From Cloacibacterium normanense (lineage in GTDB: Bacteria; Bacteroidota; Bacteroidia; Flavobacteriales; Weeksellaceae), in contig NZ_CP034157.1 in assembly GCF_003860565.1 (NCBI RefSeq), positions 1,240,001-1,304,000 of the forward strand: a DNA stretch of 64,000 bases. Reading direction: 5' to 3'. The notes beneath the pieces are model-generated. The model saw only the letters and a program-made list of their open reading frames with translations. It was not told where the DNA came from and searched no databases. A program made the position numbers and the translations under genes. Below are positions 1 to 64,000 of this stretch, piece by piece (within the stretch, counting starts at the first letter, position 1; each line of letters opens with the position of its first letter).

Positions 1-348
1 GCAAAAGCACAAGTAACTTATGATTTGAAGAAAATGAAAATCGAGGTAGATTCTACTGATAAAAAACTGATTATCAAAGAAATCCCAAATGCGGACATCA
101 AGATTTTTACTGATGCAGAAATCACTTCGCTTGACGATTCATTTTTCGACCGTTTTTCCGAAGAAGATTTCAAAAGAATCACCAATAATGCTAGAAAAAA
201 CGCCGAAAAAACCGTTGACCAAACCAAACTGCGAAACGAAGGCAGAAAACAATTGCTACAAAACTTAAATGATATTTTCGTTCTTGCCAAAGCTTTGAAA
301 TACGAAGTGGTAGATGATACCAATACCTTTGATTTATCTAAATTATAA
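1..348 (+). CDS. DUF4230 domain-containing protein, C-terminal part (5' truncated by window edge)
   Basis: The frame is open from base 1, so the gene begins outside the window and only about 115 C-terminal residues are present. The visible part has a beta-rich stretch (AQVTYDLKKMKIEVD, then KKLIIKEIPNADI) followed by a long charged helix ending near FDLSKL. This layout resembles the DUF4230 family of small, usually membrane-anchored proteins of unknown function in Bacteroidota. The family call rests on pattern memory. A strong hairpin with a T-run lies directly after the stop, so this is the last gene of its transcript. Function is unknown. Confidence 0.6.
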   Translation, partial: AKAQVTYDLKKMKIEVDSTDKKLIIKEIPNADIKIFTDAEITSLDDSFFDRFSEEDFKRITNNARKNAEKTVDQTKLRNEGRKQLLQNLNDIFVLAKALKYEVVDDTNTFDLSKL

Positions 349-352
349 TACC

Positions 353-378
353 AAGACGCTTTAAAAGGCGTCTTTTTT
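353..378 (+). terminator. Rho-independent terminator after the DUF4230 gene
   Basis: The stem AAGACGC (353-359) pairs with GCGTCTT (368-374) across an 8-nt loop and is followed by a run of T. It sits 5 nt after the stop codon. Confidence 0.8.
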
Positions 379-452
379 ATAATATTTCCTTGAAATTATG
401 TAATCTTTTATCTTAATAATTGAGTGAATTTTGCTTTATAAAATTATGAATT

Positions 453-650
453 ATGAAAAAGCAAAATTTTACAAAAAAGGTGAAAAATAATGCCGAAAAT
501 ACTAAGCAAAACCAAGATTTTCCTAATGTTCCGCAAACACCAAAATCCGAAGGGACTTCTCAAATTAATAAAAATCAAATAAAAAAAGGATCAGAAGCTA
601 ATCCTGACGGCAGAACAGAGAATACAGAAAAACACAAAAGCGAAGAATAA
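453..650 (+). CDS. Small, lysine/asparagine-rich hypothetical protein (65 aa)
   Basis: This is a 65-residue, highly charged protein with low sequence complexity (many K, N, Q, E), no hydrophobic segment and no recognisable domain. It looks intrinsically disordered. The ATG at 453 is the only in-frame start. It lies between a terminator upstream and the convergent leuB gene, so it would be monocistronic. Flavobacteria carry many small disordered proteins of this sort, but coding status rests only on an uninterrupted frame and a composition like neighbouring genes. No function can be given. Confidence 0.45.
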   Translation: MKKQNFTKKVKNNAENTKQNQDFPNVPQTPKSEGTSQINKNQIKKGSEANPDGRTENTEKHKSEE

Positions 651-699
651 ATCCTTCGCTCTTGCAACAAATAACAATAATTCTAAAGTCTTTCAATAA

Positions 700-1821
700 T
701 TAGACAATTGTAGATTTACCAAGTTTTACATTCTCAAAATTGTAATAAGAATTTTCTGAAAACTTAATATAATCTACTATAAAATCTCCTACCTCACTGG
801 TAGAATAATTTTGTTCTTTATTCAGGTCTTCTGTCACATATCTATGATCAATGGCGTGTTCTACCGCTTCTCTCAATTTGTTTGCCGCCACATCTAATTT
901 TAAATAATCTAATAACATTGCAGCGCTCAAAATAGATGCAATAGGATTGGCAATTCCTTTTCCTTTTGCCTGAGGATAAGACCCGTGAATTGGCTCGAAA
1001 AGGGCATTATCATTACCAATAGAAGCTGAAGGAAGCAAACCAATAGAACCACCAATTACACTGGCTTCATCAGAAATAATATCTCCAAACATATTTTCGG
1101 TAAGAATTACATCAAATTGTTTCGGATTAAGAATCATTTGCATAGCAGCATTATCTACAAACAAAAATTCTAATGTAACATCTGGATAATCTTTGGCAAT
1201 ATCTTGCACCACTTTTCTCCAAAGTCTAGAAGTGTCCAAAACATTAGCTTTATCTATCAAAGTTAATTTTTTTCTTCTTTTTTGAGCATCTTGAAATGCC
1301 AAATGTGCAATCTGAACAATTTCGTCTTTGTTGTATTTACAAATATCATACGCAAATTCTCCGTTTTCGTCTGTAAATTTTTCGCCAAAATAAATCCCGC
1401 TAATCAATTCTCTATAGATTTGAATATCTGTTCCATCTACAATTTCTTTTTTCAACGGACTTTTCTTGGTAATAGAAGAATACGTCTTAATCGGACGAAT
1501 ATTGGCAAAAAGTCCCAATTCTTTTCTTAATTTCAACAAACCTTGCTCTGGTCTCACCTTCGCATCAGGATTATTATCAAAATAAGGGTCACCAATTGCT
1601 CCAAAAAGTACAGCATCAGCATTTTTACAAACAGTTAAGGTTTCTTCTGGCAAAGGATTTCCTGTTTCAAAAATAGCTTCTGCTCCCATTTTAGCATATT
1701 CAAATTCAAATTTATATTGAAATGCTTGTGCAATTACATTCAAAACTTTTACACTTTCTGCGGTTACTTCTGGACCTATTCCATCACCAGGAAGAACTGC
1801 TATTTTATAACTATTGCTCAT
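700..1821 (-). CDS. leuB: 3-isopropylmalate dehydrogenase
   Basis: This enzyme oxidises and decarboxylates 3-isopropylmalate to 2-oxoisocaproate with NAD+, the third step of leucine synthesis in the cytosol. The N-terminus reads [15 protein letters not shown], the family signature. Later the [12 protein letters not shown] stretch carries the metal-binding aspartates, and [18 protein letters not shown] is the conserved NAD-site region. The length (373 aa) is normal. I chose the ATG at 1821, which gives MSNSYKIAV and an 11-nt overlap with leuD. An in-frame ATG at 1845 would add eight unlikely residues (MNKKHKKY). It is the last gene of the leuA-C-D-B operon. Confidence 0.96.
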
Positions 1822-2410
1822 ATACTTTTTGTGTTTCTTGTTCAAATTTTTCTATTTCTGCTTTCTTACTAATAAGGAAATCGATATCGTCATAACCATT
1901 CATCAGACAGATTTTTTTGTAAGCATCTAGCTCAAATGTTTCAGATTTTCCGTTAAAACTAATGCTTTGTTCTTCTACATTTACCGTAATTTCAGTTTCA
2001 GGATTTTCTGTAATGGTTGATAATAAATCTTTCAAAAATTCATCAGAAACTTTTACAGGAAGCAAACCATTATTGAGTGCATTTCCTCTAAAAATATCTG
2101 CGAAATAACTAGAAACCACTACTTTAAAACCATAATCCGTCAAAGCCCAAGCTGCGTGTTCTCTACTACTTCCACAACCGAAATTGTTTCCTGCAACTAA
2201 TATTTCACCACTGTATTTTGGATTATTCAATACAAAATCTGAAATCGGTTCATTGGTTTGAGAATTATATCTCCAATCTCTGAAAAGATTATTTCCAAAG
2301 CCTTCTTTGTTGATACTTTTCAAAAATCTAGCAGGAATAATCTGATCGGTATCTATATTTTCAGCAGGCAAAGGCACTGCTTTTGATTGTAATAAAACTA
2401 ATTTTTGCAT
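1811..2410 (-). CDS. leuD: 3-isopropylmalate dehydratase small subunit
   Basis: This small subunit of isopropylmalate isomerase pairs with LeuC to interconvert 2- and 3-isopropylmalate. The 199-aa length fits. Family signatures are [18 protein letters not shown] near the N-terminus (the swivel-domain substrate loop) and [15 protein letters not shown] around residues 73-88. The stop overlaps the leuB start by 11 nt, consistent with translational coupling in one transcript with leuC upstream. Confidence 0.96.
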
Positions 2411-2503
2411 AATTTAAAATTAATGTTCTCAGTTCAAAAATTGACTTAAGATTTATATAAAATTTGTGATTTTAATTGGTTTTCAATTGTTAAAACTTGA
2501 TTT

Positions 2504-3880
2504 TTAATTCAAATTTTGATAACCTACAATTTTACCTTCTACAGCTACTTTTGCAGCAGTTAACGGACTTGCCAAAATGGTTCTAGCACCTTGTCCTTGT
2601 CTTCCCTCGAAATTTCTGTTTGAAGTAGAAACGCAATATTCACCTTCCGGAATTTTATCGTCATTCATCGCCAAACAAGCCGAACATCCCGGTTGACGAA
2701 TTTGAAAACCTGCTTCATTAAAAATTTTATCCAAACCTTCTTCGTAAATCTGTTTTGCTACTTGTTGCGAACCTGGAACCAACCAAGCCGTAATATTTTC
2801 CGCTTTTTTCTTTCCTTTAACATAATCTGCAGCCGAACGGAAATCTTCAATTCTTGCATTGGTACAACTTCCAATAAAAACATAATTCACTTTAATTTCA
2901 GACGGTGATTGCCCTGCATTCAAGCCCATATATTTCAAAGCTTTTTCCTCAGATTCGTTTTGAGGAGTTGGCACAGATTGATTTACAGAAATTCCCATTC
3001 CAGGATTAGTTCCGTAAGTAATCATCGGTTGAATATCAGCTGCATCAAAAGTAAATTCTGCATCGAAAATAGCGCCTTCATCAGTTTTCAAAGTCTTCCA
3101 ATAAGCCAGTTTCTCTTCCCATTCTTCACCTTTTGGTGCAAATTGTCTTCCTTTTACATAATTGAAAGTAGTTTCGTCTGGTGCAATCATTCCACCTCTA
3201 GCTCCCATTTCAATACTCATGTTACAAACCGTCATTCTGCCTTCCATTGACATATTTTCGAAAACTTCACCTGCATATTCACAGAAATACCCTGTTCCTG
3301 CATCTGTTCCTGTTTTAGAAATAATGTAAAGAATCACATCTTTTGGTTGAACTTCAGGATTGAGTTTTCCATTAACCGTAACTCTCATTGATTTTGGTTT
3401 GTTCAAAAGCAAACATTGACTTGCAAAAACCTGTGCAACTTGGCTTGTCCCGATTCCGAAAGCAATGCTACCAAAAGCACCGTGTGTAGAAGTATGACTG
3501 TCTCCACAAACTATGCTCATTCCTGGTTGTGTAACGCCTAATTCTGGAGCAATAATGTGTACAATTCCTTGATATTGATGTCCTAAACCGTACAATTCAA
3601 TATTATTTTTTTTGCAATTTTCTGTCAATTGCTGAACTTGTGTTCTTGATAATTCATCACGAATTGGCAATTCTTGTTGTAAAGTTGGTACGTTGTGATC
3701 GGCAGTTGCAACAATTTGTTTTGTTCTAAAAATTTCGAGATCTCTAGATTCCAATTCTGCAAAAGCTTGCGGACTTGTTACCTCGTGGATCAAATGTTTG
3801 TCAATATAAATAATTTGTGGACCATTTGGAACGGTATCTACAACGTGAGCATCCCAAACTTTATCAAATAATGTTTTCAT
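2504..3880 (-). CDS. leuC: 3-isopropylmalate dehydratase large subunit
   Basis: This is the aconitase-like catalytic subunit holding a [4Fe-4S] cluster. The three cluster cysteines are visible at C339 ([11 protein letters not shown]), C399 and C402 ([12 protein letters not shown]). The catalytic-region signature [12 protein letters not shown] lies near residue 127. The 458-aa length is normal for the bacterial LeuC family. It lies 93 nt upstream of leuD and 189 nt downstream of leuA in the same direction. The leuA-leuC gap is AT-rich with fragments of the dispersed 'aatcgtaa' repeat and no gene. Confidence 0.96.
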
Positions 3881-4069
3881 TTTATGTTGAAAGTTATTTT
3901 TTTAACTACAAAAGAGACAAAAGTTTTCTCAATTACAAAGAATTACAACAGAAAAAAGTTTAAAATTTTTGCTTTTTTTACTTTTGAAGTTCTTATTTGT
4001 CTAATATTTCTTTTGATCCTTTTGCGGTTATTTTTTTAATTATTAAATTCTTAAATCAAAAATCGTAAT

Positions 4070-5233
4070 TTAAACCGTTTTTTGGCTAAAAGTAGCCATC
4101 ATTACTTGTAAATCTTCGTTTACGACTTCTTTTTTGATATCAGCAATTTTCAAAAATTCTTGGTACAAATAATCCAACTCATTTTTAGTGACATCAAAGC
4201 CAATATTTTTAAATCTATAAGCCAAAGCAGAGCGTCCACTTCTTGCTGTTAAAACGATAGAAGATTCGTTTACGCCCACTTCTGCAGGATCGATAATTTC
4301 GTAGGTTTCACGGTTTTTAATGACACCATCTTGGTGAATCCCCGAACTGTGTGCGAAAGCATTAGCTCCTACAATTGCTTTGTTGGGCTGAACAGGCATT
4401 CCCATTAATTCCGAAACCATCAAACTCATTTCGTTCAACATTTTCGAGTTAACATCGGTATATAAATTTAAGTCTTTATGTTGCTTCAAAATCATTACCA
4501 CTTCTTCTAAAGCTGTGTTTCCAGCTCTTTCTCCTAAACCATTGATGGTACATTCTATTTGGCGAGCTCCGTTTATAACTCCAGAAATAGAATTAGCGGT
4601 TGCTAAACCTAAATCATTATGACAATGACAAGAAAGCACCGCTTTTTCAATACCTTTTACGTTTTCTCGTAAATATTTCATTTTTGCGCCATATTGTTCT
4701 GGTAAACAATAACCTGTAGTATCAGGAATGTTAAGAACTGTAGCGCCTGCTTTTATAACTTCTTCGCAGACTTTTGCCAAAAATTCATTGTCTGTTCTTC
4801 CAGCATCTTCGGCATAAAATTCTACATCTTCTACGAAGGTTTTAGCATATTTCACTGCTTCCACAGCTCTTTCTAAAACGGCTTCTCTGGTAGAATTAAA
4901 TTTGAATTTAATATGATTATCAGAAGTACCAATTCCTGTATGGATTCTTGGTTTTTTAGCAAATTTAAGAGCTTCAGCGGCAGTTTCTATATCTTTTTTG
5001 TTGGCTCTGGTTAAACCACAAACCGTTGCATTTCTTACAATTTTAGAAATTTCGGTAACCGAATAAAAATCTCCCGGACTAGAAATCGGGAAACCAGCTT
5101 CAATAATATCCACACCTAATTCGTCTAGCTTTTCGGCAATGACTAATTTTTGTTCGGTATTTAATTTGCATCCCGGGACTTGTTCCCCATCTCGCAATGT
5201 TGTATCAAAAATTTCAATCTTTTCGGGATTCAT
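4070..5233 (-). CDS. leuA: 2-isopropylmalate synthase, short form
   Basis: This enzyme condenses acetyl-CoA with 2-oxoisovalerate in the first committed step of leucine synthesis. Signatures are [12 protein letters not shown] at the N-terminus (metal and substrate site) and [12 protein letters not shown] with the metal-binding HxH around residue 200. The protein is only 387 aa. The catalytic TIM barrel and linker are present, but the roughly 130-residue C-terminal leucine-sensing domain of full-length LeuA (about 520 aa) is absent. A related homocitrate or citramalate synthase is possible from sequence alone, but the leuCDB neighbours argue for LeuA. I chose the ATG at 5233 over the TTG two codons upstream. 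Confidence 0.9.
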
Positions 5234-5259
5234 AATCAAGTTTTTTAACTAATTTTGAA

Positions 5260-5267
5260 CAAAACTA
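5260..5267 (-). promoter_or_regulatory. Predicted -7 box of the leu operon
   Basis: On the minus strand this reads TAGTTTTG, an exact TAnnTTTG match. It lies 26 nt upstream of the leuA ATG, giving a short 5' leader of about 20 nt. No leucine-codon leader peptide or terminator hairpin is present, so attenuation like that of trp and his is not seen here. Confidence 0.6.
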
Positions 5268-5378
5268 ATATTTGATTACATTTTTAAAATATTTAAAACC
5301 TAAAAATTACAATATTCAAGAATTCAATTTTAAACTTAAAAAATTGATTTACAACATTTTACTTATCAAAAATTTACA

Positions 5379-6914
5379 ATGGCAGAATTGCAAAAAGACT
5401 TCTTATTTGTGCTGATAAAATCGCTTTCTACCTCAGAAAAGCGACAATTTAAGTTGTATGTAAACCGTCTCGGAATTAATGTAGATGCAAAATTTCTGCT
5501 CCTTTTTAATGAACTCGATAAAATGAATGAATATCAGGAAGAGATTATCATTCAGAAAAAAATTTCTACCAAACAACAACTTTCTAATCTAAAAGCACAT
5601 CTTTACAAGCAAATTTTGGTAAGTCTTAGAATGAATCCTATTCATCAAAATAATAGAATTCAATTGCGAGAACAACTAGATTTCGCCAATATTCTTTACC
5701 AAAAAGGATTGCACAAACAAGCCTTGAAAATTCTAGATAAAGCCAAACAATCTGCCTTAGAATTAGACGAAAAAACTATTGCATCAGAAATCATTGAACT
5801 CGAAAAAGTAATTGAATCTCAGTTTATTACCCGAAGTATCGACGGACGAGCAGATGAACTTATTCAACAATCTTCGGAGGTAAGTTTGCAGAATCAATAC
5901 GCCACACAATTGTCTAATCTTTCGCTAAAATTATACAGCGAAATGCTTACGCACGGTTATGTGAAAAATGATGAAGACAGAAAAAAAGTGATGCATATTT
6001 TTGATTCTCAAATCAAAAAAATAAAACTTGAAAAGCTGAATTTTACCGAAAAATTGTGGTATTACAAAGCTCACGTTTGGAAAAACCAATTGCTTCAAGA
6101 TTACAAATACACCTTAAAATACGCCTATCATTGGGTAGATCTCTTCCATCAGAAACCTGAAATGATGTTCAATCATCCTGTTTGGTACATCAAAGGTTAC
6201 AATTATTTATTGAAAATTCTTTTTTTGTACGGACAAGTTGATCGATTAGAAGAAAGTTTCAATAACTTCAAAAAAACGGTAAATTCTGAAAATTTTGTAC
6301 AAAATGACAATCTTCAATCTCTGATTTTTTTGACACATTATAATTCTTTGATGAACATTCATTTCATTAAAGGAGAGTTTTTTGCGGGTACGAAACTAAT
6401 TCCAGAAGTGGAGTTAAAAATGGAAAAATTCAAAGATAAAATAGATGAACATCATTATTTGATTCTTTATTTAAAGATGGCAGCTTTGCTTTTTGGTTCA
6501 AAAAAATACCCAGAATGTATTTCTTATGCGATGAAAATCATCAATTCTAAAGGAAATGTACAAGAAGATTTGCTTTTCCACACCAGAATTTTGGTTTTGA
6601 TGGCAAAATTTGAATCTGGAATAGACGAAGATTACGACGAATTTGTAAAAGCTACTCAAAAATTCGTTCAGAAAATGAAATATTCTGATGAAATCCATCA
6701 AGTTATCATCGAGTTTTTTAAAAAATTAGACGGTTTACTTCCTTCAGAACAACAAACTATTTTCAAAAACTTTGAAAATCAGCTCAATACATTTTCAGAA
6801 AACGATTATTACAAACGTACGCTACTCTACATAGATATTCACGGTTGGGCAAAATCTAAAGTGAAAAATGTAGATGTGGTGGAAATTATCAAAGGAAAAG
6901 TGAAGAAAGGGTGA
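5379..6914 (+). CDS. Conserved hypothetical protein, helical repeat type (511 aa)
   Basis: I do not recognise a named family. The 511-residue protein has no signal peptide or membrane segment and is almost entirely helical. It is rich in paired amphipathic helices, for example around QALKILDKAKQSALELDEKT and later YPECISYAMKIINSKG, which suggests TPR-like solenoid repeats and a scaffolding role in the cytosol. It is divergent from leuA across a 145-nt AT-rich spacer and is followed by a decamer repeat array. No catalytic motif is visible. Confidence 0.75.
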   Translation: MAELQKDFLFVLIKSLSTSEKRQFKLYVNRLGINVDAKFLLLFNELDKMNEYQEEIIIQKKISTKQQLSNLKAHLYKQILVSLRMNPIHQNNRIQLREQLDFANILYQKGLHKQALKILDKAKQSALELDEKTIASEIIELEKVIESQFITRSIDGRADELIQQSSEVSLQNQYATQLSNLSLKLYSEMLTHGYVKNDEDRKKVMHIFDSQIKKIKLEKLNFTEKLWYYKAHVWKNQLLQDYKYTLKYAYHWVDLFHQKPEMMFNHPVWYIKGYNYLLKILFLYGQVDRLEESFNNFKKTVNSENFVQNDNLQSLIFLTHYNSLMNIHFIKGEFFAGTKLIPEVELKMEKFKDKIDEHHYLILYLKMAALLFGSKKYPECISYAMKIINSKGNVQEDLLFHTRILVLMAKFESGIDEDYDEFVKATQKFVQKMKYSDEIHQVIIEFFKKLDGLLPSEQQTIFKNFENQLNTFSENDYYKRTLLYIDIHGWAKSKVKNVDVVEIIKGKVKKG

Positions 6915-6946
6915 AAGTTGGAAATTAGAATTTAGAAGTTAGAAAA

Positions 6947-7034
6947 TCAAACCATTTCAAACTATTTCAAACCACTTCAAACTAATTCAAACAAAATAAA
7001 ACTACTTCAAACCATTTCAAACAACTTCAAAACA
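6947..7034. repeat. Decamer tandem repeat array upstream of thrS
   Basis: About eight to nine degenerate copies of a 10-bp unit near ACCATTTCAA run without spacers from 6951 to 7030, with phase kept at exactly 10 bp. They lie in the 181-nt gap between the 511-aa gene and thrS. No coding frame spans them. Confidence 0.8.
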
Positions 7035-7061
7035 AATTACGTTACTTTCCTAAAAGTTTAC

Positions 7062-7069
7062 TATTTTTG
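7062..7069 (+). promoter_or_regulatory. Predicted -7 box of thrS
   Basis: TATTTTTG matches TAnnTTTG exactly and lies 26 nt before the thrS ATG. The decamer array ends about 28 nt upstream of it, that is, around the -33 region and above. Confidence 0.55.
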
Positions 7070-7095
7070 CACATTATTAAAATTAGGATTCCAAA

Positions 7096-9015
7096 ATGAT
7101 TAAAATTACTCTTCCAGACGGAAGCATTCGTGAGTTTGAAGGTGTAGTTACACCTCTAGAAGTTGCAAAATCTATCTCTGAAGGTTTGGCTAGAAACACT
7201 ATTTCTGCTGTGGTAAACGGCAAACAAGTAGAAGTCACGACGCCAATTACAGAAGATGCTACGCTTACGTTGCTTACCTGGAATGATGATTTAGGAAAGA
7301 AAGCTTTTTGGCATTCTTCAGCACACATTTTGGCTCAATCTATTTTAGATTTTTATCCAAATGCTAAATTAACCATCGGTCCAGCAATTGAAAACGGATT
7401 TTATTATGATGTAGATTTCGGTGATGAATCTCTTTCTGAAAAAGATTTTGAAAAAATCGAGAAAAAAATGCTCGAAAACGCCAAAAAAGATGCGACTTTC
7501 AATCTTTATTCTGTTTCTAAAGCAGATGCACTGAAAGAATACGCAGACAATCCTTATAAAACTGAATTAATCGAAAATTTACAAGACGGCGAAATCACGT
7601 TCTGTACGCATGATAACTTTACAGACCTTTGTAGAGGTGGTCACATTCCAAGTACAGGAATTGTAAAAGCTGTAAAAATTCTTAATGCAGCGGGAGCATA
7701 TTGGAGAGGAGACGAAAAAAATAAGCAATTGACTAGAGTTTACGGAATTTCTTTCCCTAAACAAAAAGAATTGACAGAATATCTAGAAAGATTAGAAGAA
7801 GCAAAAAGAAGAGACCACAGAAAACTAGGAAAAGAACTAGGAATCTTCGCTTTTTCTGAAAAAGTAGGTGCTGGTTTACCACTTTGGTTGCCAAAAGGAA
7901 CTGCGCTAAGAAAAAAATTAGAAAATTTCCTTTCAGAAGCTCAGAAAAAAGGTGGTTATGAGTTTGTAATGACTCCTCATATTGGGAATATTGAATTGTA
8001 CAAAACTTCTGGTCACTACGAAAAATATGGAGCAGATTCTTTCCAATCGATTAAAACTCCAAACGAAGGCGAAGAATTTTTCTTAAAACCAATGAACTGT
8101 CCGCATCACTGCGAGATTTATAAAACTTCTCAATGGTCTTATAAAGATTTACCTAAGAGATATGCAGAATTCGGAACGGTTTACAGATACGAGCAATCTG
8201 GTGAATTACACGGTTTAACCAGAGTAAGAGGTTTCACTCAAGATGACGCACACTTATTCTGTACACCAGACCAATTATTAAAAGAGTTTGAAGATGTAAT
8301 TGACTTGGTTCTTTACGTTTTCAAAAGCTTAGGATTTGAAGATTTTGTGACTCAAGTTTCACTTAGAGACAAAGAAAACAGATCAAAATATATCGGTTCA
8401 GAAGAAAATTGGGAAAAAGCAGAAAATGCAATCATCACTGCTGCACAAAACAAAGGTCTTAAAACCATCGTAGAATACGGAGAAGCTGCATTCTACGGCC
8501 CTAAACTAGACTTTATGGTAAAAGATGCTTTAGGCAGAAGTTGGCAATTAGGAACCATTCAAGTAGATTACAATTTACCAGAGAGATTTGACCTTTGGTA
8601 CACTGGTAATGACAATGAAAAACACAGACCCGTAATGATTCACAGAGCACCATTTGGTTCTATGGAACGTTTCATTGCAATTCTATTAGAAAACACTGCA
8701 GGAGATTTCCCACTATGGCTAAGTCCAGACCAATTTATCATTCTGCCTATTTCTGAAAAATATGTAGATTATGCTAAAAAAGTTTCACAATTATTAGAAA
8801 ATCACGATATTAGCGGATTAATTGACGACAGAAACGAAAAAACAGGTAAGAAAATTCGTGATGCAGAATTGAAGAAAATTCCGTTTATGTTAGTGGTAGG
8901 AGAAAATGAAGAACAGAACGGCACCATTTCTGTAAGAAGACGTGGAGAAGGTGATTTAGGAGCGATGAAATTAGAAGATTTCGTAACCTATTTCAAAGAA
9001 GCAGCAAAAATCTAA
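7096..9015 (+). CDS. thrS: Threonine--tRNA ligase
   Basis: This enzyme charges tRNA-Thr in the cytosol. The 639-aa protein has the full bacterial layout: an N-terminal TGS domain (about 1-60), an editing domain with [11 protein letters not shown], a class II catalytic core and an anticodon-binding domain. The zinc ligands of the active site are visible as the C in [10 protein letters not shown], the H in TQDDAHLFC and the H in [13 protein letters not shown]. It heads the thrS-infC-rpmI-rplT cluster, an order common in bacteria. Confidence 0.98.
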
Positions 9016-9116
9016 GAAATTTTAGATTTAATTATAGAAGAATTTTGTTTTAATTTAAAATTCAAAATCTATAATTTAAAATTTTTAAAAAGAATTAACT
9101 TTAAAATTATACAACT

Positions 9117-9683
9117 ATAGCACAGAAATTTAACAACAGAGGAAGAGGACCAATGCGTCGCCCTGTACAAGAAGACTTACATCAAATTAACGAAAAAATC
9201 CGTGCAAAGGAAGTTCGTTTAGTAGGAGATAATGTAGAACCAGGAGTGTATCCTTTAGCAAGAGCTATTGCAATTGCTCAGGAACAAGATCTTGATTTAG
9301 TCGTTATTTCAGATAAAGCAGAACCTTATATCTGTAGAGTTCTTGAATACAAAAAATTTCTTTACGAACAAAAGAAGAAACAAAAGGAACTCAAGGCTAA
9401 GCAAGTAAAAGTTGTAGTAAAAGAAATCAGATTCGGACCTCAAACAGATGATCATGATTTCGAGTTCAAGAAAAAACATGCCGAGAAATTTTTAGAAGAA
9501 GGCTCTAAATTGAAAACGTATGTTTTCTTCAAAGGACGTTCTATTATCTTCAAAGACCAAGGTGAAATCTTACTTCTAAGACTCGCTCAAGAGCTAGAAC
9601 ACGTAGGAAAAGTAGACCAAATGCCTAAACTAGAAGGTAAGAGAATGATTATGATGATGAGCCCTAAAAAAGCGGCAAAATAA
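9117..9683 (+). CDS. infC: Translation initiation factor IF-3, probable ATA start codon
   Basis: IF-3 binds the 30S subunit, blocks subunit joining and checks start codons. The body shows the IF-3 domains: [21 protein letters not shown] (N-domain), a lysine-rich linker, and [25 protein letters not shown] with [15 protein letters not shown] (C-domain). The first in-frame ATG (9153) would give 176 aa. The frame upstream stays open and encodes [11 protein letters not shown], typical of flavobacterial IF-3 N-termini. The only plausible initiator there is ATA at 9117, giving 188 aa. IF-3 genes are known for ATT/ATA/ATC starts that make the factor repress its own synthesis. Confidence 0.93.
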
Positions 9684-9706
9684 TCTTTAATTAAAAAACA
9701 ATTATA

Positions 9707-9740
9707 AATCAAGGGATTTCTCCTCTGAAATCTCTTGATT
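9707..9740 (+). promoter_or_regulatory. Strong hairpin between infC and rpmI
   Basis: AATCAAGGGATTTC (9707-9720) pairs with GAAATCTCTTGATT (9727-9740) over a 6-nt loop. It lacks a following T-run, so it is a weak terminator, a processing site or an mRNA-stability element rather than a canonical terminator. Confidence 0.6.
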
Positions 9741-9746
9741 ATAGTA

Positions 9747-9777
9747 TTGCAGAGTATTATAAATTTTTATAATTTTG
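9747..9777 (+). promoter_or_regulatory. Predicted rpmI-rplT promoter
   Basis: TTG at 9747-9749, a 20-nt spacer and TAATTTTG at 9770-9777 match the Bacteroidota TTG-N19/20-TAnnTTTG promoter. This implies that rpmI-rplT can be transcribed separately from infC. Confidence 0.65.
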
Positions 9778-9814
9778 CAAACTCATTGATAACAAATACA
9801 TAAAAAGCAAAACA

Positions 9815-10012
9815 ATGCCAAAATTAAAAACGAAATCAGGTGCTAAAAAGCGTTTTGCTCTTACTGGTACAGGTAAGATCAAAAGAAAAAATGCTTACAA
9901 AAGCCACATCTTAACTAAAAAAGAAACGAAGCAAAAGAGAAATCTTACGCAAACTTCTTACGTTGCTACTGTGGATGAGAAAAGCGTTCTTCGCCAATTA
10001 GCAATTAAGTAG
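9815..10012 (+). CDS. rpmI: 50S ribosomal protein L35
   Basis: This is a small basic protein of the large subunit (65 aa). The N-terminal [20 protein letters not shown] and the following basic stretch are diagnostic for bL35. It sits in the conserved infC-rpmI-rplT arrangement and probably has its own promoter just upstream. Confidence 0.97.
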
Positions 10013-10077
10013 TTTTTATAAATCAATATTCGGTTTATAAGAATTCCTAAAAAATTCATTAAAAGTTAACCCTGAAA

Positions 10078-10111
10078 CGGTGCCTATAAGAGAACTTTAA
10101 ACGCAGTTCCG
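10078..10111 (+). promoter_or_regulatory. Possible L20 autoregulatory leader structure
   Basis: The 129-nt rpmI-rplT spacer contains a GC-richer patch. GAACT (10092-10096) can pair with AGTTC (10105-10109), and CGG (10078-10080) lies opposite CCG near 10109-10111. L20 represses its operon through an mRNA structure in several bacteria. Assignment here is inference only. Confidence 0.3.
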
Positions 10112-10141
10112 CCCTTTTCAAAAAAACAAAAAATTTAAATT

Positions 10142-10486
10142 ATGCCAAGATCAGTAAACGCTGTAGCGTCTAGAGCGCGCAGAAAAAAAGTTTTAAAGCA
10201 GGCTAAAGGTTTTTTCGGTAGAAGAAAAAATGTTTGGACTGTTGCTAAAAATGCCGTAGAAAAAGCAATGCAATATGCTTACCGCGGTAGAAAAGAGAAA
10301 AAAAGAAGCTTCAGAGGACTTTGGATTACCAGAATTAACGCTGGAACTAGAGAACACGGAATGTCTTACTCTCAATTTATGGGAGCTCTTAAAAAGAACA
10401 ACATCGAGCTAAACAGAAAAGTTCTTGCAGACCTTGCAATGAATCATCCAGAAGCTTTCAAAGCTGTTGTAGATCAAGTAAAATAA
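10142..10486 (+). CDS. rplT: 50S ribosomal protein L20
   Basis: This is an rRNA-binding protein needed early in 50S assembly (114 aa). The N-terminus [26 protein letters not shown] and the central [19 protein letters not shown] are characteristic of bL20. It is the last gene of the translation block, and a perfect-stem terminator follows 26 nt after the stop. Confidence 0.98.
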
Positions 10487-10512
10487 TGTAAAACAAATTT
10501 GTTATCAATAAT

Positions 10513-10545
10513 AAATCCTAAACTTTTTTAGTTTAGGATTTTTTT
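10513..10545 (+). terminator. Rho-independent terminator after rplT
   Basis: AAATCCTAAACT (10513-10524) pairs with AGTTTAGGATTT (10530-10541), followed by T-residues. It separates the ribosomal block from the trp operon promoter, which begins only about 20 nt later. Confidence 0.9.
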
Positions 10546-10561
10546 ATTTCAAAAACTTTTA

Positions 10562-10569
10562 TAAATTTG
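10562..10569 (+). promoter_or_regulatory. Predicted -7 box of the trp operon
   Basis: TAAATTTG is an exact TAnnTTTG match and ends only 5 nt before the ATG of the trp leader peptide. The transcript would therefore start at or within a few bases of that ATG, making the leader peptide mRNA leaderless or nearly so. Confidence 0.7.
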
Positions 10570-10574
10570 TCCCA

Positions 10575-10652
10575 ATGAAAATGAATAATAACAAAAATTG
10601 GTGGTGGCACTTATACTCTACGCTGAGTCTAAGTAATACTGCTATGCTTTGA
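10575..10652 (+). CDS. trpL: trp operon leader peptide (25 aa, three consecutive Trp codons)
   Basis: This is a short frame from ATG 10575 to TGA 10652 with the core KNWWWHLY. TGG codons lie at 10599-10607. It precedes trpE and an intrinsic terminator and is the sensor of a transcription attenuator. When charged tRNA-Trp is scarce the ribosome stalls on the Trp codons, leaving bases 10621-10630 free. When Trp is plentiful it reaches the stop codon and covers them. Codons 16-19 double as the antiterminator strand. The family role is established for enterobacterial trpL. The assignment here is from sequence alone, but the run of Trp codons before a trp operon is hard to explain otherwise. Confidence 0.92.
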   Translation: MKMNNNKNWWWHLYSTLSLSNTAML

Positions 10653-10720
10653 ATCTATACTACAATAAAATTCATTTCATGAGAAGACTTCAGCGATTAT
10701 ACCGTTGAAGTCTTTTTTTT
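10621..10720 (+). promoter_or_regulatory. trp attenuator: antiterminator and terminator
   Basis: The terminator stem is AAGACTTCA (10684-10692) with TGAAGTCTT (10706-10714), then a T-run to 10720. The competing antiterminator is CGCTGAGTCT (10621-10630, inside the leader peptide frame) with AGACTTCAGCG (10686-10696), ten pairs with one bulge. The two structures share 10686-10692 and are mutually exclusive. Confidence 0.9.
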
Positions 10721-10736
10721 ATTTAAATCTTTAATT

Positions 10737-12170
10737 ATGCTGACAACCAACAACCAACAACCCACAACTAAAATAAAAACCACCTCCAAATCATTGATGG
10801 GAGACCTTCATACAGCGATGGGAATTTACCTGAAACTCAGAGATAAATTCAGAGATACTATTCTACTGGAAAGTGCCGACCACAATGTAAATAACAACAG
10901 TTTTTCTTACATCGCCATCAACGCAATTGCAGGAGTAGAAATTAAAAATCTACAGGAAATGGAAGTGAAATTTCCATTAACCGCTCCAGAAAAACATCAA
11001 ATCCCAGAGAATTTCAACATCACTGAATATTTAGAAAATTTTTCTAAAAGTTTTGACTGCGAAAAGGTGAAAAATCCAGTTGAAAAAATGGCTCAAGGTT
11101 TATTTGGTTATACCAGTTTTGATGCCGTACAGTTTTTTGAAACTATCCAATTCAAACCTCAAAGCAAGGAAGTAGAAATTCCCATTTTACGTTACCGATT
11201 TTATCAATATGTGATTGCTATTAATCATTTTAATGATGAAATGTTCCTCATCGAAAATAAAATTGATGGGCTAAAATCTAAAATTTCAGAAATTGAAAGC
11301 ATCATTCAAAATAAAGACGTTGCACTCTATCCTTTTGAAAAAATAGACGAAGAAACTTCTAATTTAAGTGATGAAGAATACAGAGATTTGGTAGAATTGG
11401 CGAAGAAACATTGTTTCCGTGGAGATGTTTTCCAGTTGGTTTTGAGCAGAAGATTTGAACAAAAATTCAAAGGTGATGAGTTCAATGTTTACCGAGCTTT
11501 ACGAAACATCAATCCTTCTCCTTACCTATTTTTCTTTGATTATGGCGATTACAAATTAATGGGTTCAAGTCCAGAAAGTCAGTTGATTATTCAAAATCAC
11601 AAAGCCGTAATTCACCCAATTGCAGGAACTTTCCGCAGAACTGGCGATACTGAAAAAGACTTACTATCGGTAGAAACCCTAAAAAAAGACCCAAAAGAAA
11701 ACGCAGAACATACCATGTTGGTAGATTTAGCCAGAAACGATTTAAGCAAATTAGGAAAAAACGTAACGGTGTCTAAACTGAAAGAAATTCAATTGTTTTC
11801 TCACGTTATTCACATGGTTTCAGAAGTTACCGCAGAATTAGACGAAAAAACCAATCCTTATGAAATGATTGCCACCACTTTTCCGCAAGGAACATTGAGT
11901 GGTGCTCCAAAATATAAAGCTCTTGAACTCATCGATGCTTACGAAAAATCTTCTCGTGGTTATTATGGCGGTTGTATAGGTTTTGTAGGTTTTGACGGAA
12001 GTTGCAACCAAGCCATTATGATTAGAACATTTTTGAGCAAAAATAATACGCTTTTCTATCAGGCTGGCGCTGGAATTGTAGCCAAATCTTCCGCAGAAAA
12101 TGAGTTACAAGAAGTAAATAACAAACTAAATGCCTTGAAAATGGCAGTTAAAAAAGCAGAAAAATTATGA
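10737..12170 (+). CDS. trpE: Anthranilate synthase component I
   Basis: With TrpG as glutamine amidotransferase, this enzyme converts chorismate to anthranilate. The C-terminal chorismate-binding half is clear: ELAKKHCFRGDVFQLVLSRRF, GSSPESQLI, HPIAGTFRRTGDTEKD and PQGTLSGAPKYKALELID. It is 477 aa. The start lies 16 nt past the attenuator T-run. The first dozen residues (rich in TTNNQQP) are low-complexity and look derived from a short CAACCAA repeat, and the conserved protein begins around KIKTTSKSL. The stop overlaps the trpG start (ATGA). Feedback inhibition by Trp is expected from the family. Confidence 0.97.
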   Translation: MLTTNNQQPTTKIKTTSKSLMGDLHTAMGIYLKLRDKFRDTILLESADHNVNNNSFSYIAINAIAGVEIKNLQEMEVKFPLTAPEKHQIPENFNITEYLENFSKSFDCEKVKNPVEKMAQGLFGYTSFDAVQFFETIQFKPQSKEVEIPILRYRFYQYVIAINHFNDEMFLIENKIDGLKSKISEIESIIQNKDVALYPFEKIDEETSNLSDEEYRDLVELAKKHCFRGDVFQLVLSRRFEQKFKGDEFNVYRALRNINPSPYLFFFDYGDYKLMGSSPESQLIIQNHKAVIHPIAGTFRRTGDTEKDLLSVETLKKDPKENAEHTMLVDLARNDLSKLGKNVTVSKLKEIQLFSHVIHMVSEVTAELDEKTNPYEMIATTFPQGTLSGAPKYKALELIDAYEKSSRGYYGGCIGFVGFDGSCNQAIMIRTFLSKNNTLFYQAGAGIVAKSSAENELQEVNNKLNALKMAVKKAEKL

Positions 12171-12760
12171 AAGTTTTAGTTTTCGATAATTACGATAGTT
12201 TTACCTACAATCTCGTTCAAATTGTAGAACAAATTTTGGGCAAAAAAGTAGATGTTTTCAGAAATGACGAAATTCCTTTGGAAGACATCAATCAATATGA
12301 TAAAATCATCCTTTCTCCAGGACCAGGAATTCCCGAAGAAGCAGGAATTTTACTTGAAGTGATAAAAAAATATGCTCCAACCAAATCTATTTTTGGAGTT
12401 TGTTTGGGACAACAAGCAATCGCTGAAGCTTTTGGTGGAAGCCTCATCAATCTTTCTGAAATTTATCACGGAGTTGCAACCGAAGCAAAACAAGTAAAAC
12501 CGCACAAAATTCTAGAAAATTTACCCGAAGTTTTAGAAGTTGGGCGCTATCATTCTTGGGCAGTAAATCCCGAAGATTTTCCTTCAGCATTAGAAATTAC
12601 TTCTGTAGATAATTCTGGAATGATTATGAGCTTGAAACACAAAAAGTACGATGTTCACGCGGTTCAATATCATCCTGAAAGTATCTTAACTCCAAAAGGA
12701 AGACAGATTTTAGAGAATTTCTTAAAGTCAGAAGACGGAAGTCAAAAGTCAGAAGAATAA
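12167..12760 (+). CDS. trpG: Anthranilate synthase component II (glutamine amidotransferase)
   Basis: This is a class I amidotransferase supplying ammonia to TrpE. The nucleophile Cys is in FGVCLGQQAIAEAFGG and the His/Glu pair in QYHPESILTP. It is 197 aa. The start overlaps trpE by 4 nt. The final residues (SEDGSQKSEE) are not part of the family and are encoded by an intergenic repeat that runs into the gene. In some bacteria the same subunit also serves p-aminobenzoate synthesis (PabA). The trp context makes TrpG the primary call. Confidence 0.96.
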   Translation: MKVLVFDNYDSFTYNLVQIVEQILGKKVDVFRNDEIPLEDINQYDKIILSPGPGIPEEAGILLEVIKKYAPTKSIFGVCLGQQAIAEAFGGSLINLSEIYHGVATEAKQVKPHKILENLPEVLEVGRYHSWAVNPEDFPSALEITSVDNSGMIMSLKHKKYDVHAVQYHPESILTPKGRQILENFLKSEDGSQKSEE

Positions 12761-12808
12761 GTATAACCCTAAAAGCTTCCGACTTCGGACATCTGACTTC
12801 GGACTACA
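12725..12808. repeat. Imperfect inverted repeat of the GTCNGAAG type, entering trpG
   Basis: GTCAGAAGACGGAAGTC and AGTCAGAAG at 12727-12758 face CTTCCGACTTCGGACATC and TGACTTCGGAC at 12775-12805. The arms are imperfectly complementary. The left arm supplies the last codons of trpG and the right arm ends just before trpD, so the trpG-trpD transcript can fold a long hairpin. Confidence 0.7.
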
Positions 12809-12812
12809 AATT

Positions 12813-13802
12813 ATGAAACAAATATTACAATACCTTTTCAATCATCAAACTTTAACAAAAGCCGAAGCAAAGGCAATTATGATTGAAATTGCACAAAATA
12901 AATTCAACGAAACAGAAGTTTCTGCCTTTATCACTGTTTTTATGATGCGAAGCATTACGCTAGAAGAAATGCAAGGCTTTCGTGAAGCTTTGCTAGATTT
13001 GGCGGTGAAAGTAGATTTAGGAACGCACGATTTGGTAGATATTGTAGGAACTGGAGGCGATGGAAAAAACACCTTCAACATTTCAACTTTGGCTAGTTTT
13101 ATTGTGGCCGGAACCGGACAAAAAGTGGCGAAACACGGCAATTACGGTGTTTCTGCGATTTCCGGTTCTTCTAATGTTTTGGAGGAATTGGGTTATCAAT
13201 TCAAAAATAATCAAGAAGATTTAAAGAAAGATTTAGAAAAAGCCAACATCTGTTTTCTTCACGCTCCACTTTTTCACCCAGCATTAAAAACGGTTGCTCC
13301 TTTGAGAAAAGGTTTGGGTTTGAGAACGTTTTTCAATCTTTTAGGACCTTTGGTAAATCCTGCAAAACCGAAATTTTCTATGATTGGAGTTTACAGTTTA
13401 GAAATTGCTAGATTATATCAATATATTTTGCAGAAAAACAACGAAGATTTTATGTTGGTTCACGCTTTAGACGGTTACGACGAAATTTCTTTGACAGGTG
13501 ACACTAAAATTTTCAATAAAAATGGCGAAGAAATTTTCTCTGCAACTGAATTAGGATTTAAAAATATTGAAGCTGAATCTATTTTCGGAGGAAATACTAA
13601 AGAAGAAGCTGCCAAAATTTTCAGAACTATTTTAGAAGGAAAAGGAACGTATGAACAAAATGCCGTAGTTCTTGCCAATGCTGCAAAAGCACTACAAAAC
13701 ACAGGAAAATTTGAAAATTACGAAGCAAGTTTATCCGCTGCAAAAGACAGTTTAGAAAGCGGAAAAGCTTTGGACTGTCTTATTAAACTAATTGAAAATT
13801 GA
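12813..13802 (+). CDS. trpD: Anthranilate phosphoribosyltransferase
   Basis: This enzyme transfers the phosphoribosyl group of PRPP to anthranilate. The PRPP loop DIVGTGGDGKNTFNIST lies around residues 71-87, followed by KHGNYGVSAISGSSNVLEELG and later GLGLRTFFNLLGPLVNPA, all conserved in the family. It is 329 aa, normal length. It lies 52 nt after trpG across the hairpin-forming repeat. Confidence 0.97.
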   Translation: MKQILQYLFNHQTLTKAEAKAIMIEIAQNKFNETEVSAFITVFMMRSITLEEMQGFREALLDLAVKVDLGTHDLVDIVGTGGDGKNTFNISTLASFIVAGTGQKVAKHGNYGVSAISGSSNVLEELGYQFKNNQEDLKKDLEKANICFLHAPLFHPALKTVAPLRKGLGLRTFFNLLGPLVNPAKPKFSMIGVYSLEIARLYQYILQKNNEDFMLVHALDGYDEISLTGDTKIFNKNGEEIFSATELGFKNIEAESIFGGNTKEEAAKIFRTILEGKGTYEQNAVVLANAAKALQNTGKFENYEASLSAAKDSLESGKALDCLIKLIEN

Positions 13803-13928
13803 AAATTGAAAGTTGAAAATTAGAAAAATTGCGAACTCTGCAATTCATCTTTAGATGAATCTTTGCGAACTTAAAAATATTTTCAAAGTTGTAAAAAAAA
13901 TCTTTGCGCTCTTTGCGTTTTAAAAAAC
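13803..13928. repeat. trpD-trpC spacer with dispersed 'ctttgcg' repeat
   Basis: This 126-nt gap has no gene. It contains CTTTGCGAACTT, AATCTTTGCGCTC and CTTTGCGTTT, which are reverse-strand relatives of the CGCAAAGATTTTTT element seen near 28.1, 31.7, 32.0 and 51.5 kb. Confidence 0.5.
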
Positions 13929-14705
13929 ATGAACATTTTAGATAAAATAATAGTTAGAAAAAAGGAAGAAATTGCTTTCTCTAAAAGTAAAATTTCTGTT
14001 GAAAAAATGAAAAATTCTGAATATTTTGGAAGAAAAACTTTTTCTTTGAAAGAATCGGTAAAAGCCAGAAACGGAATTATTGCTGAATTCAAGAGACAAT
14101 CGCCTTCAAAAGGAATCATCAATGATAAAGTTGCGTCTTTAGAAATTGTAACGAAATATGAAGAATTCGGTGCAAGTGGAATTTCGATTTTAACTGATAA
14201 AGATTTTTTCGGAGGTAGTTTTGAAGATATTTTGAGCGTGAGAAATTCTGTGAATATCCCGATTTTAAGGAAAGATTTTATGGTAGATGAATACCAATTC
14301 TACGAAGCAAAATCTATTGGTGCAGATGTAGTTTTATTGATTGCAGCGTGTCTTTCGCCAACTCAAGTTCAAGAATTTACTGCTTTAGCACACGAACTAA
14401 ATTTGGAGGTTTTGTTAGAAATTCACACCGAAGAAGAATTAGAGCATTTCAATTCTGAAATTGATTTGGTCGGCATCAACAACCGAAATTTGAAAGATTT
14501 CAAGGTAGATTTACAACATTCTGTCAACCTGAAAAACTTACTTCCAAAAGGAACTTTATCTGTCGCAGAAAGTGGAATTTACAATGTGGAAGATTTTAAA
14601 TTTCTAAAAGAAAAAGGATTTGATGCTTTCTTGATGGGCGAATATTTTATGAAAAACGAAAATCCGGGAAACAAATTCAAAGAATTTGTTGATGTGATAA
14701 ATTGA
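13929..14705 (+). CDS. trpC: Indole-3-glycerol phosphate synthase
   Basis: This is a TIM-barrel enzyme that closes the indole ring of CdRP. The signature AEFKRQSPSKGIIND (catalytic Lys) lies near residue 51. LRKDFMVDEYQFYEAKSIGAD, LLEIHTEEELE, VGINNRNLKDF and SVAESGIYN follow in family order. It is 258 aa. It is a separate gene from trpF, unlike the enterobacterial fusion. Confidence 0.97.
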   Translation: MNILDKIIVRKKEEIAFSKSKISVEKMKNSEYFGRKTFSLKESVKARNGIIAEFKRQSPSKGIINDKVASLEIVTKYEEFGASGISILTDKDFFGGSFEDILSVRNSVNIPILRKDFMVDEYQFYEAKSIGADVVLLIAACLSPTQVQEFTALAHELNLEVLLEIHTEEELEHFNSEIDLVGINNRNLKDFKVDLQHSVNLKNLLPKGTLSVAESGIYNVEDFKFLKEKGFDAFLMGEYFMKNENPGNKFKEFVDVIN

Positions 14706-14817
14706 TGATTTGGTAATGTGTTATTGTTATGATTATTAATTTTTCATCAATAGGAACGGGCTTTAGTACGTTTTAAAAATTAAAAAAATCAAATTGGCTT
14801 TAGCCAAAACTTAAATT
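14706..14817. repeat. trpC-trpF spacer with small palindrome
   Basis: This 112-nt gap without a gene contains the hairpin TTGGCTTTAGCCAA (14794-14807) and a partial relative GGGCTTTAGTACG upstream. It is a short dispersed-repeat type common between flavobacterial genes. Confidence 0.4.
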
Positions 14818-15486
14818 ATGAAACTAAAAGTTTGTGGACTTACAAAAATTAATCAAATTCAAGAATTAATTTCTTTGAACACCAATTTTTTAGGCTTTAT
14901 TTTCTACGAAAAATCACCGAGATTCGTCCTGAATCATTTGAGTTTAGAAGAGATTTCAGAAATTAATCATCAAGGAAAAGTGGGCGTTTTTGTAAATGAA
15001 ACGGTTGAAAAAATTGTGGAAATTTCAGAGAAATCCAATTTAAATTTCATCCAATTACATGGTGATGAAGATGAAGAATTTGTAAAAAAGTTAAGGCTAA
15101 GTTTGAGCAAAAATATTAAAATCATAAAAGTAATTAGAATTGGAAATGATTTTGAAAAATTCAAAAATGAAATTTCAAAAATCTCAAATCTCACACGAGG
15201 CGAAGCCGAACTGAGCGAAGCTAAATCTCAAATCTCAAATCTACTGTTCGACACAGACAGCAAAGCTTTTGGCGGAACTGGACAAACTTTTGATTGGCAA
15301 ATTCTCAACGAAATAGAAATTCCAGTTCCTTATTTTTTGAGTGGTGGAATTTCTTTAGAAAACCTAGAAAATTTAAAAATTTTAAATCAAAAACCTTTAG
15401 TTTTAGATATCAACTCAAAATTTGAGACAGAACCCGGAAGTAAAGACCTAGAAAAAATAAAAACATTTAAATCATTACTGAAATGA
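14818..15486 (+). CDS. trpF: Phosphoribosylanthranilate isomerase, with an in-frame repeat insertion
   Basis: This enzyme isomerises PRA to CdRP. The N-terminus MKLKVCGLT carries the catalytic Cys. [30 protein letters not shown] (catalytic Asp) and [14 protein letters not shown] follow the family order. It is 222 aa, slightly long. The excess lies between KVIRIGNDF and [10 protein letters not shown], where about 20 residues ([13 protein letters not shown] and flanks) are encoded by a repeat unit at 15181-15243. They are predicted to sit in a surface loop. The stop overlaps the trpB start (ATGA). Confidence 0.94.
15181..15243. repeat. Repeat inserted in frame inside trpF
   Basis: ATCTCAAATC occurs at 15181-15190, 15225-15234 and 15232-15241, flanking a GC-richer core with CGAGGCGAAGCC and CTGAGCGAAGC. 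The length keeps the trpF frame open. Confidence 0.65.
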
Positions 15487-16670
15487 CAACATATAGAAAT
15501 CCCGACGAAAACGGATATTACGGAGAATTTGGAGGGGCATTTGTTCCAGAAATGCTCTATCCAAACGTGGAAGAACTTCAACAAAATTATATAGAAATTA
15601 TAGAATCCGAAGAGTTTAAAAAAGAACTCAACGATTTATTGAAAGATTATGTAGGAAGAGCTACTCCACTATATTTTGCGAAAAATTTAAGCGAAAAATA
15701 TGGCACAAACGTTTACTTAAAACGGGAAGATTTAAATCACACTGGTGCGCATAAAATCAATAACGCTCTCGGACAAGTTCTTCTCGCCAAAAAACTAGGA
15801 AAAAAGAGAATTATCGCCGAAACTGGAGCTGGTCAACACGGTGTTGCAACAGCTACAGCTTGCGCTTTAATGAATCTGGAGTGCATCGTTTATATGGGCG
15901 AAATTGATATTGCGAGACAAGCTCCTAATGTTGCTAGAATGAAAATGCTAGGTGCAAAAGTTGTTCCTGCAACTTCAGGCTCAAAAACGCTGAAAGACGC
16001 TGTAAATGAAGCGTTAAGAGACTGGATTAACAATGCTACTACTACGCATTACATCATCGGAAGTGTAGTTGGTCCGCATCCTTTTCCTGATTTGGTGGCG
16101 AGATTCCAGAGTGTGATTTCTGAGGAAATTAAATGGCAATTGAAAGAGAAAATAGGAAGAGAAAACCCAGATTACGTCATCGCTTGTGTTGGTGGCGGCA
16201 GCAATGCAGCAGGAACTTTTTACCATTTTGTAGATGAACCTTCCGTTAAAATTATCGCAGCAGAAGCTGGCGGTTTTGGTGTAAATTCAGGAAAATCTGC
16301 AGCTACAACTTTCTTGGGAACAACAGGCGTTTTGCACGGTAGCAAAAGCATTGTGATGCAAACCAATGACGGACAAGTTATCGAGCCGCATTCTATTTCT
16401 GCGGGATTAGATTATCCAGGAATTGGGCCTTTTCATGCGAATCTATTTAAAAATAATCGTGCAGAATTTTTCAGCATTAATGATGACGAAGCGCTAGAAT
16501 CTGCTTTTGAACTCACCAGATTAGAAGGCATCATTCCTGCTTTGGAAAGCTCTCACGCATTGCACGTTTTGAAAAAGAAAAACTTCCAAAAAGATGATGT
16601 GGTGGTGATTTGTTTAAGCGGAAGAGGCGATAAAGACATGGAAACTTACCTGAAAATAATTGATAAATAA
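15483..16670 (+). CDS. trpB: Tryptophan synthase beta chain
   Basis: This PLP enzyme joins indole and serine. The PLP lysine is in [18 protein letters not shown] (near residue 86). [17 protein letters not shown] and the phosphate loop [10 protein letters not shown] follow. The 395-aa length is that of the standard TrpB1 type. It is coupled to trpF by a 4-nt overlap. Its partner trpA lies about 950 nt downstream, separated by a phzF-like gene. Confidence 0.98.
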
Positions 16671-16678
16671 TATTTTTA

Positions 16679-16772
16679 GAGCGCCAAATTCCGCCTTCCG
16701 CTCCCAATCTTTTTTCGCCAACGCTTTTGCCATTGAAAAAAAAGGATTTCCGCTCAAGTCGGGGCGCAACTC
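16679..16772. repeat. REP-like GCGCC...GGCGC intergenic element
   Basis: A GC-richer block begins AGCGCCAAATTCCGCC and ends CAAGTCGGGGCGCAACT, with a central TTTTTTCGCCAACGC / TTGAAAAAAAAGG pair. The ends are complementary (GCGCC with GGCGC). It is a type of REP-like element I associate with Flavobacterium relatives. Only one copy is in this window. Confidence 0.5.
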
Positions 16773-16820
16773 AGAAAAAATTAGAAATTTTTGAATAAAA
16801 ATTAAACTCAAGTATTGATA

Positions 16821-17609
16821 ATGAGCCAAAAAATATATCAAATAGACGCTTTTGCAGACGCTTTATTTTCAGGAAATCCTGCAGCTGTTTGTCCGCTAGA
16901 AAATTGGTTAGATGCAGATATAATGCAAAAAATAGCCGCAGAAAATAATTTGGCAGAAACCGCTTTCACTGTTCCCGTAGAAAATGGTTTTGAAATCCGT
17001 TGGTTTACGCCAGAAGTTGAAGTAGATTTATGCGGTCACGCAACATTAGCTTCTGCTTACACATTGATGAATTTTGAAGGATTTTCAGGGGAAAAAATCA
17101 ACTTCTTTTCTAGAAACAGCGGAACGCTAACTGTAACTAAAAACGGAGATTTTTTAACTTTAGATTTTCCAAAAGACAACTTACAAAAATTGGAAGATTT
17201 AGCTATTTTCGAGAAATGTTTTGCGTATCAACCTGTTGAAGTTTATCAAGGAAAAACAGATTATTTGTTAATCTTTGAAAACGAACATCAAATTCAAAAT
17301 ATAGAACCCAACATTCCTGAAATTGCAAAAATTAATGCAAGAGGAATTATTGTAAGTTCGATTTCAGAAAATTTTGACTTTGTATCTAGATTTTTTGGTC
17401 CAAATTGCGGTGTAAACGAAGATCCTGTTACAGGTTCTGCTCACACAACATTAACTCCTTTTTGGGCAGAAAAATTGGGTAAAACTAAACTTACTGCAAA
17501 ACAAATTTCCAAACGTGGTGGCGTTTTAGAATGTGAACTCAAAAACGATAGAATTCTCATTGGTGGAAAGTGCAAAACCTATTTAAAAGGCGAAATATTT
17601 ATCAAATAA
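16821..17609 (+). CDS. PhzF family isomerase/epimerase-like protein
   Basis: This belongs to the PhzF / diaminopimelate-epimerase fold family. The first half has QIDAFADALFSGNPAAVC, the acid residue in NLAETAFTV, and VDLCGHATLASAY. The second half has GPNCGVNEDPVTGSAHTTLTPFWAEKLGK. These are the hallmark motifs in order. The 262-aa length is right. The true substrate is unknown, and most family members are not phenazine genes. It lies between trpB and trpA with only 12 nt to trpA, so it is co-transcribed with trp genes. I chose ATG 16821 over an in-frame TTG two codons before. Confidence 0.9.
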   Translation: MSQKIYQIDAFADALFSGNPAAVCPLENWLDADIMQKIAAENNLAETAFTVPVENGFEIRWFTPEVEVDLCGHATLASAYTLMNFEGFSGEKINFFSRNSGTLTVTKNGDFLTLDFPKDNLQKLEDLAIFEKCFAYQPVEVYQGKTDYLLIFENEHQIQNIEPNIPEIAKINARGIIVSSISENFDFVSRFFGPNCGVNEDPVTGSAHTTLTPFWAEKLGKTKLTAKQISKRGGVLECELKNDRILIGGKCKTYLKGEIFIK

Positions 17610-17621
17610 AAAGATATTAAA

Positions 17622-18353
17622 ATGAAAAAATTAAATATATATTTTACTGCGGGAATTCCCACTCTGGAAGATACTGCAGAAATTATGAAAACCATCCAGA
17701 ATTCTGGTGCAGATATGATGGAAATCGGGATGCCATATTCTGATCCTGTTGCAGATGGTCCAGTTATTCAAGGAGCACACGAATTAGCACTTTCTAACGG
17801 AATGACCATCGCTCAACTTTTTTCTCAACTGAAATCGGTGAAAGATGAAATCAAAATTCCCGTGATTTTGATGGGCTACATTAACCCTGTTTTAAGTTTT
17901 GGTTTTGAAAAATTCTGTGAAGAATGTGCCAATTCTGGAGTTTCTGGACTGATTATTCCAGATTTACCTACCATTGAATTTGAAAAGAATTACCAACCTA
18001 TTTTAGAGAAATATGGATTGAATTTTACCTTTTTGGTGACTCCAGAAACTTCGGAAGAACGCATTAAATATTTAGATTCTTTGAGTTCAGGTTTTTTATA
18101 TGCTGTTTCTAGTTCATCTACCACAGGAAACGAAAAAAAGGAAGTTAAAAACGAAGAATATTTGAATAAATTAGCTTCTTTAAATTTGAAAAACGATGTA
18201 TTGATAGGTTTTGGAATTAAGAACAAAACTGATTTTGAACAAGTTACAGAAAAATCACAAGGCGGAATTATAGGAACTGCCTTTGTGAAAATTCTCTTAG
18301 AAAATAAAGATTGGAAAGAAAAAGCGGAAGCTTTCATCAAATCTATTAAATAA
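17622..18353 (+). CDS. trpA: Tryptophan synthase alpha chain
   Basis: This enzyme cleaves indole-3-glycerol phosphate to indole, which is channelled to TrpB. DMMEIGMPYSDPVADGPVIQ contains the catalytic Glu and the signature. SGLIIPDLP carries the second catalytic Asp, and GFGIKNKTDFEQV and GGIIGTAFVK bind phosphate. It is 243 aa. As the last trp gene it ends at a shared bidirectional terminator facing hisIE. Confidence 0.97.
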   Translation: MKKLNIYFTAGIPTLEDTAEIMKTIQNSGADMMEIGMPYSDPVADGPVIQGAHELALSNGMTIAQLFSQLKSVKDEIKIPVILMGYINPVLSFGFEKFCEECANSGVSGLIIPDLPTIEFEKNYQPILEKYGLNFTFLVTPETSEERIKYLDSLSSGFLYAVSSSSTTGNEKKEVKNEEYLNKLASLNLKNDVLIGFGIKNKTDFEQVTEKSQGGIIGTAFVKILLENKDWKEKAEAFIKSIK

Positions 18354-18382
18354 AAAAAACAGAGCAAATTGCTCTGTTTTTT
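18354..18382. terminator. Bidirectional terminator between trpA and hisIE
   Basis: AAAAAACAGAGCAA (18354-18367) and TTGCTCTGTTTTTT (18369-18382) form a near-perfect stem, with A and T runs on both sides. It can end both the trp and the convergent his transcripts. Confidence 0.9.
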
Positions 18383-18383
18383 G

Positions 18384-18974
18384 TTAATGTCTTCCTCTCA
18401 AAACTTCTTCTATGTCTTGTAATTTGAAATTTTTAGCCTTCAATAAAATTAAAAAGTGATACAATAAATCTGCTGCTTCATTTTTGAACAAGTCATCATT
18501 GTCATCTTTCGCCTCAATAACCAATTCTACAGCTTCCTCTCCTACTTTTTGGGCTACTTTATTGATGCCTCTTTGATAGAGTTTTGAAGTATAAGAACCT
18601 TCTACATTTTCATCAATTCTTTGGTTGATAATCGCTTCTAATTCATACAGAAAACCTTTAGTATCTTTTTCTCCAAAACAACTGAAATTACCAGTATGAC
18701 AAACCACATTTGTTGGTTTTACTTTGATGAGTAAAGTATCATCATCACAATCTTTTTCGATGCTTTTTACATATAAATAATTTTCAGAAGATTCACCTTT
18801 TAACCAAATTCTATCTTTGGTTCTGCTAAAAAAGTGAACCTTCCCCGTTTCTTCTGTTAATTTTAGAGCTTCTTCATTCATAAAACCGAGCATTAACACT
18901 TGTAATGTGGTTTCGTCTTGAATAATTACGGGAACTAATCCGTTTCCTTTTTCAAAATTTATCATTGAATTCAT
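18384..18974 (-). CDS. hisIE: Bifunctional phosphoribosyl-AMP cyclohydrolase / phosphoribosyl-ATP pyrophosphatase
   Basis: Two histidine-pathway enzymes are fused. Residues 1 to about 105 are HisI, with TGKVHFFSRTKDRIWLKGE and the zinc-type CxH/C residues in NVVCHTGNFSCFG. Residues from about 110 are HisE, a helical domain with GEEAVELVIEAKD and EAADLLYHFLILL. It is 196 aa. It is the last gene of the his operon and ends at the shared terminator. Confidence 0.97.
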   Translation of the reverse strand: MNSMINFEKGNGLVPVIIQDETTLQVLMLGFMNEEALKLTEETGKVHFFSRTKDRIWLKGESSENYLYVKSIEKDCDDDTLLIKVKPTNVVCHTGNFSCFGEKDTKGFLYELEAIINQRIDENVEGSYTSKLYQRGINKVAQKVGEEAVELVIEAKDDNDDLFKNEAADLLYHFLILLKAKNFKLQDIEEVLRGRH

Positions 18975-19041
18975 TTGTTTAATGTTGTTGAAAAAAAATT
19001 ATAATTAATTATTTAAAAATCGTAGATCAAACATCGTAAAT

Positions 19042-19797
19042 CTAAAATCTTATAGCAATATTTTGTTGTTTTAAAACTTGTTTTAAATCGTTGATATTAA
19101 TTTCTCCAAAGTGGAAAATACTTGCTGCTAAAGCTCCTGTAGCTTTGGTTTCGTTAAAAACTTCAGTAAAATCTTTCATTTTTCCTGCACCTCCAGAAGC
19201 GATAATGGGAATATTGACGATTTGTGAAATTTCATTGAGCAATCTCACATCAAAACCTTGTTTTGTTCCATCAAAATCCATAGAAGTGAGTAAAATTTCG
19301 CCAGCTCCTAATTCTTCTACTTTTTTTGCCCAATCGTGGGTTTTATAGTCGGTTTTTATTCTTCCTCCGTTTACAAAAACGTAATCTTCGTCTCCAAATT
19401 GTTTAGAATCTATCGCCACAACTACACATTGACTCCCAAATTTATCTGCAAAAGTTTTAATTAAATCAGGATTTTTAACCGCAGAAGAATTGATGCTGAT
19501 TTTATCTGCACCTGCTTTTAGAAGATTATCAACATCAGAAATTTCTGAAATTCCGCCACCAACAGTAAACGGAATATTGATTTCCTCAGCAATTTTTTCT
19601 ACTAATTGCACCAAAGTTTTTCGGTTTTCGTGAGTTGCGGTAATATCTAGAAAAACCAGTTCATCTGCGCCTTCATCTACATATCTTTTTGCCAATTCTA
19701 CAGGATTTCCTGCATCAATCAACCCCACAAAATTAACTCCTTTTACGGTTCTTCCGTCTTTTATATCCAAACAAGGAATGATTCTTTTCTTTAACAT
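19042..19797 (-). CDS. hisF: Imidazole glycerol phosphate synthase cyclase subunit
   Basis: This TIM barrel makes IGP and AICAR together with the glutaminase HisH. The catalytic Asp pair is in [19 protein letters not shown] and [30 protein letters not shown] and [13 protein letters not shown] are phosphate-binding loops. It is 251 aa. It is separated from hisA by an unrelated four-helix gene. Confidence 0.97.
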
Positions 19798-19826
19798 CTT
19801 TTAATTTAAGATTTACGATTTTTGAT

Positions 19827-20183
19827 TTACGATTTATTATTTCTGGCTGACTTTATTGATGCAACAATAATCGCTAAAATTTCGTTGGCTTCACTTAATA
19901 ATTTATGAATTAATTCTTTATGATTTACTGTTTTTTCAAGCAATATTTCAAGAAAAAAAATACATTCATCACATTCTTCTTCTACTATTTTGAGTTTATT
20001 GATAAAATCATTACTCGATTTTGCCCTAGAAACTACTCTATAATTTGCGCCAACAGACAATTCTGCTCTTCCTAACTGATTTTCAATTAATTTAAAAGTT
20101 TTAGAATTAGGTAAAATCTCTAACAATTCTAAAATATCCAAAGAAAACTTTTTGGTGCGATTTCTCAATTCTAAAGAATTCAT
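19827..20183 (-). CDS. Four-helix bundle protein (S23 / 23S rRNA intervening-sequence family)
   Basis: This 118-residue, all-helical protein resembles the S23 (four-helix bundle) family, which was first seen encoded in 23S rRNA intervening sequences and often occurs as a lone passenger gene in Bacteroidota genomes. Recognisable elements are the early FSLDILELLEIL helix, GRAELSVGANYRVVSRAKS, and FINKLKIVEEECDECIFFLEIL. Its function is not known. It is inserted between hisA and hisF, in the same direction, and flanked on both sides by TTACGATT-type repeats. This suggests acquisition as a cassette rather than a his role. Confidence 0.8.
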   Translation of the reverse strand: MNSLELRNRTKKFSLDILELLEILPNSKTFKLIENQLGRAELSVGANYRVVSRAKSSNDFINKLKIVEEECDECIFFLEILLEKTVNHKELIHKLLSEANEILAIIVASIKSARNNKS

Positions 20184-20228
20184 AATGATTAGTTTTTAAA
20201 ATTAAATTTAGTTGTTCATCTTCACAAA

Positions 20229-20951
20229 TCAAAAATCTGAAATCGTCAATCGTAAATCTTCTAAAGAAATTCTTCCTTCATAAATCGCTTTACCAATGAT
20301 GGTTCCAGCGCAACCAATTTCCTTCATTTTTTGCACATCTTCTATGTTCGAAATTCCACCACTTGCAATGAGTTCAATAGTTGAATTTTCTATAATTTCT
20401 TGATACAATGCTGTGGATGGACCTTGCAACATTCCGTCTTTTGAAATATCGGTACAAACCACTTCTTTGAAGCCTTTTTTCTGATATTCTTTGATGAAAT
20501 CTACCACATCTGTTTCAGAATTTTCTAACCAACCCGAAGTTTTGATTTTTCGATCCAAACAATCTGCTCCCAAAATCAATTTTTCGGCTCCAAATTTTTC
20601 TAACCAAGCCAAACATAACTCAGGATTTACCACAGCAACACTTCCCAAAGTCACCTTTTTAGCACCGCTATCAAAAGCTTTTTGCAAATCTTCTTCAGAA
20701 CGAATTCCACCTCCGAAATCAATGATGAGATTGGTCTTTTTAGCGATGTTTTCAATCACTTTTTGGTTGATAATTTTCTTTGCTTTTGCTCCGTCCAAGT
20801 CCACCAAATGTAAATATTGAATCCCGAAATCTTCAAATTCTTTGGCTACTTCAACAGGATTTTCGTTATATATTTTTTTGGTATCATAATCACCTTTAGA
20901 AAGTCTAACACACTTTCCGTCAATGATGTCTATTGCAGGAATAATTTTCAT
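20229..20951 (-). CDS. hisA: ProFAR isomerase
   Basis: This is an Amadori-type isomerase of the histidine pathway with a TIM barrel. [20 protein letters not shown] carries the catalytic Asp, [15 protein letters not shown] and [13 protein letters not shown] are phosphate loops, and [15 protein letters not shown] holds the second active-site region. It is 240 aa. The last residues (LRLTISDF) are encoded by an 'aaatctgaaatcgtcaatcg' repeat stretch, the same kind that fills the his spacers. Confidence 0.97.
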
Positions 20952-21017
20952 ATTTTTTATTTACGAATTACGATTTATTAATCACGATTTGATTCATTTT
21001 AATCCAAAATCGGAAAT
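20952..21017. repeat. TTACGATT-type spacer repeat, hisH-hisA
   Basis: ATTTACGAATTACGATTTATTAATCACGATTTG is followed by AAAATCGGAAATCTAAAATC. The same words recur at 18.99-19.04, 19.80-19.83 and 21.60-21.69 kb in other his spacers. No gene is present. Confidence 0.55.
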
Positions 21018-21602
21018 CTAAAATCTTAAATTTAAAAAATTTTCTAATAGTTTAAAACCAGCATCTCCAGATTTTTCTGGGTGAAATTGAGCTGCATAGA
21101 AATTGTCTTTTTCCAAAGTAGCACTGAATGGAGTAATATAATTACAAACCGAGGTTGTACTTTCAACAATTTCCGCATAATAACTGTGTACAAAGTAAAA
21201 ATTATCAATCTCAGAGATGTTTTCTAGCAATTTTCCTTTCATTTCCGAAACATTATTCCATCCCATGTGTGGAACGATGTCTGAATTAGGGAACAATTTC
21301 ACTTCGCAATCAAAAATCCCAAGTGCTTTTGTATTGCCTTCTTCCGAAGCATTACACATCAGTTGCATTCCGAGACAAATTCCCAAAACTGGTTGTTTCA
21401 AATTCGGAATTATTGCATCTAAACCTCTTTCCTGAAGTTTTTTCATTGCCGAGGAAGCTTCTCCTACTCCTGGAAAAATCACTTTATCAGCGTTTTTTAT
21501 CGTTTCGATGTTAGAAGTAATTACCGCTTCAAAGCCTAATTTTTTCAGTGCATTTTGAACGGATTTTACATTTCCTGCATCGTAGTCTATAATTGCTATC
21601 AT
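21018..21602 (-). CDS. hisH: Imidazole glycerol phosphate synthase glutaminase subunit
   Basis: This glutaminase feeds ammonia to HisF. The nucleophile Cys is in VLGICLGMQLMCNASEEG and the His/Glu dyad in AAQFHPEKSGDAG. IDYDAGNVKSVQNALKKLG at the N-terminus is typical. It is 194 aa. It lies between hisB and hisA with repeat-filled spacers on both sides. Confidence 0.97.
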   Translation of the reverse strand: MIAIIDYDAGNVKSVQNALKKLGFEAVITSNIETIKNADKVIFPGVGEASSAMKKLQERGLDAIIPNLKQPVLGICLGMQLMCNASEEGNTKALGIFDCEVKLFPNSDIVPHMGWNNVSEMKGKLLENISEIDNFYFVHSYYAEIVESTTSVCNYITPFSATLEKDNFYAAQFHPEKSGDAGFKLLENFLNLRF

Positions 21603-21695
21603 TTTTTTTTACGAATTACGATTTGTGATTTACGATTCTTAGAATCTATATTTTTAAATTACAAAATTCAAAATCTAAAATCTAAAATTTAAAAT
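21603..21695. repeat. TTACGATT-type spacer repeat, hisB-hisH
   Basis: TTTACGAATTACGATTTG, TGATTTACGATTC, the palindrome GATTCTTAGAATC and repeated AAAATCTAAAATCTAAAATTT occupy this spacer. No gene is present. Confidence 0.55.
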
Positions 21696-22793
21696 TTAAA
21701 GAGTTCCTTTTGTACTTGGAAGGTTAAAATTTTGGTCGGTTTGAGCAACAGCATTTCTCAAAACTTTAGCAAAAGCTTTGAAAATGCTTTCTATTTTGTG
21801 GTGTTCATTTTCTCCTTCCACAGAAATATTCAAGTTACATTTTGCGCTGTCTGAAAATGATTTGAAGAAGTGATAAAACATTTCTGTAGGCAGTTCTCCA
21901 ATTTTTTCACGCTTAAATTCTGCATTCCAAACCAACCAAGGTCTTCCACCGAAATCAATCGCCACTTGCGCCAAACAATCGTCCATTGGCAAGACAAAAG
22001 CATATCTTTCGATGCCTTTTTTGCTTCCTAAAGCTTGTAAAAAACAATCTCCCAGAACGATGGCAGTATCTTCAATCGTATGGTGTTCATCTACTTCTAA
22101 ATCGCCATTTACTTTTACAAATAAATCAAAATTTCCGTGTTTTGAAATTTGCTCTAACATATGATCAAAGAACTTCAAACCTGTATCAATACTCGATTTT
22201 CCGCTTCCATCAAGATTTAATTCTACCGAAATATCTGTTTCTTTAGTTGTTCTTTTTACTTTCGCTTTTCTTGGAATTTGTTTAAGATATTGATAGATTT
22301 CGTCCCAACTTTTGGTGGTAAAAGTCGCTTCATTATTACTTTCATCAGAAATAAAAATAGATTTTGAACCTAAATTTTTCGCCAATTCCACATCTGTTTT
22401 TCTATCGCCAATCACAAAAGAATTTTCTAAATCGTAATTCCCAAAAATATACTTTTGAAGCATTCCCGTTCTTGGTTTTCTTTTGGGTGAATTTTCGTGT
22501 TCGAAGCTGTCATCTACACAAACTTCACTGAAAAAAATCCCTTCATTTTCGAAAGCTTTCATCATTTTTTCTTGCGGTTTGATGAAATCTTCATAAGGAA
22601 AACTCTCGGTTCCCAAACCGTCTTGATTGGTCACCATCACCAATTCGTAATCCAGTTCTTTAGCGATTTTGGCTAAATTCTGAAAAACTCTTGGGTAAAA
22701 TTCCAGTTTTTCTAATGAATCCACCTGAAAATCAATGGGTGGTTCTATAATTAAAGTTCCGTCTCTATCGATGAATAATACTTTTTTCTTCAT
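21696..22793 (-). CDS. hisB: Bifunctional histidinol-phosphatase / imidazoleglycerol-phosphate dehydratase
   Basis: The N-terminal HAD phosphatase (about 1-165) shows [15 protein letters not shown] with the DxD nucleophile, VMVTNQDG, and [17 protein letters not shown]. The C-terminal dehydratase (about 175-365) shows [17 protein letters not shown] and [15 protein letters not shown], the metal-binding histidine motifs. It is 365 aa. It starts 1 nt after the hisC stop. The fusion lets one chain do two non-consecutive pathway steps. Confidence 0.97.
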
Positions 22794-22794
22794 T

Positions 22795-23823
22795 TTAATT
22801 TTTATAATTTTTCAAAGTTTCTATTAATTTTTGATTTTCTTCTTTTGAGCCTACGTTTATTCTCAACGCATTTTCAATTTGAGGATGTCTCAGACTGGTC
22901 AAGATATTCTGAGCGAGCAAAAATTCATATATTTCTATTGGATTTTCTACTTTGATTAAGAAAAAATTGGCTTCTGTAGGATAGATTTTTTTCACAAAAT
23001 CCAATTGATTCAGTTCAACTTTTAGAAACTCTCTTTCTGCTAAAATTTGTTCCAAATTTTCCTTAAAAACTTTTTCATCATTGAGTTGTTCCAAAGCTAT
23101 TTTTTGACTTAAAGAATTCACGTTATAAGGCCCTTTTATGGTATTCATCAAAGTAGCGATTTCTGTAGAGGCTGCGCCAATTCCAATTCTCAAACCTGCC
23201 ATTCCATAAGCTTTAGAAAGGGTTTGTAGAACAATAAGATTTGGATATTTTTCTAACCAAGAAATAGCTGATTTTCTAGAAGAAAATTCTATATAAGCTT
23301 CATCTAAAACCACAATCCCTGAGAAATTATCAATAAAGAACTCTAAATCATCCAGTTCATTTCCTGTTGGATTATTGGGTGAACAAAGAAATAAAACCTT
23401 CAAATTTTCATTCTGAATTTTTTGTAAAAAATCTTCTTTATTAATTTGAAAATTTTCATCTAATTCTAAAGCATTAACTTTATTATCATTGATTTTAGCA
23501 TAAAAAGAATACATCACAAACGATGGATTCATGACCAAAATTTCATCTTTTTTGGGCTCACAAAAAGCTTTGATAATCAAGTCTATCAATTCATCACTTC
23601 CATTCCCGATGAAGAGATTCTTTGGGTTGATATTTTTAAGTTCACTTAATTTTTCCTTCAGTTTTTTTTGTGTAGAATCCGGATAACGATTGAACTCACC
23701 GAAAGGATTCTCATTGGCTTCTAAAAAAACAGGTGCTTCAAAATTTTGACTATCACGAAGCGAAGTATAAGGTTTTAGATTTTTAAGATTTTCTCTTACT
23801 AAATTTTCGAGTTTAAATTCCAT
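22795..23823 (-). CDS. hisC: Histidinol-phosphate aminotransferase
   Basis: This is a class I/II PLP aminotransferase. The N-terminus has YTSLRDSQ and [40 protein letters not shown] and [12 protein letters not shown] (PLP-binding Asp/Tyr) follow. The Schiff-base Lys is in [16 protein letters not shown]. It is 342 aa. It overlaps the end of hisD by 11 nt. Confidence 0.97.
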
Positions 23824-25105
23824 TTTCTAATTTTTTTAAGCGTAATGTAACTGCATTTTTATGGGCAAAAAGTCCTTCTTCTGCTGCCATTTTTTCAATC
23901 GTTTTACCAAGATTCTGAATTCCTTTTTCGGAAATTTTTTGAATGGTAATTTTCTTTACAAAACTGTCTAAAGAAACGCCACTGTAAGCTCTTGCATTAC
24001 CATTGGTAGGCAAAGTGTGATTGGTTCCACTGGCGTAATCTCCTGCACTTTCTGGCGTGTAATTCCCTAAGAAAATAGAACCTGCATTGGTAATTTCTGA
24101 TAAAATATTTTCAGGATTTTCAATGGAAAGAATTAAGTGTTCTGGAGCATATTCATTGCTAAATTCAATACATTCTTCAATGGAATTTAAGAGGATGAAA
24201 CTACTGTTTTCCAAAGCTTTCTCGGCGATATCTTTTCTAGGTAAATCTTGTAATTGAGACTCAGTTTCTTGTTTTACTTTTTCTAAAATTTCCTTAGAAA
24301 TCGTCAAGAAAACCACCTGAGAATCTGCACCGTGCTCAGCCTGAGAAAGTAAATCAGCAGCTACAAAACTTGGATTAGCGGTTTCATCTGCGATGACCAA
24401 AACTTCACTCGGACCAGCTGGCATATCAATCGCAATTCCTAATTTTTGAGCAAAAATCTTAGCCTCGGTTACAAATTGATTTCCTGGCCCAAAAATTTTA
24501 TAAACTTTCGGAACTGTTTCCGTTCCTAAACTCATGGCAGCAATGGCTTGAGCTCCACCCACTTTAAAAATTTTAGAAACTCCGCAAAGATTTGCCACAT
24601 ATAAAATAATAGGATTAATTTTTCCATTTTTTTGAGGCGGAGAACACAAAATAATCTCTTTACAACCCGCAATTTGTGCTGGAACCGCTAACATTAAAAC
24701 TGTAGAAAAAAGTGGCGCTGTTCCACCCGGAATGTATAAACCTACTTTATCAATCGCTCTACTTTCACGCCAACAAACTACTCCTTCTGTTGTTTCTATT
24801 TGTTGAGGAATTTCTTTTTGAGACTGGTGGAATTTTTCAATATTAGATTTTGCAGTATTAATGGCAATTTTCAGTTCTTCATCTACCAAATTGATGGCTT
24901 CTTCAACTTCTTGCTGAGAAACTTCAATAGTTTCAAGAATCTGATTATCAAATTTTTCAGCGTAAAATTTCAATGCATTATCGCCTTTATTTTCTACTTT
25001 TTCGAAAATTCCTTTGATAAGATTTTCGATGTCATTTTTTTCAAAGACAGGTCTTTTGGTAAGACTGCTGAATGTATTTTTGGGAGGAAATTCTATTGTT
25101 TTCAT
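23813..25105 (-). CDS. hisD: Histidinol dehydrogenase
   Basis: This zinc enzyme oxidises histidinol to histidine in two NAD+-dependent steps. Signatures are YIPGGTAPLFSTVLMLAVPAQ, GGAQAIAAMSLGTETVPKV and IDMPAGPSEVLVIADE. LSQAEHGADSQVV and NHTLPTNGNARAYSGVSLDSF contain the zinc and catalytic histidines. It is 430 aa. It lies 46 nt after hisG. Confidence 0.98.
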   Translation of the reverse strand: MKTIEFPPKNTFSSLTKRPVFEKNDIENLIKGIFEKVENKGDNALKFYAEKFDNQILETIEVSQQEVEEAINLVDEELKIAINTAKSNIEKFHQSQKEIPQQIETTEGVVCWRESRAIDKVGLYIPGGTAPLFSTVLMLAVPAQIAGCKEIILCSPPQKNGKINPIILYVANLCGVSKIFKVGGAQAIAAMSLGTETVPKVYKIFGPGNQFVTEAKIFAQKLGIAIDMPAGPSEVLVIADETANPSFVAADLLSQAEHGADSQVVFLTISKEILEKVKQETESQLQDLPRKDIAEKALENSSFILLNSIEECIEFSNEYAPEHLILSIENPENILSEITNAGSIFLGNYTPESAGDYASGTNHTLPTNGNARAYSGVSLDSFVKKITIQKISEKGIQNLGKTIEKMAAEEGLFAHKNAVTLRLKKLENGI

Positions 25106-25151
25106 TGTTTATTCGTAAAATCGTTAATCTGCAAAGATGTGAAAGTATAAA

Positions 25152-26009
25152 TTACAAAATCATTTTTTCGATTGGGATGATGAGAATTCCTTCTGCGCCA
25201 GCTTTTTTGAGTTGGTCTATTACTTCCCAAAATCTTTTTTCTTCGATTACAGAGTGTAAACTGCTCCAACCTTCTTCTACCAAAGGTACAATGGTAGGAC
25301 TTTTAAGAACGGGTAAAATGCTTGAAACTTCTTGAATTTTTTCATTAGGAACATTCATCAAGATGTATTTGGTGTTTTTAGATTTTAAAACGGCCTGAAT
25401 TCTAAATAAAAGTCTCTCTAAAATTTCTAATTTTTCAGCAGAAAGATTTTTATTTTTCGCCAAAACTGCCTCAGATTTCAAGATGGTTACGGTTTCTCTC
25501 AATCCATTTTTAAAAAGAGTACTTCCTGAGCTTACAATATCACAAATTCCGTCTGCTAATCCCATGTTTGGAGCAATTTCCACGGAACCAGAAATTACGT
25601 GAATTTCTGCTTCAATATTGTTTTCGGATAAGAAATTTTTAACGGTATTTGGATAAGAAGTCGCTATTTTTTTGCCTTGAAAATACGTTACATCATCGGT
25701 TTCTACCTCTTTCGGGACCGCTAAAGAAACTCTACATTTAGAAAAGCCTAATTTCTGTACGATTTCGATGTTTTTTTGTTTCTCAATAAGTAAATTTTCG
25801 CCAACGATGGCTACATCTACCACTCCATCTTCTACGTATTGAGGAATATCTGAATTTCTAAGAAAATAGATTTCGATAGGGAAATTTTCTACTTGAACTT
25901 TTAATTGGTCTTTGCCATTGTCATAAGAAATTCCGCAATCTTTGAGAAGTTTAATAGAATCTTCGAAAAGTCTTCCGCTTTTTTGAACTGCAATTTTAAG
26001 TGAACTCAT
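25152..26009 (-). CDS. hisG: ATP phosphoribosyltransferase, long (self-regulated) form
   Basis: This is the first enzyme of histidine synthesis, joining ATP and PRPP. The N-terminus LKIAVQKSGRLFEDSI, the middle EIHVISGSVEIAPNMGLADGICDIVSSGSTL (PRPP loop) and a C-terminal ACT-like domain (from about residue 205, NVPNEKIQEVSSILPVLKSPTIVPL) are visible. At 285 aa it is the HisG-L form, which carries its own histidine-binding domain and needs no HisZ. It is the first his gene and lies downstream of the his attenuator. Confidence 0.97.
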   Translation of the reverse strand: MSSLKIAVQKSGRLFEDSIKLLKDCGISYDNGKDQLKVQVENFPIEIYFLRNSDIPQYVEDGVVDVAIVGENLLIEKQKNIEIVQKLGFSKCRVSLAVPKEVETDDVTYFQGKKIATSYPNTVKNFLSENNIEAEIHVISGSVEIAPNMGLADGICDIVSSGSTLFKNGLRETVTILKSEAVLAKNKNLSAEKLEILERLLFRIQAVLKSKNTKYILMNVPNEKIQEVSSILPVLKSPTIVPLVEEGWSSLHSVIEEKRFWEVIDQLKKAGAEGILIIPIEKMIL

Positions 26010-26049
26010 TTTTTGATTTTATTTTTTAAGCCTCGAGTTCTGCAGTAAT

Positions 26050-26135
26050 GAAAAAGAAAAATCCGCCTGAAAAACTCAAGGCGGATTGTAAATATTTTTT
26101 AACTATAATACATGATTCATTATCAACTCGCCTTT
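26050..26135 (-). promoter_or_regulatory. his attenuator: terminator and competing antiterminator
   Basis: In the minus-strand transcript AATCCGCCT (26087-26079) pairs with AGGCGGATT (26068-26060) and is followed by a T-rich tract, an intrinsic terminator. Just after the leader peptide, AAAGGCG (26135-26129) can instead pair with CGCCTT (26083-26078), destroying the terminator stem. The distance to the His codons suits ribosome-stall control. Confidence 0.9.
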
Positions 26136-26178
26136 AGATGAGATGATGATGATGATGGATTAAGTTTAAATTTTTCAT
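26134..26178 (-). CDS. hisL: his operon leader peptide (14 aa, five consecutive His codons)
   Basis: This is a 14-codon frame MKNLNLIHHHHHLI ending in TAA at 26134-26136. The five CAT codons lie at 26143-26157. It is followed by the terminator/antiterminator pair and then hisG. By analogy with the enterobacterial his leader, stalling at His codons when charged tRNA-His is scarce would favour the antiterminator and transcription of hisG onward. The strand of the antiterminator begins directly at the stop codon, so a ribosome terminating there would mask it. Confidence 0.92.
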   Translation of the reverse strand: MKNLNLIHHHHHLI

Positions 26179-26197
26179 TTTTTTTCTAATTCTTTTA

Positions 26198-26205
26198 CAA
26201 ATATA
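26198..26205 (-). promoter_or_regulatory. Predicted -7 box of the his operon
   Basis: On the minus strand this reads TATATTTG, an exact TAnnTTTG match 19 nt before the leader peptide ATG. It implies a 5' leader of roughly 14 nt. Confidence 0.7.
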
Positions 26206-26273
26206 GAGATTTTTTTGAAAATGAAAATTAATTTTCAATTTTTTGAACGTAACAAATATCGTTCTGCGGAATT

Positions 26274-26303
26274 TTTGAATATTAGGCTAAAAAAGTATCT
26301 TTG
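26274..26303 (+). promoter_or_regulatory. Predicted promoter of the first glycosyltransferase gene
   Basis: TTTG (26274-26277), an 18-nt spacer and TATCTTTG (26296-26303) fit the Bacteroidota promoter. The box lies where an apparent GTG start (26303) would fall, which rules that start out. Confidence 0.65.
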
Positions 26304-26320
26304 TGACGAAATATAAAAAT

Positions 26321-27136
26321 ATGAAAGCGTCGGTAATTTTTAGTACCTATAATTCGGAAGAATGGCTAGAAAAAGTGATTTGGGGATTTAGCGTACAAAC
26401 TACTAAAGATTTCGAAATTATTATTGCTGATGATGGCTCTAGAGAAGCCACAAAAAACTTGATTGAGAAATACAAAACTGAACTCGATATTCCTATTATT
26501 CATGTATGGCAAGAAGACAATGGTTTTCAGAAATCGCAGATTCTAAATAAAGCCATCCTTGCTTCTACTACGGATTATTTGATTTTTACCGATGGAGATT
26601 GTATTCCTAGAAAAGATTTTGTAGAAACTCACCTTAACAATAGAGAATCGGGAAGATTTTTATCGGGAGGTTATTTCATGTTGCCCATGAATATTTCAAA
26701 ACTCATCAGCAAAGAAGATGTGCTTTCACAAAAGTGTTTTGATGTGAATTGGTTAACCCAAAATGGTTTGAAAAAATCTTTCAAAAACAATAAACTGTCT
26801 GCTAAAGCTTTCAAAGCGAAACTTCTCAATTTTTTAACCCCTACTAAACCTTCTTGGAATGGTCATAATGCTTCTGGCTGGAAAAAAGATTTGGTTAAAA
26901 TCAATGGATTCAACCAAGAGATGCAATATGGTGGACAAGACCGAGAATTAGGAGAAAGGCTAGAAAATCTTGGAATTAAAGGAAAACAAATAAGATACAG
27001 CGCAATTTGCGTGCATCTAGACCATGCAAGAGGTTATGTAAATCCTGAAACATGGGCAAAAAACAATGCCATCAGAAAAAACACAAGAGACCAAAAACTG
27101 ACTTGGACTGAAAAAGGAATCACCACCAATTTATAA
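26321..27136 (+). CDS. Glycosyltransferase family 2 protein
   Basis: This is a GT-A fold enzyme that would transfer a sugar from a nucleotide-sugar donor, probably for surface polysaccharide or lipid glycosylation. ASVIFSTYNSEEWLEKVI, IIIADDGSREAT and the DxD-like FTDGDCIPRKDF are visible. The later GGQDRELGERLENLGIKGKQI contains the catalytic-region acidic pair. It is 271 aa, soluble, with no membrane segment. The start is ATG 26321 because the -7 box ends at 26303. It is about 34% similar by eye in layout to the next gene, so they may be diverged duplicates. Confidence 0.88.
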   Translation: MKASVIFSTYNSEEWLEKVIWGFSVQTTKDFEIIIADDGSREATKNLIEKYKTELDIPIIHVWQEDNGFQKSQILNKAILASTTDYLIFTDGDCIPRKDFVETHLNNRESGRFLSGGYFMLPMNISKLISKEDVLSQKCFDVNWLTQNGLKKSFKNNKLSAKAFKAKLLNFLTPTKPSWNGHNASGWKKDLVKINGFNQEMQYGGQDRELGERLENLGIKGKQIRYSAICVHLDHARGYVNPETWAKNNAIRKNTRDQKLTWTEKGITTNL

Positions 27137-27224
27137 GTATGAAATCGCCATAATTAGCAAACACAAACGCTAATGAAGAATCAGCGATTGCATATGACCT
27201 TAAAAAAACAATAAGTAACTACAT

Positions 27225-28043
27225 ATGAAAACAGCACTTATTATTTCTGTATATAAAAACACTGCCGATTTAGCCGTCGTTTTAAAATCTGTAGAGCAAC
27301 AAAGTGTTTCTGACTTTATGACTGTGATTTCCGAGGATGGAAACAGTACAGAAATGGCTGATTTTGTAAAAAACTACAGTGGTAAATTAGATTTAATTCA
27401 CTTAACTCAAGAAGATCTAGGTTGGCAAAAAAATAAAGCGCTCAACAATACCATTAGAACAATAGATGCTGATTACTTTATTTTTATAGATGGTGATTGC
27501 GTTTTACACCCAAATTTTATAGAAAATCACTTAAAATTTGCTCGAGAAGATAGAATTTTAGCGGGTAAAAGAATCAAGCTAGGTCCTAACTATTCTGACC
27601 AATTAAGAAATGCAAAAACGGTTTCTGAGTTTGCAAAAGTGATACTTCCTGAGATAAAATCCATCAAAAAAGATGGTGCAAAATTCTATGAAGAAGGAAT
27701 TTATATTTCACCAAAATCTATATTTTCTTTCATTGCGTACCTTAGAAAAATGAGCCAAATAAAAGGTTGTAATTTTTCTTGTTACAAGTCAGCATTGGAA
27801 AAAATAAATGGTTTTAATGAAGATTATGTCTTGCCCGCAATTGGTGAAGATATTGACTTAACTTGGCGTTTTGAGGGAATGGGTTACCACTTGTATTCGC
27901 TTAGAAATTTTGCAGTACAATATCACCTTTATCACAAAGAAAATTGGAGTGACCAAAGTGTAAACGAAGCTATTATGAAAGAAAATCAAAGGCTAAAAAG
28001 ATACGTTACGCTTAATGGATTGAAAAAATTAGAAGAAAATTAA
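27225..28043 (+). CDS. Glycosyltransferase family 2 protein
   Basis: This is a second GT2 enzyme of 272 aa with the same order of motifs: ALIISVYKNTADLAVVLKS, VISEDGNSTEM, FIFIDGDCVLHPNF (DxD-type) and LPAIGEDIDLTWRFEGMGYH. The substrate is unknown. It lies 88 nt after the first GT2 gene on the same strand and may be on the same transcript. A 223-nt non-coding stretch with a 16-bp palindrome follows, then a terminator. Confidence 0.88.
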   Translation: MKTALIISVYKNTADLAVVLKSVEQQSVSDFMTVISEDGNSTEMADFVKNYSGKLDLIHLTQEDLGWQKNKALNNTIRTIDADYFIFIDGDCVLHPNFIENHLKFAREDRILAGKRIKLGPNYSDQLRNAKTVSEFAKVILPEIKSIKKDGAKFYEEGIYISPKSIFSFIAYLRKMSQIKGCNFSCYKSALEKINGFNEDYVLPAIGEDIDLTWRFEGMGYHLYSLRNFAVQYHLYHKENWSDQSVNEAIMKENQRLKRYVTLNGLKKLEEN

Positions 28044-28236
28044 TAAACCATCATAATCAGAAAAATCTAATTAATTTTTAAACGCAAAGATTAATTGCAT
28101 AAAACAAAAATAATCAAGAAAGCAAAGTTAAAATTCGCTAGCGAATTGATGAAGCTAAGAGGTTTAGATTGAAAAAAATAAAGTAAATAATTGAAATTCT
28201 TTGTGTTTTATGAATAAAAGACAACAATTTATAAAT
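28044..28236. repeat. Intergenic copy of the 'cgcaaag...gcaaagtt...attcgc' element
   Basis: The stretch has no gene. It contains AACGCAAAGATTAATTG, AAAGCAAAGTTAAAATTCGC and the perfect palindrome AATTCGCTAGCGAATT (28132-28147). The words match those in the repeats at 31.7, 32.0 and 51.5 kb. Confidence 0.5.
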
Positions 28237-28267
28237 AAAAAATCTACTCTTTACGAGTAGATTTTTT
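28237..28267. terminator. Bidirectional terminator
   Basis: AAAAAATCTACTC (28237-28249) and GAGTAGATTTTTT (28255-28267) form a stem over a 5-nt loop between the plus-strand GT2 genes and the convergent minus-strand gene. Confidence 0.85.
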
Positions 28268-29019
28268 TATGAGTCAAGACCTAAAAATCTTTTGATTTTA
28301 TATTTCCATAGATCTTTGGCAATATTGCTTTTATGCTTCCCAAGAAGGTAAACGTAATCATTCTTCTTTCTGATGTCTCCTGGAATTACATTGTATTTAA
28401 AATGATGTTTCCAAGCGACATAATTGAAACTCAATTGGTCTCTTTTAGAAAAGTTCTTCACGAAATACCACCATTCTTCCATGACTTTGATGAGCTTTTC
28501 GTGGGTATGTTTTCTTACTAACACTCCACCAGAAATAAGACCATTGTTTTCAGGATAGTTTTCAGATTTTAGAAAATCAACATGTTTTTTGATGACTTCT
28601 AAATCGTCTTTTACCTTATTTTCAGTTTCGGCTAATGCTACGATGGCTTCATATTCTTGATAAACGCAATTTCTAGGGTCCATAATGGTTTGATTGTGGT
28701 CAAAACACGCCATAGAAACTTCTTCATTCAAGAAATTTTTAATCAACAAATGTGGATTTTTTTTGATGATAAAATTACCATCAATATAAATGCTGTATTG
28801 ATAATCTTGCAAATGAAGATGTGGTAAAATTTTGTAGTACCTGTTGTTTCGGGTATTGTCTTGACCAACTGGCGGTTCTGTAACTACTACTACCTTCCAA
28901 CTAGAAGATGAAAGATTACGGTCTGTAAAACAAACGTAATCTACATTTTCGAACTGCGGTTGTTCAATAAGCTCATTATACCCTCCAAAAATAGCAGTGT
29001 ATACTACAATTTTCTCCAT
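28267..29019 (-). CDS. DUF616-type glycosyltransferase domain protein
   Basis: This 250-aa protein begins KIVVYTAIFGGYNELIEQP, then DYVCFTDR, RYYKILPHLHL and YSIYIDGNFIIKKNP. This pattern belongs to the DUF616 (TOD1/MUCI70-like) group of GT-A-type putative glycosyltransferases. IYIDGN takes the place of the DxD motif. The donor and acceptor are unknown. It starts directly after the dapD stop with no spacer, so it is co-transcribed with dapD, but no functional link to lysine synthesis is evident. Its closeness to two GT2 genes suggests glycan assembly. Confidence 0.75.
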   Translation of the reverse strand: MEKIVVYTAIFGGYNELIEQPQFENVDYVCFTDRNLSSSSWKVVVVTEPPVGQDNTRNNRYYKILPHLHLQDYQYSIYIDGNFIIKKNPHLLIKNFLNEEVSMACFDHNQTIMDPRNCVYQEYEAIVALAETENKVKDDLEVIKKHVDFLKSENYPENNGLISGGVLVRKHTHEKLIKVMEEWWYFVKNFSKRDQLSFNYVAWKHHFKYNVIPGDIRKKNDYVYLLGKHKSNIAKDLWKYKIKRFLGLDS

Positions 29020-29832
29020 TTATACTGCTACATTATTTTCTCTTAAAGCATCGTTAAGAGAGGTTTTCTTATCTGTAGATTCTTTTCTTTTACCGATAAT
29101 TAAAGCACAAGGAACTTGGAATTCGCCTGCAGGAAATTGCTTCGTATAACTTCCCGGAATCACCACAGAACGTGCAGGAACTCTACCTTTCAATTCTACT
29201 GGAGTATCACCCGTAACGTCTATAATTTTAGTAGAAGCTGTAAGCACTACATTTGCACCTAAAACCGCTTCTTTTTCTACATGAACTCCTTCTACTACAA
29301 TACATCTAGAACCTACGAAACAATCATCTTCAATGATTACTGGAGCTGCTTGTAATGGCTCGAGAACTCCACCAATTCCTACTCCACCGCTTAAGTGAAC
29401 GTTTTTACCAATTTGAGCACAAGAACCTACCGTTGCCCAAGTATCTACCATAGTTCCGGAATCTACATACGCCCCAATGTTTACATAAGAAGGCATTAAA
29501 ATAACTCCCGGAGAAATATAAGCCCCTTCTCTTGCTACAGCATGAGGAACCACTCTCACTCCTTTTTCAGCATAATTTTTCTTCAAAGGAATTTTATCAT
29601 GGAATTCAAAAGGACCTACTTCTATGGTTTCCATTTTCTGAATAGGGAAATACATTACTACTGCTTTTTTCACCCATTCGTTTACTTGCCAACCGTTTTC
29701 TGTAGGTTCAGCAACACGCAATTCGCCTTTATCTAAAAGAGCAATCACTTCTCTAATGGCAGTTTTACTCTCTTCTTTTTGTAATAAATCTCTGTTATCC
29801 CAAATGTTCTCAATGGTTTGTTGTAAAGACAT
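29020..29832 (-). CDS. dapD: 2,3,4,5-tetrahydropyridine-2,6-dicarboxylate N-succinyltransferase
   Basis: This left-handed beta-helix acyltransferase of the succinylase branch of lysine/diaminopimelate synthesis uses succinyl-CoA. GVILMPSYVNIGAYVDSGTMVDTWATVGSCAQIGKNVHLSGGVGIGGVLEP is the hexapeptide-repeat core in order (key residues V-N-I-G and G-S-C-A-Q-I-G). PVIIEDDCFVGSRC and GSYTKQFPAGEF follow. It is 270 aa, the family length. Confidence 0.97.
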   Translation of the reverse strand: MSLQQTIENIWDNRDLLQKEESKTAIREVIALLDKGELRVAEPTENGWQVNEWVKKAVVMYFPIQKMETIEVGPFEFHDKIPLKKNYAEKGVRVVPHAVAREGAYISPGVILMPSYVNIGAYVDSGTMVDTWATVGSCAQIGKNVHLSGGVGIGGVLEPLQAAPVIIEDDCFVGSRCIVVEGVHVEKEAVLGANVVLTASTKIIDVTGDTPVELKGRVPARSVVIPGSYTKQFPAGEFQVPCALIIGKRKESTDKKTSLNDALRENNVAV

Positions 29833-29852
29833 AATTATTTTATTTTTTTTAG

Positions 29853-30317
29853 TTAAAATTGAAAATTATCCAGCAATTCAGCCTCTGGAAAATACTCTGC
29901 AAAGGTATTAGATAATTTTGAATTTTTAAATTTTATTAGACTATAACTGCCATCGTAAGCATAAATCTCTATTTCGGCGTCATCTCTTAAAAAATCATTA
30001 TACCAAATTTCTGGATTTCCTTCTACATAAGGCAAATTTTCTAAGTCTAAGACAATCTCTTTATCCTTGGGAATAGCTGCAAAATATCCATAATTGAACT
30101 TGACATCTTTTTGGGCTAAGTCTAAAAAATTTTCAGCATCAAATATTTCATAATTGCTGGAAAAATTCTGAATCGGCAAGTCCTTTTCAGGAGAGAGGAA
30201 AAGGTAATCTGTTATTAAAAACTGATACTCTTTCAGTTCACTTTCTATAGGTTTTAAGAGTGAACCTAAATGTGTATGATAAGGTAAATTTTTAAGTTTT
30301 TGGATAATATAATTCAT
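29853..30317 (-). CDS. Hypothetical protein (154 aa)
   Basis: No family is recognised. The protein is soluble and acidic, has no signal peptide and is rich in aromatic residues (YDGSYSLIKF, EIWYNDFLRDD). It starts 3 nt after the NlpC/P60 lipoprotein gene stop and ends 20 nt before dapD, so the three are probably one transcription unit. Its acidic make-up resembles small SMI1/immunity-like proteins, but I see no diagnostic motif and give no function. Confidence 0.65.
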   Translation of the reverse strand: MNYIIQKLKNLPYHTHLGSLLKPIESELKEYQFLITDYLFLSPEKDLPIQNFSSNYEIFDAENFLDLAQKDVKFNYGYFAAIPKDKEIVLDLENLPYVEGNPEIWYNDFLRDDAEIEIYAYDGSYSLIKFKNSKLSNTFAEYFPEAELLDNFQF

Positions 30318-30320
30318 TAT

Positions 30321-30845
30321 TTAGAGTACTCTTTTGGCAAAGAGAAAAGCTTTGTTCCAATATTTTTCGTTTAGCGAAGATACGATTACTCCTTTAGAAG
30401 TAGAAGCATGAATGAAGGTAATTTCTCCTCTGTTTTTAATTTCTTTTACGATGCCAACATGCGAAACCACTCCATTACCATTGGTCGCAAAAAACAACAA
30501 ATCTCCGGGTTTTGCTTCCCAAATTTCTATTTTTTTTCCTTGTAATGCTTGGTCAGAAGAGCGTCTTGGCAATTTCACCTTGTTTTCATTGTAAACATTG
30601 ATGACCAAACCGCTGCAATCTAGACCAGACTTGCTGGTTCCTCCCAGTTTATAAGGAGCACCTAAGAAATCTTCTGCGTCATTTAGGATTTTTTTGACTT
30701 GATAAGAATTTTGACCTTCAAATTTGGAGGTTAGGTTTCTAAGGTTCTCTGTGGAAGTGTTAGGTTTGTGAGACACCGTTTTGCGGGAGCCACAAGAAAT
30801 TACCGTGAGTATCAATACGACTAGAAAAAGTATTCTTTTATTCAT
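30321..30845 (-). CDS. NlpC/P60 family lipoprotein, probable peptidoglycan endopeptidase
   Basis: The N-terminus has a lipoprotein signal with the lipobox ILTVISCGS, so Cys18 would be lipidated. The C-terminal NlpC/P60 domain (from about residue 55) has the catalytic Cys in GLDCSGLVINVY, the His in VSHVGIVKE and the third polar residue in FIHASTSKGV. Such enzymes cut cell-wall peptide stems in the periplasm. It is 174 aa. A -7 box lies about 92 nt upstream. It heads the unit with the 154-aa gene and dapD. Confidence 0.92.
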   Translation of the reverse strand: MNKRILFLVVLILTVISCGSRKTVSHKPNTSTENLRNLTSKFEGQNSYQVKKILNDAEDFLGAPYKLGGTSKSGLDCSGLVINVYNENKVKLPRRSSDQALQGKKIEIWEAKPGDLLFFATNGNGVVSHVGIVKEIKNRGEITFIHASTSKGVIVSSLNEKYWNKAFLFAKRVL

Positions 30846-30936
30846 GATTCAGTTTTCCCTCTTTTTAGGATATTACAACGATTTATTCATTATTGGAATT
30901 CTTCGCTTATAACACCTTTCATTTACTACTTTGACA

Positions 30937-30944
30937 CAAATATA
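30937..30944 (-). promoter_or_regulatory. Predicted -7 box for the NlpC/P60 gene
   Basis: On the minus strand this reads TATATTTG, an exact TAnnTTTG match, implying a 5' leader of roughly 86 nt. Confidence 0.5.
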
Positions 30945-30966
30945 ACATTTATTATTTATATATCAA

Positions 30967-30999
30967 CTATACTATAACTATACTATAACTATATATTAA
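30967..30999. repeat. 11-bp tandem repeat, three copies
   Basis: CTATACTATAA occurs at 30967-30977 and 30978-30988, with a third imperfect copy CTATATATTAA at 30989-30999. It lies directly upstream of the -33 element of the 214-aa gene and between two divergent promoters. Confidence 0.8.
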
Positions 31000-31001
31000 A
31001 G

Positions 31002-31032
31002 TTGTGCATGTCATGACGATTCCTTACTTTTG
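31002..31032 (+). promoter_or_regulatory. Predicted promoter of the 214-aa gene
   Basis: TTG (31002-31004), a 20-nt spacer and TACTTTTG (31025-31032) give a full match to TTG-N20-TAnnTTTG. The ATG follows 19 nt later. Confidence 0.7.
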
Positions 31033-31051
31033 ATATTCATTTAATTAACCC

Positions 31052-31696
31052 ATGGCGAGATACAAGAGCATTTTACAATTTCAGGGGTCTATAGATGGTT
31101 TAGTTTTTTATGAACTGAACGGTGTTTCTGTGGTGCGCAAGAAAAGTGGTTTTAATCGAGATGATTTTAAAACCAAGGAAAATTATGCTCGAGTAAGAGA
31201 AAACAGCAGTGAGTTTGGGCATTGTTCTAAAACGGGGAAAATGCTCAGAAATGCCATTTATCCTTATTATAAAAATTGTGGAGACCGATATCTGTATCAA
31301 AAATTCGCAAAATTAATGACCGCGATTAAAGATTTTGACAGCATTTCTGAACGTGGAAAAAGGACTGTTTACCAAGGTTTGAAAACCACAGATGGTAAAA
31401 AGTTGCTTTCTTCATTTGTTTTTGGAAAAATTTCTTCGGCGAAGGATTTTATTAAAAAAACAAGTTATGATGATGGGATTTATGTAGAGCTGAATACGCC
31501 ACTTACTCTACCCTCTCTGCATTTGGTTTCTATTTTACCGAATTTTGAAAGTTACCGTTTTGAGATTCAAGAGCAAAAAGTTAGTATTGATAATGGTATT
31601 TTCACTTTTGATTCCTATTTTCAAGAGGAGGAAGCTTTGCAGTTTGTTGTTATTTATGATGGTGAGGAGATTCTTGGGATGGGGTTTTTAGCCTAA
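31052..31696 (+). CDS. Conserved hypothetical protein (214 aa)
   Basis: No family name is recognised. The N-terminal half is basic (ARYKSILQFQGSIDGLVFYELNGVSVVRKKSG...) and the C-terminal half is beta-rich and acidic. There is no signal peptide, membrane helix or enzyme motif. The N-terminus resembles proteins I have seen repeatedly in Flavobacteriia next to repeats or phage-like regions, which is only an impression. It has a strong predicted promoter with an 11-bp tandem repeat above it, and a duplicated 256-274-bp repeat below. Confidence 0.65.
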   Translation: MARYKSILQFQGSIDGLVFYELNGVSVVRKKSGFNRDDFKTKENYARVRENSSEFGHCSKTGKMLRNAIYPYYKNCGDRYLYQKFAKLMTAIKDFDSISERGKRTVYQGLKTTDGKKLLSSFVFGKISSAKDFIKKTSYDDGIYVELNTPLTLPSLHLVSILPNFESYRFEIQEQKVSIDNGIFTFDSYFQEEEALQFVVIYDGEEILGMGFLA

Positions 31697-31892
31697 ATGG
31701 TTTTACACGCAAAGATTTTTTTTATTCTCATTATGTTTAAGGAAGCAAAGTTGGCGAAATTCATTCGCTTTGAAGCGATGGGGAAACTGATGTGATGATG
31801 TGGTGATGAGATGGAGGCCACGGATTAAAAATATGAGGCATTGGGTTTTATGCAAAACTACAGCTCCAAAAGAAAATGCCACTGTGACAGAG

Positions 31893-31932
31893 ACAATTTT
31901 CTTTTCCCCGACCCTAAAGGGTGGAAAATTGT
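31893..31932. repeat. ACAATTTTC...GAAAATTGT hairpin, copy 1
   Basis: The outer arms are ACAATTTTC (31893-31901) and GAAAATTGT (31924-31932), and the inner arms are ACCCT (31911-31915) and AGGGT (31918-31922). The same element lies at 32170-32209. A longer relative is at 34395-34455, and one half-element is at 41357. Confidence 0.75.
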
Positions 31933-32169
31933 TTATAGTTAGTTGTGAATTCTGATTCTTTTTACACGCAAAGATTTTTTATATCCTTTATGTTTTTAAG
32001 GGAGCAAAGTTGGCGAAATTCATTCGCTATGAAGCAGGGTGGAAAATGATGCGGGATGATGTGATAATGTGATGATGTGGTGATGAGATGGAGGTCACGG
32101 ATTAAAAATATGAGGCATTGGGTCTTATGCAAAACTACAGCTCCAAAAGACAATACCACTTTAACAGAC

Positions 32170-32209
32170 ACAATTTTCTTTTCCCCGACCCTAAAGGGTG
32201 GAAAATTGT
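32170..32209. repeat. ACAATTTTC...GAAAATTGT hairpin, copy 2
   Basis: Identical in sequence to the hairpin at 31893-31932 and part of the second tandem copy. Confidence 0.75.
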
Positions 32210-32233
32210 TTATAGTTAGTTGTGAATTCTGAT

Positions 32234-32379
32234 AAGTTTTGAATGTTTTAAATAATCTGAGGCATTGGGTTAAGTTAAGTAAAGTAGTTTGTTTTTAAAT
32301 TTTACTATGTAACACAAGAAAGAATTCGTGTGGTAGTAGATTCTCTTTAATCATAATTTTTAAGATAAAACGAATTTAA
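32234..32379. other. Spacer without gene
   Basis: AT-rich, with a short remnant of the preceding repeat (GAGGCATTGGGTTAAG). Nothing else is recognised. Confidence 0.4.
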
Positions 32380-32898
32380 TTATAAATGAACTGGAATTTC
32401 AATTAACAATCCTTTATTAAAATATTTTTTTAACTTCATAAAAGATATATTTCTTCCATCATTTTCTAATTCATTAATTAATCTCTTAGACATACCCGTT
32501 CTTTCTGCTAATTCTAACACCGAGACATTCTGTTTTACACGTAGAATTTTCAATTGAGGCCCTAATCGATATATTTTATAAACGTTATTGAATTGGAAAG
32601 GTTTCAGATTGATCTCTTTTAGGAGAATATTCTTTAATGCTATCCAAAATGAATTCTCTGAAGAATGAAATTGAATAAAGACTTGTTGAGTTTTAACACG
32701 ATATGCTTCAAACAATAACTGTTTAAATTCGGTAATTTCTTTAGAATTAATTTTCTTTTTGTTAAAATAATCAATTGACTCTGCAATTTCATCATCAAAA
32801 AATGATTCAATTTCTAGTAAAATATTCAGTTTATTATTCTCTGAAAGCCTTAAGAATGTTGAACGCATTTTTTCAATTTGTTTTTCTTCGATGGTCAT
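32380..32898 (-). CDS. Protein with C-terminal XRE-type helix-turn-helix
   Basis: This is 172 aa. The C-terminal third (about residues 115-165) reads LRVKQNVSVLELAERTGMSKRLINELENDGRNIS, a classic helix-turn-helix of the XRE type. The N-terminal two thirds are helical and charged without a known domain. It is probably a DNA-binding regulator in the cytosol. It lies 62 nt downstream of the 313-aa gene on the same strand, so they may form an operon. Its targets are unknown. Confidence 0.65.
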   Translation of the reverse strand: MTIEEKQIEKMRSTFLRLSENNKLNILLEIESFFDDEIAESIDYFNKKKINSKEITEFKQLLFEAYRVKTQQVFIQFHSSENSFWIALKNILLKEINLKPFQFNNVYKIYRLGPQLKILRVKQNVSVLELAERTGMSKRLINELENDGRNISFMKLKKYFNKGLLIEIPVHL

Positions 32899-32960
32899 TT
32901 ATTTTATGTATTTGAGTTATATATTATGATATTATTTTTTTTGGCAGCAGGATTTATCAA

Positions 32961-33902
32961 TCAAAAAGGGAAATCTGAAAAATCATCATTCGAATAATTT
33001 TGATCTTCTTTTTCTGTTATGGGATTTGGGAAAGGAATCCAATCAAAATACTTAAGCAATACCTCTGAAAGATTCTGGATGTAATAAACGTCTAATAAAT
33101 TAAATTTAATTTTATCTACCAAAAAATATCCATTTTTAAAATCTGACTCATAGGGAAATCCATAAATATGATTATGCAAATCATGATCACATCTGATGAG
33201 CCAATCTTTAATGGATTCTTCTGAAATTACAGGTATATTTATAAATTCTTGCCAATATTTATATGCTAGTTTTTCGGCTTTCATCATGGAGACTACAAAA
33301 CTTAATTTAGAAATGTAATCTATAACTTCTTTTTTATAACGGTAAGTTTTACCGTTAAAGATCTCGGACCAATTTTGAAGTTTTTCATAATTTTGATACC
33401 ACTCTACACAAAAATCGGCAGACAAAATTCCCTCATTCTCTATTTCTGTTTCTATCTCTTTTACTGCTTTGGTCGATAATCGCTCGTCTTGAAAATTTTT
33501 AACGGTTGGCAGATAGTTGACCTTATCTTCTTCATAAAAAGAAATACTAGACCATTCGGTTTCAATTTCTTTATCTATGGGGGAGAAAGAGCCACACTTG
33601 TATATGTCTGTATAGTCATCTTCAGTTTCATCAAAAATCAAACTCATCATAGATACATTTTCTGAGTTTATGAAAGAATAACCCGTTTTTTCTTTATTGC
33701 ATGATCCGCAATGACCTTTGCATGCTTTAAAATTAAGATCTACACCTTCATAGGTTTTTATTTTTGTGAAATAGCGTCTCAACTCTTCTACAAAAATATC
33801 TTTAGGAACATCTTGATACGCTTGTCCATCATTAAGTAATACCTCTAACATGTCTGCATCAAGGTTCTCGAAAGCTTTGATTATGAGTTGTTTTTTGTTC
33901 AT
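32961..33902 (-). CDS. Hypothetical protein with Cys-rich cluster (313 aa)
   Basis: No family is recognised. Near residue 60 the sequence FKACKGHCGSCNKEKTGYSF has three cysteines and a histidine in a C-x3-H-C-x2-C arrangement, suggesting a zinc- or cluster-binding site. Another Cys follows in IYKCGSFSP. The rest is acidic and helical, with no signal peptide. It precedes the XRE-type gene in the same direction. Its role is unknown. Confidence 0.6.
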   Translation of the reverse strand: MNKKQLIIKAFENLDADMLEVLLNDGQAYQDVPKDIFVEELRRYFTKIKTYEGVDLNFKACKGHCGSCNKEKTGYSFINSENVSMMSLIFDETEDDYTDIYKCGSFSPIDKEIETEWSSISFYEEDKVNYLPTVKNFQDERLSTKAVKEIETEIENEGILSADFCVEWYQNYEKLQNWSEIFNGKTYRYKKEVIDYISKLSFVVSMMKAEKLAYKYWQEFINIPVISEESIKDWLIRCDHDLHNHIYGFPYESDFKNGYFLVDKIKFNLLDVYYIQNLSEVLLKYFDWIPFPNPITEKEDQNYSNDDFSDFPF

Positions 33903-34033
33903 TTTAATTTAGTGGAATATTTTTATAAAAAAAGCGAAGCTGAATTACATTCAAGCCCTCCAATTACAATCATATTACTCGATCATTAAAACCAAGATTA
34001 AGTATAAGTTCTTAATCAAAATTCTTGTATTCT
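33903..34033. other. Spacer without gene
   Basis: This 131-nt AT-rich stretch has nothing recognised apart from a short AGCGAAGCTGAATTACATTC word. Confidence 0.3.
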
Positions 34034-34228
34034 TTACATCACCTCTACTCTACAGTTTCGGTTGATTTCGTTTACTATATCTACTATTTGTAGGGCTTTT
34101 TCATTTCCAAAAAGATGAATAATACCACGAGTATCAATATCTTTGAAAGGGTATTCCATTAATTGTTTAATTTCTACCACACCATTTTCTGAGAAATAAT
34201 CTATGATTAGGTTTACGGGTTTTATATG
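34034..34228 (-). pseudogene. Gene remnant without start codon
   Basis: A 64-codon open stretch on the minus strand begins just after an in-frame TAG and has no proper start. It reads as ordinary protein: KPVNLIIDYFSENGVVEIKQ, then MEYPFKDIDTRGIIHLFGNE and ALQIVDIVNEINRNCRVEVM before TAA. Composition and codon use match coding DNA here. I take it as the 3' end of a lost gene. The family is unknown. A TAAATTTG box lies about 64 nt upstream (34299-34292), so it may still be transcribed. Confidence 0.5.
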
Positions 34229-34527
34229 CTACCACTAAATACTTAAGTGAATTTAGTTTATACTTTAAATCTTCTGCTTATTGGTTTCTAACAAATTTAA
34301 GTAAAATGGATGAAATAAAATTATGGAAAACCGTAATTTTTATAATGTGTCTTTGACAGGTTGGATTAGACAAGCTCTACCACAGGTGGAGGAAATAATT
34401 TTCTTTTTCCCTACTCTGACTTCGACTACGTTCAGTCACCGAGGAGGAAAATTGTTTATTGCAATTGTAAATTCTGGAAAGTTTTGTTAATTTAAAGTCA
34501 CTTATTAGAAATCTGCGTCATCGCGGA
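34229..34527. repeat. Gene-free stretch with repeat fragments
   Basis: It contains a repeated promoter-like block at 34285-34325 (similar to 35195-35230) and a variant of the AATTTTC...GAAAATT hairpin at 34395-34455. The hairpin is interrupted by TGACTTCGACTACGTTCAGTCA, a word that recurs almost identically at 41287-41308. No coding frame is convincing. Confidence 0.6.
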
Positions 34528-35013
34528 TTATTCTATTTTCTTTAGTAATCTATAATAAATAACGTTCCCCTTTCCATCGTCTAAGGTCATAATCAGATTT
34601 CCCTTTTTTAAGAAATCATTGATGTCAACTGCAAACAAATTTACGCCCCAAAATTCCTGATAATCTTTTATTTCTTTATTATCGATAGTCAAAAACTGCC
34701 CATTATATTGGTAATTTGGTGTTTTGTTTGCTGGTAAAACATCAAAAATTTCTTTGAGTTCTTTTGCTGAATAATTGTAGTCTTTGTCTGACATCATAGA
34801 ATACACTTTGCCATTTTCACAAAATGCAAACCATTGATATTTCTGCGGCCAAGGATTAACTTTATTCAATTTCTCTTCATTTGGGAGTTCGACTTTTTTC
34901 CAAAATCCTATTAGCTCTGAAAGTTTTGGAGGTCCTCCAGCTTCAGATTTAGTTTCTTGTCCGAAAACAGAAAATGTAAACAAAGTCATTAAAATCAGTA
35001 GTGTGTTTTTCAT
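34528..35013 (-). CDS. Exported hypothetical protein (161 aa)
   Basis: The start at 35013 gives a clean signal peptide, MKNTLLILMTLFTFSVFGQ, with predicted cleavage after FGQ. An upstream in-frame ATG would add seven residues. The mature part (PKLSELIGFWKKVELPNEE..., YNGQFLTIDNKEIKDYQEFWGV, GNVIYYRLLKKIE) resembles lipocalin-like small periplasmic proteins in size and beta content, but I cannot assign a family. It is probably periplasmic. A TAAATTTG box is at 35212-35205. Confidence 0.65.
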   Translation of the reverse strand: MKNTLLILMTLFTFSVFGQETKSEAGGPPKLSELIGFWKKVELPNEEKLNKVNPWPQKYQWFAFCENGKVYSMMSDKDYNYSAKELKEIFDVLPANKTPNYQYNGQFLTIDNKEIKDYQEFWGVNLFAVDINDFLKKGNLIMTLDDGKGNVIYYRLLKKIE

Positions 35014-35204
35014 TGCTATAAATGTAAATTTCATTATTTATACTGTTTCACTCTAATATTTGAAGTGTTTTTATAATTACCACCAACACTCAAATAGACC
35101 AAGTATAGTTGTAAGACACTTATAATGAAATAAATATTCGTTTGTAATTTATTGTAAGTAATTGTTTGAGTTCGGTATTTGAGTTTTTGTTTATTAGTTT
35201 ATAA

Positions 35205-35212
35205 CAAATTTA
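35205..35212 (-). promoter_or_regulatory. Predicted -7 box, repeated promoter block
   Basis: On the minus strand this reads TAAATTTG within a block that has a near copy around 34292-34299 and a weaker one around 36031-36063. It would drive the exported-protein gene with a long leader. Confidence 0.4.
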
Positions 35213-35272
35213 ATTAAAATGAATGAAATGAGTTTTGAAAAGACACTGATTAGAAATCCAGTCCATCGGGTC

Positions 35273-35506
35273 TTACCTATTTAACTCTGGTATTTTTAGC
35301 ACGAGATTGCCATAATGTTTTTTCATTCCAAAAATGATTTTTCTACCTTTAATAGCAATTAATTTAGGCTCAAATTTAATTTTTTAGGGATATTCTCTAT
35401 CCAAATAATTTAATAATTCTTTTTCTATCTCTTCAAGACTCATATCAGAAAACAAATTTTGTTTATCATTTTCTTTAATGACTTTATGATTACCCCATTT
35501 TGACAT
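35273..35506 (-). pseudogene. Small gene with an in-frame stop codon
   Basis: The frame from ATG 35506 encodes MSKWGNHKVIKENDKQ..., SLEEIEKELLNYLDREYP, then TAA at 35384-35386. It continues in the same frame as KIKFEPKLIAIKGRKIIFG, MKKHYGNLVLKIPELNR and a final TAA at 35273-35275. Continuous coding character on both sides of the stop argues for a nonsense mutation in a 77-codon gene. It begins 32 nt after the next gene upstream (ending 35539), so it was probably its operon partner. The 40-aa truncated product could still be made. The family is unknown. Confidence 0.5.
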
Positions 35507-35538
35507 TTTAATAACGTTTTAGGTTACTTATTTCTAAT

Positions 35539-35952
35539 TTAAATAAGTTCGTTTTTATTGATTCTCGGGTCAATATCATCTGAAAATTCCAACATAATTG
35601 TCTCATCAGTGGTAACAACTAAAACCCTATTCTGTTCAAATTCTTGCATGAGGTGTTTAGCGATTTTCACTACCTCATGTTTTATAACATTTTCTTCTAA
35701 TGGAAATTTGGGATAGTTTAAGAAATCTATTTTTAAATGTGGCTCTTTCTGGTCATTTAAAACGATGAGTACTTTACTTACTGCAGCACTCAAAAAAATA
35801 TTTTTTTGTTCTGAGATTTTTTTCTGCAATTCAGATAATGACTCAATTACAGCGTTTTCCTCAATAGGCTTTTGGCTGTATCCTATTTCTAACCCTATAA
35901 AAATACTCGCTTGGAAGGTCTTTACTATTTTTTCTGTACTATTAGTTTGCAT
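35539..35952 (-). CDS. Hypothetical protein (137 aa)
   Basis: No family is recognised. It has a beta-alpha layout (FQASIFIGLEIGYSQKPIEEN, then KVLIVLNDQKEPHLKIDFLNYPKFPLEENVIK and NRVLVVTTDETIMLEFSDDID), is acidic, and has no signal peptide. ATG 35952 is chosen; a GTG two codons earlier is in frame. It is upstream of the broken 77-codon gene. The function is unknown. Confidence 0.55.
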   Translation of the reverse strand: MQTNSTEKIVKTFQASIFIGLEIGYSQKPIEENAVIESLSELQKKISEQKNIFLSAAVSKVLIVLNDQKEPHLKIDFLNYPKFPLEENVIKHEVVKIAKHLMQEFEQNRVLVVTTDETIMLEFSDDIDPRINKNELI

Positions 35953-36075
35953 ATTCACAGGTTTTTAACATATTTCCAAATTATAAATTTAAGAAATTCG
36001 AATGTTGTAAATGTGTATTTTTCTTGGTAATTATTTTATAACAAAAATGTAAATAAAATGTGCAGTAGAATTGCA

Positions 36076-36942
36076 TCAGAAAATTAAAATTGAATCTGAT
36101 GTTTTTATATTGTTATTTAAAAGACGTTCTAGTTCTTCAGATGCCGAAAAGAATGTATTTATATTTTTTACAAAATTTTTAAGATGGTTGAAATTATAAA
36201 TCAATTGCCCTTCATCCGATTCTGCCATTGCAATAAAATGACGATTATGAGCCATAAAATTTCTTAATTCATAAAGTGATTTGGTAATAAATATATTTCG
36301 GTCTAAGAGATTTATGTCAAGTGCATATTCCAACAAATCAGAGAAATAGAAAGTTTGAAACGGATAAACCATACTTCTTTGTTTTTCAACTTTTGAAAGT
36401 TTAATTGGATCTAAAGGCATTAATCGTTTATATTTATCGGACCAATAAAATCCTTCATTAGAATTAAACATTTCAGCATCGCGATTGATTTTGACCCAAG
36501 AGATTAAATCTTCATTTGAAAGACCATTCTTCATCAATAAACTGCGAAGTGCATTTTCAAAACGATGAAAACTTCGGTAAATTTCGACTGCTACAAACTC
36601 GTTATTGTAATCTACAATATGTACAACACCTATAATGCTTCCCTTATCTACCAAAAACTTTATTTCATTTTCGTCAATTTTTTCGAATTTTTTAACTGTA
36701 TTCAAATCAAAAAGATGTTCATCGGGAGCTAAACAATAATCTTGTGATAGAGAAATTGGTGTAAAACCTGAATGATTTAACTTATAAACTGATTTTCTAT
36801 CTGCAGCCGGTAAATAAGAAATTCTGTTTCTATAACAAAATTGTTTTAGAAATTCCTCTTTGACAGAATCATAATATATGAGATTTGTAACTGCAATATC
36901 TTTTATTTTGGCATTTTTTAGTCTTTCATTCATAGTTATCAT
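36076..36942 (-). CDS. CBS-like / HEPN domain protein, possible defence effector
   Basis: This is 288 aa. The N-terminal half (about 15-120) looks like a single CBS-type module (SYLPAADRKSVYKL, then KGSIIGVVHIVDYNNEFVAVEIY). The C-terminal half is helical, with FHRFENALRSLLMKNGL and near residue 230 the motif LRNFMAHNRHF. R-N-x3-H is the hallmark of HEPN RNase domains found in toxin-antitoxin and abortive-infection systems. It is divergent from a WYL regulator with a 78-nt spacer. RNA cleavage and a defence role are inference from motif and context. A non-catalytic HEPN protein is possible. Confidence 0.6.
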   Translation of the reverse strand: MITMNERLKNAKIKDIAVTNLIYYDSVKEEFLKQFCYRNRISYLPAADRKSVYKLNHSGFTPISLSQDYCLAPDEHLFDLNTVKKFEKIDENEIKFLVDKGSIIGVVHIVDYNNEFVAVEIYRSFHRFENALRSLLMKNGLSNEDLISWVKINRDAEMFNSNEGFYWSDKYKRLMPLDPIKLSKVEKQRSMVYPFQTFYFSDLLEYALDINLLDRNIFITKSLYELRNFMAHNRHFIAMAESDEGQLIYNFNHLKNFVKNINTFFSASEELERLLNNNIKTSDSILIF

Positions 36943-37020
36943 TTAATCCTTAAATTTACATATTTCATTTTTAATGATAGGATTTTATAAATTAGTCAAT
37001 AATTTTTTTTTTGAATTGAT

Positions 37021-38013
37021 ATGGCCACCAACAAAAATGCAGTTTTACGTTACAATATACTTGATCATTGTTTCTCTAATTTTTATAAAAAATACTTTAT
37101 TGAAGACTTGATCAGTGTTTGTGGAGAAAAACTTACGGAACATTTTGGCTATGAAATGTCTGTCTCTAGGCGAACTATTCTAGAAGACATTAAATTCATG
37201 AAAAGTGCAGCAGGATATGATGCGCCAATTATTTCCATAGCCGATGGAAAAAAAGTGTATTACCGATATGAGGAAGAAGATTTTTCCATCCTTAAAAAAC
37301 CTTTAACTGAAAGGGAAAAGCTTGCCCTATCAGAAGTTCTTAACAGTATAAGCAGAATTAAAAATCTACCAGGACTTGTTGGAATGGAAACCGTTCAAAC
37401 AAAAATATATTCTGTATTAGACATTACAAAAGATGAGAGAAAAATCATCAGTTTTCAGGAAAATGAATTTTTAGTAGGCGTAGAAAATTTAAGTCCCCTC
37501 TATCAACACATCAGTCATAAAAATACTTTAAAAATAGAGTATCGCAGTTTCAGAAGTGATCAGAATATTTTTATAGATTTTTCTCCTCAATTTTTAAAGC
37601 AATATAATAACCGATGGTTTTTGTTTGGAGAAAATCACGAAAAAGAAGCTGTACAGAATCTTGCCTTAGATCGCATAAAAAGTATTGCTATTAACAATGA
37701 GTCTTATAGAGAAGCCATCATAGACTATGATGAATACTTCGATGACATAATAGGAGTAACTGATATTGCTACGCATACCCCCATACAAGTGAAAATAGAA
37801 ATAAGCGAAGAATCTTTACCCTATATCAAAACTAAACCACTTCATGGATCACAAAAAATAAAAGGAAACCTCTTAACCTTATACGTAAAACACAATTACG
37901 AACTTGAATCTCTTTTACTATCTTTTGGTGATAAAATAAAGATTCTGGAACCTGAGTATCTGGTAGAAACTTTAAAAGAACGTATCCAAAAACAATTTGC
38001 ATTGTATTTCTAA
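37021..38013 (+). CDS. WYL domain transcriptional regulator
   Basis: This is 330 aa. The N-terminal part is a winged-helix-like DNA-binding segment (RYNILDHCFSNFYKKYFIEDLI, then VSRRTILEDIKFMKSAAGYDAPI). The middle is a WYL domain (HKNTLKIEYRSF..., FLKQYNNRWFLFGEN, LALDRIKSIAI), followed by a C-terminal WCX-type extension. WYL proteins sense nucleic acids or nucleotides and often control phage-defence loci. It starts 78 nt from the divergent HEPN gene, so it is likely to act on the shared spacer. Confidence 0.88.
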   Translation: MATNKNAVLRYNILDHCFSNFYKKYFIEDLISVCGEKLTEHFGYEMSVSRRTILEDIKFMKSAAGYDAPIISIADGKKVYYRYEEEDFSILKKPLTEREKLALSEVLNSISRIKNLPGLVGMETVQTKIYSVLDITKDERKIISFQENEFLVGVENLSPLYQHISHKNTLKIEYRSFRSDQNIFIDFSPQFLKQYNNRWFLFGENHEKEAVQNLALDRIKSIAINNESYREAIIDYDEYFDDIIGVTDIATHTPIQVKIEISEESLPYIKTKPLHGSQKIKGNLLTLYVKHNYELESLLLSFGDKIKILEPEYLVETLKERIQKQFALYF

Positions 38014-38024
38014 TAATTCTTGTT

Positions 38025-38201
38025 ATGCAGATAGACTGCATACATAAGCTATTTCTTTGCATTGTAAATCATCAGGAGCTTCCAGAAAATACCGGAACAC
38101 CAACCGAGAGACCAAAATCCACGGTGGTAAAGTATGAGGGCATCCGCCAAAATATAAGGTTATACCCACAACTTTTTCCTGCTGATAAAAATAAAATTTA
38201 A
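38025..38201 (+). CDS. Possible small protein (58 aa)
   Basis: This is an open frame from ATG 38025 to TAA 38199-38201 with moderately complex sequence (NHQELPENTGTPTERPKST, YEGIRQNIRLYPQLFPADK). It fills the 204-nt gap between the WYL gene and the next frame and starts 12 nt after the WYL stop. The GC content is higher than its surroundings. No family is recognised and there is no other proof of coding. Confidence 0.35.
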   Translation: MQIDCIHKLFLCIVNHQELPENTGTPTERPKSTVVKYEGIRQNIRLYPQLFPADKNKI

Positions 38202-38217
38202 TTCAAAAATTATTTTT

Positions 38218-38499
38218 ATGAGCAAAAGACAAAGCACTACGCTTAAATTCAGAACAAATCCTGCCGTTTTTAACACCCAAAAAAACAGCTTCAACTTTCG
38301 TAAGCCGAAATTTATTTTTACAATTTGTGATATCACAAATATGTATTTTAAATACACTGGTTTGACCGAAAAAATAACAACAATTTTAAAGGTAAGAATA
38401 AGTGAAGCCATACATTCTTGTAATGAGTTAAAATTGTTTGAATCTTTTTTAGAACATCAGGTTTCTAAATGCTTACAAATCAGCAGCACCTATCATTAA
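38218..38499 (+). CDS. Hypothetical protein (93 aa)
   Basis: This is a basic protein (SKRQSTTLKFRTNPAVFNTQKNSF..., ICDITNMYFKYTGLTEKITTILKV). No signal peptide or known domain is seen. It lies in a tight plus-strand run after the WYL gene and overlaps the next small frame by 31 nt, which suggests an operon. The function is unknown. Confidence 0.5.
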   Translation: MSKRQSTTLKFRTNPAVFNTQKNSFNFRKPKFIFTICDITNMYFKYTGLTEKITTILKVRISEAIHSCNELKLFESFLEHQVSKCLQISSTYH

Positions 38500-38591
38500 A
38501 CGAAATTATTAGTTTATATCTCAATACAGAGCAAGGAAATTCAACATATTATTTTACTGAACAACAAGATAATAATATACAAGTCGCATAA
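38469..38591 (+). CDS. Possible small protein (40 aa)
   Basis: This frame from ATG 38469 to TAA 38591 encodes MLTNQQHLSLNEIISLYLN, then TEQGNSTYYFTEQQDNNIQ. It overlaps the 93-aa gene and ends 18 nt before the zinc-finger gene, filling the gap. It looks like real protein sequence, but coding status is uncertain. Confidence 0.4.
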   Translation: MLTNQQHLSLNEIISLYLNTEQGNSTYYFTEQQDNNIQVA

Positions 38592-38609
38592 AAACTTAAT
38601 TCATTCACG

Positions 38610-39206
38610 ATGCAAATTATACATCAACAATCACTAGAACATTTGATTACCTTGGAATACCAAAGTGCAATTGCATTTTTTTACATTGATATCAGATATC
38701 AAATTAAGAATAACACTTTAATCATTACTGAAGATCTATTTTCAGAGAAAGACTATTATCATTATTTAGAAACAGGAGCCATCAATAGTATAGCTCAAAT
38801 GAATGATGCCTACTTATATGACCAGAATAAATCTCATACCGAAAACTTAAGTCATGCAATAGAGAAAATCGTTAACAATCGTAGGCTTATCTACGGCATT
38901 CCACTGGTTTCAAAATTTGGTAAAAATTTAACTGAAAATGAATGGGAACTTATCGTGAAGAAATTTTCCGTAAAAACTACCACTACGTTCAATTCTAGTT
39001 TTTTAGACTTTTTACGAGAAAAAGGACTTCATCCCAAACCTTTTGATGAGGAAAAAGGGCAATGGGTAGCTAACTGTCCTAGCGGTGCAAAGCATCCTAT
39101 CATGATTAGTGCCTATTTTGATGAATTTGGTTGTGGGTGGTGCAAGAAAAAAGGTGGAAAACAAGAACTTAAGGATTGGATACAAGAAATAAATTTGGAA
39201 AAGTAA
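38610..39206 (+). CDS. Hypothetical protein with C-terminal CHC2-like zinc finger (198 aa)
   Basis: The last 65 residues read FLDFLREKGLHPKPFDEEKG, then NCPSGAKHPIMISAYFDEFGCGWCKKKGGKQELKDW. The C-x5-H-x12-C-x2-C pattern and hydrophobic spacing resemble the CHC2 zinc finger of DnaG-type primases and some mobile-element proteins. No primase catalytic domain follows, so it is at most a stand-alone DNA- or RNA-binding module. The N-terminal part is helical and unrecognised. It is the last gene of the small cluster after WYL. An IS3 element begins 140 nt downstream. Confidence 0.6.
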   Translation: MQIIHQQSLEHLITLEYQSAIAFFYIDIRYQIKNNTLIITEDLFSEKDYYHYLETGAINSIAQMNDAYLYDQNKSHTENLSHAIEKIVNNRRLIYGIPLVSKFGKNLTENEWELIVKKFSVKTTTTFNSSFLDFLREKGLHPKPFDEEKGQWVANCPSGAKHPIMISAYFDEFGCGWCKKKGGKQELKDWIQEINLEK

Positions 39207-39404
39207 CAATTGCACAAGAAGGAGTATTATTTACATCGAAGACTATGAGCTAAATAATAAGAAAAAGATTTGAAGGAAAAGGATAATTGTTCTATCAAAC
39301 AAGATACATCTGATAGGAAATAAAATGTAAATCGTCAGCAAAAAGTGGACATTAGATATTAAAAAGTTAAGGAGTGTTTTCAAAAAAAAGAATTACATTT
39401 AATT

Positions 39405-39758
39405 ATGGAAACACCTAAGAAAAAAAGTACTGAAAAATTCGTAAAAGACATTCGTAAAAATACACGAAGGATTTTTACAGCCGAGCAAAAAATTCTCATT
39501 GTAATGGAAGGACTTCGTGCAGAGACCTCTGTTGTAGAATTATGTAGAAAACACAACATTGCTCAATCGCAATTCTACGCATGGAACAAAGAGTTTATGG
39601 AAGCTGGAAAGAAACGTCTCAACGGAGATGTTGTCCGTGAAGCCACCAGTGATGAAGTTTCTAACTTGAGGAAAGAGAATACCCGATTGAAGGAGATGGT
39701 AGCAGATTTGGTTCTACGCTATGACATCGTAAAAAAAAGCTTAGACATGCTGGACTAA
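39405..39758 (+). CDS. IS3-family transposase orfA
   Basis: This 117-aa DNA-binding subunit has a helix-turn-helix (FTAEQKILIVMEGLRAE, then VVELCRKHNIAQSQFYAWNKEF) and a C-terminal leucine-zipper-like helix (SNLRKENTRLKEMVADLVLR). It is intact. In IS3 elements OrfA binds the inverted repeats and is joined to OrfB by frameshifting. Here orfB begins 20 nt downstream with its own ATG. Confidence 0.9.
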   Translation: METPKKKSTEKFVKDIRKNTRRIFTAEQKILIVMEGLRAETSVVELCRKHNIAQSQFYAWNKEFMEAGKKRLNGDVVREATSDEVSNLRKENTRLKEMVADLVLRYDIVKKSLDMLD

Positions 39759-39778
39759 TCCATAAATACCGAAAATAT

Positions 39779-40762
39779 ATGAGACTGACAGCAGGCGAAA
39801 AATACGAAATTATTCAAACGGTCACCACAAGTGAGATTGGAGTAAAACGAACCTTAGAAAGCTTTGGGATTGCGAGAAGTACGTTTTACAAATGGTATCA
39901 AAAGTATTTATAAAACGGCTACGAAGGCTTAGAAACGACCGAAAGAACCTCCAAAAGACAATGGAACAGCATACCTGAAGAACAAAAAGATTTGGTAGTA
40001 GAAATAGCATTGGAACATACTGAACTTTCCTCAAGAGAACTGGCACACAAAATTACCGATGAGCAAGGTGTTTTCATCTCAGAATCCAGTGTTTACAGGA
40101 TTTTAAAGCAACGGGATTTAATCCCGGCACCAAATCATTTTCTTCTTTCAGCTGCAAATGAATTTAAAGACAAGACCGAATTCGTGCATCAAATGTGGCA
40201 AACTGATTTTACTTATTTCAAAGTTATCGGTTGGGGCTGGTACTATCTGAGCACCATTTTGGATGATTATAGTCGCTATATTATCCACTGGGAAATCTGC
40301 GATTCGATGAAAGCAGAAGACGTGAAAAGAACTGTGAATACGGCAATTGAAAAAGCAAAATTGAAGTCTAAAGCCAAACCAAAATTACTTTCAGACAATG
40401 GTTCTTGCTATGTGTCAAACGAACTCAAAGCCTATCTGAAAGATGATTTGAAGATGAAACAAGTACATGGGAAGCCTATGCACCCACAAACCCAAGGGAA
40501 AATTGAAAGATACCATAGAACGATTAAAAATGTGGTAAAACTGAATCATTTTTACCATCCTGAAGAACTTATCGAAGCTTTAAAGAAATTCGTGGAAAAC
40601 TACAATAACAAACGATATCACGAATCTTTGGAAAACCTTACGCCAGCGGATGTGTACTTCGGAAGATCTGAACAGATTTTGGAAAAAAGAAGACAAATAA
40701 AATCGGATTCTATCCGTAAAAGAAGACAATTGTATTTTCAACAAAAATTACTAAATTTATAA
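39779..40762 (+). pseudogene. IS3-family transposase orfB with in-frame stop
   Basis: The frame starts at ATG 39779 (MRLTAGEKYEIIQTV...) and meets TAA at 39911-39913 after FYKWYQKYL. It continues in the same frame NGYEGLETTERTSKRQWN to the end. The DDE integrase core is present: WQTDFTYFK, LLSDNGSCY and TQGKIERYHRTIKN. Relatives have Glu where the stop is (GAA to TAA), so a single base change explains it. A shorter product from a TTG near 39992 would lack the N-terminal region. The element is probably unable to move by itself. Confidence 0.85.
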
Positions 40763-40858
40763 CCTAAAATACTCCTTAAGGATTTATTGCAAAATGTCTA
40801 AGTTAGTTTGAAGACATACAGGAAATAAACTGTTTAAAATTAATTAAAATTATTATAT

Positions 40859-41110
40859 ATGAATACTAAAAATGATCAATATGATTTTATTAAAACCCTC
40901 TCACTATTAAAAGATGAACAACTTATTGAAAAATTTAATCAACAAGTAGGAAACCAAGGTTGGGGAAATGCAAGAGCATATTACTTGGAGGAAATCAGGA
41001 AAGAACTATTAAAAAGAAATTTTAAATCTGACAATATCATCACCCGCCATAAAATGTCATTGACAAAAAAAATTAAACTTGAAAACAATCAATTGGTCAT
41101 TATAGAATAG
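40859..41110 (+). CDS. Hypothetical protein (83 aa)
   Basis: This small soluble protein (DQYDFIKTLSLLKDEQLIEKF, NQGWGNARAYYLEEIRKELLKRNF) is charged and helical. It has no signal peptide and no known domain. It lies just right of the IS3 end and may have belonged to the cluster now split by the IS. The function is unknown. Confidence 0.5.
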   Translation: MNTKNDQYDFIKTLSLLKDEQLIEKFNQQVGNQGWGNARAYYLEEIRKELLKRNFKSDNIITRHKMSLTKKIKLENNQLVIIE

Positions 41111-41601
41111 AATATTATATCTACCATTGTTTATTCACGATATCTCCTACAAGACTTCTTTACTACTCAATTTATATTCCTACATTATTGAAAATTTATT
41201 CCTTTTTTAAAGAAAAGAAATAAACAACCACTGTAATAACTAATTTTTGAACTATCAGATTTGATTCAAAAAACTCTTCACTACCCTGACTTCGACTACG
41301 ATCAGTCAAAGGGTTTCGTGAACTTTGGTCTGCGCTAAACAACCAGTGGTAGCTAAACAATTTTCTTTTCCCCCTACCGTAGCTTCGTGAACTTCGTTCG
41401 CAGACCTTCGGTCTGTGCTCAGCCATTGCGACCGTGCTTATTTACTATGTATACTGCGCTGCTAAACAAACTCAATGTAACATAGCTTAGATTGTGCTTG
41501 TTTTCTTTTAAACACCCACTCTCTAAATTACAAACTTCGAAAGGTATGAATATGAGCGAAGGAGCTTTTCACGATGTAAACAATTGGACAAGTGCTGAAT
41601 C
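41111..41601. repeat. Gene-free stretch of mixed dispersed repeats
   Basis: It contains TGACTTCGACTACGATCAGTCA (41287-41308, cf. 34411-34435), an ACAATTTTCTTTTCCCC half-hairpin at 41357, and CTTCGTGAACTTCGTTCGCAGAC near 41385 (also at 51263-51285). No convincing gene; frames here are low-quality. Confidence 0.6.
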
Positions 41602-41925
41602 TTGTATAGTGTTTTTAAGGATTGGAGAAAGTTTGCCTGTTATTCTGGCATTGCTCCTTTTGAGTTTAGTTCTGGCTCGAGTGTAAGAGGAAGAACCAAA
41701 GTAAATCATTTTGCTGATAAGAAAATAAAATCTCTTCTGCATCTCGTAGCATTAAATGCTATAAAATACGATGCAGAACTAAAGGAATATTAGCAACGAA
41801 AACGAGATGAAGGCAAACATACGCTCTTGGTACTAAATAATCTAAAACGCAAAATTGTAAGCAGAGCTTTTGCTGTTATTAGCAGAGATTCTCCTTTTGT
41901 CAATACTTACAAATTTGCATCTTAA
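41602..41925 (+). pseudogene. IS110-family transposase remnant (C-terminal part)
   Basis: The frame encodes FKDWRKFACYSGIAPFEFSSG, RGRTKVNHFADKKIKSLLHL and then, after an in-frame TAG at 41791-41793, QRKRDEGKHTLLVLNNLKRK and ISRDSPFVNTYKFAS before TAA. This is the transposase_20 C-terminal region of IS110/IS116-type enzymes. The N-terminal RuvC-like DEDD domain is missing, so only a relic remains. Confidence 0.8.
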
Positions 41926-41977
41926 AATTTTTATATTTTTATTTGGTTTTTGCATAGAATGCGCCATAGGAGCCAAT

Positions 41978-44900
41978 TTATTTCAATACAAAATTTTTAA
42001 CATCCTCAACACTTGTAGCAACTATCATTTCACTACAAATAGCAGTAAAGTGTTTTTTACCACAATCTATCTTTGCTTGCTCCTTTGGTCGTAAATCAAA
42101 AAGACCTGTGCTACCTTTTGATTCCACAACGAAGAATAGCTTTTCTTCATCTTTATCCTTCCACATTACCGCCCAGTCTGGATTATATGTTCCTAGCGGT
42201 GTATCTATCTTAAACCAATCGGGTAGCTTTGCATAAACAGAAATATTTTTACTTTCTTCAAATTGTTGTGCAAGTTTTGATTCTATGTTTGAATCATAGA
42301 CTACATGTGTGTAAGGTGACTTCGAACTTTCTTTAAGATTACTTTGGAGGTATCCAAATAACTCTTTGTTTTCAAAAAGTTCTTGGCTGTAAAATTCAGC
42401 ATCACCCAAACGTTGGTATTTTATTCCATCGATAATGTGCATTCGCATTTGTTCGTTGATAATATCAACACACCCTTCAATGAACTTTTGTGGATTTGCT
42501 TTAAAATGTCTTAGTCTATTGGTACCCGTAAGAATTTTAACTATAGATTTACGAGTTAATTGAGTCTCATTTTGTAAATACCCAATGATATCTGGTAAGC
42601 GTTCAACTTCACCATAGAGAGTCTCCGATTCGTTCACAACATTACTCACGCCAACACCACCAGCATCCATTGTTAGAGTTCCTTTCGTATATGTTAGCTT
42701 TCCTCTAGTAATTTTTAATTGACTATCAATTGCATTAATACACTGTTTGACTAATTTTTCAGAATCAAAATTTACAGAAAAAGTTGTCTTGAACTTTACA
42801 CGCTCCCAAAGTTCACGAAACTCTGGACTATCGAGAATCATTTTATTAACTTTCACCAATTGCTTTTTACTAGCATCTTTAATCTCCAATCTACCAGCCG
42901 TTTCTTTAAGTGTATTGATAATTTGATTGACCACTTGCGGGTTTTCTGTAAATTCTTCGGGCAAGTTAACTTCACCGTCTTTTAATGCAATTCTTAATGT
43001 ATCTTGAACTTTGCCACATGCATCAATGTAACCCACTGCAACTAAGTGATTGAATAGCTCAACCGATTTTTCCTGTCCTAAATAGATTGTATCAGTTGTT
43101 GGGTTTCCTTCTTCATCTTCGATATTAATGATTTCGACAACAACATCACTAAAGCTATGTGAAGCTAATACCCCAAACTTAATTCCTGTCTCTGTTTCAA
43201 TTTCTTTTTGAAAATTATCCACAAAATCCACATAGGATTCTGTTGCCATTACAGTCAATGTATTTACTTCATGGCCATAAACTCGTTCTCCTTCTTGATT
43301 CACGCAAAGGCGAAGACCTCTACCAATTTCTTGTCGTCTTCTTATTTCTGAATTTCCCGCTTCTTTTAAAGTACAAATTTGAAATACGTTGGGATTATCC
43401 CATCCCTCCTTTAAAGCAGAGTGCGAGAATATAAAACGAAGTTTAGAATCAAAGCTCAATAACATTTCTTTATCACTCATAATGAGATTGTATGTATCCT
43501 CATCTGCATTGGTATTTCCGCTAGTGTCTTTGAAGTATTCAAACTTTTCTTTTTTATTACTACTTTTTGCTTTTTTATCAATAGAGAAATAACCATTATG
43601 TATTTGTGAAACAGTTGATTCAATATCTTTAATCTCACCAAACAAGGAATTGTACTTGGGTTTTTTGATCAATTTCAAGTATTCTTTTTCAAATATCTCT
43701 GCATATTCTCCATTGGTCACATTTCCGTCTTCATCGTACATCCTATATTTGGATACAGTGTCAATAAAGAATAGACTGAGTACCTTAATTCCTTGAGGAT
43801 TGAGGATTATTTCTTTATCTAAATGTTCTTCTATGGTCTTGCTGATTAAAGCTGTTTTTACTTGTCGGTCATCAACATTTCCAATGGCTTCTCCTAACCG
43901 AATAATCTCCTCTCTACTGGTAAAGTCAATGTATTCGTTTCCTTGGACACCATAAATATCCTTTACAATAAAACCTTCGTATTCATCTCGGTCTGTCAGT
44001 TCTTGTAAATCATCGTTTTGCTTTACCCAAACTGCTTTTCTTGATACAGAACCTTGCTTAAATATATCCAGCTCCAATTTAGCTGTTGGAAATCCTTTAC
44101 TTAATTTAATCTCAAGTAATCTTATATAAGCTTGTGTGTTTGCTCCTTCCGTTTGTACAGAACCAACTTCAATTTGCTTTACCAGTTTCTTCTGATAAGC
44201 ATCTACAGCATCTAATTTGTACATTAAGTTAACCTTTTCCTTGTGAGTTGCAGAATAACGAACCATTGCCAAAGGATTAAGGTTTTGCACTGCTTTTTTT
44301 CTCAAAGCAGTACTCATTGTTGTTTGGGGTTCGTCTATAATGATGAATGGATTGGTATTTTTGATTAAGTCCAAAGGTTTATACCCCAAAGAATCATTGT
44401 AACGGTGAATGATGTTAGCTGATTTTTTATCGTCCGATGGGTTTTCAAAACTCTTAGAAAAAGCATCAATATTAATGACCATGATTTCTAGTCGGTCATT
44501 CGTTGCAAAATCACGAACTTCATTTAACTTGCTACTGTCGTAGACAAAGAAATTGTAATTCACATTATCATACAACTCTCGTAAATGCTCTTTGGTAATC
44601 TGTAATGACTTGAATACCCCTTCTTTAATGGGAATGGATGGAACGACAATAATATGCTTAGAAAATCCAAATTTGGTGTACAATTCCAAAATCGTTCTAA
44701 GGTAAACATAGGTCTTACCAGTACCCGTTTCCATTTCAACAGTAAAGTCTAATTCATTTCGATTAACTTCACCTCGGATGGATGGTTTTAATCCGTTACC
44801 CAACTGAATATTTTGTACGTTTTCCAATATTTTACCTTCTGTTAAGGTAAGTCGGTTACCGTAACCAGTTTCATTAAACTCTAAGTTTTGCTGTTGTGCT

Positions 44901-45022
44901 AAGAATGATGGAGAATACACCGTGAAATTGGATTCACATTTTTCTTGTCCTTTGAATATATCTACAATGGCATCAATAGCTTCTTGTTGATAGCTTAATG
45001 CTCCGTCAAATTGTATTTTCAT
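41978..45022 (-). CDS. Type III restriction endonuclease Res subunit
   Basis: This 1014-aa protein has three parts. The N-terminal superfamily 2 helicase has the Walker A [14 protein letters not shown] near residue 97 and the DEPQ box ([12 protein letters not shown]) near 237. The helicase C-domain has [21 protein letters not shown] and [15 protein letters not shown]. A C-terminal PD-(D/E)xK nuclease follows, with NPDWAVMW and [11 protein letters not shown]. It would translocate and cut DNA with Mod when sites are unmodified. It is last of four genes and separated from mod by a 228-nt spacer full of paired repeats. All motifs are intact. Confidence 0.94.
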   Translation of the reverse strand: [1014 protein letters not shown]

Positions 45023-45052
45023 AATCTCTATTTTTGTTTTTTTTATCTGATT

Positions 45053-45138
45053 ATCAAATAACCATCAAATAAAAAATCGCTTTATTTTCTAGGCTTTACG
45101 CCAATTAGCACCTCTAAAATCAAATAACGGTCAAATAA
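45053..45138. repeat. Paired (A)TCAAATAA repeats before res
   Basis: ATCAAATAACCATCAAATAA (45053-45072) and ATCAAATAACGGTCAAATAA (45119-45138) are two 20-bp units, each with TCAAATAA twice at 12-bp spacing. They lie directly upstream of the res start and are candidate regulator sites. Confidence 0.7.
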
Positions 45139-45147
45139 GATTTCCAC

Positions 45148-45253
45148 CTTGCTTAACTGTGAATAAAACTTGCTTATTTTTCTAAAACAGTTGATTTTAA
45201 AGCTTTTTAGCCTTTGTTGATAACCTTGCTTACTAGTGTATAAGTCTTGCTTA
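45148..45253. repeat. Paired CTTGCTTA repeats between mod and res
   Basis: CTTGCTTA occurs at 45148, 45169, 45225 and 45246. This forms two 29-bp units of CTTGCTTA-N13-CTTGCTTA. The last copy covers the mod stop codon. Confidence 0.75.
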
Positions 45254-47128
45254 AATACTTTTCACCTCGTTTATTCCAAATCGTTTCAAGGTCTGTACTG
45301 CATTCGCTTTTTCGACATCAGTGAAACCACTGTCTTTGAAAATCACTCGGCAAGTAGCTGGATTTAGCTCTTGTTTCCATGCGCCAATACCCTCGGCAAC
45401 TTTGTTTGTGATACCATCTGCCAAGCAAATAAACAAAGCACCAAAACCAACGTTGAACACCTTTTTACCTTCCATGACTTTTTCTTCGATAGGTAAGGTT
45501 AAATCCAAACCATACTTCAATAAAATCTCGAACAGCACATCCTCTTCGGTGCGGTCTGCTTTGATGTTTTCTTGAGCCTCAAATAAACTTGTTTCTAAGT
45601 CTTCTGGATTACCGTCCCAACCTTTGATGTTGGAACTGTCAAGCTTGAATACCTTGAAACCAAGGTCTAAGTCTTTTACCTTGTCTGGATTTACTTCTGC
45701 TATTTTCTTCCCAGCTCTGCGGATTCGCTCCTTACCAATTGCAGTCAATGTTTTGTATCCTGTTTTGTAAGCTTCACTTTTTGAATCAGTTGGTTCTGGT
45801 ATTTGAACCATAATAAATTTTCTTCTTCCAAAGTCTTCATTGTTTAACTGTAATATAGCCTGAGCTGTAGTCCCTGAGCCTGAAAAAAAATCTAAAATGA
45901 TTTCATTGTTTTGAGGGACACCAATTCTCAATAAAGGTTCAAGTAAAGTTGTTGGTTTTGCGTATTCGAAAATTCCCTTCTTCTCAAAAATTTTATCTGC
46001 CTCACTAGCTGATGTGGATGAGAATCCAAACTCTGTTAAAATAGTAGGTAACGTTAAACCCTGTCTGACTTCATTTAGATATCTTTTTAAATATGGGGCT
46101 CCAGTATTTTCTCTAAATCCTATACGACCTTGAGTAATAAATTCGTCCATTTTTTCTCTATTAAAAAGCCAACATCTTCCCTCTGAAGGATAATATTCAA
46201 TACCTGAACTCGGATTCTTAATCGGATAAATACAAGATTGGACTATTCGTCCGCCTTTTCCATTTGCACTCAAATCAGAAGCTACCCATGGTCCTCTTGA
46301 ATCATTATCAGGATTGGAGTATCTATCTATAGATTTTTCATCCCTTGGTAATAATCCAAGCTTTTTTGAATTAATGTCTTTGCAATAACATAAAATAAAT
46401 TCGTGTATTCTTCCAATGTTTCTGTCATTTGGGGGAGTTGCCCTTTTTTTCCAAATTAGGCATTCAAGGAAATTTTCTTCTCCAAAAATTTCATGACAAA
46501 CTTTCTTTAAATTTTCTACTTCATTATCATCTATACTGATAAAAATTACACCATCTTCTTTTAGTAAATTTCTGGCCAATCTCAATCGTGGATACATCAT
46601 ATTGAGCCAATTAGAATGGTAACGACCGTCACTATCTGAATTTGTTGCAAGTTTATTGCCTTCGCTATCAATTTGACCTGTTATTTCCTGATAGTTTTTA
46701 AGATTATCTTTATAATCATCTTTATAAACAAAATCATTTCCAGTATTATAAGGTGGGTCAATGTAAATCATCTTTACCTTGTTGGCATAGCTTTTTTGCA
46801 TCAACTTTAATACTTCCAAGTTGTCACCCTCAATGTAAAGGTTTTGGGTGGTATCCCAATCCACACTTTCCTCTTTACAGGGTCTTAACGTTCCTGTACT
46901 GGGTTTGTGCGCTTCTCTACGTGCTTGTGCCTTGCCAGCCCAAGTGAAACGGTAGTATTCTTCACCTTCTTCAATTTCTTCACCTAAAATTTCTTGAAGT
47001 ACTTTGAAGTCTATTTTGCCCTCAGCTAATACTTCTGGGAAAAGCTCTTTCAACTTCTGGATGTTTTCATTTACAAGGTCAAGACTTTTAGTTTGTTCTG
47101 CTCCTTGTGTTATTTTTTCTAGGCTCAT
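45251..47128 (-). CDS. Type III DNA methyltransferase Mod subunit
   Basis: This is an N6-adenine or N4-cytosine methyltransferase of the beta arrangement, with the catalytic DPPYNTG at residues 124-130 before the SAM motif LDFFSGSGTTAQAIL (near 415). The target-recognition region lies between them. It is 625 aa. It protects the host recognition sequence and supplies specificity to Res. It overlaps the DUF4391 gene by 4 nt (ATGA). The second half of the central region (about 46100-46550 in DNA) looks more AT-rich than the flanks, as expected for a swapped recognition domain. Confidence 0.94.
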   Translation of the reverse strand: MSLEKITQGAEQTKSLDLVNENIQKLKELFPEVLAEGKIDFKVLQEILGEEIEEGEEYYRFTWAGKAQARREAHKPSTGTLRPCKEESVDWDTTQNLYIEGDNLEVLKLMQKSYANKVKMIYIDPPYNTGNDFVYKDDYKDNLKNYQEITGQIDSEGNKLATNSDSDGRYHSNWLNMMYPRLRLARNLLKEDGVIFISIDDNEVENLKKVCHEIFGEENFLECLIWKKRATPPNDRNIGRIHEFILCYCKDINSKKLGLLPRDEKSIDRYSNPDNDSRGPWVASDLSANGKGGRIVQSCIYPIKNPSSGIEYYPSEGRCWLFNREKMDEFITQGRIGFRENTGAPYLKRYLNEVRQGLTLPTILTEFGFSSTSASEADKIFEKKGIFEYAKPTTLLEPLLRIGVPQNNEIILDFFSGSGTTAQAILQLNNEDFGRRKFIMVQIPEPTDSKSEAYKTGYKTLTAIGKERIRRAGKKIAEVNPDKVKDLDLGFKVFKLDSSNIKGWDGNPEDLETSLFEAQENIKADRTEEDVLFEILLKYGLDLTLPIEEKVMEGKKVFNVGFGALFICLADGITNKVAEGIGAWKQELNPATCRVIFKDSGFTDVEKANAVQTLKRFGINEVKSI

Positions 47129-47895
47129 ATTTGACTTAGTTTTATTTTGATGTCTTCTATTTGTTTTCTTTTTTGGTGTATCGCTATGTTTAGCGTTACT
47201 CTTTGGTTTTGTTGCTTTTCAGCTTTCAATTGATTGGTCAACTTCGAAATATCTCGTTCTAGGTCTTCTATTTGATTTAGCATGACCAAATCATCTTGTG
47301 TTCTGGCAGAATTTCTTGCTTGAAAAACACCCGTTACCGAAGCACTATTGAACTGAACAATAGCATTGCAATACCCACGATAAAGCATTTCTAAATTGGT
47401 TTTATCTAGCTTAGAAAAGTCTAAAGTAGTTAAAAAAGCATCACTCAGCTCTGTTTTATATAACTTTGAAATTGTTCCAGAGGTATATTGATTCTCTATA
47501 GTACGCTTTGTTTTATCGTTTTGGTTGATGCGTTTTTCACATACATTCAGCTTAAACTCGGTGTCATTTTCTACTATGACCAGCATGTTATAAGGAATAT
47601 GTTTTTGGAAAAGTTGGAAGCAATTCGTAGCCACCTCATCCACTTTTTCATTCCCAACATTACAAATCATTATCTGGACTTCTTCATAGGTTACCAAGTC
47701 ATTAATAACAGAAGGAACGTTACAATTTGAAGGTTTTAAGCTTGCTAACCATTCCATTTGAACAATAGTACTATTCAGCACTTTCTTTTCAGTAGCTGAT
47801 AGGTCAAAATTTTTCAAAAAGAAAGCCTTAGTGAGCTTTTTTTGAAGCAATGATCTTTCGGGTAAGTTTAGTATGTCAACGTAGCTTAAACTCAA
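47125..47895 (-). CDS. DUF4391 domain-containing protein
   Basis: This is 256 aa. The N-terminal and middle parts (LPERSLLQKKLTKAFFLKNF, QIMICNVGNEKVDEVATNCF, IPYNMLVIVENDTEFKLNV) fit the DUF4391 family, and the last 50 residues form a coiled coil (DLERDISKLTNQLKAEKQQNQ). DUF4391 genes occur beside helicases and type III modification genes. The biochemical role is unknown. It starts 1 nt after the helicase stop and overlaps mod by 4 nt, so stoichiometric coupling is likely. It may be an adaptor between helicase and Mod, which is inference. Confidence 0.82.
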   Translation of the reverse strand: MSLSYVDILNLPERSLLQKKLTKAFFLKNFDLSATEKKVLNSTIVQMEWLASLKPSNCNVPSVINDLVTYEEVQIMICNVGNEKVDEVATNCFQLFQKHIPYNMLVIVENDTEFKLNVCEKRINQNDKTKRTIENQYTSGTISKLYKTELSDAFLTTLDFSKLDKTNLEMLYRGYCNAIVQFNSASVTGVFQARNSARTQDDLVMLNQIEDLERDISKLTNQLKAEKQQNQRVTLNIAIHQKRKQIEDIKIKLSQI

Positions 47896-47896
47896 T

Positions 47897-50800
47897 TTAT
47901 TTAATGATTATATAACTGATTAATTCCAAACTTTCTTCTTGTTGAATAGCATCAGCGAAAAGCATTGTTCCTCCTGGTGTTGCCAACGAATCCAAACCAA
48001 TTTCTTCTTGAATACCTTTCACTTCATCCATAGATTTCTTGAGTAGTTTCACATAGGCATCCATTCGCTTATTCCCTTTTGTTTCTTTATCAAATTCTGC
48101 AATTAACTCTGGAACTATTCTATCATTACCCATGCACAGCTTTCTGAAATAGTCTAAAGCAGTCTTGGTTTGCACCCCTTTGATAATTTCACTACCATCT
48201 AAACTGATATAGACCAAAAAGAATGGGTAGAGAATGTTATTCTTCAAATGCTTTGCATGGTCTTCTGTAGAGTCTTTCAAACAGAAAATAACCCCTTGTT
48301 TGATTTCTTCCAGATTGGATTTGACAATGGCATAAGAAGCCTTTGGAATTTCATTTAGCTCCAATAATTGAGCATCTGTACTTTTCTCCAAATCAATCTT
48401 GAAATCGTTAAATGTCAAATCGGTAATCGAAATGTTTCCTTGTACATCCTCCAAGTCAATCACTTGGTCTTGTAGCTGTTTTAACTGTCTTTTACGATAA
48501 TCCAAATCTTGCATTTCACGGCTATTTTGTGAGATGATATTGTCTTCACCCGTGGCACTCACATCAAGCATTACCATACGCCCTTGAACACGAGCTACAA
48601 GGTCTATGAATCCATCTAGCTCCATACTAGGAAAGAAGTTCACTAGTTGGATATTTTCATTTTGCGAACCAATACGGTCAATTCGACCAAAGCGTTGAAT
48701 AATTCGAACGGGATTCCAGTGAATGTCATAGTTTACCAAGTAATCACAGTCTTGAAGGTTTTGTCCCTCTGAAATACAATCAGTACAAATCAGCACATCA
48801 ATTTCATTCTTTTCGTCTGGATTCAAATCGAATCGTTTTTTAGACTTTGGTGAAAAGTTGGTTAAGATGGAGTTCAAATCAGATTTACAATGAGGCATAT
48901 TGGTTTTGTTGGTTTCAGAACCAGTGACCAAAGCCGAATATATTCCATATTCTTTTTGTAACCAATCTTTCAACTCTTCATGCAAGTACTTGGCAGTATC
49001 GGCAAATGCAGTGAATATGATTACTTTTTTATTTCCTTGATTGATAGGGTTTTGAATCTTGTCTCCAATTCGATTTTTTAGCTCTAAAAGCTTTGCATCT
49101 CGATTGTTATCAATTAAACGAATGCTACCTAATAAAGCCGTCAAAACAGCTTTGTCGCCTTTTAAATCTTGTTTCCAACGAATCGTATCAATATCTTGAA
49201 GTAAGACCTTTGTTTTACCACCAACAAGTAAATCTTCAAACTCTGTATCATCTATGTCAATATCGGTAATGTTGAAGTCTGTATCGATGTTACCGTTTCG
49301 ATGCTCTTCAATTTGTCTAAGATTTTCATCAACTGTATGTATTAAACTCTCAACCGTTAACTTGAAGGCATGAATTGAACTTTCTAATCTCTTCAAAAGG
49401 TTGATACGCATCAAATAAATCAAACTTTGCTCACGGTCAACCTGTTTAAATACAGAACCCGTAGCAGTTTGCATATCGTATTTTTCTTCGTAAAACTCAC
49501 GCTTGTCCGCTCTCACGTATCCTAACGGTGAGTATGAAGCAAGGGTTAGGGTGCTAATTTCATCGTAGATTTCACCAATATCTTTGAATTGTTTTTTGGT
49601 ATCAATCTCTGGATAAATAGTAATTGGGACTAATCGATTCGGGAATTTACCAATGTCTGCTGTATCATAGTATTTTTCGATGTGCTTTCTTGAACGAGCT
49701 ATAGTAAGCATATCAAGTATTCTGAAATACGACCCATCTAGGTGTTCCATTAACGATTTTACATCCAAATTATTCGGGTCACCATTTCGATACCAGTTGG
49801 TAAATCTTCGTTGCGCATCACGCATTACTTGAGTTATACTCTCTATACCGTGACCTGAAAAATAGTTATCATTTCCTTCTGTGATAAATGAAATTTGATT
49901 TTTTAAGTCATTCATTTTATTGTTCACAGGTGTTGCCGAAAGCATTAAGACCTTTGTTCGGATGTTTGACTTAATCACATCATTCATCAAACGTTTGTAG
50001 CGAGTGATTCCCTCTCTTTTGTTTGGGTTGTTACGGAAGTTATGAGATTCATCAATAACCACAAGGTCATAATTTCCCCAGTTGATAGTTTCCAAGTTAA
50101 TATCACCCGATTTACCTCTTTCCCTTGAAAGGTCAGTGTGATTCAAAACATCATAATTCAACCTATCCTCAGCTAGCACATTGTAAATATCGTTCTGCTG
50201 GTAAACTGTCCAATTCTCTCTAAGCTTCTTTGGAGCAAGTACCAAGATTCTATCATTTCGAAGTTGATAATATTTGATTACAGCTAGAGCCTCAAAAGTT
50301 TTTCCAAGTCCAACTGAATCCGCAATGATACAGCCACCGTATTTTTCAATTTTTTCAATAGCTCCGATTACCGCATCTTTTTGAAAGTTGAAAAGCAAGT
50401 GCCAAATCTTAGAGTTTTTGAATCCAACTTTTTCCAACTTTTCATCTGCTCGCTCACTTACAGTAGAATAGTGAAATATCTCTCGAATACTGTATTTGTA
50501 TATCGCTTCTGGAGTTAAATCTATAGTGCTTTTTTGTAGTCGTTGGATAATGGAATCATTCAAAAATGATTTGCTGTTGCTCCATGCATTATTAAACAAT
50601 GACAAATACTGATTATTTGAATCCTCGAAAGAGTTTATAAAGATTGGAGATTTAGAATTCGCAATACCCAAACATAATGAATCTAAATCAAGAGGTGTAA
50701 GCATAAAGCATTGCGAAGTACCATTGTTTTCTATGATTAAGATGTTCTGGTTACCAAGACTACCTTGTCTAATTTCGATTTTATCCTTCAAAAAACTTAC

Positions 50801-51064
50801 AACTTCGTTGATTTTACTTTTTCGGTCTAAAGCAAACTCTAGTTGCTTTTCGGAAGGAGCATGAATCAATCTAAAATCATCTTCGGAATTTAAATCAATT
50901 GAAAGCATTATTTGAACTTGAGTTGCTTTTTTTAAAGACTCAACAAGTTCAAATAAAGCGAAGGCGGTGAAGTGATTACAACTTAAATAAACTTTAGACT
51001 CATATTTAATTAAAGAATTTACCTCGTTGATAAGGACTATATTTTGGTTATTAATTATTTTCAT
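47897..51064 (-). CDS. SNF2-like helicase with N-terminal PLD-like region
   Basis: This 1055-aa protein has several parts. The N-terminal part (about 1-180) resembles the phospholipase-D-like module of helicases of this group but has no clear HKD motif. The SNF2 core follows: CIIADSVGLGKTFEALAVI near residue 245, the DEAH-type VVIDESHNFRN near 335, and SATPVNNKMNDLK. The C-terminal helicase domain has VLICTDCISEGQNLQDCDYL and VRIIQRFGRIDRIGSQ. It is an ATP-driven DNA translocase. As the first gene of the restriction operon with a good promoter, it is probably part of the defence system rather than a housekeeping remodeller. Confidence 0.88.
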   Translation of the reverse strand: MKIINNQNIVLINEVNSLIKYESKVYLSCNHFTAFALFELVESLKKATQVQIMLSIDLNSEDDFRLIHAPSEKQLEFALDRKSKINEVVSFLKDKIEIRQGSLGNQNILIIENNGTSQCFMLTPLDLDSLCLGIANSKSPIFINSFEDSNNQYLSLFNNAWSNSKSFLNDSIIQRLQKSTIDLTPEAIYKYSIREIFHYSTVSERADEKLEKVGFKNSKIWHLLFNFQKDAVIGAIEKIEKYGGCIIADSVGLGKTFEALAVIKYYQLRNDRILVLAPKKLRENWTVYQQNDIYNVLAEDRLNYDVLNHTDLSRERGKSGDINLETINWGNYDLVVIDESHNFRNNPNKREGITRYKRLMNDVIKSNIRTKVLMLSATPVNNKMNDLKNQISFITEGNDNYFSGHGIESITQVMRDAQRRFTNWYRNGDPNNLDVKSLMEHLDGSYFRILDMLTIARSRKHIEKYYDTADIGKFPNRLVPITIYPEIDTKKQFKDIGEIYDEISTLTLASYSPLGYVRADKREFYEEKYDMQTATGSVFKQVDREQSLIYLMRINLLKRLESSIHAFKLTVESLIHTVDENLRQIEEHRNGNIDTDFNITDIDIDDTEFEDLLVGGKTKVLLQDIDTIRWKQDLKGDKAVLTALLGSIRLIDNNRDAKLLELKNRIGDKIQNPINQGNKKVIIFTAFADTAKYLHEELKDWLQKEYGIYSALVTGSETNKTNMPHCKSDLNSILTNFSPKSKKRFDLNPDEKNEIDVLICTDCISEGQNLQDCDYLVNYDIHWNPVRIIQRFGRIDRIGSQNENIQLVNFFPSMELDGFIDLVARVQGRMVMLDVSATGEDNIISQNSREMQDLDYRKRQLKQLQDQVIDLEDVQGNISITDLTFNDFKIDLEKSTDAQLLELNEIPKASYAIVKSNLEEIKQGVIFCLKDSTEDHAKHLKNNILYPFFLVYISLDGSEIIKGVQTKTALDYFRKLCMGNDRIVPELIAEFDKETKGNKRMDAYVKLLKKSMDEVKGIQEEIGLDSLATPGGTMLFADAIQQEESLELISYIIIK

Positions 51065-51086
51065 TACAAATAATAAATCTATTATA

Positions 51087-51117
51087 CAAAAATATTAATT
51101 ATTAATATTTTTCTCAA
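51087..51117 (-). promoter_or_regulatory. Predicted promoter of the restriction operon
   Basis: On the minus strand TTG (51117-51115), a 20-nt spacer and TATTTTTG (51094-51087) match the Bacteroidota consensus, 23 nt upstream of the helicase ATG. Confidence 0.7.
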
Positions 51118-52160
51118 AAATACAAAACCAATTGTTACTAAAAAAGAGGAAAACAATAAAATGTTTATTCATTACTTGCTTGAATGAAAAAACACCCCGT
51201 CATTCCGATGCTCGGAATGCCACCCCTCTATAAGAGGAGAACTGATTGTATGAATTTTGGCTTCGTGAACTTCGTTCGCAGACTTTTGGTCTTTGATTAG
51301 TCAACGGGATTCGTGATGTTATGAACTTGTGAAATCGTAAAGTTGATGATTTGAAAAGTTGTTAAGTCGTAAAGTTGAAATATTTTGCTTTATGAAGAGA
51401 TTCTTCACTACGCTGTGCTTCGTTCAGAATGACAAGGTTATATATTTTACTGATGATTAGAAATCTGTTTCAATGGGAGAATTGTTTTTGAATCGCAAAG
51501 ATTTTTTTTTTGAATTGCTTTTTTAAGTGAGCTAAGTTGGCGAAATTCATTCGCTTTGAAGCGGGGTGGAAATTGATGTGGGATGAGGTACGAGATGCGA
51601 GTATTTCTATCACAAAGTTCACTGAAATGGGGTGAAATGATGGCGCTTTTGAGGACTCCGAGGAACATTGGAAATTGTGAAGATGTGAAGTTGAAATATT
51701 TTGCTTTATGAGGAGATTCTTCACTATGCTGCGCTTCGTTCAGAATGACACAGTTCTGGTTTGTAGTCACGGATTAGAAAATCGCGCCATCAGGATGAGG
51801 TGCGAGATGCGGCGTGCGAGGTGCGAGTATTTCTATCACAAAGTTCACGGAGAATCGGTGAAATGATTGTGTTTTTGAGCGCACTGAGGAACATCGGAGA
51901 TGTTGTGGGAAGTGCACTAGTTTTTCAGTTTATACATGTAGAAAAGAACATATTCTACTTATAAAAAGATTCTTCACTTTGCTACGCTACGTTCAGAATG
52001 ACAGAGTTCTAGTTTGTATTCACAGATTAGAAAATCGTGCCATCGGGATGAGATGCGAGTTACGAGGTAAGAGTATTTCTATCACAAAGTTCACCAAGTA
52101 TAGGTGAAATGATGTCGTTTTTGAGGACACTGAGGAACATCGGAGATGTTCTGGAAACTT
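51118..52160. repeat. Repeat-rich stretch with three imperfect ~250-bp units
   Basis: No gene is present. Words repeated in order are GAGATTCTTCACT (51397, 51713, 51967), TTCGTTCAGAATGACA, TTAGAAAATCG.GCCATC, TTTCTATCACAAAGTTCAC (51604, 51830, 52076) and GAGGAACATCGGAGATGTT. The left part also has a copy of AAGTTGGCGAAATTCATTCGCTTTGAAGC (51534-51562), shared with 31.7-32.1 kb. Open frames over this region are incidental. Confidence 0.8.
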
Positions 52161-52192
52161 TCTATAATTTGAGATTTCTAAGAAATGACAAA

Positions 52193-52335
52193 GTGGCTTC
52201 GATAGGCTCAGCCACCAATTAAAGTTATGAAGTTATGAGGTGATTAAAGGCCATTTAAAAAAATGGCTTCGACGGGCTCAGCCACCGGAATTCGACGGGC
52301 TCAGCCAACGGAATTTGACAGGCTCAGTCGCCGGG
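52193..52335. repeat. TTCGACGGGCTCAGCCACC short repeats reaching into topB
   Basis: Four related units read GGCTTCGATAGGCTCAGCCACC (52195), GGCTTCGACGGGCTCAGCCACCGG (52265), TTCGACGGGCTCAGCCAACGG (52291) and TTTGACAGGCTCAGTCGCCGGG (52314). The last three are in tandem at 23-24 bp. The last unit contains the topB stop codon. Confidence 0.85.
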
Positions 52336-54177
52336 ATTGGTGTCTTTTTTCTTTTTGGTTTTGGTTTTGGTGGTTTTTTCTTCTTGAAAAGAGATGACTT
52401 TTCCTTTGCTGTCAATGACTTTTTTGGTAAGTTGGGTTACCATTTCGATGAGTTCTTCTTTGAATTTTTGTGCCTCGTATTCGCCTTTTTCAATCTTTCT
52501 GAGTTTTTGCTCCCATTCTCCTGTTAGTTCGGCACTTTTTAACAATTCATCTTCTATGGTATCAATTAAATCAATACCCGTTTGAGTCGCGAAAAGATTT
52601 TTCCTTTTCTTTTCGATGTATTTTCGTTTAAAAAGCGTTTCAATAATATTAGCTCTTGTAGAAGGCCTTCCTATTCCGTTATTTTTCAAAAGTTCACGCA
52701 GTTCTTCGTCTTCCACCTGTCTTCCTGCAGTTTCCATGGCCCTTAGCAATGTAGCTTCTGTATATGGTTTTGGCGGAGTAGTTCTTCCCTGATGCACAAA
52801 AGGTTCGTGTTCGCCTTTTTCGCCCACTGTAAATTCAGGAATAAGTTGTTCTTCATTTTTTTCTTCTTTTTCAGCCGTTTCTTTTTGGTCTTTGGCATAG
52901 ACTATGCGCCAACCTGGCTCGAGAATTTGTTTTCCCGATGCTTTGAAATTGATGGTTCCTACCTGACCTTCTACCAAAGTATTGGAAATTTTACATTCTG
53001 GATAAAAGACTGCAATGAAACGCTTTGCCACCAAATCATAGACTAATTTTTCTTCTCTGGTTAAGTTGGAAGTTGGCGGGATTTCCGTTGGAATAATCGC
53101 ATGATGGTCTGTGACTTTGGCATCATCAAAAACGGCTTTTGACATTGGAATTGGCGCTTCTAAAAGAGGAGCTGTTAAGTCTGAATAAAAATTCATGCTT
53201 CTGAGAATTCCCGAAATTTTTGGATATAAGTTCTCCGAAAGGTAGGTGGTATCTACTCTAGGATAGGTGGTGTGTTTTTTTTCGTAGAGGCTTTGAATAT
53301 AATTGAGCGTGCTTTCTGCAGAAAATCCATATTTTTTATTGGCTTCTACCTGAAGTCCCGTTAAGTCGAACAATCGTGGATTTTTTTCTTTTCCTTCTTT
53401 GATTTCAAAAGCAATGATTTCAAAAAGATTTTGTTTGAGATATTCCAAACCTTTTTCAGCTCTTTCTGCCGATTGTAAACGGTCAATTGCCGCTGTGAAA
53501 ACCACTTCTCGGTATTTGGTTTTGAGTTCCCAATAGTCTTTTTGAACGAAGGCGTCTATTTCTTTTTGGCGTTTCACGAGCATTGCCAAAGTAGGTGTTT
53601 GCACTCTCCCAATGGATAAAACGGCTTTGTTTCCTCCAAATTTTTTGGTGAATAAACGGGTAGCATTAATTCCGAGAAGCCAATCTCCTATTGCTCTGGC
53701 GTTTCCTGCTAAGTAGAGATTTTTGTAATCTTCGGCAGATTTTAATTTTTCAAAACCTTCTTTTATGGCATCTTCCGTCAAAGAAGAAATCCAGAGTCTT
53801 TTTACGGGTTTGTCACATTTGGCTTTTTGTAAAACCCATCGCTGAATGAGTTCTCCTTCTTGACCAGCATCCCCGCAATTGATGACTTCCTCACATTCTT
53901 TGACCAAAGATTCTATAACTTTGAACTGTCTTTCTACTCCGGTATTGTTGATTAATTTAATTCCGAAATTTTTAGGAATTATGGGCAGTAAGAAGAGATT
54001 CCACGCTTTGTATTCGGGTGCGTAATCGTGAGGTTCTTTCAAGGTACACAGATGTCCGAAAGTCCACGTTACGCAGTAACCATTGCCTTCCATATAGCCA
54101 CTTTTAGGAGTGGTGGCTCCCAAAACTTTAGCGATATCTCTTGCTACACTTGGTTTTTCTGCAATACAAAGTTTCAT
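52324..54177 (-). CDS. topB: DNA topoisomerase III (type IA)
   Basis: This enzyme relaxes and decatenates DNA by single-strand passage. The Toprim domain shows LCIAEKPSVARDIAKVLGA at the start and NCGDAGQEGELIQRWVL. SIGRVQTPTLAMLV and HTTYPRVDTTYLSENLYP (active-site Tyr region) follow, then GIGRPSTRANIIETLFKRKYIEK. It is 617 aa. The tail is lysine/threonine-rich, and the last residues (TNPGD) are encoded by an intergenic repeat. Genes of this type are often found on mobile elements as well as in the chromosome, and this one borders the accessory region. Confidence 0.93.
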   Translation of the reverse strand: MKLCIAEKPSVARDIAKVLGATTPKSGYMEGNGYCVTWTFGHLCTLKEPHDYAPEYKAWNLFLLPIIPKNFGIKLINNTGVERQFKVIESLVKECEEVINCGDAGQEGELIQRWVLQKAKCDKPVKRLWISSLTEDAIKEGFEKLKSAEDYKNLYLAGNARAIGDWLLGINATRLFTKKFGGNKAVLSIGRVQTPTLAMLVKRQKEIDAFVQKDYWELKTKYREVVFTAAIDRLQSAERAEKGLEYLKQNLFEIIAFEIKEGKEKNPRLFDLTGLQVEANKKYGFSAESTLNYIQSLYEKKHTTYPRVDTTYLSENLYPKISGILRSMNFYSDLTAPLLEAPIPMSKAVFDDAKVTDHHAIIPTEIPPTSNLTREEKLVYDLVAKRFIAVFYPECKISNTLVEGQVGTINFKASGKQILEPGWRIVYAKDQKETAEKEEKNEEQLIPEFTVGEKGEHEPFVHQGRTTPPKPYTEATLLRAMETAGRQVEDEELRELLKNNGIGRPSTRANIIETLFKRKYIEKKRKNLFATQTGIDLIDTIEDELLKSAELTGEWEQKLRKIEKGEYEAQKFKEELIEMVTQLTKKVIDSKGKVISFQEEKTTKTKTKKKKDTNPGD

Positions 54178-54324
54178 GATTGAATTCTAAAAGGGCTGCA
54201 AAAATGCATTTTTTTTATTTTAAAAAAGAAATAAATTTACAAAAATATGCTTGATAAAAAACGTTTGTCTTTTATTAAAACGGTTTTTTAAAATTCTTTC
54301 TATCCCAATTAATTTTCCGTTTTT

Positions 54325-55269
54325 CTAAATTTTTGGAAATAATGTATCAAATCTATGGGTGATTAATTGAGTATAATGGGTTTTCATTTCATCAGAAAGA
54401 AAACTTTGGTTAATAAAATCTTTCCATTTTGGTAAAACTTTATTAAAACGACTATAAATAGCCTGCAAAGACTTCTCATTAATATTTAAGGAATTGGCTA
54501 ATTTATTAAAATCCTTTAATCCTATTCTATTTTTCTTACCGTTAATGGTTAATGCAGATTCTTCATTATCATCAGGAATTACAAGTACTGTACTTAACAA
54601 ATCATAAGCTGGAGAAAACTCATACTCTCCCAAAGCATTTTCAATCAGTGAATAGTTTTTCAAATGCATATCTGAATTTCCTATGAGAAAACTAAAAAGT
54701 ACCAATTCAAACAAACGTTGAGATTCAAAACCTTTATTTGCAGTGAATTGATATACTAATTTTCCTATTTTTTCTACAGAGCCTCTGTACTTGTGTTCTG
54801 TAAGATTTTCGCTTAACTGACAAAAATCTTCTACTGCTATTTTCTTTCCTTTGTTTCTGTCAAATCTTTTGGTAATATAGCCTAACTCACCAGATTTTAG
54901 CCTAATAAGAGAATGTTTTGCTACTTTTATTTTTACCAATTCTGCTAAATGCATTGTTAAATCCTCATTTTCTGGCAATTCGGCAAACTGTTGAGATTGA
55001 GGCTTAAAAATATAATCCCCATGCAATCCTACTATCGTTAAACGAGGAATTTCTTTTAATTTTTTTTCCAGTTCCAAAGAAAGTTTTGGCTGAACACCAG
55101 TAACCGCTATACTTTTAATCACCAATTTTTTGGCGATTTCTTCAGTTTCTTTTAGGTTAAAATCGAGAATAGGTGAAACGTTTGTCCCAAACATTTTTTT
55201 GGAACATGCTTGGTGAAAATCTATTTCATTTCCTTCTAAAGGCTGATAACAATACAAACAATTCTTCAT
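54325..55269 (-). CDS. HipT-like Ser/Thr kinase toxin (HipA C-terminal family)
   Basis: This is 314 aa. It begins with a C-x2-C...H-x3-C element (CLYCYQPLEGNEIDFHQAC) and then the HipA-type kinase fold. The Gly-rich loop is IKSIAVTGVQPKLSL, the catalytic motif FLIGNSDMHLKNYS (near 197-204), and the metal-binding Asp is in SPAYDLLST. In HipA-type toxins the kinase inactivates aminoacyl-tRNA synthetases; the target here is unknown. It lacks the usual N-terminal HipA subdomain, which is encoded by the preceding gene. ATG 55269 is chosen; 55281 is in frame and would overlap that gene by 11 nt. Confidence 0.85.
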   Translation of the reverse strand: MKNCLYCYQPLEGNEIDFHQACSKKMFGTNVSPILDFNLKETEEIAKKLVIKSIAVTGVQPKLSLELEKKLKEIPRLTIVGLHGDYIFKPQSQQFAELPENEDLTMHLAELVKIKVAKHSLIRLKSGELGYITKRFDRNKGKKIAVEDFCQLSENLTEHKYRGSVEKIGKLVYQFTANKGFESQRLFELVLFSFLIGNSDMHLKNYSLIENALGEYEFSPAYDLLSTVLVIPDDNEESALTINGKKNRIGLKDFNKLANSLNINEKSLQAIYSRFNKVLPKWKDFINQSFLSDEMKTHYTQLITHRFDTLFPKI

Positions 55270-55270
55270 T

Positions 55271-55591
55271 TTAGTTTTCATTTGGAATGATAGAAATACA
55301 ACCTATACAATCTCTGCACATAGAAAGTAGTAAACCGAAACGATCTCTCGGATTAATTTTCCAGTTGTCTATTGCAATATTCAATAACCATCCTTCAGGA
55401 ATCAAACCATCAAAAAAAGGAAACAAAATCTTACTTTGAAAAGCAGCCTTTTGTAAAGGCAAAGTTAAACTTACAGGTTTGGAATTTGGGTTTTCAAGAT
55501 ATTGACTTTCATACACAAAAAAATACCCCTCTTCATTTTCAGTGAGAAGTCCTGCCAATTGATATTGATAAAAAACTTGCGCCTGTCTCAT
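55271..55591 (-). CDS. HipS-like small antitoxin subunit (HipA N-subdomain)
   Basis: This is 106 aa, matching the N-terminal subdomain 1 of HipA as a separate protein: YQYQLAGLLTENEEGYFFVYE, then LENPNSKPVSLTLPL and FPFFDGLIPEGWLL. In the tripartite HipBST system described in E. coli, the small HipS is the antitoxin that blocks HipT, with HipB acting as DNA-binding partner. It overlaps the HipB-like gene stop by 1 nt, and the kinase follows within 2 nt. Confidence 0.82.
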   Translation of the reverse strand: MRQAQVFYQYQLAGLLTENEEGYFFVYESQYLENPNSKPVSLTLPLQKAAFQSKILFPFFDGLIPEGWLLNIAIDNWKINPRDRFGLLLSMCRDCIGCISIIPNEN

Positions 55592-55794
55592 TATTCAGAT
55601 TTTTTAATTACTCCCATTTTACTTCCGAACAACGCCAAGACTTGATTCACTTTATCTAAGCGAACCGTCTGTTTCCCTTGTTCTAACTCCCTAATAAAAC
55701 GTAACCCAACCCCTGCTCTTTCGGCAAGTTCTGACTGAGTAAGTTTTAATTGTTTGCGTTTTTCCTTAACAAAAAGTGAAAGTTTACTTTCCAT
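55591..55794 (-). CDS. HipB-like XRE-family repressor
   Basis: This 67-aa helix-turn-helix protein reads LFVKEKRKQLKLTQSELAERAGVGLRFIRELEQGKQTVR, a clear XRE motif. It heads the hipB-hipS-hipT operon. The start is ATG 55794. A TTG at 55815 would sit inside the -7 promoter box and an operator and is rejected. It probably represses its own operon by binding the three palindromes upstream. Confidence 0.88.
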   Translation of the reverse strand: MESKLSLFVKEKRKQLKLTQSELAERAGVGLRFIRELEQGKQTVRLDKVNQVLALFGSKMGVIKKSE

Positions 55795-55796
55795 TT

Positions 55797-55896
55797 TATA
55801 CCCTTTAAGGTACAAATATAGTAAAAATTTATAATAATATACCTTTTCGGGTATAAAAATAGATTTAATTGCATAGATTATACCTTTTCGGGTATA
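55797..55896 (-). promoter_or_regulatory. HipB operators O1-O3 and operon promoter
   Basis: Three 18-bp palindromes lie at 55797-55814 (TATACCCTTTAAGGTACA), 55838-55855 and 55879-55896 (both TATACCTTTTCGGGTATA). Start-to-start spacing is exactly 41 bp twice. The -7 box TATATTTG (55820-55813, minus strand) abuts O1, so O1 overlaps the transcription start. Confidence 0.85.
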
Positions 55897-55916
55897 AAAT
55901 TTGTTTTAAAACAAAA

Positions 55917-55944
55917 AAAACACTCACAAAATTGCAAGTGTTTT
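55917..55944 (-). terminator. Terminator after tRNA-Ala
   Basis: On the minus strand AAAACACT (55944-55937) pairs with AGTGTTTT (55924-55917), followed by T-residues, 13 nt after the tRNA 3' end. Confidence 0.7.
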
Positions 55945-55956
55945 AACGTTTATTTG

Positions 55957-56030
55957 TGGAGAATATGGGACTCGAACCCACCACCTTTAGACTGCCAGTC
56001 TAACGCTCTAGCCAGATGAGCTAATTCCCC
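55957..56030 (-). tRNA. tRNA-Ala (anticodon GGC)
   Basis: This is a 74-nt cloverleaf. The acceptor GGGGAAT pairs with ATTCTCC and includes G3-U70, the alanine identity pair. The anticodon stem TTAGA/TCTAA encloses the loop CTGGCAG with anticodon GGC. The T-arm has GGTTCGAGTCC. CCA is not encoded. The transcript ends at the hairpin just downstream. Confidence 0.95.
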
Positions 56031-56044
56031 ATAAAAAAGAAAAC

Positions 56045-56278
56045 TTAGTTTTCTTTTTCTGCCAAATAATGGTCTATAATTTCAAAAGCTTTTTGCTCGT
56101 CATGAATGTTTACCTCTAGTTTTAAAGCGGTAGCGGTAGGTGTAGAAAGCAAATTATTAAGGTATTTATTGCTCACTGAACAAGCGATTCCTACATCTTC
56201 TAATTTCTTTTTCACGATTTGTATTTGAACCATTTCATCTGCTTCAAATACCGAAACTCTTGGTAATTCTGCTCCCAT
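56045..56278 (-). CDS. DUF2007 domain-containing protein
   Basis: This 77-aa protein with VSVFEADEMVQIQIVKKKLEDVGI and, near its end, LEVNIHDEQKAFEIIDHYL has the ferredoxin-like pattern of DUF2007 (putative signal-transducing proteins). The function is unknown. It lies 14 nt upstream of the tRNA on the same strand and 30 nt below the amidohydrolase gene, so it is likely to be at the end of that transcript. Confidence 0.8.
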   Translation of the reverse strand: MGAELPRVSVFEADEMVQIQIVKKKLEDVGIACSVSNKYLNNLLSTPTATALKLEVNIHDEQKAFEIIDHYLAEKEN

Positions 56279-56308
56279 ATTTCTAATTTTAACACAAATT
56301 TATAAAAA

Positions 56309-57577
56309 TTACTGATTTAATCGATACTTCTCTTGATATGTTTTGTAAAGTTCTTTCTGTTGATTGTCTAGATTAATTTTTCTACCCTCTATGAAAGCTT
56401 CAGTCACATTATTGGTTAATTGATCCAGTGCATCACCCTCAGAAATGAAAAGTGTAGCGCTTTTTCCTACTTCTAAAGTTCCGTAGTTTTTATCAATTCC
56501 CAACATTATGGCAAGGTTAATGGTGATGCTTTGTAAGGCTTTCTCTTTTTCTACACCATACGCAACGGTAGTTCCAGCCAAAAACGGAAGATTTCTAGAA
56601 TTTTGGTATTCCATATCTCCGCTGTAATCTAACCCGTAGAGAATGCCTTTATCTTGCACCAATTTTGCAAATTCGTAAGGTAATCTCGGGGAATCCGAAC
56701 TGTTGACCGGCAAGCTGTGAACTCTCTTGATGATGAGTGGGAAATTGCTCTTTTTAACATCATCTAAAACCCCTACCAAATTGCTTTCACCAATCAAAAC
56801 TACATTTTTAAGGTTTAGTTTATTGGCCCAAGCAATCACTTCTAGCGTTTCATTGGCTCCTGCTACTTCCACAAATAGTTTTCTGTTTTCAAAGACTGGT
56901 TTTATGGCGTTCAGTTTATAATCTTTCACTTGCTGATTGTCATATTGCTGCGCTCTCTGAAAGAGGGAAGTGAGTTCTTTAATTTTTTCTGTTCTTCTGG
57001 TTTGGAATTCCTTGTTTCTTTTTTCATCGTCAATTCTAAAAATTTCAGGCCAAGAAAGGTGCAAAACATTATCCGTAGCTACCACCGCATCTTCCCAGTT
57101 CCAAGCGTCTAGTTGCATGATGGAAGAGGTACAAGACAATGTGCCGTGTTTCAGAACCGGCTGAGTTAATAAAACGCCATTACTTCTAATCACGGGAATG
57201 ACATGAGAGTCTGTATTGAAAGAGATGAGCGAACGTACTTCTGGCGAAATATCATTGGCTTCTCTATAATCTACGGTGGCATTGGTTGCGGAAATTTCTA
57301 CCAAGCCTAATGTATTATTCACCAAAATAAAACCCGGATAAACGTGTTTATTTTGGGCATTGATGACTTCTGCATTACTCGGAATGCTTCCATTAATCTG
57401 GGTGATTTTTCCGTTTTCAAAAACAAGAGAAGCGTTATTTAAAACCGTTCCTGTAGCGGTGTGAATCGTGGCATTGGTAATGGCAATCGGATTTTTTTGT
57501 GCAGGTGCAGGATTTGGTCTTTGTGCCAAAACCATTGCCGAAACCAAAATATATAAAGTGAAAAATATTTTTTTCAT
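56309..57577 (-). CDS. Exported amidohydrolase-like protein, metal site apparently lost
   Basis: This 422-aa protein has a signal peptide (MKKIFFTLYILVSAMVLAQ). The amidohydrolase beta-sandwich and barrel are visible (ITNATIHTATGTVLNNASLVF..., VYPGFILVNNTLGL, and at the end GTLEVGKSATLFISEGD). Where active members have PGFIDxHxH, this has PGFILVNN, so the first metal histidines are missing and catalysis is unlikely. It starts 12 nt after the larger amidohydrolase gene and is probably its non-catalytic partner in the periplasm. Confidence 0.82.
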   Translation of the reverse strand: MKKIFFTLYILVSAMVLAQRPNPAPAQKNPIAITNATIHTATGTVLNNASLVFENGKITQINGSIPSNAEVINAQNKHVYPGFILVNNTLGLVEISATNATVDYREANDISPEVRSLISFNTDSHVIPVIRSNGVLLTQPVLKHGTLSCTSSIMQLDAWNWEDAVVATDNVLHLSWPEIFRIDDEKRNKEFQTRRTEKIKELTSLFQRAQQYDNQQVKDYKLNAIKPVFENRKLFVEVAGANETLEVIAWANKLNLKNVVLIGESNLVGVLDDVKKSNFPLIIKRVHSLPVNSSDSPRLPYEFAKLVQDKGILYGLDYSGDMEYQNSRNLPFLAGTTVAYGVEKEKALQSITINLAIMLGIDKNYGTLEVGKSATLFISEGDALDQLTNNVTEAFIEGRKINLDNQQKELYKTYQEKYRLNQ

Positions 57578-57589
57578 GAAATTTAATTT

Positions 57590-60556
57590 TTAGTGTTGAT
57601 GAAAATCTTCTTCTAACGTATCACAGTGGTACAATTTCTTTTGCTCTGTTTTTACTGACTGGGTATTTCCTTTTTTGGCATCATCTGAGAATAACATTTT
57701 TTGAATAATTCTGTTTTTCTCGTTCTTCACCATTTCATCTTTTTCGGCTTGTTTTTGAGCATCAAAAATGAGTTTTCCGTCTACAAAAGTTTTATTTACC
57801 GTAGCATAAATACTCAATGGATTGTCTGTCCACAATACCAAATCAGCATCTTTACCTACTTCAATTGTTCCTAATTTATGGTCTAGTTTCAGCATTTTGG
57901 CAGGATTCAGCGTTACGGTTTTCCAAGCTTCTTCTTGAGAAATGTTTCCGTATTTAACCAATTTACCTGCTTCCTGATTCAGTCTTCTCGCCATTTCGGC
58001 ATCATCAGAATTGATGGCGGTATTGACTCCAGATTTTAATAAAATCGCAGCATTGTAAGGAATGGCTTCTCTCACTTCTTCTTTATAACCCCACCAATCT
58101 GAGAATGTAGAAGCGTTTGCTCCGTGCAATTTCATCTTGTCTGCCACTTTGTAGCCTTCTAAAATGTGCGTGAAGGTGTTTACTTTGAAATTAAATTTCT
58201 CTGCAATTTTCATAAACATGTTGATTTCGCTTTGCACATAAGAATGACAAGTGATGTAGCGTTTAGATTTTAAAATTTCTAAATGCGTTTCTAGTCTTAA
58301 ATCTTTTCTGTAATTTTTATTGGTTTGCTTTTCTTTTTCGTATTCTAAAGCTCTGGTGAACCAAAAGTCAAATGCCTGTTCTACTCCACCTCTCGACTGA
58401 GGAAAACGATTAGGGTTATTGCCCCAATTCGATTGTTTTACGTTTTCTCCCAAAGCAAATTTGATGAATTGAGGCGCATTAGGAAACTTCATGTTTTCGG
58501 CATTTTCTCCCCAAGCAAATTTCACAATGGAAGACTGTCCGCCAATAGGATTTGCAGAACCGTGTAATTGTTGTGCTGTGGTAACACCGCCTACAATCTG
58601 TCTGTAGAAATTTACATCATCAGGATTGATGACATCGCTCATTCTCACCTCTGCAGAAGAATTGCTTCCCGCTTCATTTACGCCTCTAGAAAGTCCGATA
58701 TGCGTGTGTTCATCTATGATTCCATTGGTTAAGTGTAAATTGGTTCCGTCAATTTCTTCGGCGTTTCCTTTGCTTAATTGAGTGCCTACTTCTACGATTT
58801 TTCCTTTAGAAATTTTAACATCATAATTTTTTACAATTCCTTTTGAGGTATTGGTCCAAACCGTAGCATTTCTAATAATATAATCTTTTTGAGTCGGCAC
58901 ATTTTCGCTTCCAAAAGCTGCAAAAGGATACCAAATTTTACCGATTTCTTTTGGCTTTTCTTCTTCTTTTTTGGTTTCAGCTTCATTATTTTTTACAAAG
59001 GTGATGCTGTAAGGAACTTTGTTTCCTTGTTTGTTCAGGGCAAAACCATTGGTGTTTTTATAATCTGCAAGCGGATAAAGAATTCTATAATTCTGTACAG
59101 AATCTTTCGGTAAAACCAATTCCAGAGCCATTTTATAGTCGCTCACGTTTAGTTTTACTTTTCCGTCTTTCTTCTCCTGACTTACTTTAGCTTCTGGCTT
59201 CAGAAGAGAACCCGCAATTTTTAAATCATAGTTCTGATTGTTTATCGTAAGTTGATACACTCCTCTAATGTCTTGGTCTAACAATTTATTTACCACGAAG
59301 TTTTTTCCTGTCACCCAATTTTCCTGTAAAACGGCATCTTTGCTGAATAAATCTTCTGTAAATAATAAGAAATTGGCATAACTTCCTTTTCTTAAATTCC
59401 CTAAAGTGGTTTCTGATTTTACAATTTTTGCAGGGTTTTCGGTCAAAGATTTCAGAATTGCTTCTTTAGACAAACCATTTTTATAGAGTTCTCTAATTTT
59501 TCCTAAGAATGAAGATTTGTCTTTCAACTTATTCATCGTGAAGGCAAAGTCTACATTTTCTTTTTGAAGAAACATTGCATTATAAGGCGCCAATTCCCAA
59601 TGCTTTAATTCAGCAACATTGGCATTTTCTACATCTAAAGCATCATTAATCTGATACGGTTTAGGATATTCTAAAGGCAATAAAAAGAAACCACCTGTAG
59701 ATTTCATTTCTTTGGCTCTTTGGTATTCATTTCCAGAACCCATAAAAACGAATTGCTGTAGGGCTTCGTCTCCAATTTTATCCGCTCTTAAAACGTCCCA
59801 TTTTTCAGAAGTTTCGATGATGGTTGGTAATTTTTTATATTGATTAAATGCTTCTAAGTTTAGATTTTTCTCTACTGCACTTCCTCCTTTTTCATACCAA
59901 TCTGCATCTAAATAAAACTGTCTCAACAAGGCAATAGAACCCGCCAAAGAAGTAGGATAAGACTGTCTAGAACTGCCTTTGTCAAAAGAAAGCATTAAAG
60001 CTGCATCTTCTTTGATGATTTTTTCTGCAGGTTTTCCGTTTCCTAAATTGTACAGCACCGCAGAACCTCTCACGATTCCATCCTGGTTGAAACTTAAAAC
60101 TGTACCGAAACCTTGATTTAAGTATTCTTCGTAGTCTTTTCCTTGATTGGTAAATTGGTCAACTGCCCTAGAATAGGCTTTTACAGCATCATTATACGCC
60201 GCTGCAGAAGCGGTATTCGGAAGATAGATGCTTCTAGAATCTGCTTGTTTCGCTTCAGATTTTTCTACGCCAATATTGGTATACAAATCAATAAATGAAG
60301 GATAGACAAACTTTCCTTTTCCATCAATCACCACGGCATTTTTCGGGATTGCTACTTTACCCGATTCTAACACTTTACCATTTTGAATGACCAAAACTGC
60401 ATCTGGAATCACTGTTTTGTAATCCTGATACAAGGTGATGTTTTTAATTGCATAAATGCTTTGATCTTTGGTAGTGGTGTCATTTTGCCAATACCCTAAT
60501 TGTGCTTGCATCCAACTGAAAAGAATGCAAGAAAAGAGACTCAATACTTTCTTCAT
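57590..60556 (-). CDS. Exported double amidohydrolase (inactive plus active module)
   Basis: This 988-aa protein has a signal peptide (VLSLFSCILFSWMQAQ). Two amidohydrolase modules are in tandem. The first (about 30-430) has YPSFIDLYTNIGVEK in place of the HxH motif and so seems inactive. The second (about 560-960) has IIDEHTHIGLS, THILEGYKVADK and NSDDAEMARR, the metal ligands and catalytic Asp. GTIEVGKDADLVLWTDNPLS is the family C-terminal signature. The substrate is unknown; imidazolonepropionase- or dipeptidase-like hydrolysis in the periplasm is possible. It is operonic with the smaller homologue. Confidence 0.87.
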   Translation of the reverse strand: MKKVLSLFSCILFSWMQAQLGYWQNDTTTKDQSIYAIKNITLYQDYKTVIPDAVLVIQNGKVLESGKVAIPKNAVVIDGKGKFVYPSFIDLYTNIGVEKSEAKQADSRSIYLPNTASAAAYNDAVKAYSRAVDQFTNQGKDYEEYLNQGFGTVLSFNQDGIVRGSAVLYNLGNGKPAEKIIKEDAALMLSFDKGSSRQSYPTSLAGSIALLRQFYLDADWYEKGGSAVEKNLNLEAFNQYKKLPTIIETSEKWDVLRADKIGDEALQQFVFMGSGNEYQRAKEMKSTGGFFLLPLEYPKPYQINDALDVENANVAELKHWELAPYNAMFLQKENVDFAFTMNKLKDKSSFLGKIRELYKNGLSKEAILKSLTENPAKIVKSETTLGNLRKGSYANFLLFTEDLFSKDAVLQENWVTGKNFVVNKLLDQDIRGVYQLTINNQNYDLKIAGSLLKPEAKVSQEKKDGKVKLNVSDYKMALELVLPKDSVQNYRILYPLADYKNTNGFALNKQGNKVPYSITFVKNNEAETKKEEEKPKEIGKIWYPFAAFGSENVPTQKDYIIRNATVWTNTSKGIVKNYDVKISKGKIVEVGTQLSKGNAEEIDGTNLHLTNGIIDEHTHIGLSRGVNEAGSNSSAEVRMSDVINPDDVNFYRQIVGGVTTAQQLHGSANPIGGQSSIVKFAWGENAENMKFPNAPQFIKFALGENVKQSNWGNNPNRFPQSRGGVEQAFDFWFTRALEYEKEKQTNKNYRKDLRLETHLEILKSKRYITCHSYVQSEINMFMKIAEKFNFKVNTFTHILEGYKVADKMKLHGANASTFSDWWGYKEEVREAIPYNAAILLKSGVNTAINSDDAEMARRLNQEAGKLVKYGNISQEEAWKTVTLNPAKMLKLDHKLGTIEVGKDADLVLWTDNPLSIYATVNKTFVDGKLIFDAQKQAEKDEMVKNEKNRIIQKMLFSDDAKKGNTQSVKTEQKKLYHCDTLEEDFHQH

Positions 60557-60687
60557 ATCAATAATAATGAACTATTTTTAGATTTTTTAAAAATAGGAAT
60601 ATTTTTTGAAATAAAAAGAGGACAAAAAAAATCGCTCAATTTTTAAAAATTGAACGATTGTGAGAAATATAGTAAATGTTAAAAGTT

Positions 60688-62025
60688 TTAGTAGTTTGAT
60701 GCAATTTTTTCTATTTTATCCAAAGCAAATTGCAAGTCTTCTTGAGTTACATTCAAATGTGGACGGAATCTAATCGATTTTTCGCCACAGATGAGTACAA
60801 TTACGTTTTCTTCGAAGAGTTTTTCTTGGAAATCGGCTCTTGCTTTTCCGTCTGGTAAATCAAAAGCACACATTAATCCTCTTCCTCTTGCATTAGAAAT
60901 TAGGTGTGGGAACTTCGCTTGAAGTTTTTGTAAACCTTCCAATAAAAATTCGCCTTGTTTCTGAACGTTTTCCAGAAGATTTTCTTTTTCGATAATTTCT
61001 AAAACCAATTGGAATCTTAGCATATCGATGAAATTTCCTCCGAAAGTAGAGTTGATTCTAGAACTTTCAGCAAAAACGTGGTGTTCTACTTCGTCTAACT
61101 TGGTTTTACTTGCCAAAATACCACAAACCTGTGCTTTTTTCCCGAAAGAAATCACATCCGGAACTACGCTATAATTTTGGAACGCCCACATTTTACCTGT
61201 AATTCCGATTCCTGTTTGTACCTCATCAAAAATGAGCAACATTTCGTTTTCGTCGCAGATTCTTCTTAATTCTACTAAAAATTCATCACGGAAATGATTG
61301 TCTCCACCTTCAGCCTGAATGGTTTCGATGATGATACAAGCTGCCTTATCTTGATTTGATAAAATCGCTTCTTCAATCTGAACCAAAGCTAATTGTTCAT
61401 TCTTGATGGTTTCCTGTAAATTTTCTTCGGTGATTGGGAAATACAATTTCGGATTGATGATTCTTGGCCAATCAAACAATGGAAAATATTGATATTTTCT
61501 TGGGTCATTGGTATTGGTTAAACTCAATGTATAACCACTTCTTCCATGGAAAGCTTGTTTAAAGTGGATCGCAACAGAGCCTTCGGTTTTGCTTCCTTTG
61601 AGCCAATTTTTTCTGGTTTTCCAGTCGAAAGCTGTTTTCAAAGCATTTTCTACTGCAAGAGCACCTCCTTCTACAAAGAAACAATACGGCAATTCTTCTG
61701 GAATCGCTACTCTGCTGAAGGTTTCTACGAAATCTGCATATTCCTGTAAATACACATCAGACATGGTAGGTTTGTACACTGCCATTTTGCCCAACCACGC
61801 AGATTTCCCTACGATATACGGATGATTATACCCTACCGAAGCAGAACCGAACATTGAAAACATATCCAGAAATTCTGTTCCTGTTAAACGGTCATGAATC
61901 CAAGAGCCGTGTGATTTTTCGTAATCCATTACGAAATCAAAACCATCTGCTAAAATATGTTTTCCTAATGTTGCTTTTACTTTGTTGCCTGCAACTTCGT
62001 GGCTTAATTCTATTGTTTTGTTCAT
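60688..62025 (-). CDS. lat: L-lysine 6-transaminase
   Basis: This is a class III PLP aminotransferase that moves the epsilon-amino group of lysine to 2-oxoglutarate, giving aminoadipate semialdehyde (piperideine carboxylate). FVEGGALAVENALKTAF, FKQAFHGRSGYTLSLTNT, LLIFDEVQTGIGITGKMWAF and the Schiff-base Lys in VISFGKKAQVCG are visible. The 445-aa length and WIHDRLTGTEFLDMFSMFGS N-terminus fit the LAT subfamily. The neighbouring aldehyde dehydrogenase would oxidise the product. Confidence 0.93.
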   Translation of the reverse strand: MNKTIELSHEVAGNKVKATLGKHILADGFDFVMDYEKSHGSWIHDRLTGTEFLDMFSMFGSASVGYNHPYIVGKSAWLGKMAVYKPTMSDVYLQEYADFVETFSRVAIPEELPYCFFVEGGALAVENALKTAFDWKTRKNWLKGSKTEGSVAIHFKQAFHGRSGYTLSLTNTNDPRKYQYFPLFDWPRIINPKLYFPITEENLQETIKNEQLALVQIEEAILSNQDKAACIIIETIQAEGGDNHFRDEFLVELRRICDENEMLLIFDEVQTGIGITGKMWAFQNYSVVPDVISFGKKAQVCGILASKTKLDEVEHHVFAESSRINSTFGGNFIDMLRFQLVLEIIEKENLLENVQKQGEFLLEGLQKLQAKFPHLISNARGRGLMCAFDLPDGKARADFQEKLFEENVIVLICGEKSIRFRPHLNVTQEDLQFALDKIEKIASNY

Positions 62026-62067
62026 ATGATTAATGTGATAATTTGTTAATTTGTTGATTTGATGATT

Positions 62068-62685
62068 TTATCCTGCAAGTTCAATATCAATCAATTTCAA
62101 TTTTTGATTGATTATTTTAAATTCATAGATAACTGAAAATTCCATATTTCCCATTCCTTCTTCGTATTCAGCTTCTGAATACAAATTCAAAATGTAAAGG
62201 TCATCTACTTTAGAACAAATCATTTTATATCTTTCTTTTCCTTTTTTGATAAATTTTGCTTCATAATTGCTTTTGACGTAAAACTCATTGAAATCTATTT
62301 TTTGAAATAATTCCAAAAAAATTGGACTAAAAATCAAATGATGATACTTTTCGAAGTCCTTATTAGTAAATGGAACTTCAGTATTGTCATTTTTCGTAAC
62401 ATCAATCTCTAACAAATGCCAAATACTATTGGATTCTGACATTATTGGATTCTTAACAAAAGTTTTAATTTTAGTTTCATCATTCTCAAAAAAAGCTTTC
62501 TGAAGTTCTTTAAATTGTGCAGCCCAGTTTAAAGAATCTTCAAGTTCAAGTTCAATCAAATCTCTTGGGTAGAAAATTTCTGAATTTTCTTTTTTAATTA
62601 AATCGTTATTATTGACTTTCTCTTTTTCCTTCTTTTCACAAGAAAAAACCAGAAAAAATGATAATATTAAAAATAGATTCTTCAT
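62068..62685 (-). CDS. Lipoprotein of unknown function (205 aa)
   Basis: The start at 62685 gives a lipoprotein signal, NLFLILSFFLVFSCEKKEKEK, with lipobox LVFSC. An ATG five codons upstream lies in a dispersed repeat (CATTCAGAATGAC) and is rejected. The mature protein is charged, beta-rich at the end, and shows no known domain. It lies between the lysine aminotransferase and the aldehyde dehydrogenase, but a link to lysine use is not evident. Confidence 0.7.
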   Translation of the reverse strand: MKNLFLILSFFLVFSCEKKEKEKVNNNDLIKKENSEIFYPRDLIELELEDSLNWAAQFKELQKAFFENDETKIKTFVKNPIMSESNSIWHLLEIDVTKNDNTEVPFTNKDFEKYHHLIFSPIFLELFQKIDFNEFYVKSNYEAKFIKKGKERYKMICSKVDDLYILNLYSEAEYEEGMGNMEFSVIYEFKIINQKLKLIDIELAG

Positions 62686-62753
62686 TTCACTTCGTTTCAT
62701 TCAGAATGACAAATGGTAAAACTTCCTGCATCCTGCATTTTACATCTCGCATT

Positions 62754-64000
62754 TTACAAATCAAACTTAATTCCTTGTGCTAAAGGTAGGTTTGTGGTGT
62801 AATTGATGGTATTGGTTTGTCTTCTCATGTACACTTTCCAAGCGTCTGAACCTGATTCTCTACCGCCTCCTGTTTCTTTTTCTCCACCGAAAGCTCCACC
62901 AATTTCGGCACCAGAAGTTCCGATGTTTACATTGGCAATTCCACAATCTGAACCTGCGTGAGAAAGGAATTTTTCGGCTTCTCTTAAATTATTGGTCATA
63001 ATCGCAGAAGATAAACCTTGTGCTACTCCATTTTGAATTTCAATGGCATTTTCTACGTCTCCTGAATATTTTAACAAGTATAAAATCGGTGCAAAAGTTT
63101 CGTGCTGTACAATTTCAAAATCGTTTTCTGCTTCTGCAATCGCTGGTTTTACATAGCAACCACTTTCGTAGCCTTTTCCTTTTAAAACACCGCCTTCTAC
63201 AATCAGTATACCGCCTTCTTTTTTCACTTTTTTCAATGCCTCTTCATACATTTTCACTGCATCGGTATCGATCAATGGACCTACGTGATTATTCTGATCA
63301 AGAGGATTTCCTATTTTTAATTGTCCGTAAGCTGCTACAATCGCATCTTTTACTTTATCATAAATGCTTTCATGAATGATGAGTCTTCTGGTAGAAGTAC
63401 AACGTTGACCCGCAGTTCCTACTGCTCCGAAAACCGCACCAATTACTGTCATTTTAATGTCTGCATCTGGTGTTACGACAATCGCATTATTTCCTCCTAA
63501 TTCCAGAAGTGATTTTCCTAATCTCGCTGCTACATTTTGGGCTACAATTTTTCCCATTCTGGTAGAACCTGTTGCAGAAACTAGAGGAACTCTGGTGTCT
63601 TTTGCCATTAAATCCCCAATTTCAGCATCTCCAATGACTAAATTTGAAATTCCTAAAGGAAGATTATTCTCTTGAAGCACTTCGGTGATGATGTTTTGAC
63701 AAGCAATTCCGCACAATGGTGTTTTTTCTGAAGGTTTCCACACGCAAACATCTCCACAAATCCAAGCTAATGCAGTGTTCCAAGACCAAACTGCTACTGG
63801 AAAATTGAATGCAGAAATAATTCCTACAATACCTAAAGGATGATATTGTTCGTACATTCTGTGACCTGGACGTTCTGAATGCATGGTTAAACCATGTAAC
63901 TGACGAGATAAACCTACTGCAAAATCGCAGATGTCTATCATCTCTTGAACTTCGCCCAAACCTTCCTGTAGTGATTTACCCATTTCATAAGAAACAAGTT
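62754..64000 (-). CDS. Aldehyde dehydrogenase, probable aminoadipate-semialdehyde dehydrogenase (5' end beyond window)
   Basis: The frame remains open to base 64000, so the N-terminus is outside. Visible are [42 protein letters not shown] (catalytic Glu), [13 protein letters not shown] (nucleophile Cys), [17 protein letters not shown], and the C-terminal [22 protein letters not shown]. This pattern is that of the ALDH7 group, which oxidises 2-aminoadipate 6-semialdehyde to 2-aminoadipate. With the adjacent L-lysine 6-transaminase it forms the aminoadipate route of lysine breakdown. About 100 residues are expected to be missing. Confidence 0.9.

Follow-up and report, generated by a model that had tools for sequence, protein, structure and literature searches.

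In Escherichia coli, the trpL leader is preceded by a 5' UTR that carries a Shine-Dalgarno site, and the operon is also repressed by TrpR. In Bacteroidota, leader-peptide control of trp is already known, as follows from the name of the Rfam family RF01692, Bacteroid-trp (Weinberg 2010, PMC2864571), and from the leader-peptide attenuators reported for Flavobacterium psychrophilum (PMC9723704). Leaderless leader peptides are also already known, in Sinorhizobium and in mycobacteria. The first bases of the Sinorhizobium meliloti trpL (rnTrpL) transcript are reported to be the ATG of its leader ORF (PMC7298713, citing Bae and Crawford 1990), and leaderless polycysteine attenuators have been described in mycobacteria (Canestrari 2020, cited in PMC9031893).

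The mRNAs of Bacteroidota are reported to be naturally without Shine-Dalgarno sequences (PMC6847099), and the choice of start codons by the ribosomes of this phylum is still being worked out. Leaderless mRNAs make up a reported 5.5% in F. psychrophilum (PMC9723704), 87% of the mRNAs of F. johnsoniae have a leader longer than 10 nt (PMC6847099), and in B. thetaiotaomicron about 3.7% fall under 10 nt (PMC7366714). A near-leaderless start is uncommon in this bacterial group.

We analysed a stretch of 64,000 nt (hereafter the window; positions 1,240,001 to 1,304,000 of contig NZ_CP034157.1, assembly GCF_003860565.1) of Cloacibacterium normanense. The genome that carries it is a single contig of 2.76 Mb, and the TrpE encoded in the window has 98% identity to C. 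normanense TrpE. The parts of the locus upstream of trpE, the coding frame of its leader peptide, the conserved alternative pairing, and the conserved spacing between promoter box and start codon were computed directly. The locus is almost certainly a Trp-codon attenuator. The fuller reading, in which the trp operon is under ribosome-mediated attenuation and the leader peptide is also read from a message that starts at the AUG or one base before it, is probable.

The attenuator upstream of trpE

The attenuator stretch sits between trpE and the ORF at 10142-10486, which we take to be rplT (Table 1). The terminator of rplT would end the preceding transcript just upstream of the trp promoter; about 20 nt lie between the end of its stem and the TAnnTTTG box. 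At the other end, the attenuator terminator finishes 16 nt upstream of trpE. Further trp genes follow trpE on the same strand, and we take the ORFs at 12167, 12813, 13929, 14818, 15483, and 17622 to be trpG, trpD, trpC, trpF, trpB, and trpA, respectively. An ORF between trpB and trpA (16815-17609, + strand) presumably encodes a protein resembling a PhzF-type epimerase. A Flavo-1 RNA (16683-16770, - strand, 46 bits) lies antisense within the trp operon directly past trpB, and elsewhere in the window a SAM-I/IV riboswitch was found at 38064-38164 (+ strand, 52.6 bits).

Table 1. Features of the trp leader region, in window coordinates.
Feature	Position	Strand	Remarks
Intrinsic terminator of upstream rplT	10513-10541	+	T tail reaches about 10545
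-7 promoter box TAAATTTG, exact TAnnTTTG	10562-10569	+	Sole exact + strand match between 10400 and 10600
Predicted +1: either A at 10574 (message A-AUG) or A of the ATG at 10575	10574-10575	+	From box-spacing rule and base counts
Leader peptide ORF MKMNNNKNWWWHLYSTLSLSNTAML	10575-10652	+	25 codons; conserved frame
Three Trp codons (TGG TGG TGG), codons 9-11, predicted stall site	10599-10607	+	
1:2 protector hairpin, 10609-10618 with 10625-10634	10609-10634	+	
Segment 2, antiterminator 5' strand, CGCTGAGTCT	10621-10630	+	
Segment 3, AGACTTCAGCG, common to antiterminator and terminator	10685-10695	+	
Attenuator terminator hairpin and T run	10683-10720	+	
trpE, first gene of the regulated operon	10737-12170	+	

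A preliminary description of this DNA had proposed a complete trp attenuator with a 25-codon peptide containing three adjacent Trp codons. We located all of its parts: the leader ORF with its TGG run, a protector hairpin, an antiterminator, and a terminator. The antiterminator proved real and shared with the terminator; its 3' strand, placed at 10686-10696, was off by one and is corrected to 10685-10695. The terminator was likewise confirmed, with 10683 replacing 10684 as its first base.

The sequence from 10560 to 10737 folds with an energy of -41.5 kcal/mol (z = -4.79), and none of 200 shuffles was equally good. Pairing of 10599-10606 with 10637-10644 extends the protector hairpin through the Trp codons. 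The antiterminator joins segments 2 and 3 with one bulged U; its duplex energy is -14.3 kcal/mol, whereas 200 dinucleotide shuffles averaged -6.3 and never equalled it. The terminator is formed by the arms 10683-10695 and 10703-10715, with the T run at 10713-10720. Helices 2:3 and 3:4 are mutually exclusive. As in leader-peptide attenuators, antiterminator and terminator are thus alternatives with a common strand, a pairing for which the shuffle p value is weak in many relatives. Segment 2 starts 13 nt past the last Trp codon; given the size of the ribosome footprint, a stalled ribosome would therefore cover segment 1 and free segment 2.

The length of 25 codons is peculiar to the window strain, all six other leaders from the same genus (L092-L097) having 20 codons. 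Four of these six align with one extra base just 3' of segment 2. The window leader is one base shorter there, and its altered peptide tail (25 versus 20 codons) results from this difference, which falls at 10633-10652 and leaves the antiterminator and terminator strands intact. The second ATG (10581) was set aside as a start codon: it is missing in a leader of the same genus (L001/L093), and it is the distance between the first start codon and the Trp run that is conserved.

Conservation of the leader peptide and of the alternative pairing

The sample consisted of the best 80 of 530 TrpE relatives and of 100 more trpE upstream regions (54 from the same family and 46 from others), for a total of 181 regions, the window included; at least six genomes are present twice. 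A leader with WW or WWW was present in 80 of the 80 TrpE relatives of the first set (79 with ATG as start codon and 1 with GTG in the same register), and a Trp-run leader ORF in 167 of the 181 regions. No leader was recognised within 430 nt in the other 14 regions, five of genus g16 and nine of other families, one of which (L157) ends early at a contig end. In the g16 region L116, a leader was located about 1.3 kb from trpE. The assignment of two regions (L017 and L101) as without a leader was overturned, as each has a GTG start 4 nt past an exact box, which suggests leaderless GUG initiation for these two trp leaders.

The start codon and the first Trp codon are 24 nt apart in 135 of the 167 leaders (115 of 130 from the family, 20 of 37 from other families) and 27 nt apart in 23. 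We also applied a frame test that is independent of ORF calling to 160 TGGTGG loci upstream of trpE, which are not independent cases because the sequences are related. ATGs located 9-45 nt 5' of the TGGTGG run were in frame 204 times and in the other two frames 0 and 7 times. A stop codon between -24 and +9 was found in frame at none of the 160 loci, and in the other frames at 133 and 84 of them. The window leader thus has the short ORF that characterises leader-peptide attenuators, in which codons for the product of the operon form a run and which is kept as coding sequence.

For the alternative pairing, 31 divergent leaders of the family remained after near-duplicates had been removed from 115. 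In a swap test, each segment 2 was paired with its own terminator arm and with that of every other species, relatedness being ignored; one row (L042), in which the wrong downstream hairpin was taken as terminator, was kept. The mean for segment 2 with its own arm was -11.63, compared with -9.09 for swapped arms, and for the terminator arms the values were -15.88 and -10.99 (0 of 20,000 permutations in both cases). A segment 2 does not in every case pair best with its own arm, because arms are common to many relatives. Coordinated changes were also observed: GCTG/CAGC in Cloacibacterium and genus g2 corresponds to CGTC/GACG in Chryseobacterium, and genus g29 has another pair. Segment 2 starts 9-14 nt past the Trp run throughout the set, L042 excepted. 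The protector hairpin has a mean z of -1.27 in these leaders, with z below -1 in 19 of the 31. In relatives, the Trp run is found throughout the first set, and own pairing is better on average.

An alignment of relatives had been suggested as a check for covariation. Own pairs are stronger on average, and bases change in a coordinated way. A shuffle test of the antiterminator in single sequences gives less support: it reached p <= 0.05 in 32 of 48 family regions among L092-L145, 31 of 79 loci in the first set, and 6 of 36 regions from other families, and it fails in 13 of 13 leaders of genera g10, g21, and g28. An antiterminator was sought in these genera and in the f2 family and was not placed. 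Taken across relatives, the shuffle and swap results indicate a classical three-helix design for the window's own clade and an antiterminator that differs or is weaker in another group of relatives. The trp leaders L111-L113, L121-L128, L140, and L141, which form a second class, carry the terminator arm AAAGGCTTGTCG or a similar one; the duplex test found no significant antiterminator in this class.

Promoter box, predicted start, and the his leader

As described earlier, an exact TAnnTTTG box ends 5 nt upstream of the leader ATG, the five bases between them being TCCCA. The window contains 103 exact boxes (45 on the + strand and 58 on the - strand), and two of these are followed by an ATG at 4 or 5 nt, one at the trp leader and the other at a 9-codon ORF. 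Probable promoters of F. johnsoniae are reported to have 4 or 5 nt from box to start (PMC6847099), and the box of F. psychrophilum to lie at -12 to -5 (PMC9723704). Applied here, the published distance would put +1 at 10574 or 10575, and at the A of the AUG for leaders with a spacing of 4.

An exact box precedes the start codon by 4-5 nt in 108 of 130 family leaders, two of them with GTG starts, a count with a mild bias in that, among alternative starts, those with a box at 4-6 nt were given preference. Without this preference, the exact box is found at 4-5 nt in 74 of the 79 ATG leaders of the first set. The spacing is 6 nt in 3 of the 130 family leaders; the tight spacing is not universal, given that the box is further off in 4 and that no exact box occurs within 40 nt in 15. 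Among the 37 leaders of other families, the spacing is 4-6 in 9 and 7 or more in 18, and 10 have no exact box.

The bases around the predicted start were also counted. In spacing-5 leaders, the position 5 nt past the box is occupied by A in 34 of 35 cases, and the base before it is C in 32 of 35. In spacing-4 leaders, the same position is the A of the ATG, with a C before it in 62 of 77; here, a start with 5 nt past the box would drop the A of the AUG. An A at this distance, usually after a C, fits the expectation for a start site. With its spacing of 5, the window leader resembles leaderless mRNAs, in that the promoter spacing predicts a start at the start codon. We infer the start site and leaderless initiation from this spacing, and consider it very likely that the trp message begins within a base of the leader AUG. 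The proposal of a start at or next to the ATG thus gains strong, though indirect, support from the spacing kept in the family, the published box distance, and the rplT terminator a short distance upstream.

The leader of the his operon, MKNLNLIHHHHHLI (26178-26134, - strand), has a terminator-like hairpin upstream of hisG, and its box (26198-26205) lies 19 nt before the ATG. Among the his genes there is also a 118-aa ORF (19827-20183, - strand), whose product presumably resembles a four-helix-bundle (S23-type) protein. Thirty genomes of the family with hisG were compared, 21 of which were scorable, with an exact box at both leaders; one leader or one exact box was missing in the remaining 9. 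The his spacing was larger than the trp spacing in 21 of 21. In 18 of these the trp spacing was 4-5 and the his spacing 12-20, and across all 21 the his spacing was 12-23. Because the his spacing is larger in the same genomes, tight spacing here belongs to the trp leader and is not general to leader peptides. The idea that leader peptides are leaderless in Bacteroidota generally was rejected on these his distances and on the trp spacing of 7 or more in other families.

In the genome as a whole, TAnnTTTG-N4-ATG occurs 122 times, compared with 39 for a reversed-pattern control, about a threefold excess; the corresponding numbers are 74 and 39 for N5, 84 and 62 for N3, and 82 and 67 for N6. An ORF of 60 codons or more opens at 15 of the 30 spacing-4 sites examined. 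The excess at spacing 4, together with these ORFs, suggests a set of ordinary leaderless genes in this organism.

Proposed regulation and comparison with known systems

We infer a response to Trp that would proceed as follows. RNA polymerase would start at 10574 (or 10575), and a ribosome would load on the 5'-terminal AUG with the polymerase still nearby. With ample charged tRNA-Trp, the ribosome would clear the three Trp codons (codons 9-11), segment 2 would be held in the 1:2 hairpin or beneath the ribosome, and the 3:4 terminator would form, ending transcription near 10720 after about 147 nt. With scarce charged tRNA-Trp, the ribosome would halt at 10599-10607 and mask segment 1 (10609-10618); segment 2, just past the edge of the ribosome, would pair with segment 3, so that no terminator would form and trpE onward would be transcribed. 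Attenuation that depends on the Trp codons, as first suggested for this locus, is supported by the anatomy, the conservation of the frame, the conserved alternative pairing, and the place before trpE.

That the hairpins act without translation of the peptide, for example through a protein or a small molecule, is highly improbable. Translation of the leader peptide is itself a prediction from sequence, which favours such control; however, the Trp run is conserved, the frame test gave 204 ATGs in frame against 0 and 7, and none of 160 loci has an in-frame stop. A search of this genome gave no match to the TrpR or TRAP family, although control genomes matched, and no Rfam family reached its cut-off in the leader stretch. 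The attenuator could also be real with transcription starting further upstream, from another promoter or by readthrough from rplT, in which case the leader would have an ordinary 5' UTR. A box motif alone cannot prove a promoter, two box-like sites matching at 5 of 6 positions occur at 10494 and 10529, and the mRNAs of relatives are mostly leadered in the reported figures (in F. johnsoniae 87% have more than 10 nt, and in F. psychrophilum 5.5% are leaderless). The rplT terminator, however, separates the site at 10494 from the leader and contains the one at 10529, the box at 10562 is the only exact + strand box between 10400 and 10600, and the 4-5 nt spacing is retained in 108 of 130 family leaders. 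We therefore regard an upstream start as unlikely.

Opinion is evenly poised on whether the message is leaderless and the tight spacing nothing but inherited compactness with no part in attenuation, which would be compatible with the anatomy of the preferred reading. Spacing 4 is enriched genome-wide, with half of the sites examined (15 of 30) opening an ORF of at least 60 codons, and Trp leaders of other families lie at a spacing of 7 or more in 18 of 37, so that attenuation seems to work without tight spacing. Against this, the spacing stays at 4-5 while the number of codons between the start and the Trp run varies, and the his spacing is larger in every scorable genome (21 of 21). Returning to the Trp-codon attenuator with a near-leaderless start, we tentatively propose that the position of the trp promoter is tied to the start codon in the Chryseobacterium-Cloacibacterium family; the sensing peptide would then be read leaderlessly from a 5'-terminal AUG or GUG, and ribosome loading would be part of Trp sensing. 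Whether leaderlessness itself matters for Trp sensing is rather doubtful, and the changed initiation kinetics relative to a Shine-Dalgarno-driven trpL, envisaged in the preliminary description, might follow from it.

Under this proposal, the 5' UTR of the his leaders in the same cells would stay at roughly 8-19 nt, and trp would take a leaderless route that is rare among the mRNAs of the phylum. The ribosome could initiate once the AUG emerges. The regulator would be a conserved one whose timing depends on prompt ribosome loading, and the terminated RNA of about 147 nt would be a ready leaderless mini-message, perhaps with additional functions of the kind reported in Sinorhizobium. With a trp leader that is near-leaderless and a his leader that is not, a single genome would offer two naturally matched cases of use for studying leaderless initiation, and how it is coupled to transcription, in this phylum.

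The locus has Trp codons near codon 10, a protector, an antiterminator, and a terminator in common with E. coli trpL, and differs in that this genome has no TrpR match. The comparison with the enterobacterial mechanism, made in the preliminary description, misses closer parallels in RF01692, in the attenuators of F. psychrophilum, and in the leaderless trpL of Sinorhizobium. Our search for a leaderless leader peptide in Bacteroidota covered the open-licence literature, mostly titles and abstract openings, and found no report.

RF01692 is a Trp peptide leader RNA of Bacteroidetes, and its weak match in the window aligns the start codon and the Trp codons, in register before trp genes in a member of the Bacteroidota. 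The match scores 27.4 bits, below the gathering cut-off of 49 bits; RF01692 had no match in four genomes of this genus, the window's own included, and the cut-off is exceeded in relatives with the same leader type and a spacing of 5 (G026, G048, and G045). The available source material for RF01692 is silent on leaderless translation. F. psychrophilum belongs to the same phylum and has leader-peptide attenuation upstream of amino-acid operons, but the accessible part of its description names neither trp nor leaderless leader peptides (PMC9723704). The trpL of S. meliloti is, like the locus described here, a trp attenuator with a transcript starting at the leader ATG; the host is an Alphaproteobacterium, the 5' end is known there and predicted here, and roles in trans have been reported for its RNA and peptide. 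The mycobacterial attenuators, which sense cysteine and belong to Actinobacteria, share with the window leader a leaderless short ORF, predicted in our case, with contiguous codons for the sensed amino acid.
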